Shown in pieces: positions 1 to 64,000 of a stretch of 64,000 nucleotides of DNA. Position 1 is the stretch's first letter; the number at the start of each line of letters is the position of its first letter. The position numbers were made by a program, and so were the translations under genes. The notes beneath the pieces were generated by a model. It did no database searches and was not told the DNA's origin. It saw nothing but the letters and a program-made list of their open reading frames with translations. This stretch comes from Bacteroidota bacterium (lineage in GTDB: Bacteria > Bacteroidota > Bacteroidia > AKYH767-A > 2013-40CM-41-45), in the NCBI GenBank assembly GCA_003389385.1, contig QQVM01000012.1, positions 1 to 64,000 of the forward strand, in the 5' to 3' direction.

Positions 1-276
1 TAAAGTGTCCTCATTCCCAATCTGAAAAGTCTTTAATGTATCCCCATTAAAATCCAGTTTTACGATGATCCCTTGATAATAATCTGAAAGAGGAATCCCC
101 GCACTATCAAATGCCAATGAATCATTAATTCCGATAATAAAATATCCTTGTCCGGGAATTTCCAAAACAGTATTACCTCTTGTCCAGGTATTGAACGTAT
201 AATGACGCTCGAAAGCAGATTGAGCAAATGAAAATTTATTTAATAGTAGAAATAAAATTAGAAATGCGAATCTCAT
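1..276 (-). CDS. Secreted protein, N-terminal part only (runs off window)
   Basis: The 5' end of a minus-strand gene is visible. An ATG at 276-274 opens a frame with no stop down to base 1, giving 92 codons; the rest lies outside the window. Residues 1-19 form a signal peptide with a basic start, a long Leu/Phe core and FAQ at the cleavage region. Later pieces such as GYFIIGIND and IIVKLDFNGDT look like the strand repeats of secreted beta-propeller (delta-60/SBBP-like) proteins of Bacteroidota. A T9SS sorting domain is expected at the unseen C-terminus, but that is inference. Function unknown. Confidence 0.6.
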   Translation of the reverse strand, partial: MRFAFLILFLLLNKFSFAQSAFERHYTFNTWTRGNTVLEIPGQGYFIIGINDSLAFDSAGIPLSDYYQGIIVKLDFNGDTLKTFQIGNEDTL

Positions 277-292
277 AAAAATAAGATTTAAA

Positions 293-323
293 ATCCGGCA
301 ACGAAATCTTTTCATTGCCGGAT
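293..323 (-). terminator. Hairpin downstream of the 340-3739 T9SS gene
   Basis: Inverted repeat with arms ATCCGGCAA and TTGCCGGAT (extended by a few A/T pairs) around a short loop, just past the stop codon of the minus-strand gene ending at 340. It probably ends that transcript before the next minus-strand gene, whose start is at 276. Confidence 0.6.
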
Positions 324-339
324 GTGTATAACAGATATT

Positions 340-2898
340 TTATTGTATGATCATTTTTTGATGGATTGAAGGGTAACCCTTCAGGATAAATTCAAACACA
401 TAAATTCCCTTAGGAAGATTTTCGTAATTAAGTTCAAGCGATTTCTCTGGGTCAAATTCAAGGTATCTGTCCTCAATAAGCTGGCTCTTCATGTCATAAA
501 TACGGATAAGCGCTTCCGTTTTATCCTCAAATGAAGTTGTTGCTGATAGGGTTATTCTTCCATTTTGTGATGGATTAGGATGTATGCGGATTCGGGGTAA
601 ATCAGTCTGATAATGATCCGGTCTTGCCATTCGGGCATTTCCTGTATCGCTTGGATGCCATACTTCAATTTCTGCTTCGTATACCATTTTCAAAAGAGCT
701 TGTGCCTGTGCAGCGCTTGTGGTCAAGCCATTCGCAATTTCTTCCAGAATTAGCCTTTCCGAATAGGTCATGTAAAAAGGTGAAAGCCCATTGTCATACC
801 AGTCAATCAGCATGGTGTTTAAATGACAATAGGTTTGACTTTCATCATCATTTTTCAAACAATGTTCATTCAAAAGCATTCTTGCATTGGAAATTTCACC
901 TTCCTTCAGGTAAAGTGGCAAGAGTAATTTTTTTGAAGCTTCGTCATTTCTCTGCTCCAGGTAATCAATCGCCTCCACCTCCATGGCTTCGACCTGATAC
1001 CAGGCAATGAGCTCATTGACCATTAACTGTTGTTTTATCTGATCTTGCTCTGATGTAATGATATTTTGAGCAAGTCCCGGATCATTCCCGGCCATTGCCA
1101 TCATTTGTTGACCAACACACGATGACGCAGTTTTAGGTATCTGAGTGTCATCAACAAATATTGTAACTGGAGTATACAACAATGGGATAACTGATGGAGG
1201 TTGACTATTCCTGAAGTAGCAGAAATTTGTTGCAGGACATTGAGTTGAAGGCACACCCGGCTCAGCATACAAATCCATCCTGCCGGGAGCTCGGAAAAAC
1301 ACATTACCAGCCGGACATGTTGGACAGCCAGTGCTTCCCTGATCTCCCAAATCCCCTCCAATGTACCAGGCAGTACTGAATTCATTGCCGGGTTGATTTA
1401 CATTGTTAAATGTATTGCATTTGATTTGCAGGTTCTGGTTATCACCCCTGCAATCAATGCCTCTCCAACACTCATTGAAGATATTTCCTCCATTATTACT
1501 GCTGATACTGCCTCCCACACTGCCACTGTTATTGCACCACACGCCATAGCGCATGCGGTTAAAGGTATTATCAACAATTTTAAAACCACGAGCACCTTCG
1601 GCAAAAACTCCAAAGAAATTAAGGTGCTGTGGATTTGAAAATCGATTAAATACATTATCTCCAATGATATCGCCGTTCGTATTCATTAACCTTATCGAAG
1701 TATGGCAATCTTCAAAAACTAGGTATTCGAACTTGGAAGCGCTCGGATTGACGCTGTTCGCTATCCCAGCCCAAATTCCAGTTCCACAACCTGTAAAATC
1801 AGCAAAGTTTAGAATTATATTTCGTGTGTTCAGACAACCGACTCCATAATCTGCATTGATAAAAGTGTTTCTTCCATAAGTGTTTCTGAATACAATGTCA
1901 ATTCCGGGTAAAGATGAATGGCCTCCAATCACATCCACAAGGGCAACGTGTTCAACAGGTCTGATGCTGCTGTATGGTTGCCATGAGGTTGAGCCTGTAA
2001 AGGTACAACTGTTAATTTCAGAAGTATACTCTGCGTTTTTATTTCTATTCCACATCTTAATTCCGAAATGACAATTGTTGAAAGTAGTTTGAGTACAAGA
2101 TATGAAACCACCATACTCGTTTGTCAGATTGGTGTTAAAATTTCCATTGATCACCCCAACAATTGCCTGTTCAATAATTGAATGATTCTGTGAAATAAAT
2201 TGCCCTTGTTCGATCTGATCAGGCAAGCCTGTAATTCCGGTTCCTATCACTTCCACTCCAAGCCACATATTGGAGCAATTTGCATTTCCGGTGAGTTTGG
2301 TGCCATCTATGGTCAGTGAGGCATCGGGCTCTATCCGGATCTTTCCGTCCAGGCCGAACCTTAGTTCCATGTTTTGAATTGTGATATGGGAACCACTGGG
2401 AATATGCAATGTTCCTTTGATTCTGGCAATTGAACTCCCGTTGTTCAATGGATTGCTCAAATCCCATGTATGTGACCCTGTGGGTGCAATAAAATCCAAT
2501 TGATCCCAAACAGCATTAAAATTGCAACATTCTGCAGTTGCATTGAAGATATTCAGGTAATCTTCCCCATCAATTTGATCTGTTATTGGATTGATACCAA
2601 AAGCATTTGATGGAAGAGTTATTAGTATGGCATTATCATCCCATACACCCGAAGCAGGATTGTCAGGATTACTGAAGCTCGCAATTCTGTTTAATGTTTT
2701 AGCAGGAAAATACAGCTTTCCATCATAACCAAGTTCGATCTGAGAATACTGAAAGTCATCTGCTTTGGGTATTATACCATTCATAGGCGTAACATTACCA
2801 TTAGGAACCTGAACTCTCAAATACATATGGAGATACGGTAGCTGTAAGGTAAACAAATTGACCGTTTGGCGAAAATTCAACCCCATGATATTGACCAC
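340..2898 (-). CDS. C-terminal part of frameshifted T9SS beta-helix protein
   Basis: A long minus-strand frame with no convincing start: it opens with GTG and has no signal peptide. It is best read as the downstream part of the gene that starts at 3739. The middle (about residues 150-560) is rich in short Asn/Gly/Cys strand repeats (NNCHFGIKM, FNECWRGID-type pieces) typical of right-handed parallel beta-helices. The C-terminus holds a type A T9SS sorting domain (HPNPSQNG, then LPKGIYVFEF, ending in KMIIQ). A secreted surface protein is therefore likely; substrate unknown. The join to the upstream frame is near base 2824: the upstream frame reads SPY and this frame continues with YLRVQVPNG. 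Whether the break is real or a sequence error cannot be decided here. Confidence 0.7.
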   Translation of the reverse strand: MVNIMGLNFRQTVNLFTLQLPYLHMYLRVQVPNGNVTPMNGIIPKADDFQYSQIELGYDGKLYFPAKTLNRIASFSNPDNPASGVWDDNAILITLPSNAFGINPITDQIDGEDYLNIFNATAECCNFNAVWDQLDFIAPTGSHTWDLSNPLNNGSSIARIKGTLHIPSGSHITIQNMELRFGLDGKIRIEPDASLTIDGTKLTGNANCSNMWLGVEVIGTGITGLPDQIEQGQFISQNHSIIEQAIVGVINGNFNTNLTNEYGGFISCTQTTFNNCHFGIKMWNRNKNAEYTSEINSCTFTGSTSWQPYSSIRPVEHVALVDVIGGHSSLPGIDIVFRNTYGRNTFINADYGVGCLNTRNIILNFADFTGCGTGIWAGIANSVNPSASKFEYLVFEDCHTSIRLMNTNGDIIGDNVFNRFSNPQHLNFFGVFAEGARGFKIVDNTFNRMRYGVWCNNSGSVGGSISSNNGGNIFNECWRGIDCRGDNQNLQIKCNTFNNVNQPGNEFSTAWYIGGDLGDQGSTGCPTCPAGNVFFRAPGRMDLYAEPGVPSTQCPATNFCYFRNSQPPSVIPLLYTPVTIFVDDTQIPKTASSCVGQQMMAMAGNDPGLAQNIITSEQDQIKQQLMVNELIAWYQVEAMEVEAIDYLEQRNDEASKKLLLPLYLKEGEISNARMLLNEHCLKNDDESQTYCHLNTMLIDWYDNGLSPFYMTYSERLILEEIANGLTTSAAQAQALLKMVYEAEIEVWHPSDTGNARMARPDHYQTDLPRIRIHPNPSQNGRITLSATTSFEDKTEALIRIYDMKSQLIEDRYLEFDPEKSLELNYENLPKGIYVFEFILKGYPSIHQKMIIQ

Positions 2899-3739
2899 CC
2901 AAAGGTAAACTCACGAATGAAGAATTGAGCAGTATTCCGTCAGGATCTAGTTCATACAATACAAGTACAGGATGTCCACCGGCAATATTCTTTTCTATTG
3001 ATGCCAGAAGGTAATTTCCATTAGTTTCTTCATATAGTTCCAATTCAGATCTATAAGGACTTGAATTATAACCATGCAGGAGAGGATCAACTCCTATCAA
3101 TTGATTGATTCCTGTTGATGTAATTGCAAATCGGAACAGTTGTGAATTGTCGCTTATAAATAAAACACGATCTCCTTTATGTTGTCGTATTTTGGAAACT
3201 GCAAGGTGCATTGCATTACCATGCTGACTATAGTTAATTCCAGCAGGATCTATTTTCGTTGCTGGAGAATTTAAAAGCGCACCAAAAGTTGTTCCACCAG
3301 TTGAGGTATTGGGCAATGACATATCAAGCGTAACATAAAATGGTGTTGGTGCTGTACCTGGTGGACCTGATGTAGGAGCAGCACCAATTATGTAATATTG
3401 AGTACAACTTTCCGGAACTGGGACAATACATAATTCTGGTAAACCCAAGACAAAGCCTCCGCTTGGCTCTATGAAAATATCAATTAAATTCCCTGCACCA
3501 TCATAAATATATCCATCTATACAATAGAATAAAATATTGCCACTTGCATCAGGCATGGCATTATAGCTATATTCCGCGAAAGTCCATGGTGAGGATATTG
3601 GTGAAACTAATGGGCTTGGAGAAAACTTGATTTGATTATTCGGTATGACCCAAATAGGATTCTGGGTTTGTCCAAAACCTTTAAAAATAACAGAAGATAA
3701 AATCAAAATCAGTGACAGGGTGAGGAAATTTGTTTTCAT
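2801..3739 (-). CDS. N-terminal part of frameshifted secreted propeller-type protein
   Basis: Starts with a clear signal peptide (about residues 1-24, ending GFGQ) and continues into a propeller-like domain with phrases seen in a common Bacteroidota secreted family: DASGNILFYCIDG, HGNAMHLAVSK and GVEFSPNGQFVYLTAT. It ends abruptly after SPY with a short out-of-frame tail (VFESSGS), and no sorting domain is present in this frame. The gene 340-2898 overlaps it in another frame and supplies the beta-helix and T9SS C-terminus, so together they would make one protein of about 1130 residues. It resembles the proteins at 31311-32777 and 38341-39792 in overall plan, but lacks their NGRDWW motif. Confidence 0.75.
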   Translation of the reverse strand: MKTNFLTLSLILILSSVIFKGFGQTQNPIWVIPNNQIKFSPSPLVSPISSPWTFAEYSYNAMPDASGNILFYCIDGYIYDGAGNLIDIFIEPSGGFVLGLPELCIVPVPESCTQYYIIGAAPTSGPPGTAPTPFYVTLDMSLPNTSTGGTTFGALLNSPATKIDPAGINYSQHGNAMHLAVSKIRQHKGDRVLFISDNSQLFRFAITSTGINQLIGVDPLLHGYNSSPYRSELELYEETNGNYLLASIEKNIAGGHPVLVLYELDPDGILLNSSFVSLPLGGQYHGVEFSPNGQFVYLTATVSPYVFESSGS

Positions 3740-4077
3740 AGATTGAAGGATTAAATGATGGATTAAGAGATTGTAAAACCAGAAATAAATAATCGATAAG
3801 CATTAATGGAATTCGGAATTAAAAACTGCAAAAACTAATAGAATCTAAACTTTAAAAGAAACACTCAATTCAAGGTCGAAACAAAAAAAAAATGAATCTG
3901 TCAAGTGTTTTGAAAAATATTTTTTAAGCATGTATAAATTAAAAGAAGTTCCTTATAATAAATGAAGTGAACCGCTCGTCAATTTTCCATCAGTTAGACC
4001 TAATTTAAAGTTAAGATAACTGAGAATTAAAGAAAGAAAATTGGTTGTAATAAACAGCAGACGAAGAGCTTCAAGTA
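3740..4077. other. AT-rich intergenic region
   Basis: No gene seen. The stretch is AT-rich, with an A-run near 3884-3893, and presumably holds the promoter of the minus-strand gene starting at 3739. I found no copy here of the end of a neighbouring gene. Confidence 0.5.
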
Positions 4078-4109
4078 AAAACGGCCATGAAAAATTTCAT
4101 GACCGTTTT
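4078..4109 (-). terminator. Terminator of the mrp-nifU pair
   Basis: Inverted repeat of 15-base arms (AAAACGGCCATGAAA and TTTCATGACCGTTTT, one G-T type mismatch) with a short loop. It lies just downstream of the NifU-like stop, with a T-run following on the minus strand. Confidence 0.75.
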
Positions 4110-4132
4110 ATAATTGTGTAAATTATCTTCGA

Positions 4133-4411
4133 TCAAATCAATCCATCCTCCTCCACCGCTTCGACGGATTTGATTTCGGGAACCATTTTTAATATTGTCT
4201 GTTCGATGCCGGCCTTGAGTGTCATCGCACTCATGCTGCAGCTGCTGCAGGCTCCAAGAAAACGCAGGCGTACCACCATGTCATCGGTGATGTCTATCAG
4301 TGAAACATCTCCGCTGTCGGCATGCAAATAGGGCCTCAGCTGTGTGAGGGCTTCTTCCACTCTTTGCCTGAGTCCGGTTTGATTGTCCTGCATGGCTAAT
4401 GTATTGTTCAT
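4133..4411 (-). CDS. NifU C-terminal-domain Fe-S scaffold protein
   Basis: About 92 residues from the ATG at 4411 (start MNNTLAM), chosen because it leaves 13 bases after the upstream mrp stop; a longer frame would overlap mrp. The protein is a single NifU C-terminal domain: YLHADSGDVSLIDI and the cluster-binding motif GACSSCSMS (CxxC). Family role: carrying or assembling Fe-S clusters for delivery to apoproteins. Its position directly behind mrp, another Fe-S cluster carrier, supports this. Co-transcription with mrp is likely, with the terminator at 4078-4109 closing the unit. Confidence 0.88.
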   Translation of the reverse strand: MNNTLAMQDNQTGLRQRVEEALTQLRPYLHADSGDVSLIDITDDMVVRLRFLGACSSCSMSAMTLKAGIEQTILKMVPEIKSVEAVEEDGLI

Positions 4412-4424
4412 TTTAAAAATCTGT

Positions 4425-5528
4425 TTAATATGCGGCGGCTGCAACTCTCTTGGAAGGTTCAATATTCGCGTTGCGTATCGCCACCTGTCTTACCAAGTGA
4501 TCTGCTGCCTCTTCAAATGCTTTTGACACAAGCGAGTCCTCATCAAGCGCTACCGGAATTCCCGTGTCTCCTCCCTCGCGTATGCTTTGCACCAGTGGAA
4601 TTTCTCCGATAAGGGGAACATTCATTTTCTCAGCAAGCTGCTTGCATCCTTCTTTTCCGAAGATGTAATATTTATTCTGAGGAAGTTCTGCAGGAGTGAA
4701 ATATGACATGTTTTCAACCAGTCCGAGTACAGGCACATTGATCGTTTCAAGCTGGAACATGTTGATTCCTTTCTTAGCATCTGCCAAAGCCACATGCTGC
4801 GGCGTGCTCACCACCACCGCTCCGGTTACAGGCACTGCAGACACCAAGGTAAGGTGTATATCGCCTGTGCCGGGAGGAAGGTCAATAAGCATATAGTCCA
4901 ACTCTCCCCACTCCGCATCACTGAATAATTGCTTCAATGCCTTGGAGGCCATAGGACCGCGCCATGGAATGGCTCTGTCGGGATCAACCAGCATTCCGAT
5001 GGACAACACTTTGACTCCGTATTTCTCAACGGGAAGCATATATGTTTTTCCGTCTTTTTCATTCACAAACAATCGCTCATTCTCGACACCGAACATGATG
5101 TGCTGGGAAGGACCGTAAATATCCGCGTCGATGAGTCCGACTTTCGCTCCGCATTTTGCCAGAGCCACAGCGAGATTGGCTGCTACTGTTGACTTGCCTA
5201 CTCCACCCTTGCCGGAAGCGATTGCGATAATGTTCTTCACTTCAGGAAGAAGTTGCTCGCTCTCGGCCCTGCCGGAACTTGTGCGGGCAGTCATGTTCAC
5301 AGAAACATTGGCCTTTTCATTTACAAAGTGAATGATGGCGTTTTCACAGGCTGACTGTATCATGGCTTTCATGGGACAAGCGGGAGTTGTCAGCACCACA
5401 GTGAAGCTGACATTCAGTCCTTCCACTTTGATGTCCTCCACCATGCCAAGGGTGATGAGATCCTTCTTCAGATCCGGATCAATCACGTTTTTAAGGGCCT
5501 CAATAACCTGTTCTTTGGTAATATTCAT
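4425..5528 (-). CDS. mrp: Mrp/ApbC-type P-loop Fe-S carrier ATPase
   Basis: 367 residues. The N-terminus (about 1-80) is a MIP18/DUF59 domain with TPACPMKAM; the rest is a P-loop ATPase of the Mrp/NBP35 family with the deviant Walker A GKGGVGKST (about residues 106-114) and DADIYGPSQ. Family members carry Fe-S clusters to target enzymes in the cytoplasm. The region after ENMSYF, where E. coli Mrp has a CxxC pair, reads TPAELPQNKYYIFG with no cysteine, so cluster binding must differ or use another residue. A TAACTTTG box at 5552-5545 (minus strand) fits a Bacteroidota -7 element about 17 bases before the ATG. Forms a unit with the nifU-like gene. Confidence 0.92.
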   Translation of the reverse strand: MNITKEQVIEALKNVIDPDLKKDLITLGMVEDIKVEGLNVSFTVVLTTPACPMKAMIQSACENAIIHFVNEKANVSVNMTARTSSGRAESEQLLPEVKNIIAIASGKGGVGKSTVAANLAVALAKCGAKVGLIDADIYGPSQHIMFGVENERLFVNEKDGKTYMLPVEKYGVKVLSIGMLVDPDRAIPWRGPMASKALKQLFSDAEWGELDYMLIDLPPGTGDIHLTLVSAVPVTGAVVVSTPQHVALADAKKGINMFQLETINVPVLGLVENMSYFTPAELPQNKYYIFGKEGCKQLAEKMNVPLIGEIPLVQSIREGGDTGIPVALDEDSLVSKAFEEAADHLVRQVAIRNANIEPSKRVAAAAY

Positions 5529-5595
5529 AGCAATAGAATTGCTGCAAAGTTAATGAAAATTAAGGGAATATTGAAGTTTTGGGCAATGCTCAGCA

Positions 5596-5958
5596 CTACA
5601 ATTCAAGTTCCAGAGCAGGATCCCAGAAGAGTTTTTTAAAGTCCTGCACCTGATCATTTTTCACCTTCACGCCTTCCTTTTTCAGGAGTTTTTCCATTGC
5701 GTCCGGACTGCCAAAATGATTCTTTCCACTCAGAAGTCCGTTACGGTTGACCACGCGGTGTGCCGGAACATCCGGAGTTTGTCCGTGTGAACTGTTCATG
5801 GCCCAGCCAACCATTCTTGAAGATTTAGCCGTGCCCAAATATTTGGCTATTGCTCCGTAGGATGTCACGCGTCCTTTCGGAATGAGCCGCACCACTGCAT
5901 AGACCTGCTCGAAGAAGGAACTCAGTTTATCATCCTGTATCTTGACTTTGTCACTCAT
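5596..5958 (-). CDS. Alkyltransferase-like (ATL) DNA-binding protein
   Basis: 120 residues with the O6-alkylguanine transferase DNA-binding fold: IPKGRVTSYGAIAKYLG, then RMVGWAMN (arginine finger region), then VPAHRVVNRNG. The active-site cysteine of the PCHR motif is alanine here (about residue 66), so the protein cannot accept alkyl groups. It belongs to the ATL group, which flags O6-alkylguanine for nucleotide excision repair (family knowledge). Its ATG overlaps the trmB stop by four bases (ATGA), indicating translational coupling. A genuine transferase with PCHR is encoded at 10663-11157. Confidence 0.88.
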   Translation of the reverse strand: MSDKVKIQDDKLSSFFEQVYAVVRLIPKGRVTSYGAIAKYLGTAKSSRMVGWAMNSSHGQTPDVPAHRVVNRNGLLSGKNHFGSPDAMEKLLKKEGVKVKNDQVQDFKKLFWDPALELEL

Positions 5959-6623
5959 TTATCTATGCTGAACTGAAGATAGCAAATCTTTAATCCTTCA
6001 TTCAGCCAGCGCTTTTCGTATGTAGTTTTAATCTCCAGCACTTCGTCCACAATTTCAGAATGATAGAGATCACTTGTATTGCGAAAAATTTTATAATTCA
6101 TTTCACTGCAAAGATCCAGTGTATAGTTGTATAACTCGTGGCTGTCTGTTTTCAGGTTGATAAGCGCGTCAGGTTTTAAAATCTTTCTGTAATAATCCAG
6201 GTAACGAGGTGAAGTAAGGCGTTTCATTTCCTTGCTTTCGCGTAGCTGGGGGTCAGGAAATGTAATCCAGATTTCATCGACTTCGTTCACTTCAAAAAAA
6301 TGCGCGATAGAGTGAATTTGTATCCTCAAAAAAGCCACATTGTCCATGCAGTCTTCCTGTACGGTCTTGGCTCCTCTCCAAAGTCGTGCGCCTTTCCAGT
6401 CAATCCCGATGAAATTTTTCTCCGGAAACATCTTTGCAAGATTTACCGTGTATTCTCCCCTTCCGCAACCGAGTTCAAGCACAATTGGCGCGTCTCTCCT
6501 GAAAAATTCGCTCTTCCATTTTCCTTTCAAGGGGTGGTCTTCAAAGGGAAAAGCCATCTTCGGCTGGATCATATGGCTGAATTCCAGATTCTCTCTGAAT
6601 CGTTTTAACTTGTTTTTTCCCAT
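5955..6623 (-). CDS. trmB: tRNA (guanine-N7-)-methyltransferase
   Basis: About 222 residues from the ATG at 6623 (MGKNKLKRF). This start fits the family, and a TAATTTTG box at 6642-6635 lies just upstream, which argues against a longer frame starting near 6698. SAM-binding motif LELGCGRGEYTVNLA, then FIGIDWKGARLW and the family signature WITFPDPQ. It methylates G46 in the variable loop of tRNAs. It overlaps the downstream ATL gene by four bases. Divergent from the glycosyltransferase at 6690. Confidence 0.93.
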   Translation of the reverse strand: MGKNKLKRFRENLEFSHMIQPKMAFPFEDHPLKGKWKSEFFRRDAPIVLELGCGRGEYTVNLAKMFPEKNFIGIDWKGARLWRGAKTVQEDCMDNVAFLRIQIHSIAHFFEVNEVDEIWITFPDPQLRESKEMKRLTSPRYLDYYRKILKPDALINLKTDSHELYNYTLDLCSEMNYKIFRNTSDLYHSEIVDEVLEIKTTYEKRWLNEGLKICYLQFSIDK

Positions 6624-6689
6624 AATTATCACCGCAAAATTATAAAATATGCAGAGGGCAGATAAAATTATTCCTCTTATATTTCCAAT

Positions 6690-7694
6690 GTGAAACACGA
6701 AAAAATCCTTGTGGCGCCATTAGACTGGGGACTTGGACATGCGACTCGTTGCGTACCTCTGATCAATAAACTCCTTGCAGAAGGACATGAGTTGCTCCTT
6801 TGTGGCAGCGGCAATTCGGGAAAATTTTTACAGTCGGAGTTTCCATCACTGAAATTTCTGGATTCTCCTTCTTACAGAATAAAGTATTCAAGTCATCTGC
6901 CAATGAGCCTGATGATGATGCTTCAGATTCCGAGGATTCTGAAAGGAATAAGAGAAGAAAAATCCTGGCTTGAAGACTGCATAGATAAGCACAGGATCAC
7001 AAAAGTAATTTCAGACAACCGTTACGGACTTCATTCGAAAAAAATCCACAGCGTGCTCATCACACATCAGCTGATGATAAAATGTCCGGTCTGGCTGAAA
7101 TTTGCCGAAGGCCTGCTTCACAAAATGGTTCTTGGGTATGCAGAAAATTTTGATGAATGCTGGATACCGGACCGGGAAGGAGAAAACAACCTGAGCGGAG
7201 AACTGTCTCATAAATACAAGCTTCCATCCAATGCAAAATTTATCGGACCGCTTTCAAGGTTTGAGGACACTTCAGTTTCTAAAGATGAAGGGAATAAATA
7301 CGATGCACTCATTGTACTTAGCGGTCCGGAAGAACAGCGCAAGAGTATGGAAGACATTGTGATGTCAGGCGCAAAACTTTCAGGAAAAAAGATTTTACTG
7401 GTACGCGGACTGCCTGCCAAAAAGAATTTCAGAATGAACTATGGAAACCTGAGCACAGTTTCGCATCTGCCCCAGGAAGAGCTGAAGAATGCAATGGCTT
7501 CTTCCGATCTTATCATATGTCGTTCGGGTTACTCCAGCATCATGGATCTGGAAGCGCTGGGTAAAACCGCGCTGCTTATACCCACGCCAGGTCAGACCGA
7601 GCAGGAATATCTCGCAAAGTATCTTTCAGAAAAAAAACAATTCAGGATGATGTCACAGGAAGAATTCGGAAAGAAATTTCCTTTCGTCGACTGA
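6690..7694 (+). CDS. MurG-like family 28 glycosyltransferase
   Basis: 334 residues. The only in-frame start near the domain edge is GTG at 6690 (an ATG at 6688 is out of frame). N-terminal nucleotide-fold motif APLDWGLGHATRCVPL, a middle ending with FIGPLSRF, and a C-terminal GT28 domain with LVLSGPEEQ-like strand, RSGYSSIMDLEALGK and IPTPGQTEQEYLAKYL. These are donor-nucleotide binding features of MurG/UGT-type glycosyltransferases. Substrate unknown. A TATATTTC box only four bases before the GTG suggests a very short or absent leader. Convergent with the lipoprotein at 7698. Confidence 0.82.
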   Translation: MKHEKILVAPLDWGLGHATRCVPLINKLLAEGHELLLCGSGNSGKFLQSEFPSLKFLDSPSYRIKYSSHLPMSLMMMLQIPRILKGIREEKSWLEDCIDKHRITKVISDNRYGLHSKKIHSVLITHQLMIKCPVWLKFAEGLLHKMVLGYAENFDECWIPDREGENNLSGELSHKYKLPSNAKFIGPLSRFEDTSVSKDEGNKYDALIVLSGPEEQRKSMEDIVMSGAKLSGKKILLVRGLPAKKNFRMNYGNLSTVSHLPQEELKNAMASSDLIICRSGYSSIMDLEALGKTALLIPTPGQTEQEYLAKYLSEKKQFRMMSQEEFGKKFPFVD

Positions 7695-7697
7695 AGA

Positions 7698-8213
7698 TTA
7701 ACGGGAAGTGATGATGACTGCAGGAGTTGTGAGTGTATTACTCTTATGCAAGGCACGGTCGTAGATGAACACTTCAAAGCGAATCGTGTCGGCAATCAAG
7801 CCCGGCGGAACATTGAACTCTCTGTCAATCTCACCTTTGAGTGCCTTGTTCGGGCCTTCAGGAGTCATGTATGGCAATCGCCCGCTGATTGGGATTGGAG
7901 AAGTGACTTCCGACCAGACTCCGTTTACAAATTGAAAGACTTTCGCTGAGTAATTGTAATAATACGCACTCGCCGGGTCATCGAAGATCGGATCGTTCAG
8001 GCCACTTTCAACTGCATGATAACCTATATCACCATCACCATCAGTAAAAGCGATAACCAAACGCACAAACTCATCAAATCCTCCTGCATCCTGTAACACA
8101 AACATATTCTTATATTCTATGGAAGGAATGACCGGATACTCTTCCAGCTTTTTACAGGAAGAGAAAATCGTGAGCGCAACAGCGAATAAAAATGCAATCT
8201 TTAACAGTCTCAT
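7698..8213 (-). CDS. Putative lipoprotein of unknown function
   Basis: 171 residues. Signal sequence with lipobox (TIFSSC, cysteine near residue 20), so a lipid-anchored envelope protein is likely. The mature part has DGDGDIGYH and a run of predicted strands ending RFEVFIYDRALHKSNTL, which looks like a small beta-sandwich and resembles uncharacterised Bacteroidota lipoproteins. No catalytic motif recognised. Three bases separate its stop from that of the convergent glycosyltransferase. Confidence 0.75.
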   Translation of the reverse strand: MRLLKIAFLFAVALTIFSSCKKLEEYPVIPSIEYKNMFVLQDAGGFDEFVRLVIAFTDGDGDIGYHAVESGLNDPIFDDPASAYYYNYSAKVFQFVNGVWSEVTSPIPISGRLPYMTPEGPNKALKGEIDREFNVPPGLIADTIRFEVFIYDRALHKSNTLTTPAVIITSR

Positions 8214-8274
8214 GAATGTCTAAGAAAGCATAAATTTACAAAAAAAATTAGCTGAAGAAAAACATCACCCGAAT

Positions 8275-8790
8275 ATGACATATATATTACCTGTACACGG
8301 CATCACTCCGAAATTCGGAGAAAAGTGTTTTTTAGCTGATAACAGTACCATTACCGGAGATGTGGTGATGGGAGATCAATGCAGCGTCTGGTTCAACGCG
8401 GTAATCCGCGGTGATGTAAACAGTGTGAGAATCGGTGACAGAGTGAATGTTCAGGACGGGGCGATCATTCACTGCACCTATCAGAAAGCTAAAACCAACA
8501 TCGGCAACGATGTGAACATCGGACACAATGCCATAGTGCACGGATGCACTTTGGAAAACAATGTACTGATCGGAATGGGAGCGATTGTGATGGATCATGC
8601 GGTGGTGGAATCCTTCAGCATCGTGGCAGCAGGAGCTGTAGTGCTGGAGAAAACACGTGTTGAATCCGGATTTATTTACGCAGGCAATCCGGCCAGAAAA
8701 ATTAAAGCGATATCAGAAGAACAACGCAAGCTGCTGGAAGAATTATCATCACGATATGTGATGTACAGTGGCTGGTATAGTAAAGATTGA
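8275..8790 (+). CDS. Gamma-carbonic anhydrase family hexapeptide protein
   Basis: 171 residues of left-handed beta-helix hexapeptide repeats (for example SVWFNAVIRGDVNSVRIG, VNVQDGAIIHC, VNIGHNAIVHGC). The three zinc-ligand histidines of gamma-carbonic anhydrases are present (IHC and GHNAIVHGC). The family includes active carbonic anhydrases and relatives of unclear activity (PaaY/YrdA). Convergent with murI, with a three-base gap. Confidence 0.87.
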   Translation: MTYILPVHGITPKFGEKCFLADNSTITGDVVMGDQCSVWFNAVIRGDVNSVRIGDRVNVQDGAIIHCTYQKAKTNIGNDVNIGHNAIVHGCTLENNVLIGMGAIVMDHAVVESFSIVAAGAVVLEKTRVESGFIYAGNPARKIKAISEEQRKLLEELSSRYVMYSGWYSKD

Positions 8791-8793
8791 ATA

Positions 8794-9627
8794 TCAGCTC
8801 CAGAAATCCATTTTTTCCAAATGAATCTTTGAAGAGAAGAAATATTTGGTGCTCTGCTCGAAGGATGGCGTAAAATCACTTACGTAAAAATGATGCAGCG
8901 GTTTTTTATTTTTTTTCACTGCGCTAAGTTTTAACTTTTCCAAGGTTTCACGAACATGATCTGCCACCACACCGGCTGTATCGATGATGTTTACGCTTCC
9001 TTTGTAATATTCTTCCACTTCCTTTCGAATCAGAGGATAATGCGTGCAGGCCAGGATGATTGAATCTATTTTGGAAAGTTTGCGGCTGTCAAGGTAAGAA
9101 GAGATGATGCTGCGGCTGATTTTATTGTCGAAAAAACCTTCCTCGATCATGGGCGCAAGTAGCGGTGTAGCAAGTGAAGAAACTTCGATTCGTCCGCTTG
9201 CGGCTTTTATCTTCTTGTGATAAATATCACTTTTGATTGTACCCTTGGTTCCAATTACGCCCACATGTTTTATCTTTTTATTCCTGATAACATGCTGCAC
9301 TACCGGATCAATGACATTGATGACAGGTACAGCTTTGCCAACAAATTCTTTCACGGTTTCATAGGCGAGCGACGATGCCGTATTGCAGGCGATAACGATC
9401 ATCTTGCAGTTTTGCTTGAGCAGAAACTGGCTGATGCGCAGAGCATAGTACTTAATGGAATCCGGAGACTTATCACCATATGGTAAGTGTGCCGTATCCC
9501 CAAAATAAACCAGTGTTTCGTGTGGCAAAACCTTATTGATTGCGTTGGCCACAGTGAGCCCTCCGATACCTGAATCGAAGATTCCGATCGGTCTTGAATT
9601 ATCCTGTTTGTTATTTTTTTGCGGCAT
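8794..9627 (-). CDS. murI: Glutamate racemase
   Basis: 277 residues. Both catalytic cysteines are visible in their motifs: IVIACNTASS (Cys81) and ILACTHYPLI (Cys194). N-terminal motif GIFDSGIGGLTV and YFGDTAHLPYG are diagnostic. It converts L-glutamate to D-glutamate for peptidoglycan in the cytoplasm. Length matches the family. Confidence 0.95.
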   Translation of the reverse strand: MPQKNNKQDNSRPIGIFDSGIGGLTVANAINKVLPHETLVYFGDTAHLPYGDKSPDSIKYYALRISQFLLKQNCKMIVIACNTASSLAYETVKEFVGKAVPVINVIDPVVQHVIRNKKIKHVGVIGTKGTIKSDIYHKKIKAASGRIEVSSLATPLLAPMIEEGFFDNKISRSIISSYLDSRKLSKIDSIILACTHYPLIRKEVEEYYKGSVNIIDTAGVVADHVRETLEKLKLSAVKKNKKPLHHFYVSDFTPSFEQSTKYFFSSKIHLEKMDFWS

Positions 9628-9975
9628 AAGTAGTGAAAGAAGTCAGAACTGGGATTTTGGGGATTAGTGGAATTTATGAGATCTGCGGGATTATTGAGAT
9701 TTATTCCCCATTATATGTTTCAGTGTACATAAGATGAAAAACCAACATAGCGAAATGCACTTCGTCGGGTAGAATCCGAATTGCTTTTATTGGGTTTACA
9801 GAAAGTATAGGTAATTCCTCAGGAAAGATAGATAATTTACTTTGATAAATTAACGGTTCCACTAAAGCATGCAATTCCACCGCTTAAAGAATAAAAACAC
9901 CAAGTTGAAAATGGTCTTCGTCCCTAAAAACTGTCTAATAGATCCAAGAAATCCAAAACTCCCAGTTCTGACACT
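9628..9975. repeat. Intergenic repeat with GTCAGAACTGGGA inverted ends
   Basis: This 348-base stretch between murI and the PaiB-like gene has no gene. GTCAGAACTGGGA at 9642-9654 (followed by TTTTGG) recurs inverted at 9960-9972 (TCCCAGTTCTGAC, preceded by CCAAAAC), so the stretch is bounded by about 20-base imperfect inverted repeats. GGGATTATTGAGATTTAT at 9687-9704 recurs inverted with one change at 34705-34722. It belongs to a dispersed repeat family. Confidence 0.6.
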
Positions 9976-10602
9976 TTATCCCTTTCCATTCCCTTCCTTT
10001 TTCATTTCTTCTGCTACTATCCTTGAATTAATCTCATTGATTTTCTCCAGTTCAGAAATGATATTGGAATGATCTTCATCGTTTCTGTTTTGGCTGAGTT
10101 TCCATTTACCCTGAATCTTTTCCATACTCATTTCAAAACCCACAATTCCTTTGAGGTAATTATCGATCATTTCTTTGGGCAGATTTTTCATTTCGACAGG
10201 TTTTGCTGAGCCGTTTTCATAACGGTGCATCAGTTCGTCGAGGCGGTTGTACAACTCCTTCCCTTCAATGATTTTCATCTTGCCATAGACATGCACGGCC
10301 ATATAGTTCCAAGTAGGCACATTCACATGATTGTACCAGGAAGAGCTCACATAAGCATGAGGACCGTTGAATATCATCAAAACATCCTCCCCGTTTGCAA
10401 AGCTTTTCCAGGAAGTATTGGATCGTGAGATATGTCCGGAAAGGACACTTTCACCATTGGCATTCATCGCAAGCTCAACCGGAATATGGGTGGCCCAGGG
10501 CTTTCCTTCATGCTGGCAAACCAGGATAGCGAAAGGATTCTTCCGGATAAATGCTTCGATCTCTTCCAGTTTCTCTTTGCGAAAGTATGCGGGAATGAAC
10601 AT
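9976..10602 (-). CDS. PaiB-like FMN-binding protein
   Basis: 208 residues. It starts MFIPAYFRKEKLEEIEAFI and carries features of the PaiB/FMN-binding split-barrel family: FAILVCQHEGKPWATHIPVEL, SGHISRSNTSW, FNGPHAYVSSSWY and VPTWNYMAVHVYGKM. The family is often annotated as FMN-binding negative transcriptional regulator, after B. subtilis PaiB; a true regulatory role is not shown by sequence. A TATCTTTG box ends four bases before the ATG on the minus strand, so the transcript may be leaderless. Divergent from the transferase at 10663. Confidence 0.85.
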   Translation of the reverse strand: MFIPAYFRKEKLEEIEAFIRKNPFAILVCQHEGKPWATHIPVELAMNANGESVLSGHISRSNTSWKSFANGEDVLMIFNGPHAYVSSSWYNHVNVPTWNYMAVHVYGKMKIIEGKELYNRLDELMHRYENGSAKPVEMKNLPKEMIDNYLKGIVGFEMSMEKIQGKWKLSQNRNDEDHSNIISELEKINEINSRIVAEEMKKEGNGKG

Positions 10603-10662
10603 GAGGCAAAGATATCATGTTTTAAGAGAATAGAGGCAGACATATAATCTGTAAATTTGAGT

Positions 10663-11157
10663 ATGTCATCTTTAGCATGCCTTGGAAGTCCGATTGGCTT
10701 ATTGAGAATACAGGAGCTGGATGGATTTATAAGCGAGATAATTTTCGCAGATAAGGATGAGATTGTCGTCCCTCCGAGCTCTGTTGAAGACAGCCATCTG
10801 CTGAATGAATTCATGGCAGAGTTGGAAGCCTATTTTTCCGGACGTCTTCAATCTTTCTCCGTTCCTTTCCGGCAATCCGGAAGCGATTTTCAGCAAAGAG
10901 TCTGGAATGAGCTTGGCAGGATTCCTTCCGGTAAAAGTATCAGCTACCTTGAACTGGCAAAGCGGCTGGGTGATGTAAAATGCATACGTGCCGCGGCTTC
11001 CGCCAACGGCAGGAACAAACTTCCGATTCTGGTTCCCTGTCATCGCGTGATTGGCAAGAACGGATCACTGACCGGATACGCCGGAGGCTTGTGGAGGAAG
11101 AGATGGTTGCTGGAGCATGAGAGCAATAAAGTTTATTTCCAACCAGAGCTATTTTGA
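10663..11157 (+). CDS. ogt: Methylated-DNA--protein-cysteine methyltransferase
   Basis: About 164 residues from ATG 10663. The DNA-binding domain shows RIPSGKSISYLELAKRLG, then ASANGRNKLPILVPCHRVIG with the acceptor cysteine (about Cys126). This is the suicide repair protein for O6-alkylguanine. The symbol ogt is by family; ada-type fusions are excluded because only the transferase part is present. A perfect TAAATTTG -7 box at 10652-10659 ends three bases before the ATG, which implies a leaderless or nearly leaderless mRNA. Confidence 0.92.
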   Translation: MSSLACLGSPIGLLRIQELDGFISEIIFADKDEIVVPPSSVEDSHLLNEFMAELEAYFSGRLQSFSVPFRQSGSDFQQRVWNELGRIPSGKSISYLELAKRLGDVKCIRAAASANGRNKLPILVPCHRVIGKNGSLTGYAGGLWRKRWLLEHESNKVYFQPELF

Positions 11158-11626
11158 ACAAAAGATTCAGCCCATCGAATGGTTATTGATTTGCATCAAC
11201 TGATTTTGGTTGGATGAACATTTGTAGGTCCAGTTCTCCCACAAGGTCCTTGCAGGATGACGGCTTCGTAGCCTGGGATGGTTCAGAAACTCACAAGGTC
11301 CTTTCTGGACGAAGGAGAAAGATTGAATAACTTTCAATATATGTCTATACATAAAACTGACTCATGCTGCACGATCACAGATTTATGAATAGAAAAAACC
11401 ACATAGGTTTTTAAGCAGTGACCCGATCCCCGAAGGGGATCAACATCAATAGCAATAAGTACAAATCAATCGTAACCCCGAAGGGGTTGAATGTGTTTTC
11501 TGCTATGAAACGCAGCAGTGCGGAATCAGCAAGAGGACCAATAAAAGCACAAGATTTCGATCATCTTTAGTTCATTGATTTGCATCAACTGAGTTTGGTT
11601 GGATGAACATTCTAAGTACAATCAAC
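11158..11626. repeat. Repeat-rich intergenic region with 38-bp direct repeats
   Basis: No gene. Two 38-base direct repeats (11185-11222 and 11574-11611, starting ATTGATTTGCATCAACTGA in the first, one mismatch) flank about 350 bases. Inside are two CACAAGGTCC repeats (11240 and 11292) and two GAA-loop palindromes: GATCCCC-GAA-GGGGATC at 11425-11441 and AACCCC-GAA-GGGGTT at 11474-11488. The right repeat lies next to the 3' end of dnaE, and weaker similarity continues into the last dnaE codons. Confidence 0.65.
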
Positions 11627-14600
11627 TCACAAGGCCTTTGCCGGAATCACTTCTTCTTTCTCCGCATCATCCCTTCCCACTGTTTCCAGCTTGCGCATGG
11701 AGCGCACGGTGATGCTGCAGAATCCGAACTCTTCGTCGACTTTTCCGCGTATGGCATAGAGTCCGCCGCCGCGGAAAGGGAAGCTCTGCGTCACCGCCGG
11801 GAAATGCGTGGTGTCGAAAAAATATCCTTCTCGGTCAAGGAAAGTGGCGAACATCATGGTCTCGCGCTTCACTGTGCTGGTGTACTTGATTGTCACCAGA
11901 TATCCGGCCAGTTCTATTTCCCGGCCGATATATTTCGGCAGATCCGCCGCCAGGAACTGTGTGGGAAGTGTTTCGCGCAGCAGCTGAAAAGGCGAGCGAA
12001 GCGGGAAACCCAGTATTTCAATTTCATCCAGCGCATCGTCAAAAGAACCGTGGTGAAGCTCGGGCAAATCAAACTTTTTCACTCCCGACTCAAAGAGTTC
12101 TCTCCTCACTTCGGTTTTCTTTTCCGCGCCCGCGATCATGTGTATGTCCCACAAAAGCTCTTTCTTTCCTCTTCCGGTGAAGCGGAAGGCGCCGATGCGC
12201 ACCAGTATCCTCAGCTGTTCCACAGAGATTTCTACGCGCTTCATGAAATCTTCCAATCCGGAAAAATCACCTCCCCTCTCCCTTTCTTCCAGCAGGATCT
12301 CGGCAGTTTTTTTCTCCAGCTCCGCCAGGTGTATGAAGCCGAGGTAAATGTCATCTCCGTATATCGTGGTTTCATAAATGCTTTTGTTCAGGCAGGGCGC
12401 ATGAATCACCGCACCGGCCATGCGGGCCTCGTGCACATAAAACTCCGTGCGGTAGAAACCTCCGAAATTGTTGATCACACCCACCATGAATTCCTTCGGG
12501 TAATGCGCCTTGAGGAATAAACTCTGATAGCTTTCCACTGCGTAGGAGGCCGAGTGTCCTTTGGAGAAGGAATAGCCCGCAAAACTTTCGATCTGCCTCC
12601 ACACTTCAGCGCTGATCTCCGAAGGATATCCGCGCATATCGCAGTTCTCAAAAAACCTGTCCCTGATTTTTGCGAACTCGTCGCGCGAGCGGAATTTCCC
12701 CGACATGCCCCTGCGCAGTACGTCGGCTTCGGAGAGGGAGAGGCCGGCGAAGTGATGCGCCACCTTGATCACATCCTCCTGGTACACCATGATGCCAAAT
12801 GTTTCTTCCATGAGCTCCTTCATCAGGGGATGAATGTAAGTGCGTCGTGAAGGATCGTGCGTGCGTAAAATATATTCACGCATCATGCCCGACTTGGCCA
12901 CGCCGGGACGAATGATCGAACTGGCCGCGACAAGCTGCCGGTATGTATCCACGCGGAGTTTTTTCAGCAGCATGCGCATGGCGGGAGATTCCACGTAGAA
13001 GCATCCCATGCAGCGACCATCGCGGATGAGCTGCTTTATCTTTTCATCTTCCTTGAAACGCGCGATGTCGTGTATGTCAATTTCGATGCCGAGGTTCCGT
13101 TTTACTATGTCCACGGTATCGCGAATATGACCGAGTCCGCGCTGACTGAGTATGTCGTATTTATACAGTCCGATGTCTTCCGCTTCGAGCATGCTGAACT
13201 GCGTAGTGGGATATCCCTTTGGCGGCATGTTGAGGGCGCTGTACCAGCTCACCGGTTTTTCGGAGATGAGTACGCCTCCGGCATGAATGCTCAGGTGGCT
13301 GGGAAAATCGATGATGCGCGTGGCGCAGAGGCGGATCGTTTGCGCGATGTGGTCGGGCGTGCCGGGATGATGCCTGCTTTCGATGAGTGCGTCGATCTCC
13401 GCTTTGGGGAGGCCAAAGACTTTTCCGAGCTCGCGCACGATGGCCTTGAACTGAAAAGTGGAATAGGTGGCAAGCAGGGCCACATGTTCCCTGCCGTGCC
13501 GGCGGAAGATGTAGTCTGTCACGTCGTCGCGGTCTTTCCAGGAGAAGTCAAGGTCGAAGTCGGGCGGACTCGTGCGGAAAGGATTGATGAATCGTTCGAA
13601 GTAGAGGTCGAGGTCGATGGGATCCACGTCGGTGATGCGCAGGCAATAAGCCACGATGCTGTTGGCTCCGCTGCCGCGGCCTACGTAGAAGTAACCCTTG
13701 TGCTGTGCATAGCGCACGATGTCCCAGTTGATAAGGAAGTAAGGTGCGAAGCCCAGCTCGCCGATCATCTGCAGTTCCTTGTCGACCCGCTCCTTCACTG
13801 CATCACTTGCCGAAGGGTAGCGCAATTCCATGCCCTTGTATGTTTCCCGTCGCAGTATTGCCGAGTCGAGGATTTTACTCCCGGAAAATGTCTGCTTGTT
13901 CTTGCTCTCATGAAAATCGAAAGCGATACCGCAGCGCTCAAGCAGTTTCCGTGCGTTATCCGCGAGCGCAGGGAAATCCGAAAAGCGTTTTTCCAGCTCT
14001 GCGGCAGGAAGCATGATCTCGTCAGGAGAAGCGATGTCTTCATCCCTTACCCGGCTCAGCAGGGTGTTGGCAGCCACGGCGCGCAGCATGCGGTGTACGG
14101 CATGGTCACCCGGACTGCGAAAAGTAACCGGATGCCAGGCCAGCAATCGGTCCATGTGCAGCATGAGCGGTGAAAGGCGCAGGCGGCCCAGATGCCGTGA
14201 CGTAATTCCTATATACAAGGTGTTATGCTTGTCGAGCAGGCGCAGGGCATTGAGAGATTTTTCCTTAGTACCGGAAAATTCGGAGAAGGGAAAAATCCAG
14301 AAGACATTTTCGCTAAAGGGAGGAAGAGTTGGCATGTCGGGCTCTTCGTTGGTCCCGCGGCGCAGGCAGTGCGTGAGGAATTCGTTCAGTTCATGAAAGC
14401 CGACATTGTTGGCAGCGATGCCGGTATAAAAAACTTTTGATTCGCTGCGGAAATCTATTCCGGCGACGGGCTCCACGCCATACTGCGGGGCCAGGCGTAT
14501 GAAGTCCAGTATGCCCGAAGTGTTGTTGATGTCGGTGAGCGCGAGCTTGGGGATTCCGCAGCGCCGGGCATCCTGCAGGAGCTGCTCCACGCTGAGGGTG

Positions 14601-14641
14601 CCATATTTTAAACTGAAGTATGTATGACAATTGAGGTACAC
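11627..14641 (-). CDS. dnaE2: DNA polymerase III alpha-like (DnaE2-type) polymerase
   Basis: 1004 residues, shorter than replicative DnaE (about 1160). GTG start at 14641; the protein begins directly in the PHP domain (CHTYFSLKYGTLS), whose metal motif is degenerate. Polymerase core: YVGRGSGANSIVAYCL (about 319-334) and catalytic aspartates in PDFDLDF (about 360-366), then SIHAGGVLIS, GIMVYQEDVIKVAH, FSKGHSASYA, and a C-terminal OB-type region. It lies two genes from dinB and near an S24 repressor, which is the context of error-prone DnaE2 polymerases acting in damage-induced mutagenesis (family knowledge). The gene is distinctly GC-rich: bases 13321-13380 hold 39 G/C by hand count. Confidence 0.85.
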   Translation of the reverse strand: MYLNCHTYFSLKYGTLSVEQLLQDARRCGIPKLALTDINNTSGILDFIRLAPQYGVEPVAGIDFRSESKVFYTGIAANNVGFHELNEFLTHCLRRGTNEEPDMPTLPPFSENVFWIFPFSEFSGTKEKSLNALRLLDKHNTLYIGITSRHLGRLRLSPLMLHMDRLLAWHPVTFRSPGDHAVHRMLRAVAANTLLSRVRDEDIASPDEIMLPAAELEKRFSDFPALADNARKLLERCGIAFDFHESKNKQTFSGSKILDSAILRRETYKGMELRYPSASDAVKERVDKELQMIGELGFAPYFLINWDIVRYAQHKGYFYVGRGSGANSIVAYCLRITDVDPIDLDLYFERFINPFRTSPPDFDLDFSWKDRDDVTDYIFRRHGREHVALLATYSTFQFKAIVRELGKVFGLPKAEIDALIESRHHPGTPDHIAQTIRLCATRIIDFPSHLSIHAGGVLISEKPVSWYSALNMPPKGYPTTQFSMLEAEDIGLYKYDILSQRGLGHIRDTVDIVKRNLGIEIDIHDIARFKEDEKIKQLIRDGRCMGCFYVESPAMRMLLKKLRVDTYRQLVAASSIIRPGVAKSGMMREYILRTHDPSRRTYIHPLMKELMEETFGIMVYQEDVIKVAHHFAGLSLSEADVLRRGMSGKFRSRDEFAKIRDRFFENCDMRGYPSEISAEVWRQIESFAGYSFSKGHSASYAVESYQSLFLKAHYPKEFMVGVINNFGGFYRTEFYVHEARMAGAVIHAPCLNKSIYETTIYGDDIYLGFIHLAELEKKTAEILLEERERGGDFSGLEDFMKRVEISVEQLRILVRIGAFRFTGRGKKELLWDIHMIAGAEKKTEVRRELFESGVKKFDLPELHHGSFDDALDEIEILGFPLRSPFQLLRETLPTQFLAADLPKYIGREIELAGYLVTIKYTSTVKRETMMFATFLDREGYFFDTTHFPAVTQSFPFRGGGLYAIRGKVDEEFGFCSITVRSMRKLETVGRDDAEKEEVIPAKAL

Positions 14642-14736
14642 GATGTTTGCCTGACAATCTTTTCCGTAGTTTGTATGATAATCTTTTTAACAGGATATCT
14701 GCAAGAAAAAAAATCAAAGCTCGGATGAAAAGCAAA

Positions 14737-14768
14737 AAAAAGAGGAGTGCCTTACGCACACCTCTTTT
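14737..14768 (-). terminator. Terminator after T9SS beta-helix gene
   Basis: Inverted repeat AAAAGAGGAGTGC / GCACACCTCTTTT with loop CTTAC and one mismatch, ending in T-runs on both strands. It lies 20 bases past the stop of the minus-strand gene at 14789, before the dnaE start. Confidence 0.75.
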
Positions 14769-14788
14769 CCTTCAAAAAGAAAAAGCGA

Positions 14789-16846
14789 TTAATGCTTCAA
14801 AAATCTGACAACGTCAATATTTTCATCTTGTACAAGTCTGAGAAAATAAACTCCGGAAGAAAGGTCGCGAAGATCAACGAGAAGAGATTGTCCGCTCCAT
14901 TTGCCTGAACGAACCAAAGATCCCTCAGCAGTCATTATTTGAAAAGCAAAAACACTTTGTCTGATGTTTTCAACTTTAATAAAGTCTATGGCAGGTACAG
15001 GATATATCAGGAGACCTTTTAATTCATTTTTAACAAGCCCCAAAGTAAGTCTCGGCGAAAATCCAGATGAATTATTATTCAAGTCAGTCTGCATTGCAGT
15101 ATAACGGTTTGGATCTGAAAGTGCGAAAGGATACACCCAATGCCCTGTTGCATCAGCATAAAGAGATGGAATTGAATAATCATATCCCTGAGGAAACGCA
15201 TTGAAGGTGGAATCTCTGGCAAGTTCCACTGTGGCAAAGGGAAGCGCATTGCCCCAGGTACTGTCAGCGTTCGAACCCAAAATAACCGGAGGCATGATGT
15301 CATCATTTGCAGCTATACCCGATCCGTTGAACAGATTCACTGTGCCATTGTTATTCAGGAATCGGTTACGGCTCATGAAGTTGGACCGGCACACTCCGGA
15401 AGATGAACGAAGTTCCAAAGGATAAGTGGAATTGCTTATCAGATTTCCAATAATAAAATTATCATTGCATCCGTTCAGGTCTATTCCATATATACAATTG
15501 TGAACTTCATTATTCTCAAGGGTCGAACTACTCACATTGCCCATCCTGAATCCCTCATTGGGGCTGAGATCGTTCCCTAACAAATCTTTTCCTATTATAT
15601 TGTTTGCGGCTAAGACGTTGGCGCACTCCGTCAAATAAACGGAGGTAACTTTACCATAAATATGATTTGAATCAAACGTGACTTGCATAGTATCATAATA
15701 TACCTGGACACCAAGATTTTGCCAGGGCGAAACTGTACCATTCAGGGTCATACCAATTACATTATTGATTACGCTGTAAGTTCCTGATGAGTCGGCAATG
15801 TTGAAGGCAATATCATTCCCGGTAAAAACATTTCTTTCACCCGGACCAGTTCCTCCAATTACCAATGTGCTGCTGATTCCGGAATAACCATTGATATTGA
15901 AAGCTGTGCTGTATTGTGTGTTGAGCGGATCATTGGGTAGAGTATCGTTACCTGTGATGTCTGTACCTACCAGGTTTCCATAGACAGATCCGGAACATGC
16001 GATGAGCAAACAACCACTTCGGCCATTTCCGGAAAGCAGGTTTCCGTCACCGACAGAAGTTCCGCCAAGCATAAGGTTGGTATTGTTAATCATGGCAATT
16101 CCATATACTTCATTTCCCAGTATGGAAGTACCCGATAAATCCGTCCCAATTTTATTTCCGGTAATTTTATTCTGATCAGAAGCAACAGAGACTAAGCCCA
16201 TAGAAATTCCGTTATCATTTCCTGAAATTAAATTGTTCTCGATGACAACATTCGATACTGCCCAGGAGTTAATGGCTGTCCCCGAATTGGCTACTACGGC
16301 ATTCCCTTCGCAGTTTGTGCCGAAATAATTAGAGCTGATTATTGCATCATCATCACCGATATAAATACTGTTTACTGATCCGGTGAACAAATTCATTTTA
16401 CCGGCTGTGCCTATTTCAATCTGCGGAGATTCCAGCATCATAAGGTAAGAACTAGGATTGTTAAAATTCCTGAACCATAATCCGTAGATTTTTATTCCTG
16501 CTGCCGACAATCGGATAAGCGCGGAAATCGAAGGATCTGCCCCAATGCCATCGAGAACAATTTTAGGACAGGAACCTGTATAACCATTGTCAGGTTGCGT
16601 ACTGCCATCGATGGTGACACCTTCGGTAACCAAAATACTACCTCCGGTTCCGGCAGGGATTGCATGCGGAGGCATCCCCGGGATGTTAAATTCAATATTA
16701 TCATTACCCGGGTTTGTGTTTGCCTGATTTATGGCATCCAGCAATGAGCCGGGACCTGAAGCATTTGAATTGGTTACTACAAAAGTTGTGGAAAATGACT
16801 GCAGATGAATTAATACAAATGCGAAGAGGAGTAGTTTTGTTTTCAT
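14789..16846 (-). CDS. Secreted beta-helix protein with T9SS sorting domain
   Basis: 685 residues. Signal peptide at 1-19. The body is a right-handed beta-helix of Asn/Gly-rich strand repeats (NLISGNDNGISMG, NKITGNKIGTDLSG, NLLSGNGRSG), typical of surface or extracellular proteins. The C-terminus is a type A T9SS domain (YPVPAIDFIKVEN, LSSGVYFLRL, ending VVRFLKH). It is AT-rich (19 G/C in 15661-15720 by hand count), unlike dnaE and dinB on either side, so it looks like an insertion into the mutagenesis set. Ligand or substrate unknown. Confidence 0.85.
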   Translation of the reverse strand: MKTKLLLFAFVLIHLQSFSTTFVVTNSNASGPGSLLDAINQANTNPGNDNIEFNIPGMPPHAIPAGTGGSILVTEGVTIDGSTQPDNGYTGSCPKIVLDGIGADPSISALIRLSAAGIKIYGLWFRNFNNPSSYLMMLESPQIEIGTAGKMNLFTGSVNSIYIGDDDAIISSNYFGTNCEGNAVVANSGTAINSWAVSNVVIENNLISGNDNGISMGLVSVASDQNKITGNKIGTDLSGTSILGNEVYGIAMINNTNLMLGGTSVGDGNLLSGNGRSGCLLIACSGSVYGNLVGTDITGNDTLPNDPLNTQYSTAFNINGYSGISSTLVIGGTGPGERNVFTGNDIAFNIADSSGTYSVINNVIGMTLNGTVSPWQNLGVQVYYDTMQVTFDSNHIYGKVTSVYLTECANVLAANNIIGKDLLGNDLSPNEGFRMGNVSSSTLENNEVHNCIYGIDLNGCNDNFIIGNLISNSTYPLELRSSSGVCRSNFMSRNRFLNNNGTVNLFNGSGIAANDDIMPPVILGSNADSTWGNALPFATVELARDSTFNAFPQGYDYSIPSLYADATGHWVYPFALSDPNRYTAMQTDLNNNSSGFSPRLTLGLVKNELKGLLIYPVPAIDFIKVENIRQSVFAFQIMTAEGSLVRSGKWSGQSLLVDLRDLSSGVYFLRLVQDENIDVVRFLKH

Positions 16847-16959
16847 GGCAGAGAGTTTTGATTATAAAAAATAAAGCATAAGCCAATTTAGTGTTTTTAT
16901 TTTGAAGAGAAAAGGTGTTATCGCTTTCGTCCGTTTTACTTCATTCTACTACGATTTTC

Positions 16960-18156
16960 TCACCTGCTCATCCCGTTAAAAGGATTGAAATTCTTGCGTC
17001 CGGAATCTTTTCCGATCGCCCTTCTCACTGATCCGTCTCCGAAGCGGCGGCGCACTTTGTCCATGGCCTGATAGAGGCGTATCATTTCTTCGTTGTCTTC
17101 GAAGAGATTGATCTGGTATCCTCCGCCCACGAGGTGGCTGAAACGCACGCCGATGAGGCGCACCAGCAGGCGGCGGTTGTAAAGCTTGTCGAATATCTCT
17201 TTCACGCGCGCAATGAGCGTATGATCGCAGGCGGTGTAAGCTATTCGCTTCTGCATCGTATGCGTATCGAAGTTGCTGTAGCGGATTTTTACGGTTACAC
17301 ATGAAGTGAGTTTGTTCTCGTCCCTCAGCTGGAAGGCCAGCTTGTCGGTCATCCCCACCAGCAGACTCTGCAGCCGGCTCACGTCAATCGTATCCTGGTC
17401 GAAGGTTTCCTCGGTGGAGATAGACTTGCGCTCCGAGTAGGGTACCACGGGAGAATTATCGATGCCGTTGGCCTTGCGCCAGATACTGATTCCGTTCTCA
17501 CCGAGCACTCTTTCCATCAGCTCCACAGGCATCTGCTGCAGTGTAGAAATTTTTTCCACGCCCATGCTGCGCAGTATGTTGTAAGTCTTGTCACCTACCA
17601 TGGGGATTTTGTTCACCTTCAGCGGGGCGAGAAAATTTTTCTCCGCACCGAAATCAATTTTCATCTGTCCGTTGGGCTTGGCTTCACCCGTAGCCACTTT
17701 GGAAACGGTTTTGTTCGGAGAAAGTCCGAACGAGATCGGCAGTCCGCTTTCCTTCATGATTTTCTGTCTCAGTTCCGTCGCCCATTTGTAGCAGCCGAAG
17801 AAACGGTCCATCCCACTCAGGTCGAGATAGAATTCGTCTATGGAAGATTTTTCATACAGCGGTACGCTTTCGCTGATGATGTCGGTGATCATGTCTGAAT
17901 AATAACTGTAGCGTTCGTAATCGCCACGCACGACGACGGCATCCGGACAAAGGCGGCGGGCGAGCTTCATGGGCATTGCCGAATGCACACCGAAGGCACG
18001 TGCCTCGTAGCTGCAGGAAGCCACCACTCCCCTGTCGCCCGTGCCTCCGATGAGCACGGGTTTCCCCTTCAGCACGGGATGTTCGAGGCATGACACCGAG
18101 ACGAAAAAGGAGTCGAGGTCCATGTGTGCGATGCTGCGGTTATTGGCGCTGATCAT
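16960..18156 (-). CDS. dinB: DNA polymerase IV (DinB, Y-family)
   Basis: About 398 residues from the ATG at 18156 (MISANNRSIAHMDLDSFF); a frame extension to 18171 would use TTG. Catalytic acidic residues are in HMDLDSFFVSV (Asp13) and SSIDEFYLDLSG (Asp107, Glu108). The fingers, thumb and little-finger regions are complete (MPVELMERVLGENGISIW, RLIGVRFSHL). It performs translesion synthesis. Neighbours are an S24-type repressor transcribed divergently and a DnaE2-type polymerase downstream, which suggests damage-inducible control. Ends in FNPFNGMSR with no obvious beta-clamp motif after it. Confidence 0.93.
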   Translation of the reverse strand: MISANNRSIAHMDLDSFFVSVSCLEHPVLKGKPVLIGGTGDRGVVASCSYEARAFGVHSAMPMKLARRLCPDAVVVRGDYERYSYYSDMITDIISESVPLYEKSSIDEFYLDLSGMDRFFGCYKWATELRQKIMKESGLPISFGLSPNKTVSKVATGEAKPNGQMKIDFGAEKNFLAPLKVNKIPMVGDKTYNILRSMGVEKISTLQQMPVELMERVLGENGISIWRKANGIDNSPVVPYSERKSISTEETFDQDTIDVSRLQSLLVGMTDKLAFQLRDENKLTSCVTVKIRYSNFDTHTMQKRIAYTACDHTLIARVKEIFDKLYNRRLLVRLIGVRFSHLVGGGYQINLFEDNEEMIRLYQAMDKVRRRFGDGSVRRAIGKDSGRKNFNPFNGMSR

Positions 18157-18517
18157 GTTCTTCCATTTCAAACTCCGGCAGCTTGAAAAGCGCCACCAGA
18201 CTATATTACAATCAATCTTGATGATTTCATGATAGACAATGGAAGGGGGAAAAGCAAATGTTTCCCAAGCGGATCAGACTACATTCAAAGTGAGGTCGTC
18301 CTTTGGGAAAAGGAGTTCTCATACAAATGCACTAAAAAAGAACGACAGTGCTGTAGGATGTTTTATGAAAGTTCGGCTGCTCAAAAATTTTATCCCAATG
18401 ATTCTGAGGGGCTAAATCCCGAATATGATTGCCTCACAATCATACCTGATGTTCCTGTAGCCGTCAATGACTATATTTGCAGTCTGGAAAATATTCAACC
18501 CTTAAAAAATCACAAGC
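18157..18517. promoter_or_regulatory. Divergent control region between dinB and S24 repressor
   Basis: About 360 bases. TATATTTG at 18472-18479 is a perfect TAnnTTTG -7 box, about 38 bases before the repressor ATG. A small palindrome ATCAA-TC-TTGAT at 18211-18222 lies near dinB and is a candidate operator, unproven. An open frame (18229-18588) crosses the area but is judged spurious. Confidence 0.5.
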
Positions 18518-19318
18518 ATGCATTTCAACAGCAACATCAAAATCCTGCGCCAACGCCGCAACCGCACACAGGACCTGGTGGCGGGTGAACTGGGCTTCAG
18601 CCGTTCCACACTGAACAGCTATGAAAACGGCAGCATCAAGAACCCTACGCTGGATGCGCTCATGGCCTTCTCAAAGTATTTCAAGATTTCCATTGACACA
18701 TTGGTAAAAGTGGACATGAGCAAGCTGAGCGGATTCCAGATGAGTGAGCTGGAAAAAGGGAACGACGTATATGTGACGGGATCGCGATTACGTGTGCTGG
18801 CCACCACGGTCGACAGCCAGAACAGGGAGAACATCGAAGTGGTGCCACTGCGTGCCAAGGCAGGTTACAAGAACGGCTTTGCTGATCCGGAGTTCATCAA
18901 GAAGCTGCCGACATTCCAACTGCCGATACTGTTCAACGACCGCAAGTACCGAATGTTCCAGATCAGCGGAGACTCCATGATGCCGATACCTGACAAATCT
19001 TTTGTAATCACAGAATACCTTGAGAACTGGTACGACATCAAAGACGGACAAGCGTATATCATTCTCACGCAGGATGAAGGGCTGGTCTTTAAAGTTGCCT
19101 ACAATAATCTGAGGAAGAAAAAATCCGTGATGCTGAAATCCCTCAACCCTGAATACGAACCTTACGAAGTGCCTGTGAATGATATCCGTGAAGTGTGGAA
19201 GTTCTGCAATTACATGAGCAGTGAACTTCCGGACTCTTCCCTTGCAAAAGATGAGTTGCTGAGCAAACTCGCCGCGCTAGAGAAGGATGTAAAAGGCATC
19301 AAGAGCGTGCTTGAGTAA
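18518..19318 (+). CDS. XRE-family repressor with S24 self-cleavage domain (LexA-like)
   Basis: 266 residues. Residues 1-65 are an XRE helix-turn-helix (LGFSRSTLNSYENGSIKNPTLDAL). The C-terminal half is an S24 peptidase: candidate cleavage dipeptide Ala115-Gly116 in RAKAGYKNG, nucleophile Ser153 in ISGDSMMPI, general base Lys192 in LVFKVAY. Proteins of this plan are damage-sensing repressors that inactivate themselves with RecA help (family knowledge). Divergent placement next to dinB, followed by a DnaE2-type gene, makes it the likely regulator of both. A short coiled-coil-like tail follows (LLSKLAALEKDVKGIKSVLE). Terminator downstream at 19374-19401. Confidence 0.88.
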   Translation: MHFNSNIKILRQRRNRTQDLVAGELGFSRSTLNSYENGSIKNPTLDALMAFSKYFKISIDTLVKVDMSKLSGFQMSELEKGNDVYVTGSRLRVLATTVDSQNRENIEVVPLRAKAGYKNGFADPEFIKKLPTFQLPILFNDRKYRMFQISGDSMMPIPDKSFVITEYLENWYDIKDGQAYIILTQDEGLVFKVAYNNLRKKKSVMLKSLNPEYEPYEVPVNDIREVWKFCNYMSSELPDSSLAKDELLSKLAALEKDVKGIKSVLE

Positions 19319-19373
19319 GCATAAAAAATCGGTCAACGATGAAACACTTTTTTTTGAATGTGATGACACAGGC

Positions 19374-19401
19374 AGCCCGGCACAGCCGGGCTTGTTTGTT
19401 T
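19374..19401 (+). terminator. Terminator of the S24 repressor gene
   Basis: GC-rich perfect 8-base stem AGCCCGGC-ACA-GCCGGGCT followed by TGTTTGTTT, about 55 bases after the repressor stop. Confidence 0.8.
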
Positions 19402-19780
19402 ATATGAAGGAGCCTTCAACACATGAAGAAGCTGATTTTTTATTCTGTCAATTTCTGAATATTGCTAAATAACAAAATCAATCTGTTTCTCTGGTTGAAT
19501 CCTTAATGCTACTTAATACATAAGAGAAAAAACATCTGGATTAAAACTTCGCATTTGTTAGGTTGTGTACTATTCACAGCAGTCCTAATTTTACTCGAAC
19601 GACTTCGTGTGAACTCTTAACTTACCAAATAATAAAAATGTATAGAAAAACTATGTATCAGGAAATTATCCTTTGACCTAAAAATATTTACAGACTTCAA
19701 TTAAAAAAACTTTTAATCGATCACATTAAAATTTAACAATATTAGCTAAGATAACGAGTCCTGCTCTTCATATGAAACGA
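19402..19780. other. AT-rich intergenic region
   Basis: About 380 AT-rich bases with no gene and no repeat that I recognise, between the S24 repressor terminator and the REP-like palindrome cluster. Confidence 0.4.
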
Positions 19781-19787
19781 TGACCAC

Positions 19788-19970
19788 ATTCAACCGCTTC
19801 GCGGTTGAATAGGAGGAGAGGGCCTACTGTATGCAAGTTGAAGTCCTTCGGGCTTTGCTGAACTTCTATATAGGGTCTTCCATGCATCAACATGGTGATT
19901 AAGCTTTACACCCAGAAGCCCTTCGGGCTTCAACATGAATAACACACCGACGTGAAGCCCGAAGGGCTTC
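19788..19970. repeat. REP-like palindrome cluster upstream of transposase
   Basis: Three clean palindromes with 3-base loops precede the Y1 transposase: ATTCAACCGC-TTC-GCGGTTGAAT (19788-19810), GAAGCCC-TTC-GGGCTTC (19915-19931) and GAAGCCC-GAA-GGGCTTC (19954-19970). A degenerate one lies near 19839. The last two are the same palindrome in opposite orientation, an arrangement like REP/iREP pairs (BIMEs). Two further GAA-loop palindromes of the same design are at 11425 and 11474. Confidence 0.75.
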
Positions 19971-20005
19971 AACACGAATAAGCTATGAAAATACCACCCA
20001 GAGAC

Positions 20006-20452
20006 ATGAGCACCTATACACAAATACTCTACCAGATAGTATATGGTACATACCGAAGACAAAAGACAATGTGTGCTGACACCAGGCAAGATCTCTACAA
20101 GTTCATGACTGGACTGCTCCAGCATAAGAAGTGTCATGTATATCGGATCAATGGTGTCGAAGATCATGTACACATACTGATATCACTAAATCCGACAGTG
20201 GCCCTGTCAACACTGGTAAAAGATCTGAAGTTGGCATCCACAGCCCACATCAAACAAAACAACTTATTCCCCGTTTTTAATGGATGGGCAGAAGGATACG
20301 GAGCATTTACATATTCATTGAAAGAAAAGGACAGGCTGATAGAATACATTAAGAACCAGGAAGAGCATCATAAAAAACAAAACTCTGAAGATGAACTCAG
20401 ATCTTTACTCAAGGAACACAATGTCAAATTTGATGAAAGATATTTTTCATGA
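20006..20452 (+). CDS. Y1 HUH transposase, IS200-like / REP-associated (RAYT-type)
   Basis: 148 residues from MSTYTQILYQ (an upstream ATG at 19985 would add seven). HUH motif GVEDHVHILIS (His54, His56) and catalytic tyrosine in LIEYIKNQEEHHKK (Tyr114), with the conserved GWAEGYGAFTYS. This is the single-strand transposase fold of IS200/IS605 TnpA and REP-associated transposases. No tnpB is present. Palindromes sit directly upstream, which favours the REP-associated type. The gene looks complete, so it may be active in moving or maintaining the palindromes. Confidence 0.85.
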   Translation: MSTYTQILYQIVYGTYRRQKTMCADTRQDLYKFMTGLLQHKKCHVYRINGVEDHVHILISLNPTVALSTLVKDLKLASTAHIKQNNLFPVFNGWAEGYGAFTYSLKEKDRLIEYIKNQEEHHKKQNSEDELRSLLKEHNVKFDERYFS

Positions 20453-20523
20453 ACAACACTAGCTATTGAAATCATTGGATAAGTTCAAATCACACAAATT
20501 CGTATTTATATCAAAATCTATAA

Positions 20524-20553
20524 TTTGAAAGAGTTAAATTATTCCTATCTTTA
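20524..20553 (+). promoter_or_regulatory. Promoter of phzF-family gene
   Basis: TTTG at 20524-20527, an 18-base spacer, then TATCTTTA at 20546-20553 (consensus TAnnTTTG), about 16 bases before the ATG at 20570. Confidence 0.5.
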
Positions 20554-20569
20554 AGTCAAAGGACAATAT

Positions 20570-21352
20570 ATGAAACTCCCCCTTTACCAAGTTGACGCAT
20601 TTACTTCAGAAGTTTTTCACGGGAACCCCGCTGCGGTTTGTCCGCTGAATGAATGGCTCAGCGATGATCAGATGCACAGGATCGCAGCAGAGAACAATCT
20701 TTCGGAAACCGCTTTTTATGTCCCTAAGGGAAATGATTTCAGTCTGCGCTGGTTCACTCCAACTGTCGAAGTCTCATTGTGCGGACATGCGACTCTTGCA
20801 AGTGCATACGTCCTGTTTGAGATTTATAAATACAGCGACCCGCAGGTTCACTTTCATACTAAAAGCGGATTGCTTTCTGTCAGAAGAGATAACGGAGGAT
20901 TTGTAATGAACTTTCCTGCTGATCACTACAAAGAAACACCAATCACACCACTGATCACTCGTGCGCTCGGAATCAATCCGAAAAAAGTAGTGCAAGGTAA
21001 AAACATACTGATGGCAGAGTTGTCTTCCGAGAAAGAATTGCGTGAATTATTTCCTGAGATATATACAGTCATGCAGGTGCATCCTCACGGGCTGATTGTC
21101 ACGGCAAAAGGAGACAATGTTGATTTTGTTTCTCGTTGCTTTTTCCCGAATGCAGGCATCAACGAAGATCCTGTGACCGGATCAGCGCACACATTGCTTA
21201 CGCCATACTGGTCGGAAAAGCTGAACAAGAAAGAGCTAAAGGCAAGGCAGATTTCGAAGCGAGGCGGCGATTTAAACTGCAGCATGTTGGGTGACAGAGT
21301 TGAAATCGGCGGGAATGCTGTGCTTTATATGAGGGGCGAAATTGAAATCTGA
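20570..21352 (+). CDS. PhzF-family isomerase
   Basis: 260 residues. PhzF/diaminopimelate-epimerase fold: VDAFTSEVFHGNPAAVCPL, NNLSETAFYVP with the conserved glutamate, LRWFTPTVEVSLCGHATLA, and NEDPVTGSAHTLLTPYW. The family contains isomerases of varied substrates; the phenazine enzyme is only one and no phenazine genes are nearby, so the substrate is unknown. Convergent with the exporter at 21357 (four-base gap). Confidence 0.88.
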   Translation: MKLPLYQVDAFTSEVFHGNPAAVCPLNEWLSDDQMHRIAAENNLSETAFYVPKGNDFSLRWFTPTVEVSLCGHATLASAYVLFEIYKYSDPQVHFHTKSGLLSVRRDNGGFVMNFPADHYKETPITPLITRALGINPKKVVQGKNILMAELSSEKELRELFPEIYTVMQVHPHGLIVTAKGDNVDFVSRCFFPNAGINEDPVTGSAHTLLTPYWSEKLNKKELKARQISKRGGDLNCSMLGDRVEIGGNAVLYMRGEIEI

Positions 21353-21356
21353 TTTT

Positions 21357-22577
21357 TCAGGAGTGGCGCGGCAATACTTTCAGAGAACGCAGCGTAAAGA
21401 TCAAACTGAACAAAGTGAGTATTGCTCCCATCAGAAATGAAGCACCCGGAAAAATCACCGGCGCATCGGGAGAAGTAAAAAAGAAAAACAGGTATGTCAT
21501 CAGCAAAGGGCCGAAGATTGATGTAATGGAAATCAGGCTGGTGAGTGCGCCCTGCAGTTCACCTTGTTCATTGGCAGGGACCTGCGAAGAGATAATCCCC
21601 TGCAAGGCAGGACCCGCGAAACCTCCAAATGCAAATGGTATCATGAATGCAAACATCATCCAACCTTTGGTTGCGAAAGCGAAAAGCACAAAACCGATTA
21701 CATAGAAGCCAAGACCGAAATATACAGAGCGCTTCTGACCAAGTTTCGGAATGACGATGCGAATGAGACCGCCCTGCACAATGGCGATCATGAGTCCGAC
21801 AAAACCAAGGGAGTAACCAACCCAGGCTTCATTCCATCCAAATTTTTTCATGGTGTAAAACGTCCATGTGCTTTGTGTGGCGTGGCCTGATAAATAGATC
21901 AGCACAAGAGAAGCCACCAGGCTTAAAACCAGCGGATATCTTTTCAGGTTGAGTAAAGAGCCAAGCGGATTCGCTCTTTTCCATTCGAACTTTCTCCTGT
22001 TCTCCGGTTTCAGGGATTCCGGTAAAATAAAATATCCGTACATCCAGTTGAGTAGGGCAAGCGCTGCAGCGGCGAAGAATGGAACTCGTGCTCCGAATTG
22101 CCCAAGAATACCTCCGATAACCGGCCCAATGATGAAACCCAGTCCGAATGCGAGTCCGATAAGACCGAAGTTCTGTGCTCTCTTTTCGTGCGAACTAACG
22201 TCTGCAATATATGCAGAAGCGGTGGTCATGCTGGCTCCTGCAATGCCGGAAAAAATTCTGCCGATGAAGAGCCACCAGATTCCCGGAGCAAAACCCATGA
22301 ATAGATAGTCCACGCCAAATCCAAAGAGAGAGATAAGCAGCACAGGTCTTCTTCCGTATCTGTCGCTCAGTCCTCCGAGCACCGGCGCAAACAAAAACTG
22401 CATGGTAGCATAGGCGAAAGTCAGCCAGCCGGAAAAAACCGAAGCCTCACTCAGTGTTCCTCCGGCAAGTTCCATAATCAGCGTAGGCAATACAGGAATG
22501 ATTATCCCCAGTCCGATCACATCGATCAGCATGGTGATAAAAATGAATGTTAAAGCGTTTGTGGAATTCCCGTTCAT
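21357..22577 (-). CDS. TCR/Tet-type MFS drug exporter
   Basis: About 406 residues from the ATG at 22577 (MNGNSTNAL); a longer frame to 22676 is mostly charged and less likely. Twelve hydrophobic segments, starting [24 protein letters not shown] motif [18 protein letters not shown] follows TM2, and motif C-like [16 protein letters not shown] lies in TM5. These are features of the DHA1/TetA (TCR) drug-proton antiporter group in the inner membrane. The drug is unknown; similar proteins are housekeeping in many Bacteroidota. Confidence 0.87.
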
Positions 22578-22817
22578 GAAAAATTTTCCGGCTGCAAGTT
22601 GCTTTAATTTTTTCTCCCGCTGAGAAAATTCTGCTAAAAGTTTCAATCTGAACTTGAATTGTATCATCTCTATCACTCTTAAAGAAATTCAATGAGTAAT
22701 GAATAAGCAATCGTTCATTAATTCTCAGCAAGCATAACTCAAGCGACTTTGTTTCGTTATAGTTTTCCCTCCTGAGAATTATTGGACATATAATTAAAGT
22801 ATCATCTTAAATTATCT

Positions 22818-22825
22818 TAAATTTG
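22818..22825 (+). promoter_or_regulatory. Promoter -7 box of nuo operon
   Basis: TAAATTTG matches the Bacteroidota -7 consensus TAnnTTTG exactly, about 37 bases before the nuoA ATG. It lies at the end of a direct repeat of ATCTTAAATT. No clear TTG box was found at the usual distance upstream. Confidence 0.55.
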
Positions 22826-22862
22826 CGCTTAAACAGCTGGGAACAAGCTGATTTTTAATACA

Positions 22863-23234
22863 ATGGAAACTACAAGTCTGCCAACTGATTATTTTCCGAT
22901 AGCCATACAATTCTTTGTCGCGCTGGGCTTTGTGCTGACGACAATGGTCGCTACGCATTTGCTCGGTCCAAAAAGAAAATCCAAGGTAAAACTCGAAGCC
23001 TTTGAGTGCGGAATTGAATCCCAGGGAAATGCCCGCATCCCATTCACAATCAAGTATTTTCTGGTTGCAATCCTCTTCGTACTCTTCGATGTGGAGGTGA
23101 TCTTCATGTATCCATGGGCTGTGAATTTCAAGGAGTTGGGAACAACTGGCATCATTGAGATGTTTATATTTATGCTACTGCTCCTCACCGGTTTCTATTA
23201 CATCATTAAAAAAGGAGCCTTGAAGTGGGAGTAA
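22863..23234 (+). CDS. nuoA: NADH-quinone oxidoreductase subunit A
   Basis: 123 residues with three membrane helices. Signatures KLEAFECGIES and FLVAILFVLFDVEVIFMYPW are those of NuoA/ND3, a membrane-arm subunit near the quinone cavity. First gene of the nuo operon, with a TAnnTTTG box upstream. Confidence 0.95.
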   Translation: METTSLPTDYFPIAIQFFVALGFVLTTMVATHLLGPKRKSKVKLEAFECGIESQGNARIPFTIKYFLVAILFVLFDVEVIFMYPWAVNFKELGTTGIIEMFIFMLLLLTGFYYIIKKGALKWE

Positions 23235-23285
23235 AGGAATTTCAGCAATCAAAACTCTGAAATTCAGAATTTTAACGAAATTAAA

Positions 23286-23849
23286 ATGTCAGAAATTATC
23301 ACTCCAAATAAAGATGTCAAAGTAGTTCAGGCCCCTGAAGGCTATGAAGGCCCGGGTTTTTTTGCCACCAGCCTTGATAAAGTGGTTGGTCTGGCGAGAA
23401 AAAATTCAATTTGGCCACTTCCCTTTGCCACCTCATGTTGTGGAATCGAATTCATGGCTACCATGGCCGCTACTTACGACCTGGCACGCTTTGGTTCTGA
23501 GAGACTTAGCTTCTCTCCACGACAGGCAGACCTGCTCATGGTAATGGGTACGATCGCGAAAAAGATGGGACCGGTACTTCGTCAGGTTTATGAACAGATG
23601 GCTGAGCCACGGTGGGTATTGTCTGTGGGCGCCTGCGCATCAAGCGGAGGAATTTTTGACTCATATCCTGTTTTGCAGGGAATTGATCACATCATGCCGG
23701 TCGACGTGTATGTGCCAGGATGTCCGCCTCGTCCGGAACAGATTCTTGAAGGCGTGATGAACATTCAGAAATTAGTGGGTAATGAATCTCTCAGGAGAAG
23801 AAACTCTCCGGAATACAAAGAGTTGCTCGCGTCTTATGGCATTGAATAA
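23286..23849 (+). CDS. nuoB: NADH-quinone oxidoreductase subunit B
   Basis: 187 residues. Ligands of cluster N2 are present: the tandem cysteines in ATSCCGIEFMA, then VGACASSGG and YVPGCPPRPE. Peripheral-arm subunit that passes electrons to quinone. Four bases upstream of nuoC. Confidence 0.96.
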   Translation: MSEIITPNKDVKVVQAPEGYEGPGFFATSLDKVVGLARKNSIWPLPFATSCCGIEFMATMAATYDLARFGSERLSFSPRQADLLMVMGTIAKKMGPVLRQVYEQMAEPRWVLSVGACASSGGIFDSYPVLQGIDHIMPVDVYVPGCPPRPEQILEGVMNIQKLVGNESLRRRNSPEYKELLASYGIE

Positions 23850-23852
23850 TAT

Positions 23853-24404
23853 ATGGAACAAAGTCCCATTGAAAAAGTAATTGAAAAGATCAGCGCAAGT
23901 TTTGGTGACAAAGTGCTGTCTCAAAAAAAAGAATACGACTTTCATATTGTTGAAGTGGAGAGAGACATCCTTCACTCACTTGTGAAATTTTTATATGATG
24001 ATGCTGAGCATCCTTTCAGGTTTCTCACCACACTTTGCGGAGTGCATTATCCGGCAAACGAAAAGCCGTACACCTTAATGGTTCAATTGCATTGTCTCAC
24101 CCAAAATTTGAGAATAAGACTGAAAGCATCATCCGGTGAGAAGGAGCCGCACTTTGATTCGCTCACGGATATTTTTCCTGCTGCCAACTGGATGGAGAGA
24201 GAAGCTTATGACTTTTACGGATTTAAATTCAAAGGTCATCCTAACCTGAAAAGAATTCTCAACGTGGATGACATGGATTATTTCCCAATGAGAAAAGAAT
24301 ATCCTGTGGAAGATCTCACACGTTACGACAAGGACGACACCATGTTCGGAAGAGATTCATCCAAATTCGACCGGAAGAAACTGATGGAGAAAAAGAAATT
24401 TTAA
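23853..24404 (+). CDS. nuoC: NADH-quinone oxidoreductase subunit C
   Basis: 183 residues of the 30-kDa subunit family, with MEREAYDFYGFKFKGHPNLKR-type signature (DIFPAANWMEREAYD, then GHPNLKRIL and RKEYPVED). Separate from nuoD, not fused. Its stop overlaps the nuoD ATG by one base (TAATG). Confidence 0.95.
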   Translation: MEQSPIEKVIEKISASFGDKVLSQKKEYDFHIVEVERDILHSLVKFLYDDAEHPFRFLTTLCGVHYPANEKPYTLMVQLHCLTQNLRIRLKASSGEKEPHFDSLTDIFPAANWMEREAYDFYGFKFKGHPNLKRILNVDDMDYFPMRKEYPVEDLTRYDKDDTMFGRDSSKFDRKKLMEKKKF

Positions 24405-25630
24405 TGCAGAGCCAAGAGAGGATGGAAATAAAAACTTTCAAACCGGAAGATCACAAGGAGTACACAACCCTCAACCTGGGTCCAACTCATCCTGCTACGC
24501 ACGGCATTTTTCAGAATGTGCTGAAGATGGACGGTGAAATCATCATTGATGCCGAACCTACTATCGGGTATATTCACCGAGCATTTGAAAAACTTGCGGA
24601 GCATAAGCCATTTTACCAGGTGACTCCGCTTACCGACCGCATGAATTACTGCTCATCACCCATTAACAACATGGGATGGCATATGACGGTGGAAAAACTT
24701 ATTCGTGCCGAGCTTCCCAAGCGTGTTGAATACATGCGCGTGATCATCATGGAGCTTGCAAGAATCTCCGACCACATCATCTGCAACAGCGTGATCGGTG
24801 TGGATACAGGCGCGATGACGGGCTTCCTCTATGTGTTTCAGTGGAGGGAATTCATCTATGAGATTTACGAAGAAATTTGCGGAGCAAGGCTCACGACTAA
24901 CATCGGACGTATCGGCGGCTTTGAAAGAAACTTCAATGATACAGTTTGGAAGAAGATCGACCACTTCCTGGCAGAGTTCCCAAAACAACTGAAAGAATTC
25001 GAAAATCTTCTCGTGCGCAACCGCATCTTCATGGACAGAACCATCGGTTGCGGCGGCATTACTGCTGAAAGAGCGCTTGCATACGGATTCACAGGTCCAA
25101 ATCTCCGTGCAGCCGGAGTGGATTACGATGTAAGAGTGATGAATCCATACTCTTCATATCAGGACTTTGAATTTGAAATTCCTGTCGGTACGAATGGCGA
25201 TACATACGACCGATTCATGGTAAGAGAAGAGGAAATGTGGCAGAGCATGAGCATCATCCGCCAGGCTTTGGAGAAGCTGAAGAAACTGGAAGACAAAACC
25301 AGCTTCCATGCTGACATTCCTTCCTTCTATCTTCCTCCGAAAGAAGATGTGTACAATAATATGGAAGCCCTCATCTATCACTTCAAGATTGTGATGGGTG
25401 AAACAGATGTTCCTGTCGGAGAAGTTTACCATTGTGTTGAAGGCGGAAACGGAGAGCTTGGATTCTATCTGATCAGCGACGGAGGCAGACAGCCATTTCG
25501 TTTGCATTTCAGAAGACCATGCTACATCTATTACCAGGCTTATCCTGAAATGATCAAAGGCGGATACCTGAGTGATGCAATCCTCACCATGAGCAGCATG
25601 AATGTAATAGCAGGCGAATTGGATTCGTGA
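24404..25630 (+). CDS. nuoD: NADH-quinone oxidoreductase subunit D
   Basis: 408 residues of the 49-kDa subunit family: NLGPTHPATHGIFQNVL, IGYIHRAFEKLAEH, TDRMNYCSSP, and the C-terminal DAILTMSSMNVIAGELDS. With NuoB it forms the quinone site. An internal ATG seven codons in (24422) is an alternative start. Confidence 0.96.
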   Translation: MQSQERMEIKTFKPEDHKEYTTLNLGPTHPATHGIFQNVLKMDGEIIIDAEPTIGYIHRAFEKLAEHKPFYQVTPLTDRMNYCSSPINNMGWHMTVEKLIRAELPKRVEYMRVIIMELARISDHIICNSVIGVDTGAMTGFLYVFQWREFIYEIYEEICGARLTTNIGRIGGFERNFNDTVWKKIDHFLAEFPKQLKEFENLLVRNRIFMDRTIGCGGITAERALAYGFTGPNLRAAGVDYDVRVMNPYSSYQDFEFEIPVGTNGDTYDRFMVREEEMWQSMSIIRQALEKLKKLEDKTSFHADIPSFYLPPKEDVYNNMEALIYHFKIVMGETDVPVGEVYHCVEGGNGELGFYLISDGGRQPFRLHFRRPCYIYYQAYPEMIKGGYLSDAILTMSSMNVIAGELDS

Positions 25631-25662
25631 TTGTAAAAATCTAATCAAGAGAAAAAAGAATC

Positions 25663-26208
25663 ATGTCATCAGATAAAGAAATAAAATTCCCGGAGGAGAC
25701 ACTCGAACTTGTCCGCAGAATGATGAAGAGATACCCTGAGGGCAAGCAGAAATCGGCCTTGATACCGGTACTGCATCTCGCACAGGCGGAGTTCGACGGC
25801 TGGCTTAGTCCGCAGGTGATGGATTATGTCGCATCCCTTTTGAACATTCAGTCGATTGAAGTTTATGAAGTGGCTTCCTTTTATTCCATGTTCAACCTGA
25901 AGCCCGTTGGAAAATGCACGATTGAAGTCTGCCGCACCAGCTCATGCTGGCTGATGGGTGCTGAAGATGTGATCCGTCATATCGAAAAGAAACTGAACAT
26001 CAAAACCGGACAGACTACTGCCGACGGAATGTTCACACTCAAAGGAGTGGAATGCCTCGGCTCCTGTGGAACAGCGCCCATGCTGCAGGTCGGCGCTGAG
26101 TACCACGAGAATCTGACTCTTGAAAAAGTGGATTCGTTGCTTGACAATCTACGCAAAGAGGATAAGAGAAAATGTTATACCGATCATTTTGATCCGCAAA
26201 GCAACTGA
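25663..26208 (+). CDS. nuoE: NADH-quinone oxidoreductase subunit E
   Basis: 181 residues of the 24-kDa thioredoxin-like [2Fe-2S] subunit. Cluster ligands are in CTIEVCRTSSCW and VECLGSCGTAP. Ends two bases before the nuoF ATG. Confidence 0.95.
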   Translation: MSSDKEIKFPEETLELVRRMMKRYPEGKQKSALIPVLHLAQAEFDGWLSPQVMDYVASLLNIQSIEVYEVASFYSMFNLKPVGKCTIEVCRTSSCWLMGAEDVIRHIEKKLNIKTGQTTADGMFTLKGVECLGSCGTAPMLQVGAEYHENLTLEKVDSLLDNLRKEDKRKCYTDHFDPQSN

Positions 26209-26209
26209 G

Positions 26210-27553
26210 ATGGGAAAGAAATTACTACTGGAGAAAGATCATGTTCCCGGAATCCGCTCATACGAGGTTTACAGGAAGGAAGGCGGCTATGCTTCCGTAG
26301 AGAAGGCGATCAAAAGCATGACTCCGGAAGCTATTGTGGAAGAAGTGAAAAAATCCGGACTGAGAGGACGCGGAGGCGCAGGCTTTCCTACAGGAATGAA
26401 GTGGAGTTTTCTCGCCAAACCTCCTGGAGTGGCAAGATATCTTGTTTGCAATGCGGATGAGAGCGAACCCGGCACATTCAAGGACCGCTACCTCATGGAG
26501 CGGATTCCACACTTACTCATAGAAGGCATGATCACTTCCAGCTTCGCGCTGGGAGCGAACACATCATACATATATATACGCGGTGAATATTTCTACGTCG
26601 CCCGAATTCTTGAGCAGGCAATTGAAGAGGCTTACAAAAACGGATGGCTCGGAAAGAACATACTTGGAAGCGGTTACGACCTCGACCTGTATGTACACGT
26701 TGGAGCCGGCGCTTATATCTGCGGAGAAGAAACCGCTTTGCTTGAATCTCTTGAAGGCAAAAGAGGAAATCCGAGGATCAAGCCTCCCTTCCCTGCTGTC
26801 GCAGGACTTTATGGATGTCCGACAGTAGTGAACAATGTGGAAACCATTGCAGCAGTTGTGCCGATTGTAAACCAGGGTGGCGATGCCTATGCTGCCATCG
26901 GAATAGGAAAGAGCACGGGGACAAAACTGATTTCCGCAAGCGGACATATCAACAAACCCGGAGTGTATGAAATTGAGATGGGAATTACTGTGGAAGACTT
27001 CATTTATTCCGAAGAATATTGCGGAGGAATGAAAGGCGGAAGAAAACTGAAAGCTGTAGTGGCCGGAGGATCTTCAGTTCCGATTCTTCCTGCAGACCTG
27101 ATACTGAAAACAGCGAATGGAGAACCGAGGCTGATGTCATATGAATCACTTGCCGACGGTGGATTTGCCAGCGGAACCATGCTGGGATCCGGCGGATTCA
27201 TCGTGATGGATGACAGCACAAGCATCGTGAAAAACCTGTGGAACTTCACACGGTTCTATCACCACGAATCATGCGGACAATGTTCACCCTGCCGTGAAGG
27301 AACTGGATGGATGGAGAAAATCCTGCACAAAATTCTGGACGGACACGGAAGCATGAAAGACATTGACCTGCTCTGGGATATACAGTCAAAAATTGAAGGC
27401 AAAACTATTTGTCCGCTCGGAGATGCCGCAGCATGGCCGGTAGCCAGCGCTATCAGGCATTTCAGAAAAGATTTTGAAGAGTATGTACAAAATCCTTCTT
27501 CAATTAAAGACGTGCATCACTACTATAGATTGAACGATCTGACTGAAGCGTAA
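26210..27553 (+). CDS. nuoF: NADH-quinone oxidoreductase subunit F
   Basis: About 447 residues from the ATG at 26210 (MGKKLLLEKD). FMN/NADH site: SGLRGRGGAGFPTGMKW, CNADESEPGTFKDR, GAGAYICGEETALLESLEG. N3 cluster: ESCGQCSPCREGTGW and TICPLGDAAAW. A longer frame begins at 26120 inside nuoE and is rejected. Confidence 0.96.
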   Translation: MGKKLLLEKDHVPGIRSYEVYRKEGGYASVEKAIKSMTPEAIVEEVKKSGLRGRGGAGFPTGMKWSFLAKPPGVARYLVCNADESEPGTFKDRYLMERIPHLLIEGMITSSFALGANTSYIYIRGEYFYVARILEQAIEEAYKNGWLGKNILGSGYDLDLYVHVGAGAYICGEETALLESLEGKRGNPRIKPPFPAVAGLYGCPTVVNNVETIAAVVPIVNQGGDAYAAIGIGKSTGTKLISASGHINKPGVYEIEMGITVEDFIYSEEYCGGMKGGRKLKAVVAGGSSVPILPADLILKTANGEPRLMSYESLADGGFASGTMLGSGGFIVMDDSTSIVKNLWNFTRFYHHESCGQCSPCREGTGWMEKILHKILDGHGSMKDIDLLWDIQSKIEGKTICPLGDAAAWPVASAIRHFRKDFEEYVQNPSSIKDVHHYYRLNDLTEA

Positions 27554-27697
27554 ACTTAACTGAAGGATAAAAAAAATATTTCAGGCACTCGATGCAAACA
27601 GAGAGTTGTCTGATGAAGATAAAGAAGGAGAAGAATATTGTTGCTGTATTAAAACACAGAGAACAAGATGCATTCTGAATAACAGATCTGAAAGAAT

Positions 27698-28687
27698 ATG
27701 GCAAAAGTTACCATAGACGGACACATGATCGAAGTTCCTGACGGAACCACGATACTGGAAGCTGCCAGGAAAATCGGCGGGAAGATTGTTCCGCCCGCGA
27801 TGTGTTACTATTCAAAGCTGAAAACAAGTGGCGGATATTGCCGCACCTGCATAGTGAAGGTGACCAAGGGTTCTGAAAAAGATCCAAGGCCAATGCCTAA
27901 ACCGGTTGCCAGCTGCCGTACCACAGTAATGGATGGCATGGAAGTTCAGAACACCACTGCTCCAGATTTGCTGGAAGCAAGAGCAGGTGTAGTAGAGTTT
28001 CTGCTCATCAATCATCCGCTGGACTGTCCGATTTGCGACCAGGCAGGAGAATGTGATCTGCAGGATCTTTCTTACGAGCACGGACTTGCAAAGAGCCGTT
28101 ACGAGTTTAGAAGAAGAACATTTGAGAAAATTGATATCGGCGATAAGATCAAACTGCACATGACACGCTGCATTCTGTGTTACCGCTGCGTAAAGGTGGC
28201 GGACCAGCTTTGCGACGGACGCGTGCACGGAGTGATCAACAGAGGAGATGTTTCTGAAATCAGCACTTACATTAAAAATGTGATTGACAATGACTTCTCC
28301 GGGAATATGATTGATGTTTGTCCGGTTGGCGCGCTAACTGACAGAACATTCCGCTTCAAAAGCAGGGTATGGAATGTGAATCCGCATGATGCACACCGCA
28401 ACTGTAGCAAGTGCGAAGGAAAAGTCCGCCTCTGGTTCAAAGGCGAGGAAGTTTACCGCGTGACCGGAAGAAAAGACACATACGGAGAAGTGGAAAGCTG
28501 GATTTGCAACGAGTGCCGCTTCGACCGCAAGAAGTCATCCGACTGGGTGATCGAAGGTCCGAGTAATATCGAAAGAACATCTGTGATATCACAGAACCAT
28601 TATACACTGGAAGAACCGGCACACAAACCGCTGCTGAACAGCGTGAATGTAGTACCGCATCATCATCAGATTGATAATAATAAATAA
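27698..28687 (+). CDS. nuoG: NADH-quinone oxidoreductase subunit G, short form
   Basis: 329 residues, far shorter than NuoG of E. coli (about 900). The Fe-S part is complete: [2Fe-2S] ligands in PAMCYYSKLKTSGGYCRTC, His/Cys motif HPLDCPICDQAGECDLQD, and 4Fe-4S ligands in CILCYRC and DVCPVGAL. After this come CSKCEGKVRLW and CNECRFDRKKS, the start of the domain that in long NuoG leads into the molybdopterin-oxidoreductase-like region, which is absent. I believe short forms are usual in Bacteroidota complex I, so this is probably not a truncation. Confidence 0.9.
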   Translation: MAKVTIDGHMIEVPDGTTILEAARKIGGKIVPPAMCYYSKLKTSGGYCRTCIVKVTKGSEKDPRPMPKPVASCRTTVMDGMEVQNTTAPDLLEARAGVVEFLLINHPLDCPICDQAGECDLQDLSYEHGLAKSRYEFRRRTFEKIDIGDKIKLHMTRCILCYRCVKVADQLCDGRVHGVINRGDVSEISTYIKNVIDNDFSGNMIDVCPVGALTDRTFRFKSRVWNVNPHDAHRNCSKCEGKVRLWFKGEEVYRVTGRKDTYGEVESWICNECRFDRKKSSDWVIEGPSNIERTSVISQNHYTLEEPAHKPLLNSVNVVPHHHQIDNNK

Positions 28688-28699
28688 TATCAAGCATCA

Positions 28700-29731
28700 A
28701 TGTTAAGCCCTGCGCTCATATATACTATCATTTTAATTATTGCAGTATTTGCAGTATCGCTGATTGTAGCGATGTATTCCACTTACGGAGAGCGAAAAGT
28801 GGCCGCCTTCCTGCAAGACCGGATTGGTCCAAACCGTGCTGGACCTTTTGGGATTTTACAACCCATGGCTGATGGAGTAAAGATGTTCATGAAGGAAGAG
28901 ATCATTCCGAGCGTGTCGAACAAATGGCTCTTCATCCTTGGGCCAAGCATCGCCATGCTCACGGCATGCATGGCCAGCGCCGTGATTCCCTGGGGAAGCG
29001 GACTCGTGATTGACGGTGTCCACTACCCGCTTCAGATTACTGATGTGAACATTGGTATCTTGTACATTTTCGGAGTGGTATCAATCGGAGTGTATGGAAT
29101 CATGATCGGCGGTTGGGCTTCCAACAATAAATATTCCCTGCTTGGTTCACTGCGGGCATCCAGCCAGATGATCAGTTACGAGATCGCGATGGGGCTTTCC
29201 ATTATCGCATTGGTGATGATGACAGGCACATTGAGCGTGAAAGGAATTGTGGATCAGCAGGCAGGAGCTTCCTGGAATGTCTTTTACCAGCCGCTTGGAT
29301 TCCTGATTTTTCTGATCTGCGCATTTGCGGAGACAAACCGTACGCCTTTTGACCTTCCGGAATGTGAGACCGAACTTGTGGGTGGTTATCATACCGAATA
29401 CAGTTCCATGAAGCTTGGCTTCTACCTGTTTGCGGAGTACATCAACATGTTCATCTCTTCAGCCGTGATAGCCACACTGTACTTCGGCGGGTACAACATG
29501 CCATTCCTCGCGAACTATATTTCGGATCCTAATCTGCTGAGCATAGCCGGAACGATATTCTTCTTCCTGAAAATATTCTTCTTCATCTTCTTCTTCATGT
29601 GGGTGAGGTGGACAATCCCCCGTTTCCGCTACGACCAGCTGATGCATCTGGGATGGAAAGTGCTGATACCATTATCCATTCTGAACATATTCCTCACCGG
29701 ACTGGTGATGTGGTGGACAGGAAAAGTATAA
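28700..29731 (+). CDS. nuoH: NADH-quinone oxidoreductase subunit H
   Basis: 343 residues with about eight membrane helices. Signatures ERKVAAFLQDRIGPNRAGP, FAETNRTPFDLPECETELV and GYHTEYSSMKLGFY are those of NuoH/ND1, the membrane-arm subunit that closes the quinone cavity. Confidence 0.96.
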   Translation: MLSPALIYTIILIIAVFAVSLIVAMYSTYGERKVAAFLQDRIGPNRAGPFGILQPMADGVKMFMKEEIIPSVSNKWLFILGPSIAMLTACMASAVIPWGSGLVIDGVHYPLQITDVNIGILYIFGVVSIGVYGIMIGGWASNNKYSLLGSLRASSQMISYEIAMGLSIIALVMMTGTLSVKGIVDQQAGASWNVFYQPLGFLIFLICAFAETNRTPFDLPECETELVGGYHTEYSSMKLGFYLFAEYINMFISSAVIATLYFGGYNMPFLANYISDPNLLSIAGTIFFFLKIFFFIFFFMWVRWTIPRFRYDQLMHLGWKVLIPLSILNIFLTGLVMWWTGKV

Positions 29732-29770
29732 GCAGGCATTGTTATTTAATGCTGTATTAAATGAATTGAA

Positions 29771-30346
29771 ATGCAAAGTTTAACAAACAGAAGTAAAGTA
29801 GTTGTAAAAAAAGAAATGAGCTTTTGGGAGAAGTTATATCTCCCTGCCATTTTGGGTGGCTTGAAAATCACCATCAGCCATTTCTTCAAAAAGAAAGCTA
29901 CAATTAAATACCCGGAAGTCAAACGCGATTACGCTCCGGTGTACCGCGGATTGCATGTCCTCAAGCGCGATGAGAATGGCGCTGAAAGATGTACTGCGTG
30001 CGGACTCTGCGCGGTTGCCTGTCCGGCTGAAGCTATCACTATGGTTGCAGCCGAAAGAAAACCGGGAGAAGAAAAGCTCTACAGGGAAGAAAAGTATGCA
30101 AGCGTTTATGAAATCAACATGCTGCGCTGTATTTTCTGTGGACTGTGCGAAGAAGCATGTCCGAAGGAAGCCATCTTTCTTACAGACAAACTTGTCCCGA
30201 CATTCTTCGAACGCGGTGAATTCGTCTACGGAAAAAACAAACTGGTGGAAGACAAAGACAATCCGGTGGATATCAGCAAACGCCAGACGAATGCTGTTCT
30301 TGAATTTAAAAAGAACAAGGACTTTCAGCATAACCGTCTGGATTAA
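29771..30346 (+). CDS. nuoI: NADH-quinone oxidoreductase subunit I
   Basis: 191 residues with two [4Fe-4S] motifs: CTACGLCAVACPAEA and CIFCGLCEEACPKEA (clusters N6a/N6b). Peripheral-arm ferredoxin-like subunit. Internal ATG at 29816 (MSFWEKLYLP) is an alternative start. Confidence 0.95.
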   Translation: MQSLTNRSKVVVKKEMSFWEKLYLPAILGGLKITISHFFKKKATIKYPEVKRDYAPVYRGLHVLKRDENGAERCTACGLCAVACPAEAITMVAAERKPGEEKLYREEKYASVYEINMLRCIFCGLCEEACPKEAIFLTDKLVPTFFERGEFVYGKNKLVEDKDNPVDISKRQTNAVLEFKKNKDFQHNRLD

Positions 30347-30376
30347 TAATCAGAATCAGCTTAACAGCTTATTACA

Positions 30377-30904
30377 ATGGCATTAAATCTATTTTACTTC
30401 CTCTCCTTTCTGGCAATCCTAAGCGGACTGATGGTAGTGTTGTCGAGAAATCCTGTTCATTCAGTCCTGTATCTTATCATCACCTTCTTTGCCATTGCAG
30501 GACATTATGTATTAATGAACGCCCAGTTTCTGGCAGCTGTTCACGTGATTGTGTACGCGGGAGCGATACTTGTACTCTTCCTGTATGTGATCATGATGCT
30601 GAACCTGAACGAAACAGTGGAGCCACACAAGAGCAAGTGGCTTAAAATCGCTGCGACTGTAACAGGCGGATTGTTGATGCTGGTATTCGTGGGAGTGTTG
30701 AGAAAAGCCGGTGATATGGGTCCGGGAGTCAGTTCAGATCCTCAGATTGGACTCGTAGAAAATATCGGGAAGATCCTCTATACCGATTTCATTCTTCCAT
30801 TTGAAATCACCTCCATCCTTCTCCTTGCGGCCATGGTTGGAGCAGTGATGTTGGGCAAGAAAGACAAGCCGAAAACAGAAAGCATTACTGAAAGCCAGTC
30901 ATGA
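30377..30904 (+). CDS. nuoJ: NADH-quinone oxidoreductase subunit J
   Basis: 175 residues, five hydrophobic segments, with NPVHSVLYLIITFFAIAGHY and VHVIVYAGAILVLFLYVIMM of the NuoJ/ND6 family. Membrane arm subunit next to NuoK. Confidence 0.94.
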   Translation: MALNLFYFLSFLAILSGLMVVLSRNPVHSVLYLIITFFAIAGHYVLMNAQFLAAVHVIVYAGAILVLFLYVIMMLNLNETVEPHKSKWLKIAATVTGGLLMLVFVGVLRKAGDMGPGVSSDPQIGLVENIGKILYTDFILPFEITSILLLAAMVGAVMLGKKDKPKTESITESQS

Positions 30905-30961
30905 GTTTTAAAAATCATTCTCAGAATAATAATATCATAAAGAAAATTAAATAATTGAAAG

Positions 30962-31273
30962 ATGTTAAGCGCCGTTCCGATTGAACATTACATTCTGCTC
31001 AGTTCACTGCTTTTCAGCATTGGTGTTCTTGGAGTACTTTTCAGAAGAAATGCCATCATCATTTTCATGTGCATAGAACTGATGCTTAACGCGGTTAACC
31101 TTCTCCTGGTGGCTTACTCCAATTATCACGGAGACGCCGCAGGACAGATCCTGGTATTTTTCATCATGGCTGTGGCCGCAGCCGAAGTTGCGGTAGGCCT
31201 GGCCATTCTGACCATGATCTACCGCAACACGGGTTCTGTGGATATCAATTTTTTGAACAGGTTGAAGTGGTAG
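30962..31273 (+). CDS. nuoK: NADH-quinone oxidoreductase subunit K
   Basis: 103 residues, three helices, with the conserved glutamates in [15 protein letters not shown] and [17 protein letters not shown]. Last gene of the local nuo set; nuoL, nuoM and nuoN do not follow. The last 30 codons plus stop are duplicated at 32992-33083, on the far side of the convergent T9SS gene. Confidence 0.95.
31182..31272 (+). repeat. Native half of 91-bp direct repeat (nuoK 3' end)
   Basis: Bases 31182-31272 match 32992-33082 at 88 of 91 positions by direct comparison, in the same orientation. The unit between the two copies contains one gene (31311-32777, opposite strand). Confidence 0.95.
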
Positions 31274-31310
31274 AAAAGCAAGTCATCAGTCAAATCCGGC
31301 TATATAAACT

Positions 31311-32777
31311 TCAATACTTCACAATCTTTTTTACCACATTTTTATCTTTTGAATATACCACTAAAGTATAGATCCCCTTTTGAAGATCAGCTACGGAAAG
31401 ATTTACTTTGCTCACATTTGAAAAATATTGTTGTCTGCAAAGTGTACCGACAAAGGAATATACATGGACAGTACAATCCTGCACATTGGGCAATTCAATA
31501 TTAACTACATCATTTACCGGATTTGGAAAAACATGTATGGTATTTGTTTTTACAAAGTTTATGTCTGTAATCAGCGAATCACAAATACTGCCACGTTCCA
31601 CTCCAAGTGAAAAAAATGGTTGGGTGGAAATTGTTGAAGCATTATAATGCGGAAGATCAATTGCGTGTTGCTGAAGATCGCAGGCAGGTCCGGAGCTGTC
31701 AGGCGAATTAACTATATGTAATTTATCTGTTCCATTGTTACTTGTAATGTATATTTTTCCGTCATTGCCTAATTTACTAGTAAAAAAATTGGTAGCAAAT
31801 GGGGAGACAAATCCATCATACACACCAACCACTTGCATCGAGCTCCTCAGATTCGGACTCCAGGTATCCACCTGGAAAAGTTTTGTCTGAAGACTCAGAT
31901 ATAGGTACCTTGAGTTGGAAGAAAATGATGCCCCGGCTGCACCTGCCTGAGTAGCAAAATGGACTGAATCGATTCGTAAAGGATTACTGAACACTCCTGC
32001 ACAGCGATCGAAATCCATCAATGTCAATCCATCTGTCGGATTAAATTTTGCATATTTTAATCCATCCGGAGAAAAAACACATTGGCCCACACCTTCCCCG
32101 TAACCTAAGACATTTCCAATTTGCTGTGTAGAATATGAAAGGCCGTATGGAGTTGAAAGTATTATATAATAAATATCTGAAAATGCTTTGGGAACCACAA
32201 TCCACCAGTCTCTTCCGTTGGCATGCCTACAGGCGGCAATTTGACCAAAGGCGAGCAGATCATAAAACAATGGCTGGCTCTTCAGGATGACTGCCCCACG
32301 TCCACTGTCCAAGGCCATGTCAATGACCGAATAAAACAGCTTCACCGGCCTGGTTTGAATACGATCCAGTTCTTCGTGAAACAAATAGTATTTTGTGGAG
32401 GAGCCGCCAAAGGGTACTATAAGAGCTCCCTGCACAATAGGCAATCCAATTGATCTGTAACCGGCCGTAAAGTGATCGGTACAAAGTCCGGAACCATTGA
32501 GCATGGTGTCATTCTGCGCGTTGGCAATGTACCAGCCGTTGGTATAGAACAACAATTCACCTTCTGCATTGGCGATGTTAGCATTAGTGATATTAAAATT
32601 CATTCCTCTGAATGTACTTGTAATCTGAGGACTTCCATTTATAAAATCAAGATTTACTCCTCCCCAAAGTGGCGGGTTATTGCCGCCATATCCACAAAGC
32701 CATAAATTATCATAGCCTTGAGAATAATTAAATCGCGAAACTAAAAACATCAAGAGCAGGAGAATATATTTTAGCAT
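31311..32777 (-). CDS. Secreted propeller-type protein with T9SS domain (cassette 1)
   Basis: 488 residues. Signal peptide 1-20 ending NYSQ. The body shows a secreted Bacteroidota family pattern: NAEGELLFYTNGWYIAN, CRHANGRDWWIVVPK, GVGQCVFSPDGLKYAKF, ASFSSNSRYLYLS. C-terminal T9SS type A domain (VFPNPVNDVVNIELP, LQKGIYTLVVYS, ending KKIVKY). It shares NGRDWW, LMDFDRC and CDSL with the gene at 38341-39792, which marks the two as paralogues. It is convergent to nuoK (37-base gap) and flanked by direct copies of the nuoK 3' end, so it looks inserted. Function unknown. Confidence 0.85.
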   Translation of the reverse strand: MLKYILLLLMFLVSRFNYSQGYDNLWLCGYGGNNPPLWGGVNLDFINGSPQITSTFRGMNFNITNANIANAEGELLFYTNGWYIANAQNDTMLNGSGLCTDHFTAGYRSIGLPIVQGALIVPFGGSSTKYYLFHEELDRIQTRPVKLFYSVIDMALDSGRGAVILKSQPLFYDLLAFGQIAACRHANGRDWWIVVPKAFSDIYYIILSTPYGLSYSTQQIGNVLGYGEGVGQCVFSPDGLKYAKFNPTDGLTLMDFDRCAGVFSNPLRIDSVHFATQAGAAGASFSSNSRYLYLSLQTKLFQVDTWSPNLRSSMQVVGVYDGFVSPFATNFFTSKLGNDGKIYITSNNGTDKLHIVNSPDSSGPACDLQQHAIDLPHYNASTISTQPFFSLGVERGSICDSLITDINFVKTNTIHVFPNPVNDVVNIELPNVQDCTVHVYSFVGTLCRQQYFSNVSKVNLSVADLQKGIYTLVVYSKDKNVVKKIVKY

Positions 32778-32991
32778 GATTATTGGCTTTATTGAAAAAC
32801 CTAAAGCAAGAGAAAATTTTAAATTACAAATTTAATCAGGAACTAATTTAAGTAGCAATTGTAACAAAATGGATTTGAAAAGACAAATCATTCAAAAAAC
32901 AATTGAAATTCGATGAAAACATTGTTGGCAAGAGCTTACGGCTTTCATACAGGATGCCTGATGAAATCAGCTAAACGTGTACTTTATAAAA
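32778..32991. other. AT-rich leader of cassette 1
   Basis: Between the T9SS gene start and the nuoK fragment. AT-rich and without a gene; presumably holds the T9SS gene promoter. The join to nuoK-like sequence is abrupt at 32992. Confidence 0.5.
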
Positions 32992-33083
32992 CCGAAGTTG
33001 CGGTAGGCCTGGCCTTTCTGAACATGATCTACCGCAACACGGGTTCTGTGGATATCAATTTCTTGAACAGGTTGAAGTGGTAA
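32992..33083 (+). pseudogene. nuoK: Duplicated 3' fragment of nuoK
   Basis: An isolated copy of the last 30 codons and stop of nuoK. It reads EVAVGLAFLNMIYR, then [15 protein letters not shown] and TAA, against [14 protein letters not shown] and TAG in the intact gene. Three base changes in 91. No start codon or upstream nuoK sequence precedes it, so it cannot encode a functional subunit. It ends 17 bases from the stop of the convergent gene at 33101. Confidence 0.95.
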
Positions 33084-33100
33084 TTCAACCCTTTTGATTT

Positions 33101-34474
33101 TTAGAATCCAACCAGTGTAATGCCTGCTGTAACAGGATAAAGTGTCGGTCCTTTGTTTTCGCTGAAGAGTGTGCTTGCGTAGTAATCCGCGAAGAGGTTG
33201 AATTTACCGTAACCCACATTCACTCTGAAACCATATCTGAATGTACTCAGGTTAAAGTCGTCACGAACTTTTGATTTGAATTCATTGCCGTTTTCCTCGT
33301 ACTTCACCTTAGTATGACTGCCGATCTTCAGTCCGAGAATGGCGCCCGCACCGATATGAAATGCTTTTTTCTGTTCGCGGCTGGTGAATGCCTGAAGCAT
33401 CAGTGGCGCTGTGAGATAACTGCAGGTAAGTTTCGACTTGGAATAACTGCGGGTTGTTGACACATCACGCATAACGCTGATGGGTTCCGTCGGCATGAGA
33501 ATAACTTCATTGTCGAAGCGGTAATTGTTCCATGCGAGTCCGAGTCCGGTGGTAAACCAAATATTGCTTTTGGCGATTTCAAAATCTTTTTGAAGAAGAT
33601 TCAGGGCGACAAAGACAGACTTGCTTTGTTTTAACTCGAGCTCACTGAATCCGTCTGGAATATCAAATCCTGCATCGCGGTTCATGTAACCGTTGAGTCC
33701 AAGCTCCAGTCCGGACCAGATTGGTTTCGCTTTTTCCTCTTTCTTTTCTTTTGATTTCTTATCTCCGATGATGAGCACTTCTGTAGAACCGAAATTCAGA
33801 TGAGTAGTGTCCTTTTCAGCTGCTGCTCCGACTTGTTTCGTGCTACCCACGCCGCTGATGTTTTCATTCAGTATTGCCGGTCTTTCTTTGTATGTCACGA
33901 CACCGCTTCCGCTGATATTGGAATTCAATTCATCCCTCACATCAATCATGCATTTACCCAGTCCGCTGATGTTAGCATTGCATTTGCTCACGCGCATACC
34001 CATGGCATCCACCTTGCCGGAGCCGCTGATATTAATATTGGCCTCATCCGACTGACCACGAAGAAGCACTTTACCCAGGCCACTGATATCTGCAGTAAGA
34101 TTTTTCACATTCACATCCATGTCCACTTTACCGTCACCACCGATTGCGATTCTGAGGGAATTTCCGTTGATGACATTTTCACCTTTCACCGAAGCTTTTC
34201 CTCCCACTGAAATTTCTTCAAGGACAGGAAGGCTAACGTACACATCCGCACCGGCACCACTCAGGTAAAGCGTGCCTGATTTCACATCCAACTGAAGTGC
34301 ATCTTTTTTAGCATCCGGTGAAACTCTGACCTCATGAATTGAAGCTTCTTTAATATAAAGAGTGGATATGGCATTCAGTTTGATTTTGGTGAAAGGAGCC
34401 ATGGCTGCTGCTTCCTGGGTGATGGCAGAAAGTTCGAAAAGCAGGCTGATTGATAATAAGAAGACCTTTTTCAT
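33101..34474 (-). CDS. DUF2807 (head GIN) domain plus outer-membrane beta-barrel protein
   Basis: 457 residues. Signal peptide at 1-19. Residues about 25-215 are DUF2807 beta-solenoid repeats (NANISGLGKCMIDVRD, SNISGSGVVTYKE, NENISGVGSTKQVG). After a charged linker (SKEKKEEKAKP) the C-terminal 200 residues alternate like an outer-membrane barrel (SGLELGLNGYMNRDAG, FRYGFRVNVGYGKFNLFADYY). It may be an envelope protein linked to the ECF sigma/anti-sigma genes upstream on the same strand (34791-36388), but a 316-base gap separates them. Exact role unknown. Confidence 0.8.
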   Translation of the reverse strand: MKKVFLLSISLLFELSAITQEAAAMAPFTKIKLNAISTLYIKEASIHEVRVSPDAKKDALQLDVKSGTLYLSGAGADVYVSLPVLEEISVGGKASVKGENVINGNSLRIAIGGDGKVDMDVNVKNLTADISGLGKVLLRGQSDEANINISGSGKVDAMGMRVSKCNANISGLGKCMIDVRDELNSNISGSGVVTYKERPAILNENISGVGSTKQVGAAAEKDTTHLNFGSTEVLIIGDKKSKEKKEEKAKPIWSGLELGLNGYMNRDAGFDIPDGFSELELKQSKSVFVALNLLQKDFEIAKSNIWFTTGLGLAWNNYRFDNEVILMPTEPISVMRDVSTTRSYSKSKLTCSYLTAPLMLQAFTSREQKKAFHIGAGAILGLKIGSHTKVKYEENGNEFKSKVRDDFNLSTFRYGFRVNVGYGKFNLFADYYASTLFSENKGPTLYPVTAGITLVGF

Positions 34475-34790
34475 AATAATTGTTTTTAGGAGTTTAATTA
34501 TGGGACGCCCAAGGGAGGGGATTAGTTACAGGCCATTGGAAAGTTTTTTTGGATCTACTCTTCCACAAGATCCTTACAGGATGACTGCGTTGTAATAGAG
34601 GGTGATACGGTAATCCCACAGAATCCCTGCTGGATTCAAACAGAGCAGCATAGTCTTTTCAAAAGCATGAAGGATTCGGATAAAACATCAATCATTTCAA
34701 TCACATAAATCTCAACAATCCCATGAAACCCAGTTCAGACAATGTTCCCAGTTCAGACTACTTTCCCAGTTCAGACAAGCCACGACATCC
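34475..34790. repeat. Intergenic repeats: paired CACAAG hairpins and 18-bp tandem repeat
   Basis: CACAAGATCC at 34564-34573 and CACAGAATCC at 34617-34626 form a pair 53 bases apart like those at 11240/11292 and 39983/40037. Three tandem copies of CCCAGTTCAGAC with an 18-base period start at 34729, 34747 and 34765. ATAAATCTCAACAATCCC at 34705-34722 matches the inverse of 9687-9704. No gene is present. Confidence 0.7.
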
Positions 34791-35903
34791 TTACCGCCTC
34801 CTGCTTACAGAAAACTTTCCTGCAGAGAGTGCATAGGTGTTTTGCCCCTTTTCAAGTTGCATTCCTGTTCCGGTTACTTCACCGATTTTGCCAACTCCGG
34901 CCTCTGCAATTTTCCAAAATCCGTTTTGCTCAATGGTTTCAACTTTCTCATTGATTATTCCGAGATCGGCCAGCTCCTTTTCACTGAAAACTTCCAGCAA
35001 TTGCTCTCGAGTATATTCACCGGAGGGAAGTGATATTACTTCCTTAGCAGTAACAGGTGCAGGATTGAATGCCAGATTCTCCTTGATATCCTGCTTTGCA
35101 TGAATAGAATCCTTCGTGAAAATCGCGGGTCTTTCAGCGTAGAATTCATTTACTTCTTTTAGCTCGCTGTTGATTTTTCGTGGTTGTTTTTTATCCTGAG
35201 ATTGATTATCTTTCTTATGAGCTGATTGGACATTATCTTTTGCTTCGTTTGATTTTTCATTTGCGGCTTTATCCTCAGCAAGCAATTCAGTGCCAAAATT
35301 TTCAGGACTGATGTTTTCTGAAGGAGAGATTTCGTTTTTCTTCTCTTCAATTTTCGGAATATCTTTATCCACCAGCATTTCCTTCTCTCTGTTCTGCAAA
35401 ATAAACCATGCGGAAAGTATCATCAGTAAAAGTATAGCTGCAATTCTTGCAAACCTGTATCCCGCACGCTGCATGGAAATCACTTTGGCATGACGGTACA
35501 GTTTTTCTTTCTCAGGAAAAGAGATTTCTTTCTCAGGAATAAGCCGGCTGCTTATGAGTAAATCATATTCCGCTTTGAGTGATGGATCTTTCTTCAGTTC
35601 CTCATTCATGAGCGCTCTGTCAGATTCGCTGAGATCGCCTTCCATCAACGCAATCAGCCGTGTGGTCAGGTTGGCGCTGGTGATAAAATGCCTGTGCAGG
35701 CGACGCTTATCAGGGAAAGACAGCTCTTCCATCTCCAATGTGATGGCTTCGAAACTTTCAAACTCTTCCTTCAGTTCAGGATGTTTTTCAAGAAAGGCAA
35801 AAAGCTCTTCCTTTCCGGCCGCATCCAGAACACCCTCGTGATAATCGAGGAAGTATTGGGGGTAGTTTGAAAGATTTATCATTTGCTTGTTTTCTTTTTT
35901 CAT
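34791..35903 (-). CDS. Putative membrane anti-sigma factor with duplicated N-terminal module
   Basis: 370 residues. The N-terminal 140 residues hold two tandem copies of a module of about 55 residues, each ending SFPDKRRLHRH or SFPEKEKLYRH, with EGVLDAAGKEEL and EGDLSESDRAL at the front. One membrane segment follows (about 150-168, IAAILLLMILSAWFIL), then a Lys/Glu-rich low-complexity stretch and a C-terminal part. The ATG overlaps the stop of the ECF sigma gene by one base (TAATG), the usual place for an anti-sigma factor. No HxxxCxxC zinc motif was seen. Calling it an anti-sigma factor is inference from context and topology. Confidence 0.65.
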   Translation of the reverse strand: MKKENKQMINLSNYPQYFLDYHEGVLDAAGKEELFAFLEKHPELKEEFESFEAITLEMEELSFPDKRRLHRHFITSANLTTRLIALMEGDLSESDRALMNEELKKDPSLKAEYDLLISSRLIPEKEISFPEKEKLYRHAKVISMQRAGYRFARIAAILLLMILSAWFILQNREKEMLVDKDIPKIEEKKNEISPSENISPENFGTELLAEDKAANEKSNEAKDNVQSAHKKDNQSQDKKQPRKINSELKEVNEFYAERPAIFTKDSIHAKQDIKENLAFNPAPVTAKEVISLPSGEYTREQLLEVFSEKELADLGIINEKVETIEQNGFWKIAEAGVGKIGEVTGTGMQLEKGQNTYALSAGKFSVSRRR

Positions 35904-36388
35904 TATAGCACGCGCTCCATGGAACCAACATATTGTTTCAGGAACACACGCGCTCTGTATATGTAAACTTTCACCTGAGACAGACTGAGTCCGGTAATCT
36001 CTGCGATCTCTTCATAGGAATATCCCTCGTAATCTCTCAGAGTTATCACTGCTTTCTGGCTGTCAGGAAGCAGATTTAAGGCATTGTTCAGCACCTGTTT
36101 CAGATCCGAATATTGTTCAGTATGAAATAGACTTTCCTCAGTGACTTCCGTGTAATCGCTGATGCGTTTTCTTTTGCGGATAAAATCTATCATCGTATGA
36201 TAAGCAGTCGTGAAAAGATAACTTTTAGACTTTGTCCCCTCAATCATTTCAATGTTCTTCCACATCTTTTCAAAAGCATCCTGCACTATGTCGCGCGCAT
36301 CGTCTTCATCCTTGATGTTTTTAAGAATGAAACGATACAGCGCATCCGCATGCTGGTCTACACAATCATTATATTCGGAGCGGGTCAT
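35903..36388 (-). CDS. ECF RNA polymerase sigma factor
   Basis: 161 residues. Region 2: DDARDIVQDAFEKMW and KSYLFTTAYHTMIDFIRKRK. Region 4: LLPDSQKAVITLRDYEGYSY and EEIAEITGLSLSQVKVYIYR. Stand-alone sigma-70 type, of the sigmaE/ECF group. Coupled to the downstream membrane protein at 34791, its likely antagonist. The regulon is unknown. Divergent from sdaA. Confidence 0.92.
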   Translation of the reverse strand: MTRSEYNDCVDQHADALYRFILKNIKDEDDARDIVQDAFEKMWKNIEMIEGTKSKSYLFTTAYHTMIDFIRKRKRISDYTEVTEESLFHTEQYSDLKQVLNNALNLLPDSQKAVITLRDYEGYSYEEIAEITGLSLSQVKVYIYRARVFLKQYVGSMERVL

Positions 36389-36477
36389 GTATAAAAATTC
36401 CTGTGCTTATTGATGGGACGATCTCAGCACCCCAAAGTTACACTTCTTAAAAATTTACAATTTGACGCATTAAAGCT

Positions 36478-36485
36478 TAACTTTG
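36478..36485 (+). promoter_or_regulatory. Promoter -7 box of L-serine dehydratase
   Basis: TAACTTTG matches TAnnTTTG. It lies 20 bases before the ATG at 36506 and supports that start over an upstream ATG at 36410. Confidence 0.5.
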
Positions 36486-36505
36486 AGGAAATTTCAGCCA
36501 ATTCC

Positions 36506-37975
36506 ATGACCGAGCAGGAACAAATATCCGTTTTTGACATGTTTAAAATAGGGGTCGGACCATCCAGTTCGCATACCCTGGGACCCTGGCGTTCGGCGAT
36601 GAGTTTTCTGGAATCCCTTCGTAAAAGCAAAACTCTTGATGCTGTCAGCAGTATAAAAGTGAAGCTGTACGGATCGCTTGCAAAAACCGGTAAAGGTCAT
36701 GGTACAGACGTGGCAGTGCAGCTTGGCTTATGCGATTTCGATCCGGTTACGTTTGATGTCGACAAGATTGTTCCAACAATAGATGAGATTGCTTCGAATA
36801 AGAAACTGAATATCGCCGGTAAAAAAGAAATTTCCTTTTCACCTGCAGATGACATTGAATTTCTTTTTTCAGAGTCCCTCCCCTTCCATCCCAATGCACT
36901 TACATTCACCGCATATGCAAATGAAGAAAATATTCTGGAAGAAATTTATTATTCAGTAGGTGGCGGTTTTATCGTGAAGGATGGAGATGAAAGCTCCTCG
37001 TCATCAGGTCATGTGGACTTGAAATTTCCTGCCAACAATTCCAGTGAGCTGTTAAGGCATTGCGAAGCGAGCGGACTATCTGTTTCTGAAATCGTCATGC
37101 AAAATGAACTGAGTTGGAGAACGGAAGAAGAAGTAAGAAGAGGAGTTCTCAACATCTGGAAAGTGATGACCGAATGTGTGTACAGAGGATGTCATTCAAC
37201 CGGAGAATTACCAGGAGGATTAAAAGTCAACAGACGCGCAGCGGCAATCAATTCTAAACTGACCGAAGGAAAAGCATATACAGATTACGAGAGCTGGAGG
37301 GATGTGATCAGAAAAGGAGGGCATGATTTCAAATACACACTCGACTGGGTAAGTTGTTTCGCGCTTGCTGTGAATGAAGAGAATGCCTCCTTCGGAAGAG
37401 TGGTGACATCACCCACAAACGGCGCGGCAGGAGTGATTCCCGCCGTCTTAATGTACCTGAACAACTTTGTTTATCCTGGTCCTGCTGCGCTTTCTCCTCA
37501 GGACGACCGCAAAGCACGGGATGAGAACATCATACGTTTTCTTCTGACAGCATCCGAGATCGGAAGCATTTTCAAAAAAGGAGCAACCATATCCGCAGCT
37601 ATGGGAGGATGCCAGGCGGAGATAGGAGTTTCTTCCGCAATGGCCGCAGGGGCTCTCGCTGAATGTCTGGGAGGAAACCCAAGACAAGTCATGATGGCTG
37701 CCGAGATCGCGATGGAACATCACCTGGGGCTCACCTGCGATCCGATCAAGGGTCTGGTGCAGATTCCCTGTATTGAAAGAAACACCATGGGCGCGGTAAA
37801 AGCAATTACAGCTGCGCAACTCGCCATGAACAGCGATCCCTCAAAAGCAAAAGTCACACTCGATGATGTGGTAAAAACCATGTGGAACACCGCACTTGAG
37901 ATGAACAATAAATTCAAGGAGACTGCTGAAGGCGGACTTGCCACCAATGTACCGCTGGGTTTGAGTGAGTGTTGA
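36506..37975 (+). CDS. sdaA: L-serine ammonia-lyase (L-serine dehydratase), single chain
   Basis: About 489 residues from the ATG at 36506 ([10 protein letters not shown]). The start is chosen because the family begins right before [20 protein letters not shown] and a -7 box lies between it and the earlier ATG. Beta domain first, then alpha domain with the cysteines that bind the [4Fe-4S] cluster ([40 protein letters not shown]). It converts L-serine to pyruvate and ammonia. Its stop is nine bases from a lepA 3'-end fragment. Confidence 0.93.
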
Positions 37976-38340
37976 TTGATAAAGTCAATCCAGCTTGAAT
38001 ACAGCAAGGAATACCTGTTGTTGGTTTTAATCCAAACAACCTTCCTCTTCCGTCCTGCTTCCCTACACTCCTACACTTAATTTTTATTCTTTTACTTTTA
38101 AATGAACCATTCAAAATTGTGAGAAGGACTCAATTTATAATTGTTCAAAATAAATTCATTTCTTTTTTAAATAAACCTGCAAGTTTTTTGTGCATGTTAA
38201 GGCAAAGGAAATTAAATTCACTTAAATGGTTGTAATTTGCAATAAAGTGTTCTACAAATTTTGACAAATAAAATTCATTCCGGCAATAAAATCATCATTC
38301 AAAAATAAATTGAATCTATTTCCGAACGCTGATCTGCTTA
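37976..38340. other. Intergenic region with lepA fragment and AT-rich leader
   Basis: The first 47 bases hold the lepA end fragment (see next entry). The remainder is AT-rich with no other gene and leads into the T9SS gene; the open frame extends upstream to 38314 without an ATG. Confidence 0.6.
37984..38023 (-). pseudogene. lepA: Duplicated 3' fragment of lepA
   Basis: On the minus strand this reads QQVFLAVFKLD-stop; the intact lepA ends [11 protein letters not shown]-stop. DNA identity is strong at the very end (GTCAATCCAGCTT identical) and weaker inside, with differences mostly at codon third positions or conservative, as if copied from a diverged functional lepA. A stop codon lies four codons upstream of the matching part, so the piece is isolated. 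It is in the same orientation as lepA, on the opposite side of the T9SS gene. Confidence 0.85.
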
Positions 38341-39792
38341 ATGCTTTCCATGTCCTGTCTTGCTCAAAAACAAGACAGGATATGGATTTTTGGCGACCAT
38401 GGAGGCATTGATTTCAGGGACACCTCAAATGTTACATCTTTTTACTCCGGGCTCAATGGCACTCAGGTAAAATCTTCAGTCGTTTCCATTGCCGATAAGC
38501 AGGGCAACCTGCTATTTTATGCAGCTGCTGATCAGCTCCGATTACAGGGAACCCGCGTATTCAACCGCAATGATGCCATCATGCAAAACGGGGATTCGCT
38601 TCAAGGGCATCCAGTATTCGCTCAGGGTCTGATTATACTTCCATTTCCGGACGATACAAGTCATTTTTATATATTCCAAAAGACTCAAAATAGTTCTAAG
38701 ACTGTATTTTATTATTCAATTGTTGATATGAATGCAGATGGGGGTTTGGGTGGGGTTATATCAAAAAATAATCTCATTCAAACAGATAGTTTAACTGATC
38801 GAACTACCGCAGTAAAACACGCCAATGGTCGGGATTGGTGGTTGATCGTTCAGCGCTGGGATCAGGACGAATATTTGAAATACCTGATCACACCCGATGG
38901 AATACAAGGTCCTTTCCGGCAACAAACTGCAAATCCAAAACCCAAAGAAGAATACTACGGCACATCCCGTTTTTCAAGAAGTGGCAATAGACTTGTATCC
39001 GTTGGTCAATATGGAAACATTAATTTAATGGATTTTGACAGGTGCACAGGAGATATCAGCAATTACCAAAGAATAGGAGAAAATATTTTTTCAAACGAAA
39101 ATGGATACTTCGGTTGTGAATTCTCGCCGGATGAAAAAGTATTGTACGTAGGAAATATTTATCCAGGCCCCGGTAAATATATTTACCAATACGATCTAAC
39201 TGCACCGGATATCAAAGCCAGCAAGCAGGTAATTAATATGTATCCCGATACAGGTTTGTTGCGATATGTTCAAATGGGTCATATACTTTTAGGCCCTGAT
39301 GATAAAATATATGTGTGTAAGGGAAACGGCAGTGGGCCCAATTCAATTACGGTTTATACCCAAAACATAGATGTGATACTAAATCCAAATGTAATTGGTA
39401 CGGGATGCAATTACAGCAGCAATTATTTTTATTTAAACGGCGGCCGTACAACATACGGGCTTCCCAATATGGTGAACTACAATCTCGGTGCAATGGTAGG
39501 AAGTATCTGCGATAGTTTAAACACAGGCATCAAAGAACAAAACCGGAGAAATCAATTTGTGATCAGTCCGAACCCATTGAGTAATTGGATCAATATTTAT
39601 AAGCAGGATGAACTGATTTATGAGAAAAATATTGATGTCAGCATATTTAAATCCAAGGGTCAAATTCTGTTTGGGAAGAGCCTGCACAAAAACGAAAATT
39701 CTATCCAGGCAGATTTTCTAAAGCCGGGTGTATATGTTTTACAGATCAAAACGAGTAAAGGCGTGTACTCGGAGCGTTTTGTGAAGATCTGA
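38341..39792 (+). CDS. Secreted propeller-type protein with T9SS domain (cassette 2)
   Basis: 483 residues from the first ATG, but that start leaves only MLSMSCLAQ as signal peptide. The frame is open upstream to 38314 and reads IYFRTLICL just before the ATG, completing a normal signal peptide without an ATG; the true start may be a rare codon or may have been lost. Body motifs: DKQGNLLFYAAADQLR, KHANGRDWWLIVQRWD, LMDFDRCTGDI, CEFSPDEKVLYVGN. T9SS type A domain at the C-terminus (SPNPLSNWINIYK, LKPGVYVLQIKTS). Paralogue of the gene at 31311-32777. Convergent with lepA and flanked by copies of the lepA end. Confidence 0.82.
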   Translation: MLSMSCLAQKQDRIWIFGDHGGIDFRDTSNVTSFYSGLNGTQVKSSVVSIADKQGNLLFYAAADQLRLQGTRVFNRNDAIMQNGDSLQGHPVFAQGLIILPFPDDTSHFYIFQKTQNSSKTVFYYSIVDMNADGGLGGVISKNNLIQTDSLTDRTTAVKHANGRDWWLIVQRWDQDEYLKYLITPDGIQGPFRQQTANPKPKEEYYGTSRFSRSGNRLVSVGQYGNINLMDFDRCTGDISNYQRIGENIFSNENGYFGCEFSPDEKVLYVGNIYPGPGKYIYQYDLTAPDIKASKQVINMYPDTGLLRYVQMGHILLGPDDKIYVCKGNGSGPNSITVYTQNIDVILNPNVIGTGCNYSSNYFYLNGGRTTYGLPNMVNYNLGAMVGSICDSLNTGIKEQNRRNQFVISPNPLSNWINIYKQDELIYEKNIDVSIFKSKGQILFGKSLHKNENSIQADFLKPGVYVLQIKTSKGVYSERFVKI

Positions 39793-39982
39793 CCTTAAAC
39801 GAAAGCAATTCCTGCAAGGCTTTGTGACTGTTAGGAACAAGTGTGTTTCCCAACAAGCAGCAGCAGCGAAAACTTCCTTTTGCATGCAACCTGTGTGTTA
39901 ATTGTAAGTCTTTAAGTGTAATTCTGATGAATAAGGGATTAAAGTAACAGATTGAGTATATGTATTTTTGTGCCACCTTACT

Positions 39983-40046
39983 CACAAGTTCCCTTCTGGA
40001 GAACTTGGGGTATAGAAGGTTTTCTGGAGGAGTGCTCGCAAGTTTC
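39983..40046. repeat. Paired CACAAG hairpin repeat next to lepA
   Basis: CACAAGTTCC at 39983-39992 and CGCAAGTTTC at 40037-40046, 54 bases apart, each followed by a partly complementary TCTGGA/TTTGGA segment. The first forms a hairpin AAGTTC...GAACTT. Same layout as at 11240/11292 and 34564/34617. Confidence 0.6.
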
Positions 40047-40081
40047 TTTGGAGTTTGATTTTTTTGCTTAAAAAAAGGTGG

Positions 40082-41869
40082 TCAATCCAGCTTAAGCACA
40101 GCAAGAAAAGCTTGCTGCGGAATCTCCACATTACCCACCTGGCGCATACGCTTCTTTCCGGCTTTTTGCTTTTCCAGTAGTTTACGCTTACGTGAGATGT
40201 CACCACCGTAACACTTGGCGGTTACGTCCTTTCTCAGGGCTTTCACCGTTTCACGTGCGATGATTTTTGAACCGATGCTGGCCTGAATGATGATCTCAAA
40301 CTGCTGGCGTGTGATCAGCTCTTTCAATTTCTCGCACATCTTTCTTCCGAAATCCTGCGCGTGGCTACGGTGAACAAGGGCTGAAAGCGCATCCACCGGC
40401 TCGCTGTTCAGGCGGATGTCAAGTTTTACAAGATCCGATTGCCTGTAAGCGATCGGGTGATAATCGAAAGATGCATAACCTCTGGAAATGGATTTCAGTT
40501 TATCATAAAAATCAAACACAATTTCAGAGAGCGGCATGTCAAACTGAAGCTCCACACGGTCTGTGGTGAGGTAATGCTGATTGATGATGGTACCACGTTT
40601 GGTGATACACAAGGTCATGATCGCACCGGTGTATTCCGCCTTCGTGATGATCTGAGCACGAATATATGGCTCCTCAATCTTTTCAAGATAATTAGGCTCT
40701 GGCATCTCGCTCGGATTGTGAATCTCCAGCGTTTCGCCATTGGTGAGATATGCCTTATAGGATACGTTCGGAACAGTAGTGATCACTGTCATGTTGAACT
40801 CACGCTCCAGCCTTTCCTGGATGATTTCCATGTGCAGCATTCCCAGGAAACCGCAACGGAATCCGAAGCCGAGAGCTGCGGATGATTCCGGCTGAAACAC
40901 CAACGAAGCATCGTTGAGCTGGAGTTTTTCCATACTGCTGCGAAGTTCCTCGTACTCATCGGTATCTACAGGATAAATCCCCGCGAACACCATGGGCTTC
41001 ACATCTTCAAAACCTTTTACAGCTTCATTGCATGGATTCTCCACAGTGGTTATCGTATCTCCGACTTTCACTTCCGCCGCTTCCTTGATGCCGGAGATGA
41101 TGTAACCTACATCTCCTGTTTTAACCACATCACGCGGTACTTTATCAAGTTTCAGGATGCCCACTTCATCGGCATGGTAGTCCATTCCGGTAGCGACAAA
41201 CTTTACGTGATCGTTCTTGCGGATTTCACCGTCTATCACTTTATAATATGCAATGATGCCGCGAAATGAATTGAACACAGAATCAAAAATCAAAGCTTTC
41301 AAAGGTGCATCCGGATTTCCTTTCGGAGCAGGAATCCTGTCGATGATAGCATGTAGTATGTCTTCAATACCCAGTCCGGTTTTAGCAGAAGCCGGAATGA
41401 TGGAATCACGGTCACAACCGACAAGGTCCACGATCTGGTCTTTTACCACTTCGGGTTCAGCGCTTGGAAGATCGATCTTATTGAGGATGGGAATGATCTC
41501 GAGCTCGTGTTCGAGCGCGAGGTAAAGATTCGAAATAGTCTGCGCCTGAATTCCCTGTGCCGCATCCACAATTAGCAATGCTCCTTCGCAGGCGGCAATC
41601 GAACGTGACACTTCGTACGAGAAATCCACGTGACCCGGTGTGTCAATCAGGTTCAGCGTATAAGATTGTCCGTCCTTGACATACTGCATCTGAATCGCGT
41701 GGCTCTTGATGGTGATGCCGCGCTCTCTTTCAAGGTCCATATCATCCAACACCTGAGCCTGAGAATCACGCTCGCTGATTGTCTTGGTGTATTCCAGGAG
41801 GCGGTCAGCCAGGGTGCTTTTACCGTGGTCGATATGTGCGATAATGCAGAAATTTCGAATATTCTTCAA
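40082..41869 (-). CDS. lepA: Elongation factor 4 (LepA)
   Basis: 595 residues. GTPase motifs [22 protein letters not shown] and ILNKIDLP; C-terminal LepA domain [21 protein letters not shown]-type sequence, then [20 protein letters not shown]. The family start ([15 protein letters not shown]) is preceded here by TTG, with no in-frame ATG before an upstream stop, so TTG is the probable start. A ribosome-binding GTPase acting in translation. A fragment of its 3' end is present at 37984-38023. Confidence 0.96.
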
Positions 41870-42067
41870 GGCAGCTATACTTAATTTTTACCTATTTATC
41901 TGTGTTTCAGGCTTTAATATAACCTAAAAAAACATAATCCATTCCTTTTGAGAGGGCTGCAAAGCTACGATTTATTCAGGGAGTTCAAAAGGCCAATTTC
42001 AGAAATGCATGAGATAATCAGCAGAAATTCATTTCAATACAAGCTTCAGCATTATCCTTTAAAAAAG

Positions 42068-42097
42068 TTTGAATTACAGATCAGGAGAGTATTTTTG
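42068..42097 (+). promoter_or_regulatory. Promoter of metF
   Basis: TTTG at 42068-42071, 18-base spacer and TATTTTTG at 42090-42097 form a good match to the Bacteroidota -33/-7 promoter. The predicted start of transcription is about 25 bases before the ATG at 42126. Confidence 0.65.
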
Positions 42098-42125
42098 CGC
42101 AGGAATTTTATCCTTAATACAATAT

Positions 42126-43082
42126 ATGAAGGTTACGGAACATCTGAAAAGGGCAAACGGCAAAACTTTGTTTTCTGTGGAGATACTTCCTCCGCTGAAA
42201 GGTAAAAGTATTCAGAGCATTTATGATATTCTGGATCCGATGATGGAGTTCAAACCGGCTTTCATTGATGTGACTTATCACCGTGAGGAATATGTGTACA
42301 AGAAAAGGGAAAACGGACTGCTGGAAAAATTCTCCATGCGTAAGCGGCCTGGAACGGTTGGAATTTGTGCAGCTATTATCAACCATTACAAAGTAGACAC
42401 AGTACCGCATATTATCTGTGGAGGTTTCGCCAAGGAAGAAACCGAGAACGCATTGATCGACCTCAACTTTCTGGGCATTGACAATGTCCTGCTCATACGC
42501 GGTGATGCTATTAAGTCTGAAGCAGTTTTTGTACCGCATCCTAAAGGACACAATTTCGCCATTGATCTTGTGAAGCAGGTGGTAAACATGAATCAGGGCA
42601 TGTACCTGGATGAAGAATTGAATGATGTAGTGCCTTCAAAGTTCTGCATCGGTGTGGCCGGTTATCCGGAAAAGCATTTCGAAGCACCCAATATGCGTAG
42701 CGACATGAAGCACCTCAAAGCGAAGATTGATGCAGGAGCGGATTATGTGGTGACACAGATGTTTTTCGACAATAAAAAGTATTTCGACTTCGTAGAGAAA
42801 TGCCGTGAAGCAGGGATCAATGTGCCTATTATACCCGGACTGAAACCGCTCACAAGTATAAAACAGTGCACTGTGTTGCCTAAAATTTTCCACGTCGACA
42901 TACCGGAAGATCTGGATGACGCGATCGCTCAGTGCAAGTCAGACAAAGACGCGAGGAAGATCGGAATAGACTGGTGCATTCAGCAGTCGAAAGAACTGAT
43001 GAAAGCCGGAGTTCCATGCCTGCATTATTATACGATGGGAAATGCGGACAATACTGTGAGTATCGCCAAGGAGTTATTCTAA
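42126..43082 (+). CDS. metF: 5,10-methylenetetrahydrofolate reductase
   Basis: About 318 residues from the ATG at 42126 (MKVTEHLKRANG), placed just downstream of a good promoter; a longer TTG frame from 42069 overlaps that promoter and is rejected. Motifs SVEILPPLKGKS, FIDVTYHRE, LLIRGDAIKSE, GADYVVTQMFFDNKKY and IPGLKPLTSIKQ are those of the FAD-dependent TIM barrel. It makes 5-methyl-THF for methionine synthesis. Confidence 0.94.
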   Translation: MKVTEHLKRANGKTLFSVEILPPLKGKSIQSIYDILDPMMEFKPAFIDVTYHREEYVYKKRENGLLEKFSMRKRPGTVGICAAIINHYKVDTVPHIICGGFAKEETENALIDLNFLGIDNVLLIRGDAIKSEAVFVPHPKGHNFAIDLVKQVVNMNQGMYLDEELNDVVPSKFCIGVAGYPEKHFEAPNMRSDMKHLKAKIDAGADYVVTQMFFDNKKYFDFVEKCREAGINVPIIPGLKPLTSIKQCTVLPKIFHVDIPEDLDDAIAQCKSDKDARKIGIDWCIQQSKELMKAGVPCLHYYTMGNADNTVSIAKELF

Positions 43083-43092
43083 CCTTTTTTTA

Positions 43093-43671
43093 TCAGGAAT
43101 CCTGTTGTTTCATCAGTCGGCAGGCTTTTTCAAGCCATAACAGCTCTTTTATAAAACCATCTGCCCTCTTGTTTGTACCTTCCTGATCACTTGCATTTCC
43201 TTCTTCATCAAAAGCATCTTTTACATTCGGAACAGGAAACATAGCCGGAGTCACAAGCGCATGCATTTTCCACAGTGTAAACTGAAGGGAAGTGATCACC
43301 TGGGCGCCTCCGAAATTTCCAGTGGATACAGTGGAAATTGCCATAGGTTTTTTCTGCCATTCCGGATATAAAAAATCAATCGCGTTTTTTACTGAAGCAG
43401 GATATCCTCCATTATACTCCGGAGTAATAAGAATCACCGCATCGGCTTCATTTATCCTGGATGAATATTCCAGCATCTGTTGTGTAGGTGCCTGTTGAAA
43501 GCGGAGTCGTTCATCGAAAATCGGAAAATTATACTCCTTAAGATCCAGTATTTGCGCAGTAGCATATCCACGGCTTTCAATAAATCCTTTAAAGAACAAA
43601 GCCACACGATGACTGTTGCGACCGCTTCGTACACTTCCTGAAATGATTTCGATGTGCGGGAGTTTATCCAT
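43093..43671 (-). CDS. NADPH-dependent FMN reductase family protein
   Basis: 192 residues. Flavodoxin-like fold with the phosphate-binding loop IISGSVRSGRNSHRVAL and the isoalloxazine loop LITPEYNGGYPASVKNAIDFL. Reduces flavins or quinones with NAD(P)H. It lies three bases downstream of the riboflavin synthase gene on the same strand, so it fits flavin metabolism. Electron acceptor unknown. Confidence 0.87.
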   Translation of the reverse strand: MDKLPHIEIISGSVRSGRNSHRVALFFKGFIESRGYATAQILDLKEYNFPIFDERLRFQQAPTQQMLEYSSRINEADAVILITPEYNGGYPASVKNAIDFLYPEWQKKPMAISTVSTGNFGGAQVITSLQFTLWKMHALVTPAMFPVPNVKDAFDEEGNASDQEGTNKRADGFIKELLWLEKACRLMKQQDS

Positions 43672-43674
43672 TAT

Positions 43675-44271
43675 TCAAATTAATTTTCTGTCTGCTAAAA
43701 GTCTGGCTACGTATTTTCCAATCACATCAAATTCCAAATTGACTTTATCTCCTGCTTTCAGCAAACCCAGGTTTGTATGCTCCAAGGTATAAGGTATGAT
43801 CGCGACAGAAAATTTTCCTTTAATGGAGTTCACCACGGTAAGTGAAACACCGTTCACACAGATTGAACCTTTCTCCACTGTCACATTTTCTGAAGTTGAA
43901 GGAAATGCAAAATGCAAAATGCGGCTTCCCTCCTTTTCCTCTACTTGTACAAGTTCCGCCATGCAATCGACATGCCCCTGAACTATATGTCCGTCGAGGC
44001 GGTCGCCCAATTTCATGCTGCGTTCCAGATTCACTGCATCGCCCTTTTTGAGAAAACCAATGTTGCTTCTTTTCAGTGTTTCTTCAATGGCATGAACGAA
44101 GTACACATCTCCCTTTATTTCCACCACAGTCAGACATACACCATTATGACTGACGCTCTGATCTACTTTCAGCTCAGACGATATCGATGAGCGAATACCA
44201 AGCAACAGGTTTCCGTCACGCATCTCTGCCTTTTCCACTATTCCCTGCTGTTCGATAATTCCTGTAAACAT
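43675..44271 (-). CDS. ribE: Riboflavin synthase alpha chain
   Basis: 198 residues made of two lumazine-binding repeats: MFTGIIEQQG...SVSHNGVCLTVVEI and LDGHIVQGHVD...SICVNGVSLTVVN. It converts two 6,7-dimethyl-8-ribityllumazine to riboflavin. No FMN riboswitch is seen in the 10-base gap to the upstream gene. Confidence 0.95.
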   Translation of the reverse strand: MFTGIIEQQGIVEKAEMRDGNLLLGIRSSISSELKVDQSVSHNGVCLTVVEIKGDVYFVHAIEETLKRSNIGFLKKGDAVNLERSMKLGDRLDGHIVQGHVDCMAELVQVEEKEGSRILHFAFPSTSENVTVEKGSICVNGVSLTVVNSIKGKFSVAIIPYTLEHTNLGLLKAGDKVNLEFDVIGKYVARLLADRKLI

Positions 44272-44281
44272 AAATGATTGC

Positions 44282-46927
44282 TTATTGCGCTGAGCGGATC
44301 AGATGTACGTATCCGTTCAGTTCAACGATTTCGGTTCCGCTGATTCTGAAGAAATTTACCCGGCAGGTATAGAAGTAAACGCCATCCGGACAATCAACTC
44401 CATTGTCCTTATGCTTGCCATCCCAATTGATGTCCCTGTCTGTCGTCTCAAAAACCAGAGTACCCCAGCGGTTAAAGATTTTCATCTCCACATCTTTCAC
44501 ATTGAGGTAAGGAGGACAATTAGTCTGTTGTAATTCAATTGAAGTGGTGGAATCGCAGGGGTGGAACAAATCATTTTTTCCATCATTGTTCGGAGTGAAA
44601 ACAGATGGTAACACATATTGCCTGCAAGTATCCACACAAACTTCAACCGGGTTGATGGTTTCATTTCCTACGGAGTCAACAGCAGTCACTCGATAACAGC
44701 CGGCAAGAGAGCTCAGGTTTGCATGCAGATAAATTGTGTCATTTGGATTCAATACGGAATCAATCCGCTCAAAACCGCTTCCTGCTGTCTGTGAATAATA
44801 GATATAATATTTCAGGACATCATCTGCACAAGTATTGTTAGGGTTTGTCCATACCAGGCGGTTTAATTTATCAAGACAGAATGATTGTGCAGAAAGTTCA
44901 GGAGAACATGGGTTCACATTGTCAACAGGAACTGAACATACCTGTTGAGATCGGTTGAGTATGGGATCTACGAAACCGGGGAAAGTGTATAGTCCACGGC
45001 TTCTTATATAATAACAATAAGTGTTGCCATTGACCAGACCTGTGTCTGAAAATGTACTCGTTGTAACTGTTGTGAGTGAATCATACTGAGAAGTCAGATC
45101 ATTCAGCTTGAAGATATCGTAAGACGTGTTAGACCATGGTACAGATTCAGACCAGGAAAGTATCAGGCGATTATCAGTTGGAGCGATGCTCAGGAAAACA
45201 GTGGATGCATTAGTGGTTGAACCTTTCAATGCAGGCATTCCATTGTCATTATAATACAATTCCACTTTGTATGACCAGGGAGTGCTTACAGTATTGATAA
45301 GCGTATCAATAATCGTAGTGTCACTCAGATCGCTCAGTGTTGCGAAAAGAGAAAATGTTGTACCGGAAAAACCTGTACTGTGATAAACTCTGTACTCATA
45401 CGGACCGGGATACATCACGGTATCAAGTTCCGATGGCATGCTCCATGCTACGTAAACAGATCCATTAGTAAGGTCAGTCACCCTGACATCAGCATTGGTG
45501 ATCACCGGGAGATCTTTCTTCAGTGATCCGCACTCCTGATCAGTTGCACAGCTCTCTGTTCCTCCCGCATACACAGCCGTGACGATATAGCAATACTCCA
45601 CGCCAATCACGAGTCCGCTCCCGTTATTGTTGTCGGTAAAAGTTTCACCGGCTCCGGCAGGCACAAATCCAATCATGGAATATCCTGTATAAGATGGTGC
45701 CCCGTTATCACAGGGACATTGAATTGCACCTGGATATAATCCGTTTCTTCTGTAAACATTATATCCCAACACAGAACTGCAGGAAGGCGGATCCCAATCC
45801 AATTGCATGTTATTTCCTACAGGCATCACCGTCAGATTTTGCGGTGCAGGTCCGATTACCCGTATAAACACTCCGTTGAGGTTCACCAAAGAATTCGCAG
45901 TGGAATCTTCTGCACGGAACTGTGCATAGTAAGCCTGCGGACGAATGTGTGAGCAATCGGTATTCCAGATAAAGCGAGATGTAGCTGTGTCGTCAAACTG
46001 ACGTACCGGAGAAAACAAGGCAGGATTTGCAACCTGGAAAGGTCCGCCTGTGGCGGAAAGCACAACCAAATGACCGTCAGGATCAATTGCAGTCACATCA
46101 AAGGCGAGTGAATCTCCTGCTACAATACAGGTGTCAGCCAAAGGAAGAAATTCAGGAGGACGATTATTGCAATCTCCGATTAGCACCTGCATATCACGAG
46201 TGACAGTGCCGAATTTAATGCCGTTCCTCCACTCATGTATCAGGAAAGCAATATTGTATTCGCCGGCAAGAACAGGAGCATTCCATATCAGGTCGCCGGT
46301 GATTGCATCAATTGAAAAAGTCCCCGAGGTGGCTGGAAAAGTGTAACCCGGGATCGGAAGTCCGCCAGCACCACGGCAAAGAGTAAGTTCATAGGAAAGA
46401 CTGTCGGTTCCGTCAGGATCAAATGCATTCGGATTGTGAATGTAAGTGCGCCCTATGCATCCTTTATCAATCGGCGGGTAAGTCAGCACAGGAGAATTGT
46501 TGGGAACAAGAAATGGATTGATCACCAATAGTGTGCTGATGTAAAACGTCTTATCTACCGAATTGGGAATATTGACCACGCCCTCATTACGATTCGGATC
46601 TTCATAATGAATTAAAAAACTTCCATTGCCCGAATAAGTATGATTGCGTACATATTTGTTTCTGCTGATATCACCGCTCATATTTATTTTTTCTGACCTC
46701 ACAAACTGCACAGGAGGAGATCCATCACCAAAATAAACCGAATCAAGCGTAGGCCTGTCAGCCTGTATGCTGCTGGTCTTTGTATAAGTGATGATAGTGA
46801 TTTCGTAGGTGAGTGCAGGCGATGGCCCAAGATAACGGTATGTAATTTCTCCGGCACGGTTGTGTGTGGCCATCGCGGATTTCACAAGGATGACCAAAAA
46901 AATTAATATGTACCTGAGTGTTTTCAA
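44282..46927 (-). CDS. Gliding motility-associated (CHU_C) T9SS surface protein
   Basis: 881 residues. Signal peptide 1-20 (ending SAMA). The body contains several Ig/fibronectin-like strand sets (YEITIITYTKTSS, NRPPEFLPLADTCIVAGDSL, DVRVTDLTNGSVYVAWSMP). The C-terminal 95 residues are the gliding-motility-associated type B sorting domain: LPSVFTPNNDGKNDLFHP, MKIFNRWGTLVFETTDRDI, CPDGVYFYTC. Secreted by T9SS, probably a cell-surface adhesin. Ten bases before ribE. Confidence 0.88.
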   Translation of the reverse strand: MKTLRYILIFLVILVKSAMATHNRAGEITYRYLGPSPALTYEITIITYTKTSSIQADRPTLDSVYFGDGSPPVQFVRSEKINMSGDISRNKYVRNHTYSGNGSFLIHYEDPNRNEGVVNIPNSVDKTFYISTLLVINPFLVPNNSPVLTYPPIDKGCIGRTYIHNPNAFDPDGTDSLSYELTLCRGAGGLPIPGYTFPATSGTFSIDAITGDLIWNAPVLAGEYNIAFLIHEWRNGIKFGTVTRDMQVLIGDCNNRPPEFLPLADTCIVAGDSLAFDVTAIDPDGHLVVLSATGGPFQVANPALFSPVRQFDDTATSRFIWNTDCSHIRPQAYYAQFRAEDSTANSLVNLNGVFIRVIGPAPQNLTVMPVGNNMQLDWDPPSCSSVLGYNVYRRNGLYPGAIQCPCDNGAPSYTGYSMIGFVPAGAGETFTDNNNGSGLVIGVEYCYIVTAVYAGGTESCATDQECGSLKKDLPVITNADVRVTDLTNGSVYVAWSMPSELDTVMYPGPYEYRVYHSTGFSGTTFSLFATLSDLSDTTIIDTLINTVSTPWSYKVELYYNDNGMPALKGSTTNASTVFLSIAPTDNRLILSWSESVPWSNTSYDIFKLNDLTSQYDSLTTVTTSTFSDTGLVNGNTYCYYIRSRGLYTFPGFVDPILNRSQQVCSVPVDNVNPCSPELSAQSFCLDKLNRLVWTNPNNTCADDVLKYYIYYSQTAGSGFERIDSVLNPNDTIYLHANLSSLAGCYRVTAVDSVGNETINPVEVCVDTCRQYVLPSVFTPNNDGKNDLFHPCDSTTSIELQQTNCPPYLNVKDVEMKIFNRWGTLVFETTDRDINWDGKHKDNGVDCPDGVYFYTCRVNFFRISGTEIVELNGYVHLIRSAQ

Positions 46928-46982
46928 TTTCTATTCTGGAATCAATAATAAACTGCTGAGAACATTTATCAAATAATCTTCC

Positions 46983-48110
46983 TTAATAAGTAATCACCTG
47001 TTGTTCCATGGCTTCAGGCATTTCCCTCAACTCATACTGCTGGTTTCTCAGCTTTGGAACGAAACCTGCTTCACGAATCGCATTCTGAATTCCATTGGAA
47101 GTAAACCTGTGTGGCGCGCCTGCCGCGGAAACAACATTTTCCTCAATCATGATGGACCCAAAATCGTTGGCTCCTGCATGCAGACAAAGCTGAGCTGTTT
47201 CTTTGCCGACTGTCAGCCAGCTGGCCTGAATGTTTCGAATATTGAGCAACATGAGACGGCTGATGGCGATAGTACGGATGTACTCCTCTGAGCTGACTCT
47301 GTTCCTGATTCCTTTTACATTCTTTAGTATGGTATCTTCATCCTGGAACGGCCACGGGATAAAAGAAATAAATCCTTTTGCATGTTGAGGCTTTTCACTC
47401 TGCACTTCACGCAATGCGACCAAGTGCTCAAATCTTTCCTCCAGAGTTTCCACATGTCCGAACATCATAGTAGCGGATGTAGTGATATCGAGTTGATGTG
47501 CGGCTCTCATCACATCAAGCCATTCTCTGCCTGAGCATTTGCCTTTTGAAATCAATCGTCTTACACGATCGGATAAAATCTCTGCTCCTGCTCCGGGCAA
47601 TGAATCGAGTCCGGCTTCTTTGAGTGTCTTGAGAACTTCAGTGTGAGTAGATTTTTCAAGCTTGGTGATATGAGCGATTTCCGGAGGACCGAGTGCATGC
47701 AATTTCAGATCCGGATACAATGCTTTCAATTCCCTGAATAGATTCGCGTAAAAATCCAGTCCGAGTTCAGGATGATGACCTCCCTGCAAAAGGAGTTGAT
47801 CCCCTCCATACCGGAAGGTTTCTTCAATCTTCTCCTTGTATTGATCTATTGTAGTAATGAATGCTTCACTATGCCCGGGTATCCGGTAGAAATTGCAGAA
47901 CTTGCAATTGGCAATGCAGACATTGGTTGTGTTTACATTCCGGTCTATGATCCAGGTAACATGATTGTCGGGATGAAATCTCTGTCGTAAGATGTTTCCT
48001 GCTTCCATCAACATTGCTGTAGGCGCATTTAGAAAAAGAAACTGACCCTCTTCAGCTGAAAGAAATTCCAGCTTCAGGGCTTTCCCGATTAAATCATTTA
48101 TTCTGTCCAT
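46983..48110 (-). CDS. mqnC: Cyclic dehypoxanthinyl futalosine synthase (radical SAM)
   Basis: 375 residues. Radical-SAM cluster motif CIANCKFCNFYR (CxxxCxxC) after WIIDRNVNTTN, then LLQGGHHPELGLDFY, LDSLPGAGAEILSDRVR, and TSATMMFGHVET. The WIIDRN segment before the cluster and LPGAGAEIL favour MqnC over MqnE. Part of the futalosine route to menaquinone, the quinone that a Bacteroidota complex I would use. Divergent from the aminopeptidase at 48215. Confidence 0.9.
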   Translation of the reverse strand: MDRINDLIGKALKLEFLSAEEGQFLFLNAPTAMLMEAGNILRQRFHPDNHVTWIIDRNVNTTNVCIANCKFCNFYRIPGHSEAFITTIDQYKEKIEETFRYGGDQLLLQGGHHPELGLDFYANLFRELKALYPDLKLHALGPPEIAHITKLEKSTHTEVLKTLKEAGLDSLPGAGAEILSDRVRRLISKGKCSGREWLDVMRAAHQLDITTSATMMFGHVETLEERFEHLVALREVQSEKPQHAKGFISFIPWPFQDEDTILKNVKGIRNRVSSEEYIRTIAISRLMLLNIRNIQASWLTVGKETAQLCLHAGANDFGSIMIEENVVSAAGAPHRFTSNGIQNAIREAGFVPKLRNQQYELREMPEAMEQQVITY

Positions 48111-48214
48111 ATATGAGGGATTCTCCTTCAGAAAGCAACAAATTACAAAAAAACATGTTTACTGGAAGCAGCAATAAATTGACTATTTTGCGCCTCTCAA
48201 AAATACGATTTTCC

Positions 48215-49657
48215 ATGCATATCACAATCCGTCAGGTATCCTCATTTACGGCAAAGGACACGATCATTTTACTTCTTGGTGACAATGAGAAAGTTCCGTC
48301 AGGGATTTTAAAATCGAATGATGAAAAAGCTTTCCTGGAATCGGAACTAAAAGCTGGCAGAAAAAGTGTATTTATTAACCAATATAAACGGCAGCTGTAT
48401 TTTTTCAAACCTGACTATAAGCTGGAGGAATACAAACTGCTGGAGAGCTGCAGAAAAGGCGGCGATACTATACTTTCTTCGGTAAACAGATATAAGAATA
48501 AAAAGGTAATAATACTTGACCAAAGCGGAGTAAAAAACCTTGCGATTTCATTTGCGGAAGGGATGGCGCTTGGTAATTATCAATTCCTTCGATATTTCAC
48601 AAAAGACAAAAAGAAGAACCTTAATTCACTTCAGGAAATTGGAATCAAATCATCATTTGTAAAAAGTGCTGATGCATCACAACTTGAGCATACTATTTCA
48701 GCAGTGTTTAGAGCAAGAGATCTTGTGAATGAGCCACAGTCATGGTTGAACGCAACTCGCCTGGCTTCTGAATTCGTAAAGTTGGGGAAGGAAGCACGAT
48801 TCAAAGTCGAGGTAATGAGGAAAAGCCGTATCAAGGCTTTGAAGATGGGCGGATTGCTGGCTGTGAATATGGGAAGTAAACAGCCGCCTACCTTTACTGT
48901 GATGACCTACAAGCCTCGCAATGCAAAAAACAAGAAGCCGATTGTATTAGTTGGAAAAGGTGTGGTTTACGATACAGGCGGACTTAGTTTGAAACCCACA
49001 GGTAACAGCATGGACTACATGAAAAGCGACATGGCCGGTGCAGCTGTGGTGGGTGCAACTATGTATGCCATCGCCAAAATGAAATTACCTGTTTATGTCA
49101 TTGCTCTTGTTCCTGCGACGGACAACCGGCCAGCAGAAGATGCTTACACTCCTGGTGATGTGATCGAAATGATGAGCGGGAACACGGTGGAAGTCCTCAA
49201 CACTGACGCGGAAGGCAGGATGATTCTTGCAGATGCTTTACACTTTGCCAAGAAATACAAGCCCGAACTCGTTATGGACTTTGCAACTCTCACCGGAGCT
49301 GCTGCAGCTGCTGTCGGACCATTTGGAATTGTCTGCATGGGCACAGCCGAAGAAAAAACCAAGGACAAACTGAAAGAGTCTGGTACGAAGGTATATGAAC
49401 GCCTGGCAGAATTTCCATTTTGGGATGAATATGACGAGCTGATTAAGAGCGATATCGCTGACATGAAAAATATCGGTGGACCGATTGCAGGAGCCATCAC
49501 TGCAGGAAAGTTTTTACAGAGATTTACTGACTATCCCTGGATGCACTTCGATATTGCAGGACCATCATTTCTGCACCAGCCGATGAACTACAGAGGAAAG
49601 AATGCAAGTGGTACCGGAGTAAGGTTTTTGGTGGATTATCTTCGGAACTTAGAGTAA
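48215..49657 (+). CDS. M17 leucyl aminopeptidase family protein
   Basis: About 480 residues from the ATG at 48215 (MHITIRQV), preferred because a TATTTTG box lies about 24 bases upstream; another in-frame start is at 48113. The catalytic C-domain is intact: VGKGVVYDTGGLSLKPTG, MKSDMAGAA (metal-binding Lys/Asp), VLNTDAEGRMILADAL and the ATLTGA segment. A di-zinc cytoplasmic exopeptidase of the PepA family. Confidence 0.9.
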   Translation: MHITIRQVSSFTAKDTIILLLGDNEKVPSGILKSNDEKAFLESELKAGRKSVFINQYKRQLYFFKPDYKLEEYKLLESCRKGGDTILSSVNRYKNKKVIILDQSGVKNLAISFAEGMALGNYQFLRYFTKDKKKNLNSLQEIGIKSSFVKSADASQLEHTISAVFRARDLVNEPQSWLNATRLASEFVKLGKEARFKVEVMRKSRIKALKMGGLLAVNMGSKQPPTFTVMTYKPRNAKNKKPIVLVGKGVVYDTGGLSLKPTGNSMDYMKSDMAGAAVVGATMYAIAKMKLPVYVIALVPATDNRPAEDAYTPGDVIEMMSGNTVEVLNTDAEGRMILADALHFAKKYKPELVMDFATLTGAAAAAVGPFGIVCMGTAEEKTKDKLKESGTKVYERLAEFPFWDEYDELIKSDIADMKNIGGPIAGAITAGKFLQRFTDYPWMHFDIAGPSFLHQPMNYRGKNASGTGVRFLVDYLRNLE

Positions 49658-49709
49658 ACGCCAGAGCTCGGTCACTTTGGTTTGTACTTTTACCATCGTC
49701 ATTCAGGTT

Positions 49710-49727
49710 GATCCCCATCGGGGATTG
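49710..49727 (-). repeat. REP-like palindrome (GAT loop)
   Basis: On the minus strand AATCCCC-GAT-GGGGATC followed by AACCTGAAT. It resembles the palindromes at 11425 and 11474 (GATCCCC-GAA-GGGGATC), with a changed loop. It lies between the M17 and pdxA genes. Confidence 0.5.
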
Positions 49728-49913
49728 CATTTTCCTTTTTTCAGATAAGTGTTTTAATAAACAATCTGAAAATTAATTAACTGAACGCATCTTTGTTTTA
49801 GGTTACCCCATCAGGAATCGCAACAATATACCATAGCTGAAAAGGAACGGGGCTCTCTCTCGCCAATAAATATTATCTTGCAGGGCGAAAGCGATTTTCA
49901 ATTTCATTTAATC

Positions 49914-50981
49914 ATGAGTCACCCTGAAAACGAAGGAAGAATAAAAGTCGGCATCAGCTGTGGAGACATCAACGGCATTGGCTTGGAAGTTGTCATGAAA
50001 GCTTTGCTCGACAACCGAATTCACCAGCTTTTCACTCCTGTCATTTACGCTTCCAACAAACTGGTATCGCTGCAGAGGAAAGCATTAAACCTGAATGATT
50101 TTCAGTATCAAACTGTAAAGAGCAGCAATGAAATCATACTGAGAAAAAACAATGTGATTAATTGCTGGGAAGAGGAAGTGCAAGTCGAATGGGGAAAGGC
50201 GACAGAATCATCGGGCAAGTATGCTTACCGTTCTCTTGAAGCAGCTGTAGCAGATTTAAAGAATAACAAAATAGATGTGCTGGTTACAGCGCCCATAAAC
50301 AAGCACAACATACAACACAAAGATTTCCAGTTCCAGGGACATACTGAATATTTGAGCGATCGTTTCAGCAGTCCGGATCACCTGATGTTTCTGGTGAGTG
50401 ATTCATTGAAAGTGGCAGTTGTCTCCGGACATGTGCCGGTGAAGCAGGTAGCACAGGAACTGAGCATTGATAAGATAAGGAAGAAACTAATGCTGATGGA
50501 TCGTTCACTCAAGAGAGATTTCGGCATTCGTAAACCACGCATTGCAGTACTCGGATTAAATCCGCATGCAGGCGATGAAGGCCTCATTGGAATGGAAGAA
50601 AAAGACATCATCATTCCGGCAATTAAAAAAGCATTCGACGATGGCATATTTGTTTACGGTCCCTACTCTGCTGATGGTTTCTTTGGCTCAGCTGCATTCA
50701 GGAAATTCGATGCAGTGCTCGCCATGTATCACGATCAGGGACTGGTACCGTTCAAGACTTTGAGCTTTTCTTCAGGTGTGAATTTTACTGCCGGACTTCC
50801 GATAGTACGCACATCACCGGATCACGGTACTGCATACGACATTGCCGGAAAAGGCCAGGCGAATGAAGAATCAATCCGCGATGCGATGTATTGCGCAATT
50901 GATATTCTGAAAAAACGTGAAGAATACGATGAGATTAACGCCAATCCGCTTGCATTTTCCAAGCAAGGAAGGGATCAGTAA
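49914..50981 (+). CDS. pdxA: 4-hydroxythreonine-4-phosphate dehydrogenase
   Basis: About 355 residues from the ATG at 49914; an upstream frame from a TTG at 49878 is rejected. Motifs SCGDINGIGLEVVMKAL, TAPINKHNI, GHTEYLSDRF, LGLNPHAGDEGLIG, ADGFFG, MYHDQGLVPFKTL and RTSPDHGTAYDIAGKGQA are complete. The Zn-dependent dehydrogenase of the DXP-dependent pyridoxal phosphate pathway. Confidence 0.95.
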   Translation: MSHPENEGRIKVGISCGDINGIGLEVVMKALLDNRIHQLFTPVIYASNKLVSLQRKALNLNDFQYQTVKSSNEIILRKNNVINCWEEEVQVEWGKATESSGKYAYRSLEAAVADLKNNKIDVLVTAPINKHNIQHKDFQFQGHTEYLSDRFSSPDHLMFLVSDSLKVAVVSGHVPVKQVAQELSIDKIRKKLMLMDRSLKRDFGIRKPRIAVLGLNPHAGDEGLIGMEEKDIIIPAIKKAFDDGIFVYGPYSADGFFGSAAFRKFDAVLAMYHDQGLVPFKTLSFSSGVNFTAGLPIVRTSPDHGTAYDIAGKGQANEESIRDAMYCAIDILKKREEYDEINANPLAFSKQGRDQ

Positions 50982-50989
50982 GCATATTA

Positions 50990-51022
50990 ACTTTCTTTAA
51001 ATCAGATTAAATTAAAGAAAGT
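50990..51022. terminator. Bidirectional hairpin between pdxA and hydrolase
   Basis: Perfect 11-base stem ACTTTCTTTAA / TTAAAGAAAGT with an 11-base loop, between two convergent genes. Confidence 0.65.
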
Positions 51023-51027
51023 CATCT

Positions 51028-52287
51028 TCAGTTCTTTATTGCTTTAATTCGCAGAATACCTTTTTCAGTATGAAGGCGAATCATGTAATTGCCGGAAGCA
51101 ATTTTTTCAGAATTAATACTGACCTTCTTTTCTCCCTGGAAATTTTCAACATGAATTAGTTTCCCATCCAATGCATAAACTTCTGCCTTATAGACAATAG
51201 ACTCAGATTCAATTCTGAATTCTTTATCGGCAGGATTAGGATAAATGCTTGCATAATTATCATTTGAGAGAAAATCTATGCCGGTAGTGATGAATGTATT
51301 TGGCAGAGGATTAGGATCCGAGGGCTGGCAACCCATTAATCCGTATAGAAAATTGCTTACGAATTTTACAGTGGTATCCATGTATGCGGAACTGGACACG
51401 TAGGGCACATGGCCTGCCCCAAAATAAGTATACATGCTGTTTTGCAGACCGATAGTGTTGGCATGATCATGAATGGTATGACTGCCATCAACCTGCATCA
51501 GCGGAAATACTCCCAGCAAATAAATAATGTCGGTACCATAAGGAACCGTCTGGTCAACCGGTCCGTGCATGCTGACCAATGGTGCGTCACCGAGCTTGAT
51601 GTAATTTTTTGAGCCGAGCGCCCCACAAAGATTAATAACACCGCTTATGTGTGAAGGATATCCCGGATTGCCACTGCTTCCCTCCAGATTTCCCATTTGA
51701 ACCGTATCAATCACAGAAGGGATTTCAGAAACTTCATCAAGGTAGGCAAGATGCAATGCGGTAAAAGCTCCTGCTGAACTGCCTCCACCAAAAATCATAT
51801 CAGAATCTATTTTGTAGTCATTAACAGATGCGGCATCTTTTCTGAAAAAACGAACGGCGGCACGCATATCCTGCATGGCACGATAAACAGCTTTTGTAGC
51901 ATTGGTTTCATTCTGAGGAAAAGGTATTCCAAGACGATACTTGATGGAGGCACAAACATAACCTCTCTTTGCAAAGCGCGTGCTCAATGCCACTACATCC
52001 ACATCATTCTTAGTGCCGCTCAAAAAACTTCCACCATGAACCCATATGATTAATGGCCTCTGCGAAGCAGTGTCACCTGAAGGCTGGTAAACATCAAGTG
52101 TGAGTGTCTGAGTCACACCATTCGCATCTACAGCTGAGCCATATACAATGTTGCTGCTTATATCTACCGAAGAAAAGATTTCCTGATCATAACGAGGCAA
52201 TGAGCAATTGACTACCGTTTGTGCTGACGCTTGAAGAGTCAACAATAATGAAACGCTAAATATTAAGAATGGTATAGTTTTTTTCAT
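51028..52287 (-). CDS. Secreted alpha/beta hydrolase (esterase type) with T9SS domain
   Basis: About 419 residues from the ATG at 52287 (MKKTIPFLIF, a signal peptide ending ASAQ). Oxyanion motif LIIWVHGGSFLSG and nucleophile elbow FGGGSSAGAFTALHLAYL (GxSxG kept) are those of carboxylesterase/BD-FAE-like enzymes; a later SMHGPVDQTVPYG fits the acid region and GSHTIHDH the histidine. T9SS type A domain at the C-terminus (YPNPADKEFRIES, IASGNYMIRLHTE). Downstream paralogue of the gene at 52350-53915. Substrate unknown; an ester-linked carbohydrate or polymer is possible. Confidence 0.85.
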   Translation of the reverse strand: MKKTIPFLIFSVSLLLTLQASAQTVVNCSLPRYDQEIFSSVDISSNIVYGSAVDANGVTQTLTLDVYQPSGDTASQRPLIIWVHGGSFLSGTKNDVDVVALSTRFAKRGYVCASIKYRLGIPFPQNETNATKAVYRAMQDMRAAVRFFRKDAASVNDYKIDSDMIFGGGSSAGAFTALHLAYLDEVSEIPSVIDTVQMGNLEGSSGNPGYPSHISGVINLCGALGSKNYIKLGDAPLVSMHGPVDQTVPYGTDIIYLLGVFPLMQVDGSHTIHDHANTIGLQNSMYTYFGAGHVPYVSSSAYMDTTVKFVSNFLYGLMGCQPSDPNPLPNTFITTGIDFLSNDNYASIYPNPADKEFRIESESIVYKAEVYALDGKLIHVENFQGEKKVSINSEKIASGNYMIRLHTEKGILRIKAIKN

Positions 52288-52303
52288 GACTAAATATAAA
52301 ACA

Positions 52304-52330
52304 AAAAGAGCCACAAAATGCAGCTCTTTT
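52304..52330 (-). terminator. Hairpin between the two hydrolase genes
   Basis: AAAAGAGC ... GCTCTTTT (8-base arms) with T-run, just past the stop of the gene at 52350. It would separate or attenuate transcription of the downstream hydrolase. Confidence 0.55.
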
Positions 52331-52349
52331 AAAATCGATGAAGGAATTA

Positions 52350-53915
52350 TTAGTTCAATACAATTCTTCTGCTTACGGCTCCTTCAGGAGTCTGAACCCT
52401 CAGGATATAAATGCCTCCTGTAAGGTTCCCTCTTTCGTAAGTTTTATATGTATTGCTCCAATTCATATCTGTCCAGACTGTCCGACCGGTAATATCATGC
52501 AGACTTAGCATTTCAATCTTCGCTGTTTTGTCCTGAATGGAAACAGTGAAGGAAGAAGCAGACGGATTCGGGAACACAGTCATACTCCTGTTTACAGCCT
52601 GCACCTGATTGAGGCCAGTTGGAAGTGCAAGGCAATACGCGATCCTTGGATTCAAATAATTCTGAATAGTATCAATGTATGCAAGGGCTTTTGCTTTGGA
52701 CATATCAGGATTTGTAGCAAGTCCGTTCATATATGCAGCTGTTCCGGCTGAAGCCGAAAGGCCGATGGCTTGAGCGTACACAGTCAGAGCGGTACTGTCA
52801 TACCATTCCCACGGACCAGCCTCACCTGGAGCTCCCGGAGGAACCGGACGAAGCAGCGGGAACAGTCCGTCTTCACCACCGTTGATTCCATTTGCTACCA
52901 TAGTATATGGATCTGTGAATCCTGCTGAGCGGAAACAATCGTTATTACCAAGAAGATTTGCTTTTGTGATTACTGTCTGGCTTCCGCTTACATCCACTAC
53001 AAACTGAGGAGGCTGTGTAGGAACGAATACAGGTCCGTCGCCGAATGGGGCAAAAGGATCATTGGTAACATGGAAAGCTACCATAGGCACATCACCTGCT
53101 TCCAGCCAGCTGCTATCACCCAGCGCGCCGCCCATATTCACCGCAAAGCTAACAGCAGTACTATGTCCTGGTGAATTGTTCGGATTGTTCAGGTTTGGAA
53201 ATCCGCCAAAGCCTTCAAAATCGCCAAGAGCAGCCTGATTTACGTATGGCTGTCCAATCTGGAAACCATAGGTCGGATTGTTTGACTGTGATAAAAATTT
53301 GGTGAGCTGAATTTCTGCCACTCTGTTCAAGGTCGCGGTAGCAAGGGCGATGTAACCACCAGTACCCTGACCGACAAGGATTATTGTATTGGTGTCAACT
53401 TTGTATGTGTTACCACCATTCATTGCATTCTCGCGGAAGTAACGAATGCAGGCTTTTGCATCCTGAATGGCGCGGTAAACAGCCTGTAGCAGAGTGCCCG
53501 TTCTTACATCCTGGTCAGGATCGGTTGGAACCCAGCCTTGTCTGTATGCCACAGCAGCGGCAACATAACCGCGCTTGGCAAACTGCTTGCACATTTCAAC
53601 AGTAGCACTGTCTGTCTTTCCACCGGTAGGATTCTGGTTGGCAACAGCCGGAATAAAACTTCCGGTGTGGAAATAAAGGATAAGCGGGCGCTCTGTCATT
53701 GGATCAGCCATTCCCGAAGGCTCATATACATCCATTCTCAAATCCTGTGCTGTTGGAACACCGGAAGGGAAAATTGTAAAGTTATTACCATACACAACAT
53801 TCGACGTAACACTTGCGGAAGGAAACACTTCTGATACAAATCTTTGAGCAGACGCAGTGAAGCTCAAAGAAGCGATGAAAACACCTAAAGAAATTGAAAG
53901 TAAATATTTTTTCAT
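52350..53915 (-). CDS. Secreted alpha/beta hydrolase homologue lacking nucleophile serine
   Basis: 521 residues. Signal peptide 1-23 (ending ASAQ) and T9SS C-terminus (VFPNPSASSFTVSI, LTGGIYILRVQTP). It aligns with the next gene throughout: LILYFHTGSFIPA in place of HGGSF, and ILVGQGTGGYIALATATLNRVAEI in place of the GGSSAG elbow. The nucleophile serine is Gly here (codon near 53363), so it is probably not a hydrolase and may bind the same ligand. It is about 100 residues longer than its paralogue, with an insertion after the elbow. Immediately upstream on the same strand is a TonB-dependent receptor. Confidence 0.85.
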   Translation of the reverse strand: MKKYLLSISLGVFIASLSFTASAQRFVSEVFPSASVTSNVVYGNNFTIFPSGVPTAQDLRMDVYEPSGMADPMTERPLILYFHTGSFIPAVANQNPTGGKTDSATVEMCKQFAKRGYVAAAVAYRQGWVPTDPDQDVRTGTLLQAVYRAIQDAKACIRYFRENAMNGGNTYKVDTNTIILVGQGTGGYIALATATLNRVAEIQLTKFLSQSNNPTYGFQIGQPYVNQAALGDFEGFGGFPNLNNPNNSPGHSTAVSFAVNMGGALGDSSWLEAGDVPMVAFHVTNDPFAPFGDGPVFVPTQPPQFVVDVSGSQTVITKANLLGNNDCFRSAGFTDPYTMVANGINGGEDGLFPLLRPVPPGAPGEAGPWEWYDSTALTVYAQAIGLSASAGTAAYMNGLATNPDMSKAKALAYIDTIQNYLNPRIAYCLALPTGLNQVQAVNRSMTVFPNPSASSFTVSIQDKTAKIEMLSLHDITGRTVWTDMNWSNTYKTYERGNLTGGIYILRVQTPEGAVSRRIVLN

Positions 53916-53972
53916 ATGATTTTGGATTTGGTAAAGTAAAGCTATGCAAAAAAATCAAATCCAAATATGAAT

Positions 53973-56789
53973 TTACTTCGTTAATTCAACAAGCAAACTG
54001 ACATAAGCCAGGCGACCGATTTGAGGGCCTCCAAAGACCTGATAGTGTTTATTATTCAAAATATTGGATGCGCCAAACTTAAGAGTGGAATTCATTCGAG
54101 GAAATTTCTGATTCAACTGTACATCCACCAAACCGTAGTCGTCAATTTCACCTGAAAACTGCGGCGAGCCTTCGAATAAAAATCCTTTTACCCATTTATA
54201 AGTGACGCCAAATCCGAAGTTTCTCAGATAGAACAAGTCGAAAATATTCGCTTCCATGTCACGGGCACTAAAACCTACATTATACTTATGCTTTGGAGTA
54301 TTGTATGCCGGAATGATAGGATCCTCCGACCCGCGCTTGTCCAATTCATTCCATGTATAATTTCCACTGATGGTGTAGTACTTTCCTATGAAGTAATTCA
54401 ATCCGGCTGAGACTCCCTGTGTATGAACAATGTCCTCAGCATTGGATGAAATCCTGAAAATATTATTGACAGTAATTATGTCGCCGCTTGAAGGTGTACG
54501 CGTGGCGCTTACATCAGCGCCCAACTGAAATCCTATGAAGTCGCGATAAATACTGAAATAATAATTCAGGTCGAGATAGAGTCTTTTAAAGAGCGAAGCC
54601 CTGTATCCAATTTCAAAAGTCTTCACTTTCTCGGGCCTTACAGGATCCAGATCGAAGTACACCAGTTTATCAATGTTGATGAAACCGGTAAAGGCATCAC
54701 GAAGAGAAGGAATGGTCACCAGAGAATCATATCCATTGATGTTACCAAGCAAAATTGCGCGCCCTACATTGTAGTACAGATACTGATCGGCGAGTGTGGG
54801 ATTACGGATTGCGGAAGAAAATGAAAACCTGAAAATGTGCTCGGGCTTATAGGTGTAAACTAAAGAAGCAGCAGGAGAAATGAGAAAATCGAAATTCTCG
54901 TTCTTGTCATATCGACCCGTCGCACTTGCAATTAAACGATCATCCAGAAAACGCTTCTCAAGTCCGGCATACACTCCGTATTCCTGGTTTTCAATTTTTA
55001 TTCCTGAAGTGTCTGAAAAGATTGTTCCGTTAGAGTTTGGTCGGTACAGTCGAACATTTGCTCCTGTAATGATATCCATGAAAGAAGGAGTGAATTTATA
55101 TTCGGCTTGTGCATGGTATAAGGCAGATTTATCAAAAAACCTTGAGCCCCCTTCGCTGAATGTCTGTTTGGAAGTGATGGATGCGAATGCCGAATCAAAT
55201 CGATCTGTGCCGGGAACAAAGAAAGGAACAAATCCCCTGGCAGGATCTGCGAGGTTATCTGCATAAGCCCTTGCAGCATCATGAAACTTTCTCAATGAAT
55301 CAGGATAGTTGTTATTCAGGAATGGATTGATGGAGTTCTGATAGATGACAAACTTAGCTTCATAATCCGGATCACCAAAAGCTGGTGGCTGTGGATATCC
55401 GGGATATGACCTCACTGCGGTGAAAATCCTGTTCAGGGCCCAGTAGTTGCGGTAATCCTGGCTCCAGCGGAAATCATCCTTGGCTTCACGCTGCAACAGA
55501 AGGGCGGTGAAAAATGCATCGTAAGATTTTCCAGCATCTTCATTGGTCGCATAAACCCTTACGAAGAATTTATTTTCCTTTTTCAACTCAAGTCTGTTCT
55601 GGAAGAAGAGAATATCCTTCAGACTATATCGATTGTCACCCTGATAAACTGTAGTTCCAGTTCCAAAGCTTGATGCCGCAATAAGTTCCACATCATCCTT
55701 CAGTTTATAATGGAAAGCGGCTGTGGCTTTGAGGTTTTCAGAGTTATAATCAACCAGTGAACTTTCTGCATAACCGGTGCGGTAGTATGTACCTAATCCC
55801 GGGTTGGTAACCTGGTTTCTTGAAAAATCATTCGTAGCGAAATATTCGTCACCATAGATGTTCACGGCATCATAACCTCCGTGGCTCACGCCGTTTCTGG
55901 AGTCGATTGTTGGAGAAAGATTATTGGCTTCCCAGTCATCTGCTTCCATGTAGCGGAGGTTCAGCTTGTATCCAAACTTGTCTTTGCCATCCTTGTTCTT
56001 CAGAACCTGTGCCCAGCGTACAGAAGTTTCCTTCAGGTTTCGCTCTCCTACTTTCAATGAGATTTCCAAACCGGGCTGGACAAAAGGACTTCTGGTTGTC
56101 ATTGCTATCACACCGTTAAAGGCATTCGGACCGTAGTAAGCGGTGCTGGCGCCTGCGATCAGGTCCACTTTCAGCACATCAAGTTCCGGTGCGCCGAGAA
56201 AATTTCCGAGTGAAAAATTCAGTCCGGGCGACTGGTTGTCAACCCCGTCGATCAGTTGCAGAGAACGCACCGGAGAAGTGCTGTTGAACCCTCTTGTATT
56301 GATGACGGTGAAACCCAGCGAAGCGCTGGTGAGGTCGACGCCTTTCAGATTTCCCAATGCTTCATAAAAACTCGGCTGCGGACATTCCTTGATGGAAATG
56401 ATGTCCATGGATTCCACGGTCAGCGGAGCTTCTTTTTGTTTTTCAGAAACTCTCGCACCGGTAATTTCAACGCCTTTCAGCAACACTTCTTTCGGTGTGA
56501 TACGGGCGCTGACTGCTTTGTCGAGCGATCTCACATTTATTTCAAGTGATTCATACCCTACAAACGTAACCTGGAGAATAAATGGCGGCTTTGCATCAGT
56601 CTCAAGTTCGAATCTACCATCAAGATCGGTAATGGCCCCACCTGTTTCACCTTTGATTGTCACCGCAGCACCTATAATCGGTTCACTGGTTTTGTCATCC
56701 CTGATTGTACCGCTGATTTTTTGTGCCTGCACATTGCCGGCGCAGATCAGCAACATGAACATTAAAATCAGGCCTTTCGAATAATGCAT
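53973..56789 (-). CDS. TonB-dependent receptor
   Basis: 938 residues. Signal peptide 1-22 (VQAQ), then a carboxypeptidase-regulatory-like domain (SGTIRDDKTSEPIIGAAVTI, GGAITDLDGRFELETD; about 24-110), plug (ALGNLKGVDLTSASLGF, LQLIDGVDNQSPG; about 120-240), and a 22-strand barrel. An outer-membrane active transporter; substrate unknown, no SusD partner adjacent. Followed on the same strand by the two secreted hydrolase-like genes, a possible uptake/processing unit. Confidence 0.9.
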   Translation of the reverse strand: MHYSKGLILMFMLLICAGNVQAQKISGTIRDDKTSEPIIGAAVTIKGETGGAITDLDGRFELETDAKPPFILQVTFVGYESLEINVRSLDKAVSARITPKEVLLKGVEITGARVSEKQKEAPLTVESMDIISIKECPQPSFYEALGNLKGVDLTSASLGFTVINTRGFNSTSPVRSLQLIDGVDNQSPGLNFSLGNFLGAPELDVLKVDLIAGASTAYYGPNAFNGVIAMTTRSPFVQPGLEISLKVGERNLKETSVRWAQVLKNKDGKDKFGYKLNLRYMEADDWEANNLSPTIDSRNGVSHGGYDAVNIYGDEYFATNDFSRNQVTNPGLGTYYRTGYAESSLVDYNSENLKATAAFHYKLKDDVELIAASSFGTGTTVYQGDNRYSLKDILFFQNRLELKKENKFFVRVYATNEDAGKSYDAFFTALLLQREAKDDFRWSQDYRNYWALNRIFTAVRSYPGYPQPPAFGDPDYEAKFVIYQNSINPFLNNNYPDSLRKFHDAARAYADNLADPARGFVPFFVPGTDRFDSAFASITSKQTFSEGGSRFFDKSALYHAQAEYKFTPSFMDIITGANVRLYRPNSNGTIFSDTSGIKIENQEYGVYAGLEKRFLDDRLIASATGRYDKNENFDFLISPAASLVYTYKPEHIFRFSFSSAIRNPTLADQYLYYNVGRAILLGNINGYDSLVTIPSLRDAFTGFINIDKLVYFDLDPVRPEKVKTFEIGYRASLFKRLYLDLNYYFSIYRDFIGFQLGADVSATRTPSSGDIITVNNIFRISSNAEDIVHTQGVSAGLNYFIGKYYTISGNYTWNELDKRGSEDPIIPAYNTPKHKYNVGFSARDMEANIFDLFYLRNFGFGVTYKWVKGFLFEGSPQFSGEIDDYGLVDVQLNQKFPRMNSTLKFGASNILNNKHYQVFGGPQIGRLAYVSLLVELTK

Positions 56790-57153
56790 ATGTTCTGGTA
56801 TTATACTCCCAAACCTACACTATTATTCAGGAAGAAACAATCAGGAAACGTCAGGTTTTGAACAAAGAAATCAAGAAATGACGCAGTTATGTGATAGCGA
56901 AATGATGTGACGTATAACATTGAAAGGAATTAACATTCACTGAAGGCGGAATGAAAATCCTCAAGTGCCGGATTTGTAATCTGGCACTTCAAAGCGAAGT
57001 ATTGCAAATTTTTCGCAGCCAAGTCCATTCTTCGAACACGTTTTTTTTCGAACCCGAATACTACAGTTCCTTGTTCTAGGAACGAGTTCGAACGATTCTT
57101 TGTGTTAAGTCAATTCTCCGAACTCTATTTTTTTCGAATTGCAAACTGTTCCC
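56790..57153. repeat. Intergenic region with strong palindrome and TTCGAA cluster
   Basis: A stem of 11 bases, AAGTGCCGGAT-TTGTA-ATCTGGCACTT (one G-T type mismatch), sits at 56963-56989. Four TTCGAA hexamers occur at 57031, 57047, 57087 and 57133, with a nearby GTTCC/GGAAC inverted repeat. No gene. The palindrome may terminate the biotin carrier gene; no T-run follows it. Confidence 0.55.
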
Positions 57154-57651
57154 TCAGTTGATCACAATCATCACCTGGTTCTTCTCAACTTTGTCACCCT
57201 TGCTGACCTGGATTTTTTTAATTATTCCGTCGGATGGTGATTTAAGTACGTTTTCCATTTTCATGGCTTCCAGCACCAGCAATGCATCACCCTTCGCGAT
57301 CTGTTGTCCGTCTTCCACCATCACGCTGAGCACCAGTCCGGGCATGGGTGCCTTGATGTCGTTTACCTTTTTGCCTGCGTTTACGTCAATGCCCATCTCC
57401 TTGAGCAAAAGATCATATTTATCCTTTACACTCAACTCATACACATTGTTGTTCACCCGTATCACAAAAGTCTTGGCTTGCAGATCGGAAGAAATAATTT
57501 CAGCGTTGAAAGAACGTCCCTTGTGAAGCACATGGAATTTTCCTTCCTTATATTCTAAAATGTCAGGATTGAAATCCTCCCCGTTCACTTTTTTCCCGGC
57601 GGCTTCAACCTCAACTTCAAAATTCTGATTGTTTACTTTTACTTTGTACAT
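57154..57651 (-). CDS. Biotin carrier (biotinyl-domain) protein
   Basis: About 165 residues from the ATG at 57651 (MYKVKVNNQNF). C-terminal biotinyl domain with the modified lysine in LEAMKMENVLK, preceded by APMPGLVLSVMVEDGQQI. The N-terminal half (LQAKTFVIRVNNNVYELSV) resembles the BT-domain segment of acyl-CoA carboxylase/decarboxylase biotin subunits. Probably the biotin subunit of a propionyl/acetyl-CoA or methylmalonyl-CoA enzyme whose other subunits are elsewhere. Confidence 0.88.
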   Translation of the reverse strand: MYKVKVNNQNFEVEVEAAGKKVNGEDFNPDILEYKEGKFHVLHKGRSFNAEIISSDLQAKTFVIRVNNNVYELSVKDKYDLLLKEMGIDVNAGKKVNDIKAPMPGLVLSVMVEDGQQIAKGDALLVLEAMKMENVLKSPSDGIIKKIQVSKGDKVEKNQVMIVIN

Positions 57652-57766
57652 GACACGAAGGTATGAATTGCAACCGTAATCCACCTGCATTCAATAAAAA
57701 AGTCTGTAATGCCCGGGTAAAGCCTTTTAGGATTATGTTTTATATTTATTCGCTCATTCTCCTCCT

Positions 57767-60379
57767 ATGAAGTTCCCTCATTTTTCATTGTTATTGATTA
57801 CACTCTTACTTGGACTTTCCTGTAAAACTTCGCAGAAAGTTCAACAAAAAGGTGGCGAAGTTCCTGATTCCTCCACAAAGAGCGAATACCGCGCTTCCTA
57901 CAAAAAAGATTTTCAACTAATCCATCATACCGTAAGAGTCACTCCGCTATGGGATAGCAAAACCATTCAGGGAAGCTCAGTCCTAACCCTCAAACCCTAT
58001 TTCTATCCTCAAAGGCAACTTGTGTTGGATGCTAAGGAAATGGACATTCATTCACTCAATCTGATTGACAGCAAGATGGAGCTGAAACCACTGCCATTCA
58101 CCTACGACCGTATGCAAATCTTCATCGAGCTTGATACGATATATGGCAGAGCGGATACTTTACAATTGGAAATTGAATACACTTCTCATCCGGAAAAAAT
58201 TGCCGCATCCGGAGGCAGTGCGATACGTGAAGACAAGGGAGTCTATTTTATCAATGCCGACGGTAAAAATCCATTTCGCCCTCGGCAACTCTGGACACAG
58301 GGAGAAACTGAAGCTTCTTCGGTTTGGTTTCCAACCATCGAAGATCCCGGGCAAAGGCTGTCTCAGGAGTTGTATATCACTGTCGACACTTCCTTTCAAA
58401 CCTTATCAAACGGCTTACTGCTTTCATCCATGATTAATTCATCCACCGGTACAAGAACGGATTACTGGAAACAAAGTCATGCGCTCGCACCTTATCTCAG
58501 TATGATGGCTGTAGGAAACTGGAGGGTAACGAAAGATGAATGGCGCAATATGGAAGTGAGTTATTATGTGGATCCTCCTTATGAACAATTTGCACGTTCT
58601 ATTTTTCCCAACACGGTTGAAATGCTTGAGTATTTCAGCAATCTGCTGAGAACAGATTATCCCTGGGAAAAGTTCAGCCAGATCGCTGTGCATGACTTTA
58701 TCAGCGGTGCAATGGAGAACAATACTGCTGTGGTGCAGCGTGCGGAGATGCAAATGGATCCTCGGGAACTACTGGATGAAGACTACGAAGATTATGTTTC
58801 ACATGAACTTTTTCACCATTGGTTCGGCAACCTTGTCACATGCGAATCATGGGCAAACATCACCTTGAATGAAGGTTTTGCCACCTACGGCGAATACCTC
58901 TGGCGCGAATACAAATACGGAAGGGATGATGCCGACCGCTCCAACCAGGACAATCTATTTGCATATGTCTATCTGACAAAAGAGGAGGATCCTCCTCTTG
59001 CAAGGCATCATTATAATACCAGGGATGAAGTATATGATGTTGTTTCGTATCAGAAAGGAGGCCTTGTTCTGCACATGCTGAGAAAATACGTCGGCGATGA
59101 AGCATTCTTCCGTTCATTGGAACTTTATCTGCAAAGACATGCTCATTCCACTGCAGAAATACCGAATCTCAGATTAATTTTTGAAGAAGTGACCGGCGAA
59201 GATCTAAACTGGTTCTTTGATCAATGGTTTTACAAAGCCGGAAAGCCATCGCTAAAAATTTCACAACAATGGAATGCTTCTACATCTGAGTTTATATTAA
59301 CAATGGAACAAATTCAGAATCGCACTTCCAATCCGGTGTACAGGCTTCCGATGCTCATTGATTTTTATCTGAGCGAAAGAAAAGACAGGCATGAAATTGT
59401 TATGGACAGCGTTAAGCAAATCTTCCGGTTTAAATTCGATGAAAAACCCTTGCTTGTTAATGTAGACGCCGAACGTTGCCTCTTGCTCGAAACCAGAATA
59501 GAAAATAAAAGTGCGGAGGAATATTTGTATCAATATAAAAATGCCCCTCTTTACATGGACAGGTTCGAAGCTGTAAATGAGATTGGAAAAAGCTACAAAG
59601 CGACTGATAAAGCTGCTGAAGTAATCGCACTTGCTTTGGATGATAAATACTGGAAGATCAGACGTACTGCATTACGCTACTCTGATACAATGCTGAAGAA
59701 CACTCCGGGCAGGATACAGGACAGGCTTTTTGAAATTGCCGTATCTGATCCGGTTTCCGCAATAAGAAAGCTGGCATTGGAAAAAGTCACAAAGCACTTT
59801 CCATATTCTTCATGGAGTGGAAATTTTTCGGCTTATCTGGCTGATTCATCCTATGAGGTGCAGGCCTTTGCATTCAGAAAATTGTATGAGAACGACACTG
59901 CGCTTGCAAGGACATGGTCTAGCAGGCTCGAATCAGACAGTGGCAGCGCTGTGCAACTGGAGTTGCTCAGATTTTACAGCTTGCATCCCATTCCAGGCAA
60001 AGCAGATTTTTTTGAAACCGCATTGAGAAGAATCAAAGAACATGAGAAAAAAGATGCAGCGATTCACAGCATTACATATTTTAAAAATTACGAGCGTGAA
60101 CTTTATGGAAGATGCGTGGATATGTTAAAACTGCAAGGTCTCTATTCCGGAAGCAATTTTATCAATGGATTCATCAGCGGACAACTTGTTGTTTTGGCCG
60201 AAGGATTGAAAAAAGATGAAAAGATTCTTGCTAAAAAAATAATAAAGACCTCAGCAGGCAGTGAATACGGAATTAAACTCCGAGCTGAAAAAGAGCTGAT
60301 TAATTCACGTCTCGAAAAACTTGAATCAGCGATCAGGGAATTGGAAAACAAAATCAACGAACAGGACAAGGGATATTAA
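57767..60379 (+). CDS. M1-family aminopeptidase lipoprotein with HEAT-like C-terminus
   Basis: 870 residues. Lipobox LLGLSCKTSQ near residue 19 indicates a lipid anchor. The M1 core is complete: SGAMENNTAV (about 312-321), HELFHHWFGN (His346, Glu347, His350) and the third zinc ligand in NEGFATYGEYLW. The C-terminal region (about 560-860) has helical HEAT-like repeats (AEVIALALDDKYWKIRRTAL, AIRKLALEKV). An envelope-attached zinc aminopeptidase. Its stop overlaps the next ATG by one base (TAATG), so it is coupled to the PagL-like gene. Confidence 0.9.
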   Translation: MKFPHFSLLLITLLLGLSCKTSQKVQQKGGEVPDSSTKSEYRASYKKDFQLIHHTVRVTPLWDSKTIQGSSVLTLKPYFYPQRQLVLDAKEMDIHSLNLIDSKMELKPLPFTYDRMQIFIELDTIYGRADTLQLEIEYTSHPEKIAASGGSAIREDKGVYFINADGKNPFRPRQLWTQGETEASSVWFPTIEDPGQRLSQELYITVDTSFQTLSNGLLLSSMINSSTGTRTDYWKQSHALAPYLSMMAVGNWRVTKDEWRNMEVSYYVDPPYEQFARSIFPNTVEMLEYFSNLLRTDYPWEKFSQIAVHDFISGAMENNTAVVQRAEMQMDPRELLDEDYEDYVSHELFHHWFGNLVTCESWANITLNEGFATYGEYLWREYKYGRDDADRSNQDNLFAYVYLTKEEDPPLARHHYNTRDEVYDVVSYQKGGLVLHMLRKYVGDEAFFRSLELYLQRHAHSTAEIPNLRLIFEEVTGEDLNWFFDQWFYKAGKPSLKISQQWNASTSEFILTMEQIQNRTSNPVYRLPMLIDFYLSERKDRHEIVMDSVKQIFRFKFDEKPLLVNVDAERCLLLETRIENKSAEEYLYQYKNAPLYMDRFEAVNEIGKSYKATDKAAEVIALALDDKYWKIRRTALRYSDTMLKNTPGRIQDRLFEIAVSDPVSAIRKLALEKVTKHFPYSSWSGNFSAYLADSSYEVQAFAFRKLYENDTALARTWSSRLESDSGSAVQLELLRFYSLHPIPGKADFFETALRRIKEHEKKDAAIHSITYFKNYERELYGRCVDMLKLQGLYSGSNFINGFISGQLVVLAEGLKKDEKILAKKIIKTSAGSEYGIKLRAEKELINSRLEKLESAIRELENKINEQDKGY

Positions 60380-61518
60380 TGCGACAATTTTATTTATCAA
60401 TCATGCTCATATTTCTTGTTCTGTCGGAAATGTTTGCCGCAACACGTGACACAAGCAGAGGTTCCTGGGGTTTGCAGGCAAGACAGGCTTACGGGTTTGT
60501 AATTGCACACAGGCCGGCACTTGAGCTTTTGCAAGAACGTCATCTCCTCGGCGCAGAACTGAGCATCGTAAAAACTTCAAGCGGAGAAAAGGAATGGCAC
60601 AGCGGATTTCTCTTCCCCGATGTGGGAATTAACATTTCATATTTTGACTTAGGCGCTCCAAAAATTCTTGGATATGGCATCGTCGTATATCCTTATGTGA
60701 ATTTTCCGTTGAGCGATAAGAGTGACTGGCGTACACACTTTCGATACGGAATGGGGCTTGGATACGTGGAAAAAATATTTGACGCGGAAGAGAACATTAA
60801 AAATTCAGCAATTGGTTCGCACATCAACGGAGTCATGCATTTCGATTTTCACTTTGAAAAAGATCTTGGGAAAAGAACGTACTTTGAAATCGGAGCAGGC
60901 ATTACACATTACAGCAATGGCAGTACAGCTATACCAAATCTTGGCCTGAATATCGCTCATGTCAGCGCAGGTATCATGCATTATTTTGGACAAAAGACAG
61001 CAATTAAAAAAGAAACAAGACCGGCATATATCGAAGATAATGAATGGAGAATTTACCTTGCGGGCTCTGAAAAGAAAATTCGTCCGCCCGGCGGACAGAA
61101 ATACCAGGTTGGAGTTTTGTCTGTGAGCCGGATGCGAAACCTCAATTATAAAAGCAGCCTGGGTGCCGGCATCGATTTATTTTACGACAATTCATTGCAG
61201 CAAAGATCCTTGAGGGAAGGAAATCCGGATGCAGATGAGACATACAATTTCAGACCCGGAATTTATGGCGCTTTCCAGTTGAATGTGGGAAGAATCGGAT
61301 TCAATTTCAATACTGGATTTTATCCTTATACCCGGTGGAAAGGAGACGGCAATGTGTACAGCAGGATCGGACTCAGGTATTACATGAAGAATCTTTTTCT
61401 CTGTATGAATCTGAAATCGCACTTTGCCAGAGCTGATTTTATAGAATGGGGAGCAGGAATCCGATTCAAAAAATTGAAAAATAACTCATCAGGTAAAAAA
61501 TATATAAATGAGAATTAG
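60379..61518 (+). CDS. PagL-like lipid A deacylase / acyloxyacyl hydrolase family, double length
   Basis: 379 residues with a signal peptide (ending FAA). The N-terminal half shows the PagL core: ITHYSNGSTAIPNLGLN, with the catalytic His177 and Ser179 by family comparison. PagL is about 190 residues, so this protein has an extra C-terminal barrel-like half (YKSSLGAGIDLFYDNS, FRPGIYGAFQLNVGR, GAGIRF). Outer membrane location and lipid A 3-O-deacylation are inferred from the family. Coupled to the M1 gene upstream; its stop overlaps the DUF2807 gene by 11 bases. Confidence 0.8.
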   Translation: MRQFYLSIMLIFLVLSEMFAATRDTSRGSWGLQARQAYGFVIAHRPALELLQERHLLGAELSIVKTSSGEKEWHSGFLFPDVGINISYFDLGAPKILGYGIVVYPYVNFPLSDKSDWRTHFRYGMGLGYVEKIFDAEENIKNSAIGSHINGVMHFDFHFEKDLGKRTYFEIGAGITHYSNGSTAIPNLGLNIAHVSAGIMHYFGQKTAIKKETRPAYIEDNEWRIYLAGSEKKIRPPGGQKYQVGVLSVSRMRNLNYKSSLGAGIDLFYDNSLQQRSLREGNPDADETYNFRPGIYGAFQLNVGRIGFNFNTGFYPYTRWKGDGNVYSRIGLRYYMKNLFLCMNLKSHFARADFIEWGAGIRFKKLKNNSSGKKYINEN

Positions 61519-62248
61519 ACTGGGCATAGTGCTCTGCGTCCTTGCGTTCATTTTCTCTTCCTGCAAAAAAGGACATATGCTGGACTGCATTAAAAGCAGC
61601 GGTCCGCAAGTGACCGAGATTCGTGTTTCTTCGGCATTTCTCAACCTGGATATCAGCAGCGATGTGGACGTGTTGCTTTATGCTGATACTGTTCCTTTCA
61701 TCAAAGTTACAGCCGGACAAAATCTTCTCAGCGGTATCATCACCGAATTGAACGGAAACACCCTGTATATACGAAATGAAAATAAATGCAACTGGGTGCG
61801 CAGCTTCAAACACACTGCACTTGTGGAAGTCGGAATGAAAAATCCGGAATCAGTTACTTATTTCGGTTCAGGAAACATCACATCAGCTGACACCATTCGC
61901 TCCAAAACTTTCAGCTTTAACAGCTGGAACGGATCGGGCAGCGCACGTTTCCTGATGAACTGTGAAGTCTCATATTTAATTAACAATACCGGGCGAACTG
62001 ACATTCATGCTGCCGGTTTTTCGGGAGTCAGTTTTGTGAACATGAATGACGTGGGAATTTTGGATGCTTCATCACTCAGAACAGGATTTACATACATACG
62101 TACATCTGGCACTGGAAATTGCCGCATTCATGTGGAAAAAGAATTGGGCGCGGAAATTTTTTATCATGGGAATATTTATTATTCCGGCAATCCATATAAG
62201 ATTGAACAAACAATCACAGGTAGCGGGAATTTGATAAAAGCAGACTGA
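61508..62248 (+). CDS. DUF2807 (head GIN) lipoprotein
   Basis: 246 residues with lipobox IFSSC near residue 18. The rest is a beta-solenoid DUF2807 domain (EIRVSSAFLNLDISSDVDVL, SVTYFGSGNITSADTI, TYIRTSGTGNCRIHVE, KIEQTITGSGNLIK). Likely a periplasm-facing or surface lipoprotein. Third gene of the overlapping M1/PagL/DUF2807 unit. Function unknown. Convergent with rnhA. Confidence 0.8.
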   Translation: MRIRLGIVLCVLAFIFSSCKKGHMLDCIKSSGPQVTEIRVSSAFLNLDISSDVDVLLYADTVPFIKVTAGQNLLSGIITELNGNTLYIRNENKCNWVRSFKHTALVEVGMKNPESVTYFGSGNITSADTIRSKTFSFNSWNGSGSARFLMNCEVSYLINNTGRTDIHAAGFSGVSFVNMNDVGILDASSLRTGFTYIRTSGTGNCRIHVEKELGAEIFYHGNIYYSGNPYKIEQTITGSGNLIKAD

Positions 62249-62253
62249 GGATC

Positions 62254-62709
62254 TCAGCTGTTATTCTGCTCGTACCAGGAATCAATCGAAAGATCCGGGT
62301 TCGAACTGGCGGCTATCGCAAGTTCATCGCAACGATTATTAAAAGGATTATCCGCATGGCCTTTTACCCAGATGAATTTTACTTTATGCTTACGGAATAT
62401 TTTCAGAAATCGCATCCAGAGATCCGGATTTTTTCTGTCTTTAAAATTCTTTTTCTCCCAACCAAAAATCCAACCTTTCTCAACCGCATCAACCACATAC
62501 TTTGAATCCGAATACACTTTTACATTTTCTCCGGGGTTCTTAAGCGCTTCCAGCGCAACAATCACACTGAGCAATTCCATACGATTGTTAGTAGTGAGGC
62601 GAAAGCCCTCGGAAATTTCTTTCCTGTGCTCACCTTTCATGAGAATCACTCCGTATCCACCCGGACCGGGATTTCCCTTTGCGCTGCCGTCTGTATATAT
62701 TGTAATCAA
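62254..62709 (-). CDS. rnhA: Ribonuclease HI
   Basis: 151 residues. IYTDGSAKGNPGPGGYGVIL (Asp), NRMELLSVIVALEAL (Glu), YSDSKYVVDAVEKGW (Asp) and KGHADNPFNNRCDELA (His/Asp) give the full active site. It degrades RNA in RNA-DNA hybrids. Confidence 0.95.
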   Translation of the reverse strand: MITIYTDGSAKGNPGPGGYGVILMKGEHRKEISEGFRLTTNNRMELLSVIVALEALKNPGENVKVYSDSKYVVDAVEKGWIFGWEKKNFKDRKNPDLWMRFLKIFRKHKVKFIWVKGHADNPFNNRCDELAIAASSNPDLSIDSWYEQNNS

Positions 62710-62962
62710 TGGTATTATTTATCGGGGGTAATGATAAAGGATTTTTTATGAATAGAACTATTGATTATTTGGAATAAAGCAAAAGTTATAAATGCTTTCA
62801 CCGAAAATAAGATTGCGAATTGACTGGGTGTTTGATATCATTCGGACATTGGATCGAATTCCTAAAACATATTTTAAACACATTGAAGCAACAAATTTAT
62901 ACGAAGTTAGAATCCTGGCTTGAAAACTTTCTTTTGAAATAAACAATCACTGTATTAATAAG
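62710..62962. other. Intergenic region without recognised features
   Basis: AT-rich, between the divergent start of rnhA and the terminator at 62963. A minus-strand open frame of 62 codons (62758-62946) has no signal, domain or promoter and is judged chance. Confidence 0.4.
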
Positions 62963-62996
62963 AAAAGGCAGCCTGTTTTGAAACAGACCGCCTTTT
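62963..62996 (-). terminator. Terminator of the small secreted protein gene
   Basis: Nested arms AAAAGGC...CTGTTT / AAACAG...GCCTTTT, 14 bases past the stop of the gene at 63010. Confidence 0.7.
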
Positions 62997-63009
62997 GAAT
63001 AAAAAGCTT

Positions 63010-63453
63010 TTACTTTTTAAAGATATACCTCGTAATAAAGATTCCTTTTCCGTCGTTCCCACCTGCATCACTCTCCACTCCGCTGGTAACGAACACGAGC
63101 ACCCATCCGTCCTTCGACATTTCGGTAAGCTTGGAACCGATGATGGCATCATTAGAAGCGATGTTCTGGAAATTGATCCCCACTCCGCTGTAAAAGTTCA
63201 GCAGCTTGGTTTCTTCCATCCTGTCAATCTTGGCTTCCGAACGGTCAATCTTACCCTGATCTGAATCTTTGCCTTCCTTACGGTCAGTGGTGAATTTCCT
63301 GTAATCCACTGTTTCCTGATTTTCCACAAGTCGGGAACGCCCGATTCCCATCGGAACAATGGACTCCACAGTGGTGATAATTTTGTACTCCTGCGCGAAC
63401 AGATCAGCACAGGCTAAGTATGCAATGCATGCAGCAAGAATTAGTTTATTCAT
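63010..63453 (-). CDS. Small secreted protein of unknown function
   Basis: About 147 residues from the ATG at 63453 (MNKLILAACIAYLACADLF), giving a signal peptide ending FAQ. The mature part has a charged middle (KFTTDRKEGKDSDQGKIDR) and a C-terminal strand set with SKDGWVLVFVTSG and FITRYIFKK. The pattern of a short conserved beta motif suggests a periplasmic or envelope protein. No domain recognised. Confidence 0.7.
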   Translation of the reverse strand: MNKLILAACIAYLACADLFAQEYKIITTVESIVPMGIGRSRLVENQETVDYRKFTTDRKEGKDSDQGKIDRSEAKIDRMEETKLLNFYSGVGINFQNIASNDAIIGSKLTEMSKDGWVLVFVTSGVESDAGGNDGKGIFITRYIFKK

Positions 63454-63639
63454 AAATTTTCTGATTGTAAATTTTCGCAAAGAATGCGAGTTTTTTTCTT
63501 TTTAGAAAAAAATTTATACGACTTTAACAATCAGACATTGCATCAGCCTAAAATACATTTTGCAAAATCTGGATTTTATGCCCGGCTGAGGTTAAACTAA
63601 AGTAATGGATACATGAATAAATATAAAACCCGAATCTAG

Positions 63640-64000
63640 TCAATTCTGCAGCCAGAACACTCTTCCATTTTTATCGATGTAGGCATTTTTACCGGCAGAC
63701 TTCACTGCTGCCACTCCATTATTGAATGAAGCCGCACTGCTGAATTGCGGATTAATAACAATGTTGCCCTGTTTGTCGATATAACCCCACTTGCCATCAA
63801 TGCGAACAGCAGCAAGACCATCTGAAAAATCTTTTTCATCCCCGCCGAAACCTGCATCCGCTTCGAATTTCGGATTGATGTGATACTTCCCTTCCACATT
63901 AATATAACCCCAGAGATTACCTATCCTCACCGCTGCCAGGCTGTTGTTAAACCCCCGCGCATCACTGAACTGATATGGAATTATCATCTCTCCCTGAGTA
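63640..64000 (-). CDS. WG-repeat protein, C-terminal part (runs off window)
   Basis: The frame is open through base 64000 (reading ...TQGEM before the internal ATG at 63987), so only the C-terminus is seen. WG repeats: GNLWGYINVEGKYHINPKFE, then GKWGYIDKQGNIVINPQF, then KNAYIDKNGRVFWLQN. Such repeats form beta-rich structures in many secreted or cytoplasmic proteins; function unknown. Confidence 0.8.
   Translation of the reverse strand, partial: TQGEMIIPYQFSDARGFNNSLAAVRIGNLWGYINVEGKYHINPKFEADAGFGGDEKDFSDGLAAVRIDGKWGYIDKQGNIVINPQFSSAASFNNGVAAVKSAGKNAYIDKNGRVFWLQN

Follow-up and report, generated by a model that had tools for sequence, protein, structure and literature searches.

We consider it moderately probable that the products of T, a TonB-dependent receptor gene, and A, a hydrolase-like gene directly downstream of it, work together as a single unit: an outer-membrane transporter of the TonB-dependent type with a dedicated, non-catalytic binding partner displayed by the T9SS. 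Both genes lie in the window, the whole 64,000-nucleotide stretch of DNA analyzed here. More tentatively, and at somewhat less than even odds, the pair may belong to an undescribed class of uptake system in which a T9SS-exported pseudoesterase, derived stepwise from a secreted esterase, serves as the capture subunit of the transporter. Gene distribution across genomes indicates that the real unit is T with A, rather than A with the neighboring esterase gene B. The reading with the most support is that A helps to capture substrate as a binding partner, with ligand binding by A, its contact with T, and uptake being steps that we infer. Because A is nearly always kept with T in the sampled Bacteroidia, it probably grips something for T instead of cutting it. 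The features of A and T, all on the minus strand, are as follows.

53973–56789, minus strand: T, predicted TonB-dependent receptor of 938 aa with a CarboxypepD_reg-like domain, plug, and beta-barrel (four Pfam matches; ortholog co-occurs with A).
52350–53915, minus strand: A, predicted T9SS-type alpha/beta-hydrolase-fold pseudoenzyme of 521 aa (ORF, Pfam, predicted model).
53664–53666, minus strand: Thr84 of A (HTGS), aligned with the second residue of the oxyanion HGG (Thr in 80 of 88 homologues).
53364–53366, minus strand: Gly184 of A, at the catalytic-serine position (Ser in 0 of 88 homologues).
53058–53060, minus strand: Asp286 of A (DPFAP), catalytic-Asp position retained (Asp in 85 of 88).
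52866–52868, minus strand: Gly350 of A, at the catalytic-histidine position (no His among the 88 A rows, one of which is a gap; His in 34 of 34 active-clade rows).
52359–52577, minus strand: type A T9SS sorting domain of A, residues 447–519 (PF18962, Por_Secre_tail, 34.4 bits, cut-off 27; TIGR04183, 36.5 bits, cut-off 23).

A matches the BD-FAE domain of Pfam at 46.8 bits (cut-off 26.8), and the fold of its predicted model, which has a middling mean pLDDT of 70.1 and parts of its active-site loops below 50, resembles that of 6xyc (Z 20.8, rmsd 3.1). The nucleophile elbow reads GQGTG, and a strand at residues 173–183 followed by a helix at 185–195 places residue 184 at the turn in the model. 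The predicted Ser-Asp-His triad is incomplete, with Ser replaced by Gly184, His replaced by Gly350, and Asp286 kept. The first-pass annotation of this DNA had read HTGSF and GQGTGG in A, HGGSF and GGSSAG in B, and a glycine in place of the serine nucleophile of A; both open reading frames, on the minus strand, contain these motifs, and the elbow position is Gly184. Loss of the catalytic His of A had been overlooked. An insertion of about 100 residues had also been described in A, and while this total stands, it is not a single block but is spread over three places: the median lengths in A and in the active clade are 135 against 69 residues after the Asp, 58 against 38.5 after the elbow, and 41 against 33 after the oxyanion strand. 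Both A and B had been described as T9SS-exported, and their sorting tails score above the Por_Secre_tail and TIGR04183 cut-offs. The signal peptide of A, judged by eye, is without a lipoprotein cysteine. SprA, the T9SS translocon, is encoded in the source genome (2654.9 bits, cut-off 200), and the sorting tail suggests a surface location for A.

A search for A returned 117 matches above 150 bits, which were reduced to 88 by collapsing those identical over residues 61–300. The elbow residue among these 88 homologues is Gly in 83, Asn in three, Ala in one, Tyr in one, and Ser in none, and it is followed by Ser or Thr at position 185 in 87. The triad columns hold S, D, and H in 34 of 34 active-clade proteins each, compared with S in none, H in none, and D in 85 of the 88 A proteins. 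With conservation limits of 90% in A and 85% in the active clade, only four columns are conserved in both clades with different residues, and all four are at the catalytic site: the oxyanion position (G to T84), the nucleophile (S to G184), a position beside the Asp (V to A289), and the histidine (H to G350). Three pocket motifs, HTG[SN]F, GxG[ST]GGY, and PW[ED]W, are strongly conserved in A, and many of the residues conserved in A alone fall in the old active-site loops. No strongly conserved His follows Asp286, the best column having His in 25 of 88 A rows. Ser or Thr at 185 together with the retained Asp286 leaves room for unusual catalysis by A. A Pfam scan (E 0.001) covering 80 of the A proteins and omitting eight found the BD-FAE domain in 80 of 80 and the sorting tail in 79; two A proteins also carry fused starch-binding modules.

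The dead copy is thus conserved as dead in its relatives, and a serine at the elbow of close homologues, which would have pointed to a recent mutation in this strain, was found in none of the 88. With Ser missing in 88 of 88 sequences from the family, order, and class, a recent mutation in the strain and a sequencing error were both ruled out as the source of the elbow change, and the alignment indicates that the loss is neither recent nor local. A misaligned nucleophile was also rejected. The flanking glycines stay in register and residue 184 sits at the predicted turn, so a shifted nucleophile survives only as a rival explanation acting through Ser/Thr185. Ser at the elbow was found only in distant relatives that lack the His; among basal A-like proteins Ser is often kept and His is already gone. 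Under a midpoint root, loss of His before Ser is supported. The "esterase" label that a domain match confers on A-type proteins is likely to be wrong in mechanism.

A is under strong purifying selection, with dN/dS of 0.04–0.13 in seven pairs. In three genome pairs its dN is about that of T and lower than that of B, and "degenerate" is therefore a misleading term for A, which evolves more slowly in these pairs than the active copy. The features of B are as follows.

51028–52287, minus strand: B, predicted T9SS-type BD-FAE-like esterase with a full triad, 419 aa from ATG (triad invariant in 12 of 12).
51775–51777, minus strand: Ser171 of B, predicted nucleophile (GSSAG; from alignment).
51058–51246, minus strand: type A T9SS sorting domain of B (Pfam).
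52304–52330, minus strand: terminator-like hairpin with U-run in the gap between A and B (a hairpin of this kind is present at all 8 family loci examined).

B matches the BD-FAE domain at 79.8 bits (cut-off 26.8), and its sorting tail matches Por_Secre_tail at 38.2 bits (cut-off 27) and TIGR04183 at 40.1 bits (cut-off 23). Its predicted triad of Ser171, Asp245, and His293 is invariant in 12 of 12 sequences. A start at GTG 52314 would give a protein of 428 aa, but this codon lies inside the hairpin and ATG 52287 is therefore the likelier start. A promoter scan found 8 candidates, compared with 12.2 in shuffles. A and B are 34% identical across 333 aligned columns (E 5e-46) and fall in two anciently separated clades of a tree built from 129 of 130 aligned rows, one being left out as too short. 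B lies beside A only in eight loci of the window's family and in one other (L046), and the hairpin splits the two genes in the window and seven relatives. The earlier picture of a tandem pair with one degenerate twin does not hold as a recent duplication, which is ruled out by the tree, the lack of B at most A loci, and the intervening hairpin. B appears to be a separate, ordinary-looking secreted esterase beside T and A in most of the window's family, and its substrate could be the ligand of A or a different one.

T lies upstream of A in transcription, as expected from the first-pass annotation, which had placed A behind a TonB-dependent receptor. The link between them is real and stronger than could be told at that stage. 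Among 395 genomes of the class, 163 have both A and T, 15 have A only, 6 have T only, and 211 have neither, these being raw genome counts in which shared ancestry is not factored out. In a second, partly overlapping draw, A and T occurred in the same 7 of 247 genomes, all of which belonged to the first draw. The prevalence of A depends strongly on the sample: at E 1e-45 it was found in 7 of 247 genomes of the phylum draw and in 178 of 395 of the class draw, and in 222 of 395 of the latter at 1e-25, with active-clade matches included in the class figures. T was missing in 12 of 12 genomes with active-clade homologues only (G001 and 11 others). Joint presence and joint absence of A and T were seen among the genomes listed within families f1, f5, f25, f31, and f45. 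T occurs without A in G167 (99% complete) and G210 (80%), and A without T at threshold in G273, G294, G301, G323, G344, G363, and G381. In G344, a T divided between two frames adjoins A.

At 43 of 74 A loci, T is the gene immediately 5' of A, and it is not adjacent in 26 of 68 scored loci and in three more; in the unlinked cases checked, T was still present elsewhere in the genome. Three loci (L114, L124, L151), missing from the adjacency count after A was displaced by a longer overlapping frame, were restored as adjacent on the basis of T frames and coordinates. Three basal A loci (L183, L184, L185), lost to the same filter or below the score limit, were restored and counted as not adjacent, and two stubs (L189, L190) were unusable. 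No third conserved neighbor family was found across the 88 loci: the hydrolase cluster, in which clustering merged A and B, occurs in 74, T in 53, and the next family in 8. The A and T trees agree in part. The T sequences of basal A lineages group together in a single clade (99), whose sister group is the T of Asn-elbow lineages (93), and the same two groups neighbor each other in the A tree. The basal group is not deepest in the T tree, whose midpoint root is set by two unrelated receptors let in by a loose filter (L139:5433-7781 and L144:4430-7495).

T passes the Pfam cut-offs for the plug (36.3 bits, cut-off 23.9) and barrel (95.7 bits, cut-off 27); its predicted model is poor (mean pLDDT 53.6, 7 sequences). 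Adjacent genes for a TonB-dependent receptor and a dedicated outside partner are described for SusC-SusD (PMC11658791). T similarly has a dedicated candidate partner in the adjacent gene, yet it scores 103.4 bits against SusC/RagA, under the 368.25 cut-off, and A carries a T9SS tail. Pfam and NCBIfam, at the limits used, gave no SusD-family match in the A of the window, only hydrolase families and Por_Secre_tail. In the BtuB-BtuG system for vitamin B12, a non-SusD surface lid is described as working with the receptor from genes in an operon (PMC10404256). T and A likewise pair a TonB-dependent receptor with a non-SusD protein, but BtuG is a beta-propeller lipoprotein whereas A is hydrolase-fold and T9SS-type, and T scores 42.9 bits against the BtuB equivalog, far under the 599.7 cut-off. 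By analogy, the best reading is that A may work like SusD or BtuG with another fold and export route. The carbohydrate esterases named BD-FAE (6TKX and 6XYC), described as having a Ser-Asp-His triad (PMC8165983), share the Pfam domain (PF20434) and fold of A; their triad is complete, whereas A keeps the Asp alone.

The T-A pair is not named as a unit in Pfam or NCBIfam, and a literature search with thin coverage of subscription journals and preprints found no paper on such a receptor-pseudoesterase pair. The Bacteroidota uptake systems known so far are mainly SusCD and a few lipoprotein-lid systems. T-A, in 163 of 395 class genomes and 7 of 247 in the second draw, would be a new import route, and if true, a stepwise case of an enzyme becoming a binding protein, with Ser-, Asn-, and Gly-bearing forms extant for testing.

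In the proposed mechanism, A would retain an alpha/beta hydrolase scaffold with the former active-site entrance, while its nucleophile (Ser to Gly), its general base (His to Gly), and its oxyanion hole in part (Gly to Thr) were replaced and about 100 residues were gained. With these changes, A should bind but not cleave a ligand resembling an esterase substrate, and would then pass the bound ligand to T. Change would have been stepwise, His being lost and Ser then giving way to Asn or Gly, as cutting turned into holding for import. That A is instead a functionless duplicate of B, either recently mutated or in decay, is extremely improbable: loss of Ser and His alone would permit this reading, but it is contradicted by the low dN/dS, the sharing of this loss by all 88 homologues, and the ancient split from B. 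It is also improbable, if less so, that A and T share only lineage and habitat, with separate jobs and an inherited neighborhood. Counts that ignore relatedness, the 26 of 68 unlinked loci, and genomes holding A or T alone would fit, whereas joint presence and absence inside five families and retention of the pair even where unlinked argue against it.

Two further alternatives accept the link and differ in what A does. A could still be an enzyme with a rebuilt center, for example at Thr/Ser185 or Asp286, acting on a ligand before uptake by T. This is unlikely; it would account for the near-invariance of these two positions and for the conserved pocket motifs, but lacks a strongly conserved His past Asp286, requires the elbow hydroxyl to have moved one residue along a motif whose glycines are otherwise unchanged, and must accommodate Asn, Ala, and Tyr at the elbow. 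Slightly less unlikely is a structural or signaling partner of T (a plug, anchor, or ligand-induced sensor) without substrate capture, which is consistent with A changing at about the rate of T and with a pair that has no third conserved neighbor. Hydrolase-fold pseudoenzymes can serve in adhesion, and neuroligins, cholinesterase-like pseudoenzymes, reuse the alpha/beta hydrolase fold for binding and adhesion after nucleophile loss. Neuroligin-4 is the best solved-structure sequence match of B (E 2.4e-7) and also matches the A profile (E 0.001); unlike A, neuroligins are eukaryotic membrane adhesion proteins, and the relation is distant. Against a purely structural or signaling role, the concentration of A-only conserved residues in old active-site loops fits a pocket in use, and the carbohydrate-binding fusions of two A members point to ligand binding.

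The minus strand of the window carries, in order of transcription:

53973-56789, minus strand: T, TonB-dependent receptor, 938 aa
52350-53915, minus strand: A, BD-FAE-type alpha/beta hydrolase, 521 aa
51028-52287, minus strand: B, BD-FAE-type alpha/beta hydrolase, 419 aa from ATG (428 aa if begun at the GTG picked by the ORF caller)

T and A are separated by 57 bases, A and B by 62. The first-pass annotation described A and B as tandem hydrolases with the elbow serine missing from the upstream copy, and this is confirmed: the elbow is GQGTG in A and GSSAG in B, and both are BD-FAE-type proteins (34% identity across 333 columns) with a type A T9SS sorting tail. The genome also encodes SprA. Next to B (46983-50981) stand three genes that by eye are a radical SAM gene of mqnC-like type, one for a leucyl aminopeptidase and one like pdxA; they are met again in 6, 6 and 8 of 88 A loci, respectively. 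A third BD-FAE match of this genome, well above the cut-off, lies outside the window within a 732-aa frame (locus L200, G000:C10:161446-162042).

Because A reads GQGTG where B has GSSAG, Gly184 of A replaces the nucleophile. A second loss, overlooked by the first-pass annotation, is at Gly350, which aligns with the catalytic His of B (His293 in AGHVP). The oxyanion motif HGG has become HTG, and the catalytic Asp is retained (Asp286 in DPFAP). The BD-FAE enzyme uses the triad Ser128-Asp237-His269, and NH groups from Gly53 and Ser128 make up its oxyanion hole (PMC8165983). Structure prediction for A (mean pLDDT 70.1, 17 sequences) gives an alpha/beta hydrolase fold, with 5aoa as its top structural match (Z 21.7, rmsd 2.8 across 232 residues) and a Z of 20.8 against the BD-FAE enzyme 6xyc. 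A is like BD-FAE in sequence and fold but lacks its full triad. With nucleophile and base both missing A should not hydrolyse esters, and serine-hydrolase activity is almost certainly absent.

This loss is conserved across the homologues sampled. Among 88 non-redundant A homologues drawn from the family, order and class of the window genome, the elbow residue is Gly in 83, Asn in 3, Ala in 1 and Tyr in 1; Ser, the residue whose presence in close homologues the first-pass annotation would have counted against its reading, occurs in 0 of 88. Ser or Thr comes directly after it in 87, the catalytic Asp is present in 85, and His occupies its column in none (one row gapped). All three triad residues are intact in the sister active clade that includes B (Ser, Asp and His each 34/34). 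Just four columns are conserved within each clade (cut-offs 90% for A, 85% for the active clade) but for different residues: G>T84, S>G184, V>A289 and H>G350, all of them at the catalytic centre. In the homologue alignment the old active-site loops HTG[SN]F, GxG[ST]GGY and DPFAP, with an added PW[ED]W, rank among the most conserved parts of A. Odd elbows among A and A-like proteins include a Tyr, in the second of two tandem A copies (L136:10123-11556), an Ala (L117:7875-9446), a Gly/Asn tandem pair (L137:7018-10103) and a Gln (L165).

The dN/dS of A was 0.04–0.13 in seven pairs with estimable dS, one of which (dS 2.24) was near saturation. For three genome pairs there are values for each of A, B and T, with dS mostly saturated; by dN, A evolves more slowly than B and in step with T (A, B and T respectively: 0.128, 0.297 and 0.147; 0.241, 0.358 and 0.232; 0.184, 0.431 and 0.165).

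A tree of 129 proteins, rooted at the midpoint for drawing, separates an A superclade of 95 rows (SH-aLRT 100) from the all-Ser active clade of 34 rows (SH-aLRT 100). Since A and B fall on opposite sides of this split, they are, as judged from the tree, old paralogues, and a fresh tandem duplication giving A and B is ruled out. The 88-row A clade (support 99) leaves out seven rows of the superclade, from families f47, f52, f69 and f73. Their elbows are Ser in five (f47, f69), Asn in one and Gln in one, and the catalytic His is found in none of the seven (one gap). The three other Asn elbows fall within the 88-row clade, in its first branch (f9, f65), alongside two Gly. If the midpoint root is right, His was likely lost first and Ser afterwards. 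Proteins at five loci of f47 and f69 (L153, L155, L157, L158, L170) still have the Asp and a GSSSG elbow, with the catalytic His gone; these are possible living intermediates of the loss.

B behaves as a separate gene. Its close homologues (>150 bits) turned up at 12 separate sites. Eight of these adjoin A, in the window and in seven relatives from the same family. At L046 the homologue stands before T, two genes upstream of A; in G005 it is on a different contig from A; and two genomes have it where no A was found (G001, G015). In the window and the seven relatives, the gap between A and B holds a stable hairpin with a U-run, so that T-A is likely one transcription unit and B a second.

It is T and A that make up the real unit. 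Of the 68 A loci scored, 40 have T as the immediate upstream neighbour on the same strand and 2 more have it within two genes; adding back as adjacent three loci dropped by the ORF filter, and counting three further loci without T nearby, T adjoins A in 43 of 74 overall. In the unlinked genomes examined (G018, G041, G088, G117, G126, G139, G215, G293) T is found elsewhere in the genome. No other gene family is conserved near the pair (hydrolases 74/88 loci, T 53/88, next best 8/88). The T proteins of the basal-A families (f47, f52, f69, f73) form one clade (99), sister to those of the Asn-elbow f9 and f65 (93), and the two groups neighbour each other in the A tree too. The basal-A group is not deepest in the T tree, whose root is unsure because two unrelated receptors entered the tree and set it. 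At L075 and L076 an inverted repeat without a U-run, which may be a regulatory site, lies between T and A.

With self-chosen presence thresholds (A at E 1e-45 or better, T at E 1e-150 or better), 163 of 395 class genomes had both genes, 15 A only, 6 T only and 211 neither; a stricter A threshold (1e-54) gave 154, 7, 15 and 219. These counts ignore kinship. Five of the 15 A-only matches are placed in the active clade by the tree (G229, G232, G258, G384, G418), and that of G335 is a basal A; G255 and G280 also leave the A-only set at the stricter threshold. Seven A-only genomes are left at the stricter threshold (G273, G294, G301, G323, G344, G363, G381), and in G344 T is broken into two frames adjoining A. 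Among T-only genomes, G167 (99% complete) and G210 (80% complete) had no A match at E 1e-15, G293 has a basal A, G362 an A fragment at a contig edge, and G257 and G404 weak A matches. T is absent from all 12 genomes whose homologues are active-clade only (G001, G047, G056, G060, G077, G098, G104, G229, G232, G258, G384, G418).

A and T are present or missing jointly among listed genomes of f1, f5, f25, f31 and f45 (in f25, both in the same 4 of 14), and disagree at the thresholds in one to four genomes each of f7, f14, f27, f32, f42, f47, f54, f57, f63, f73 and f77. A second draw of 247 genomes, overlapping the first in all its positives and at least some negatives, yielded 7 genomes with A, and these were also the 7 with T; prevalence differs strongly between the draws. 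Many sampled genomes resemble metagenome assemblies, judged by contig numbers. We consider it very probable that A and T work together.

The T9SS tail, found on 79 of 80 A proteins scanned, would place A outside the cell. On the simplest reading its old active site would serve as a binding pocket and A as a capture partner of T; we lean slightly towards A binding a ligand for uptake via T. The low-confidence T model places a helical segment (residues about 424–538) between strands of the barrel; it may be a large loop on the outside.

SusD is the capture partner of SusC, and T-A is proposed to act alike; however, T falls under the SusC/RagA cut-off and A matches no SusD family. BtuG is likewise the capture partner of BtuB (PMC10404256), but T falls under the BtuB cut-off and A is not a propeller. 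By these criteria the pair belongs to neither SusCD nor BtuBG. Our literature search found no paper on such a T-A pair, and a word search of the main text of a 2024 review of TonB-dependent uptake (PMC11658791) gave no instance of 'T9SS', 'type IX' or 'esterase'.

A carbohydrate or carbohydrate ester is a tentative candidate for the ligand, though less likely than not. Starch-binding modules and the conserved tryptophans of A fit a sugar-like ligand, as a weak lead. The modules are fused to two A proteins of 1145 and 1268 aa (L144:843-4277, L145:8413-12216), with CBM20 and X25 in both, CBM48 in L145, and a dockerin-like region ahead of the sorting tail.
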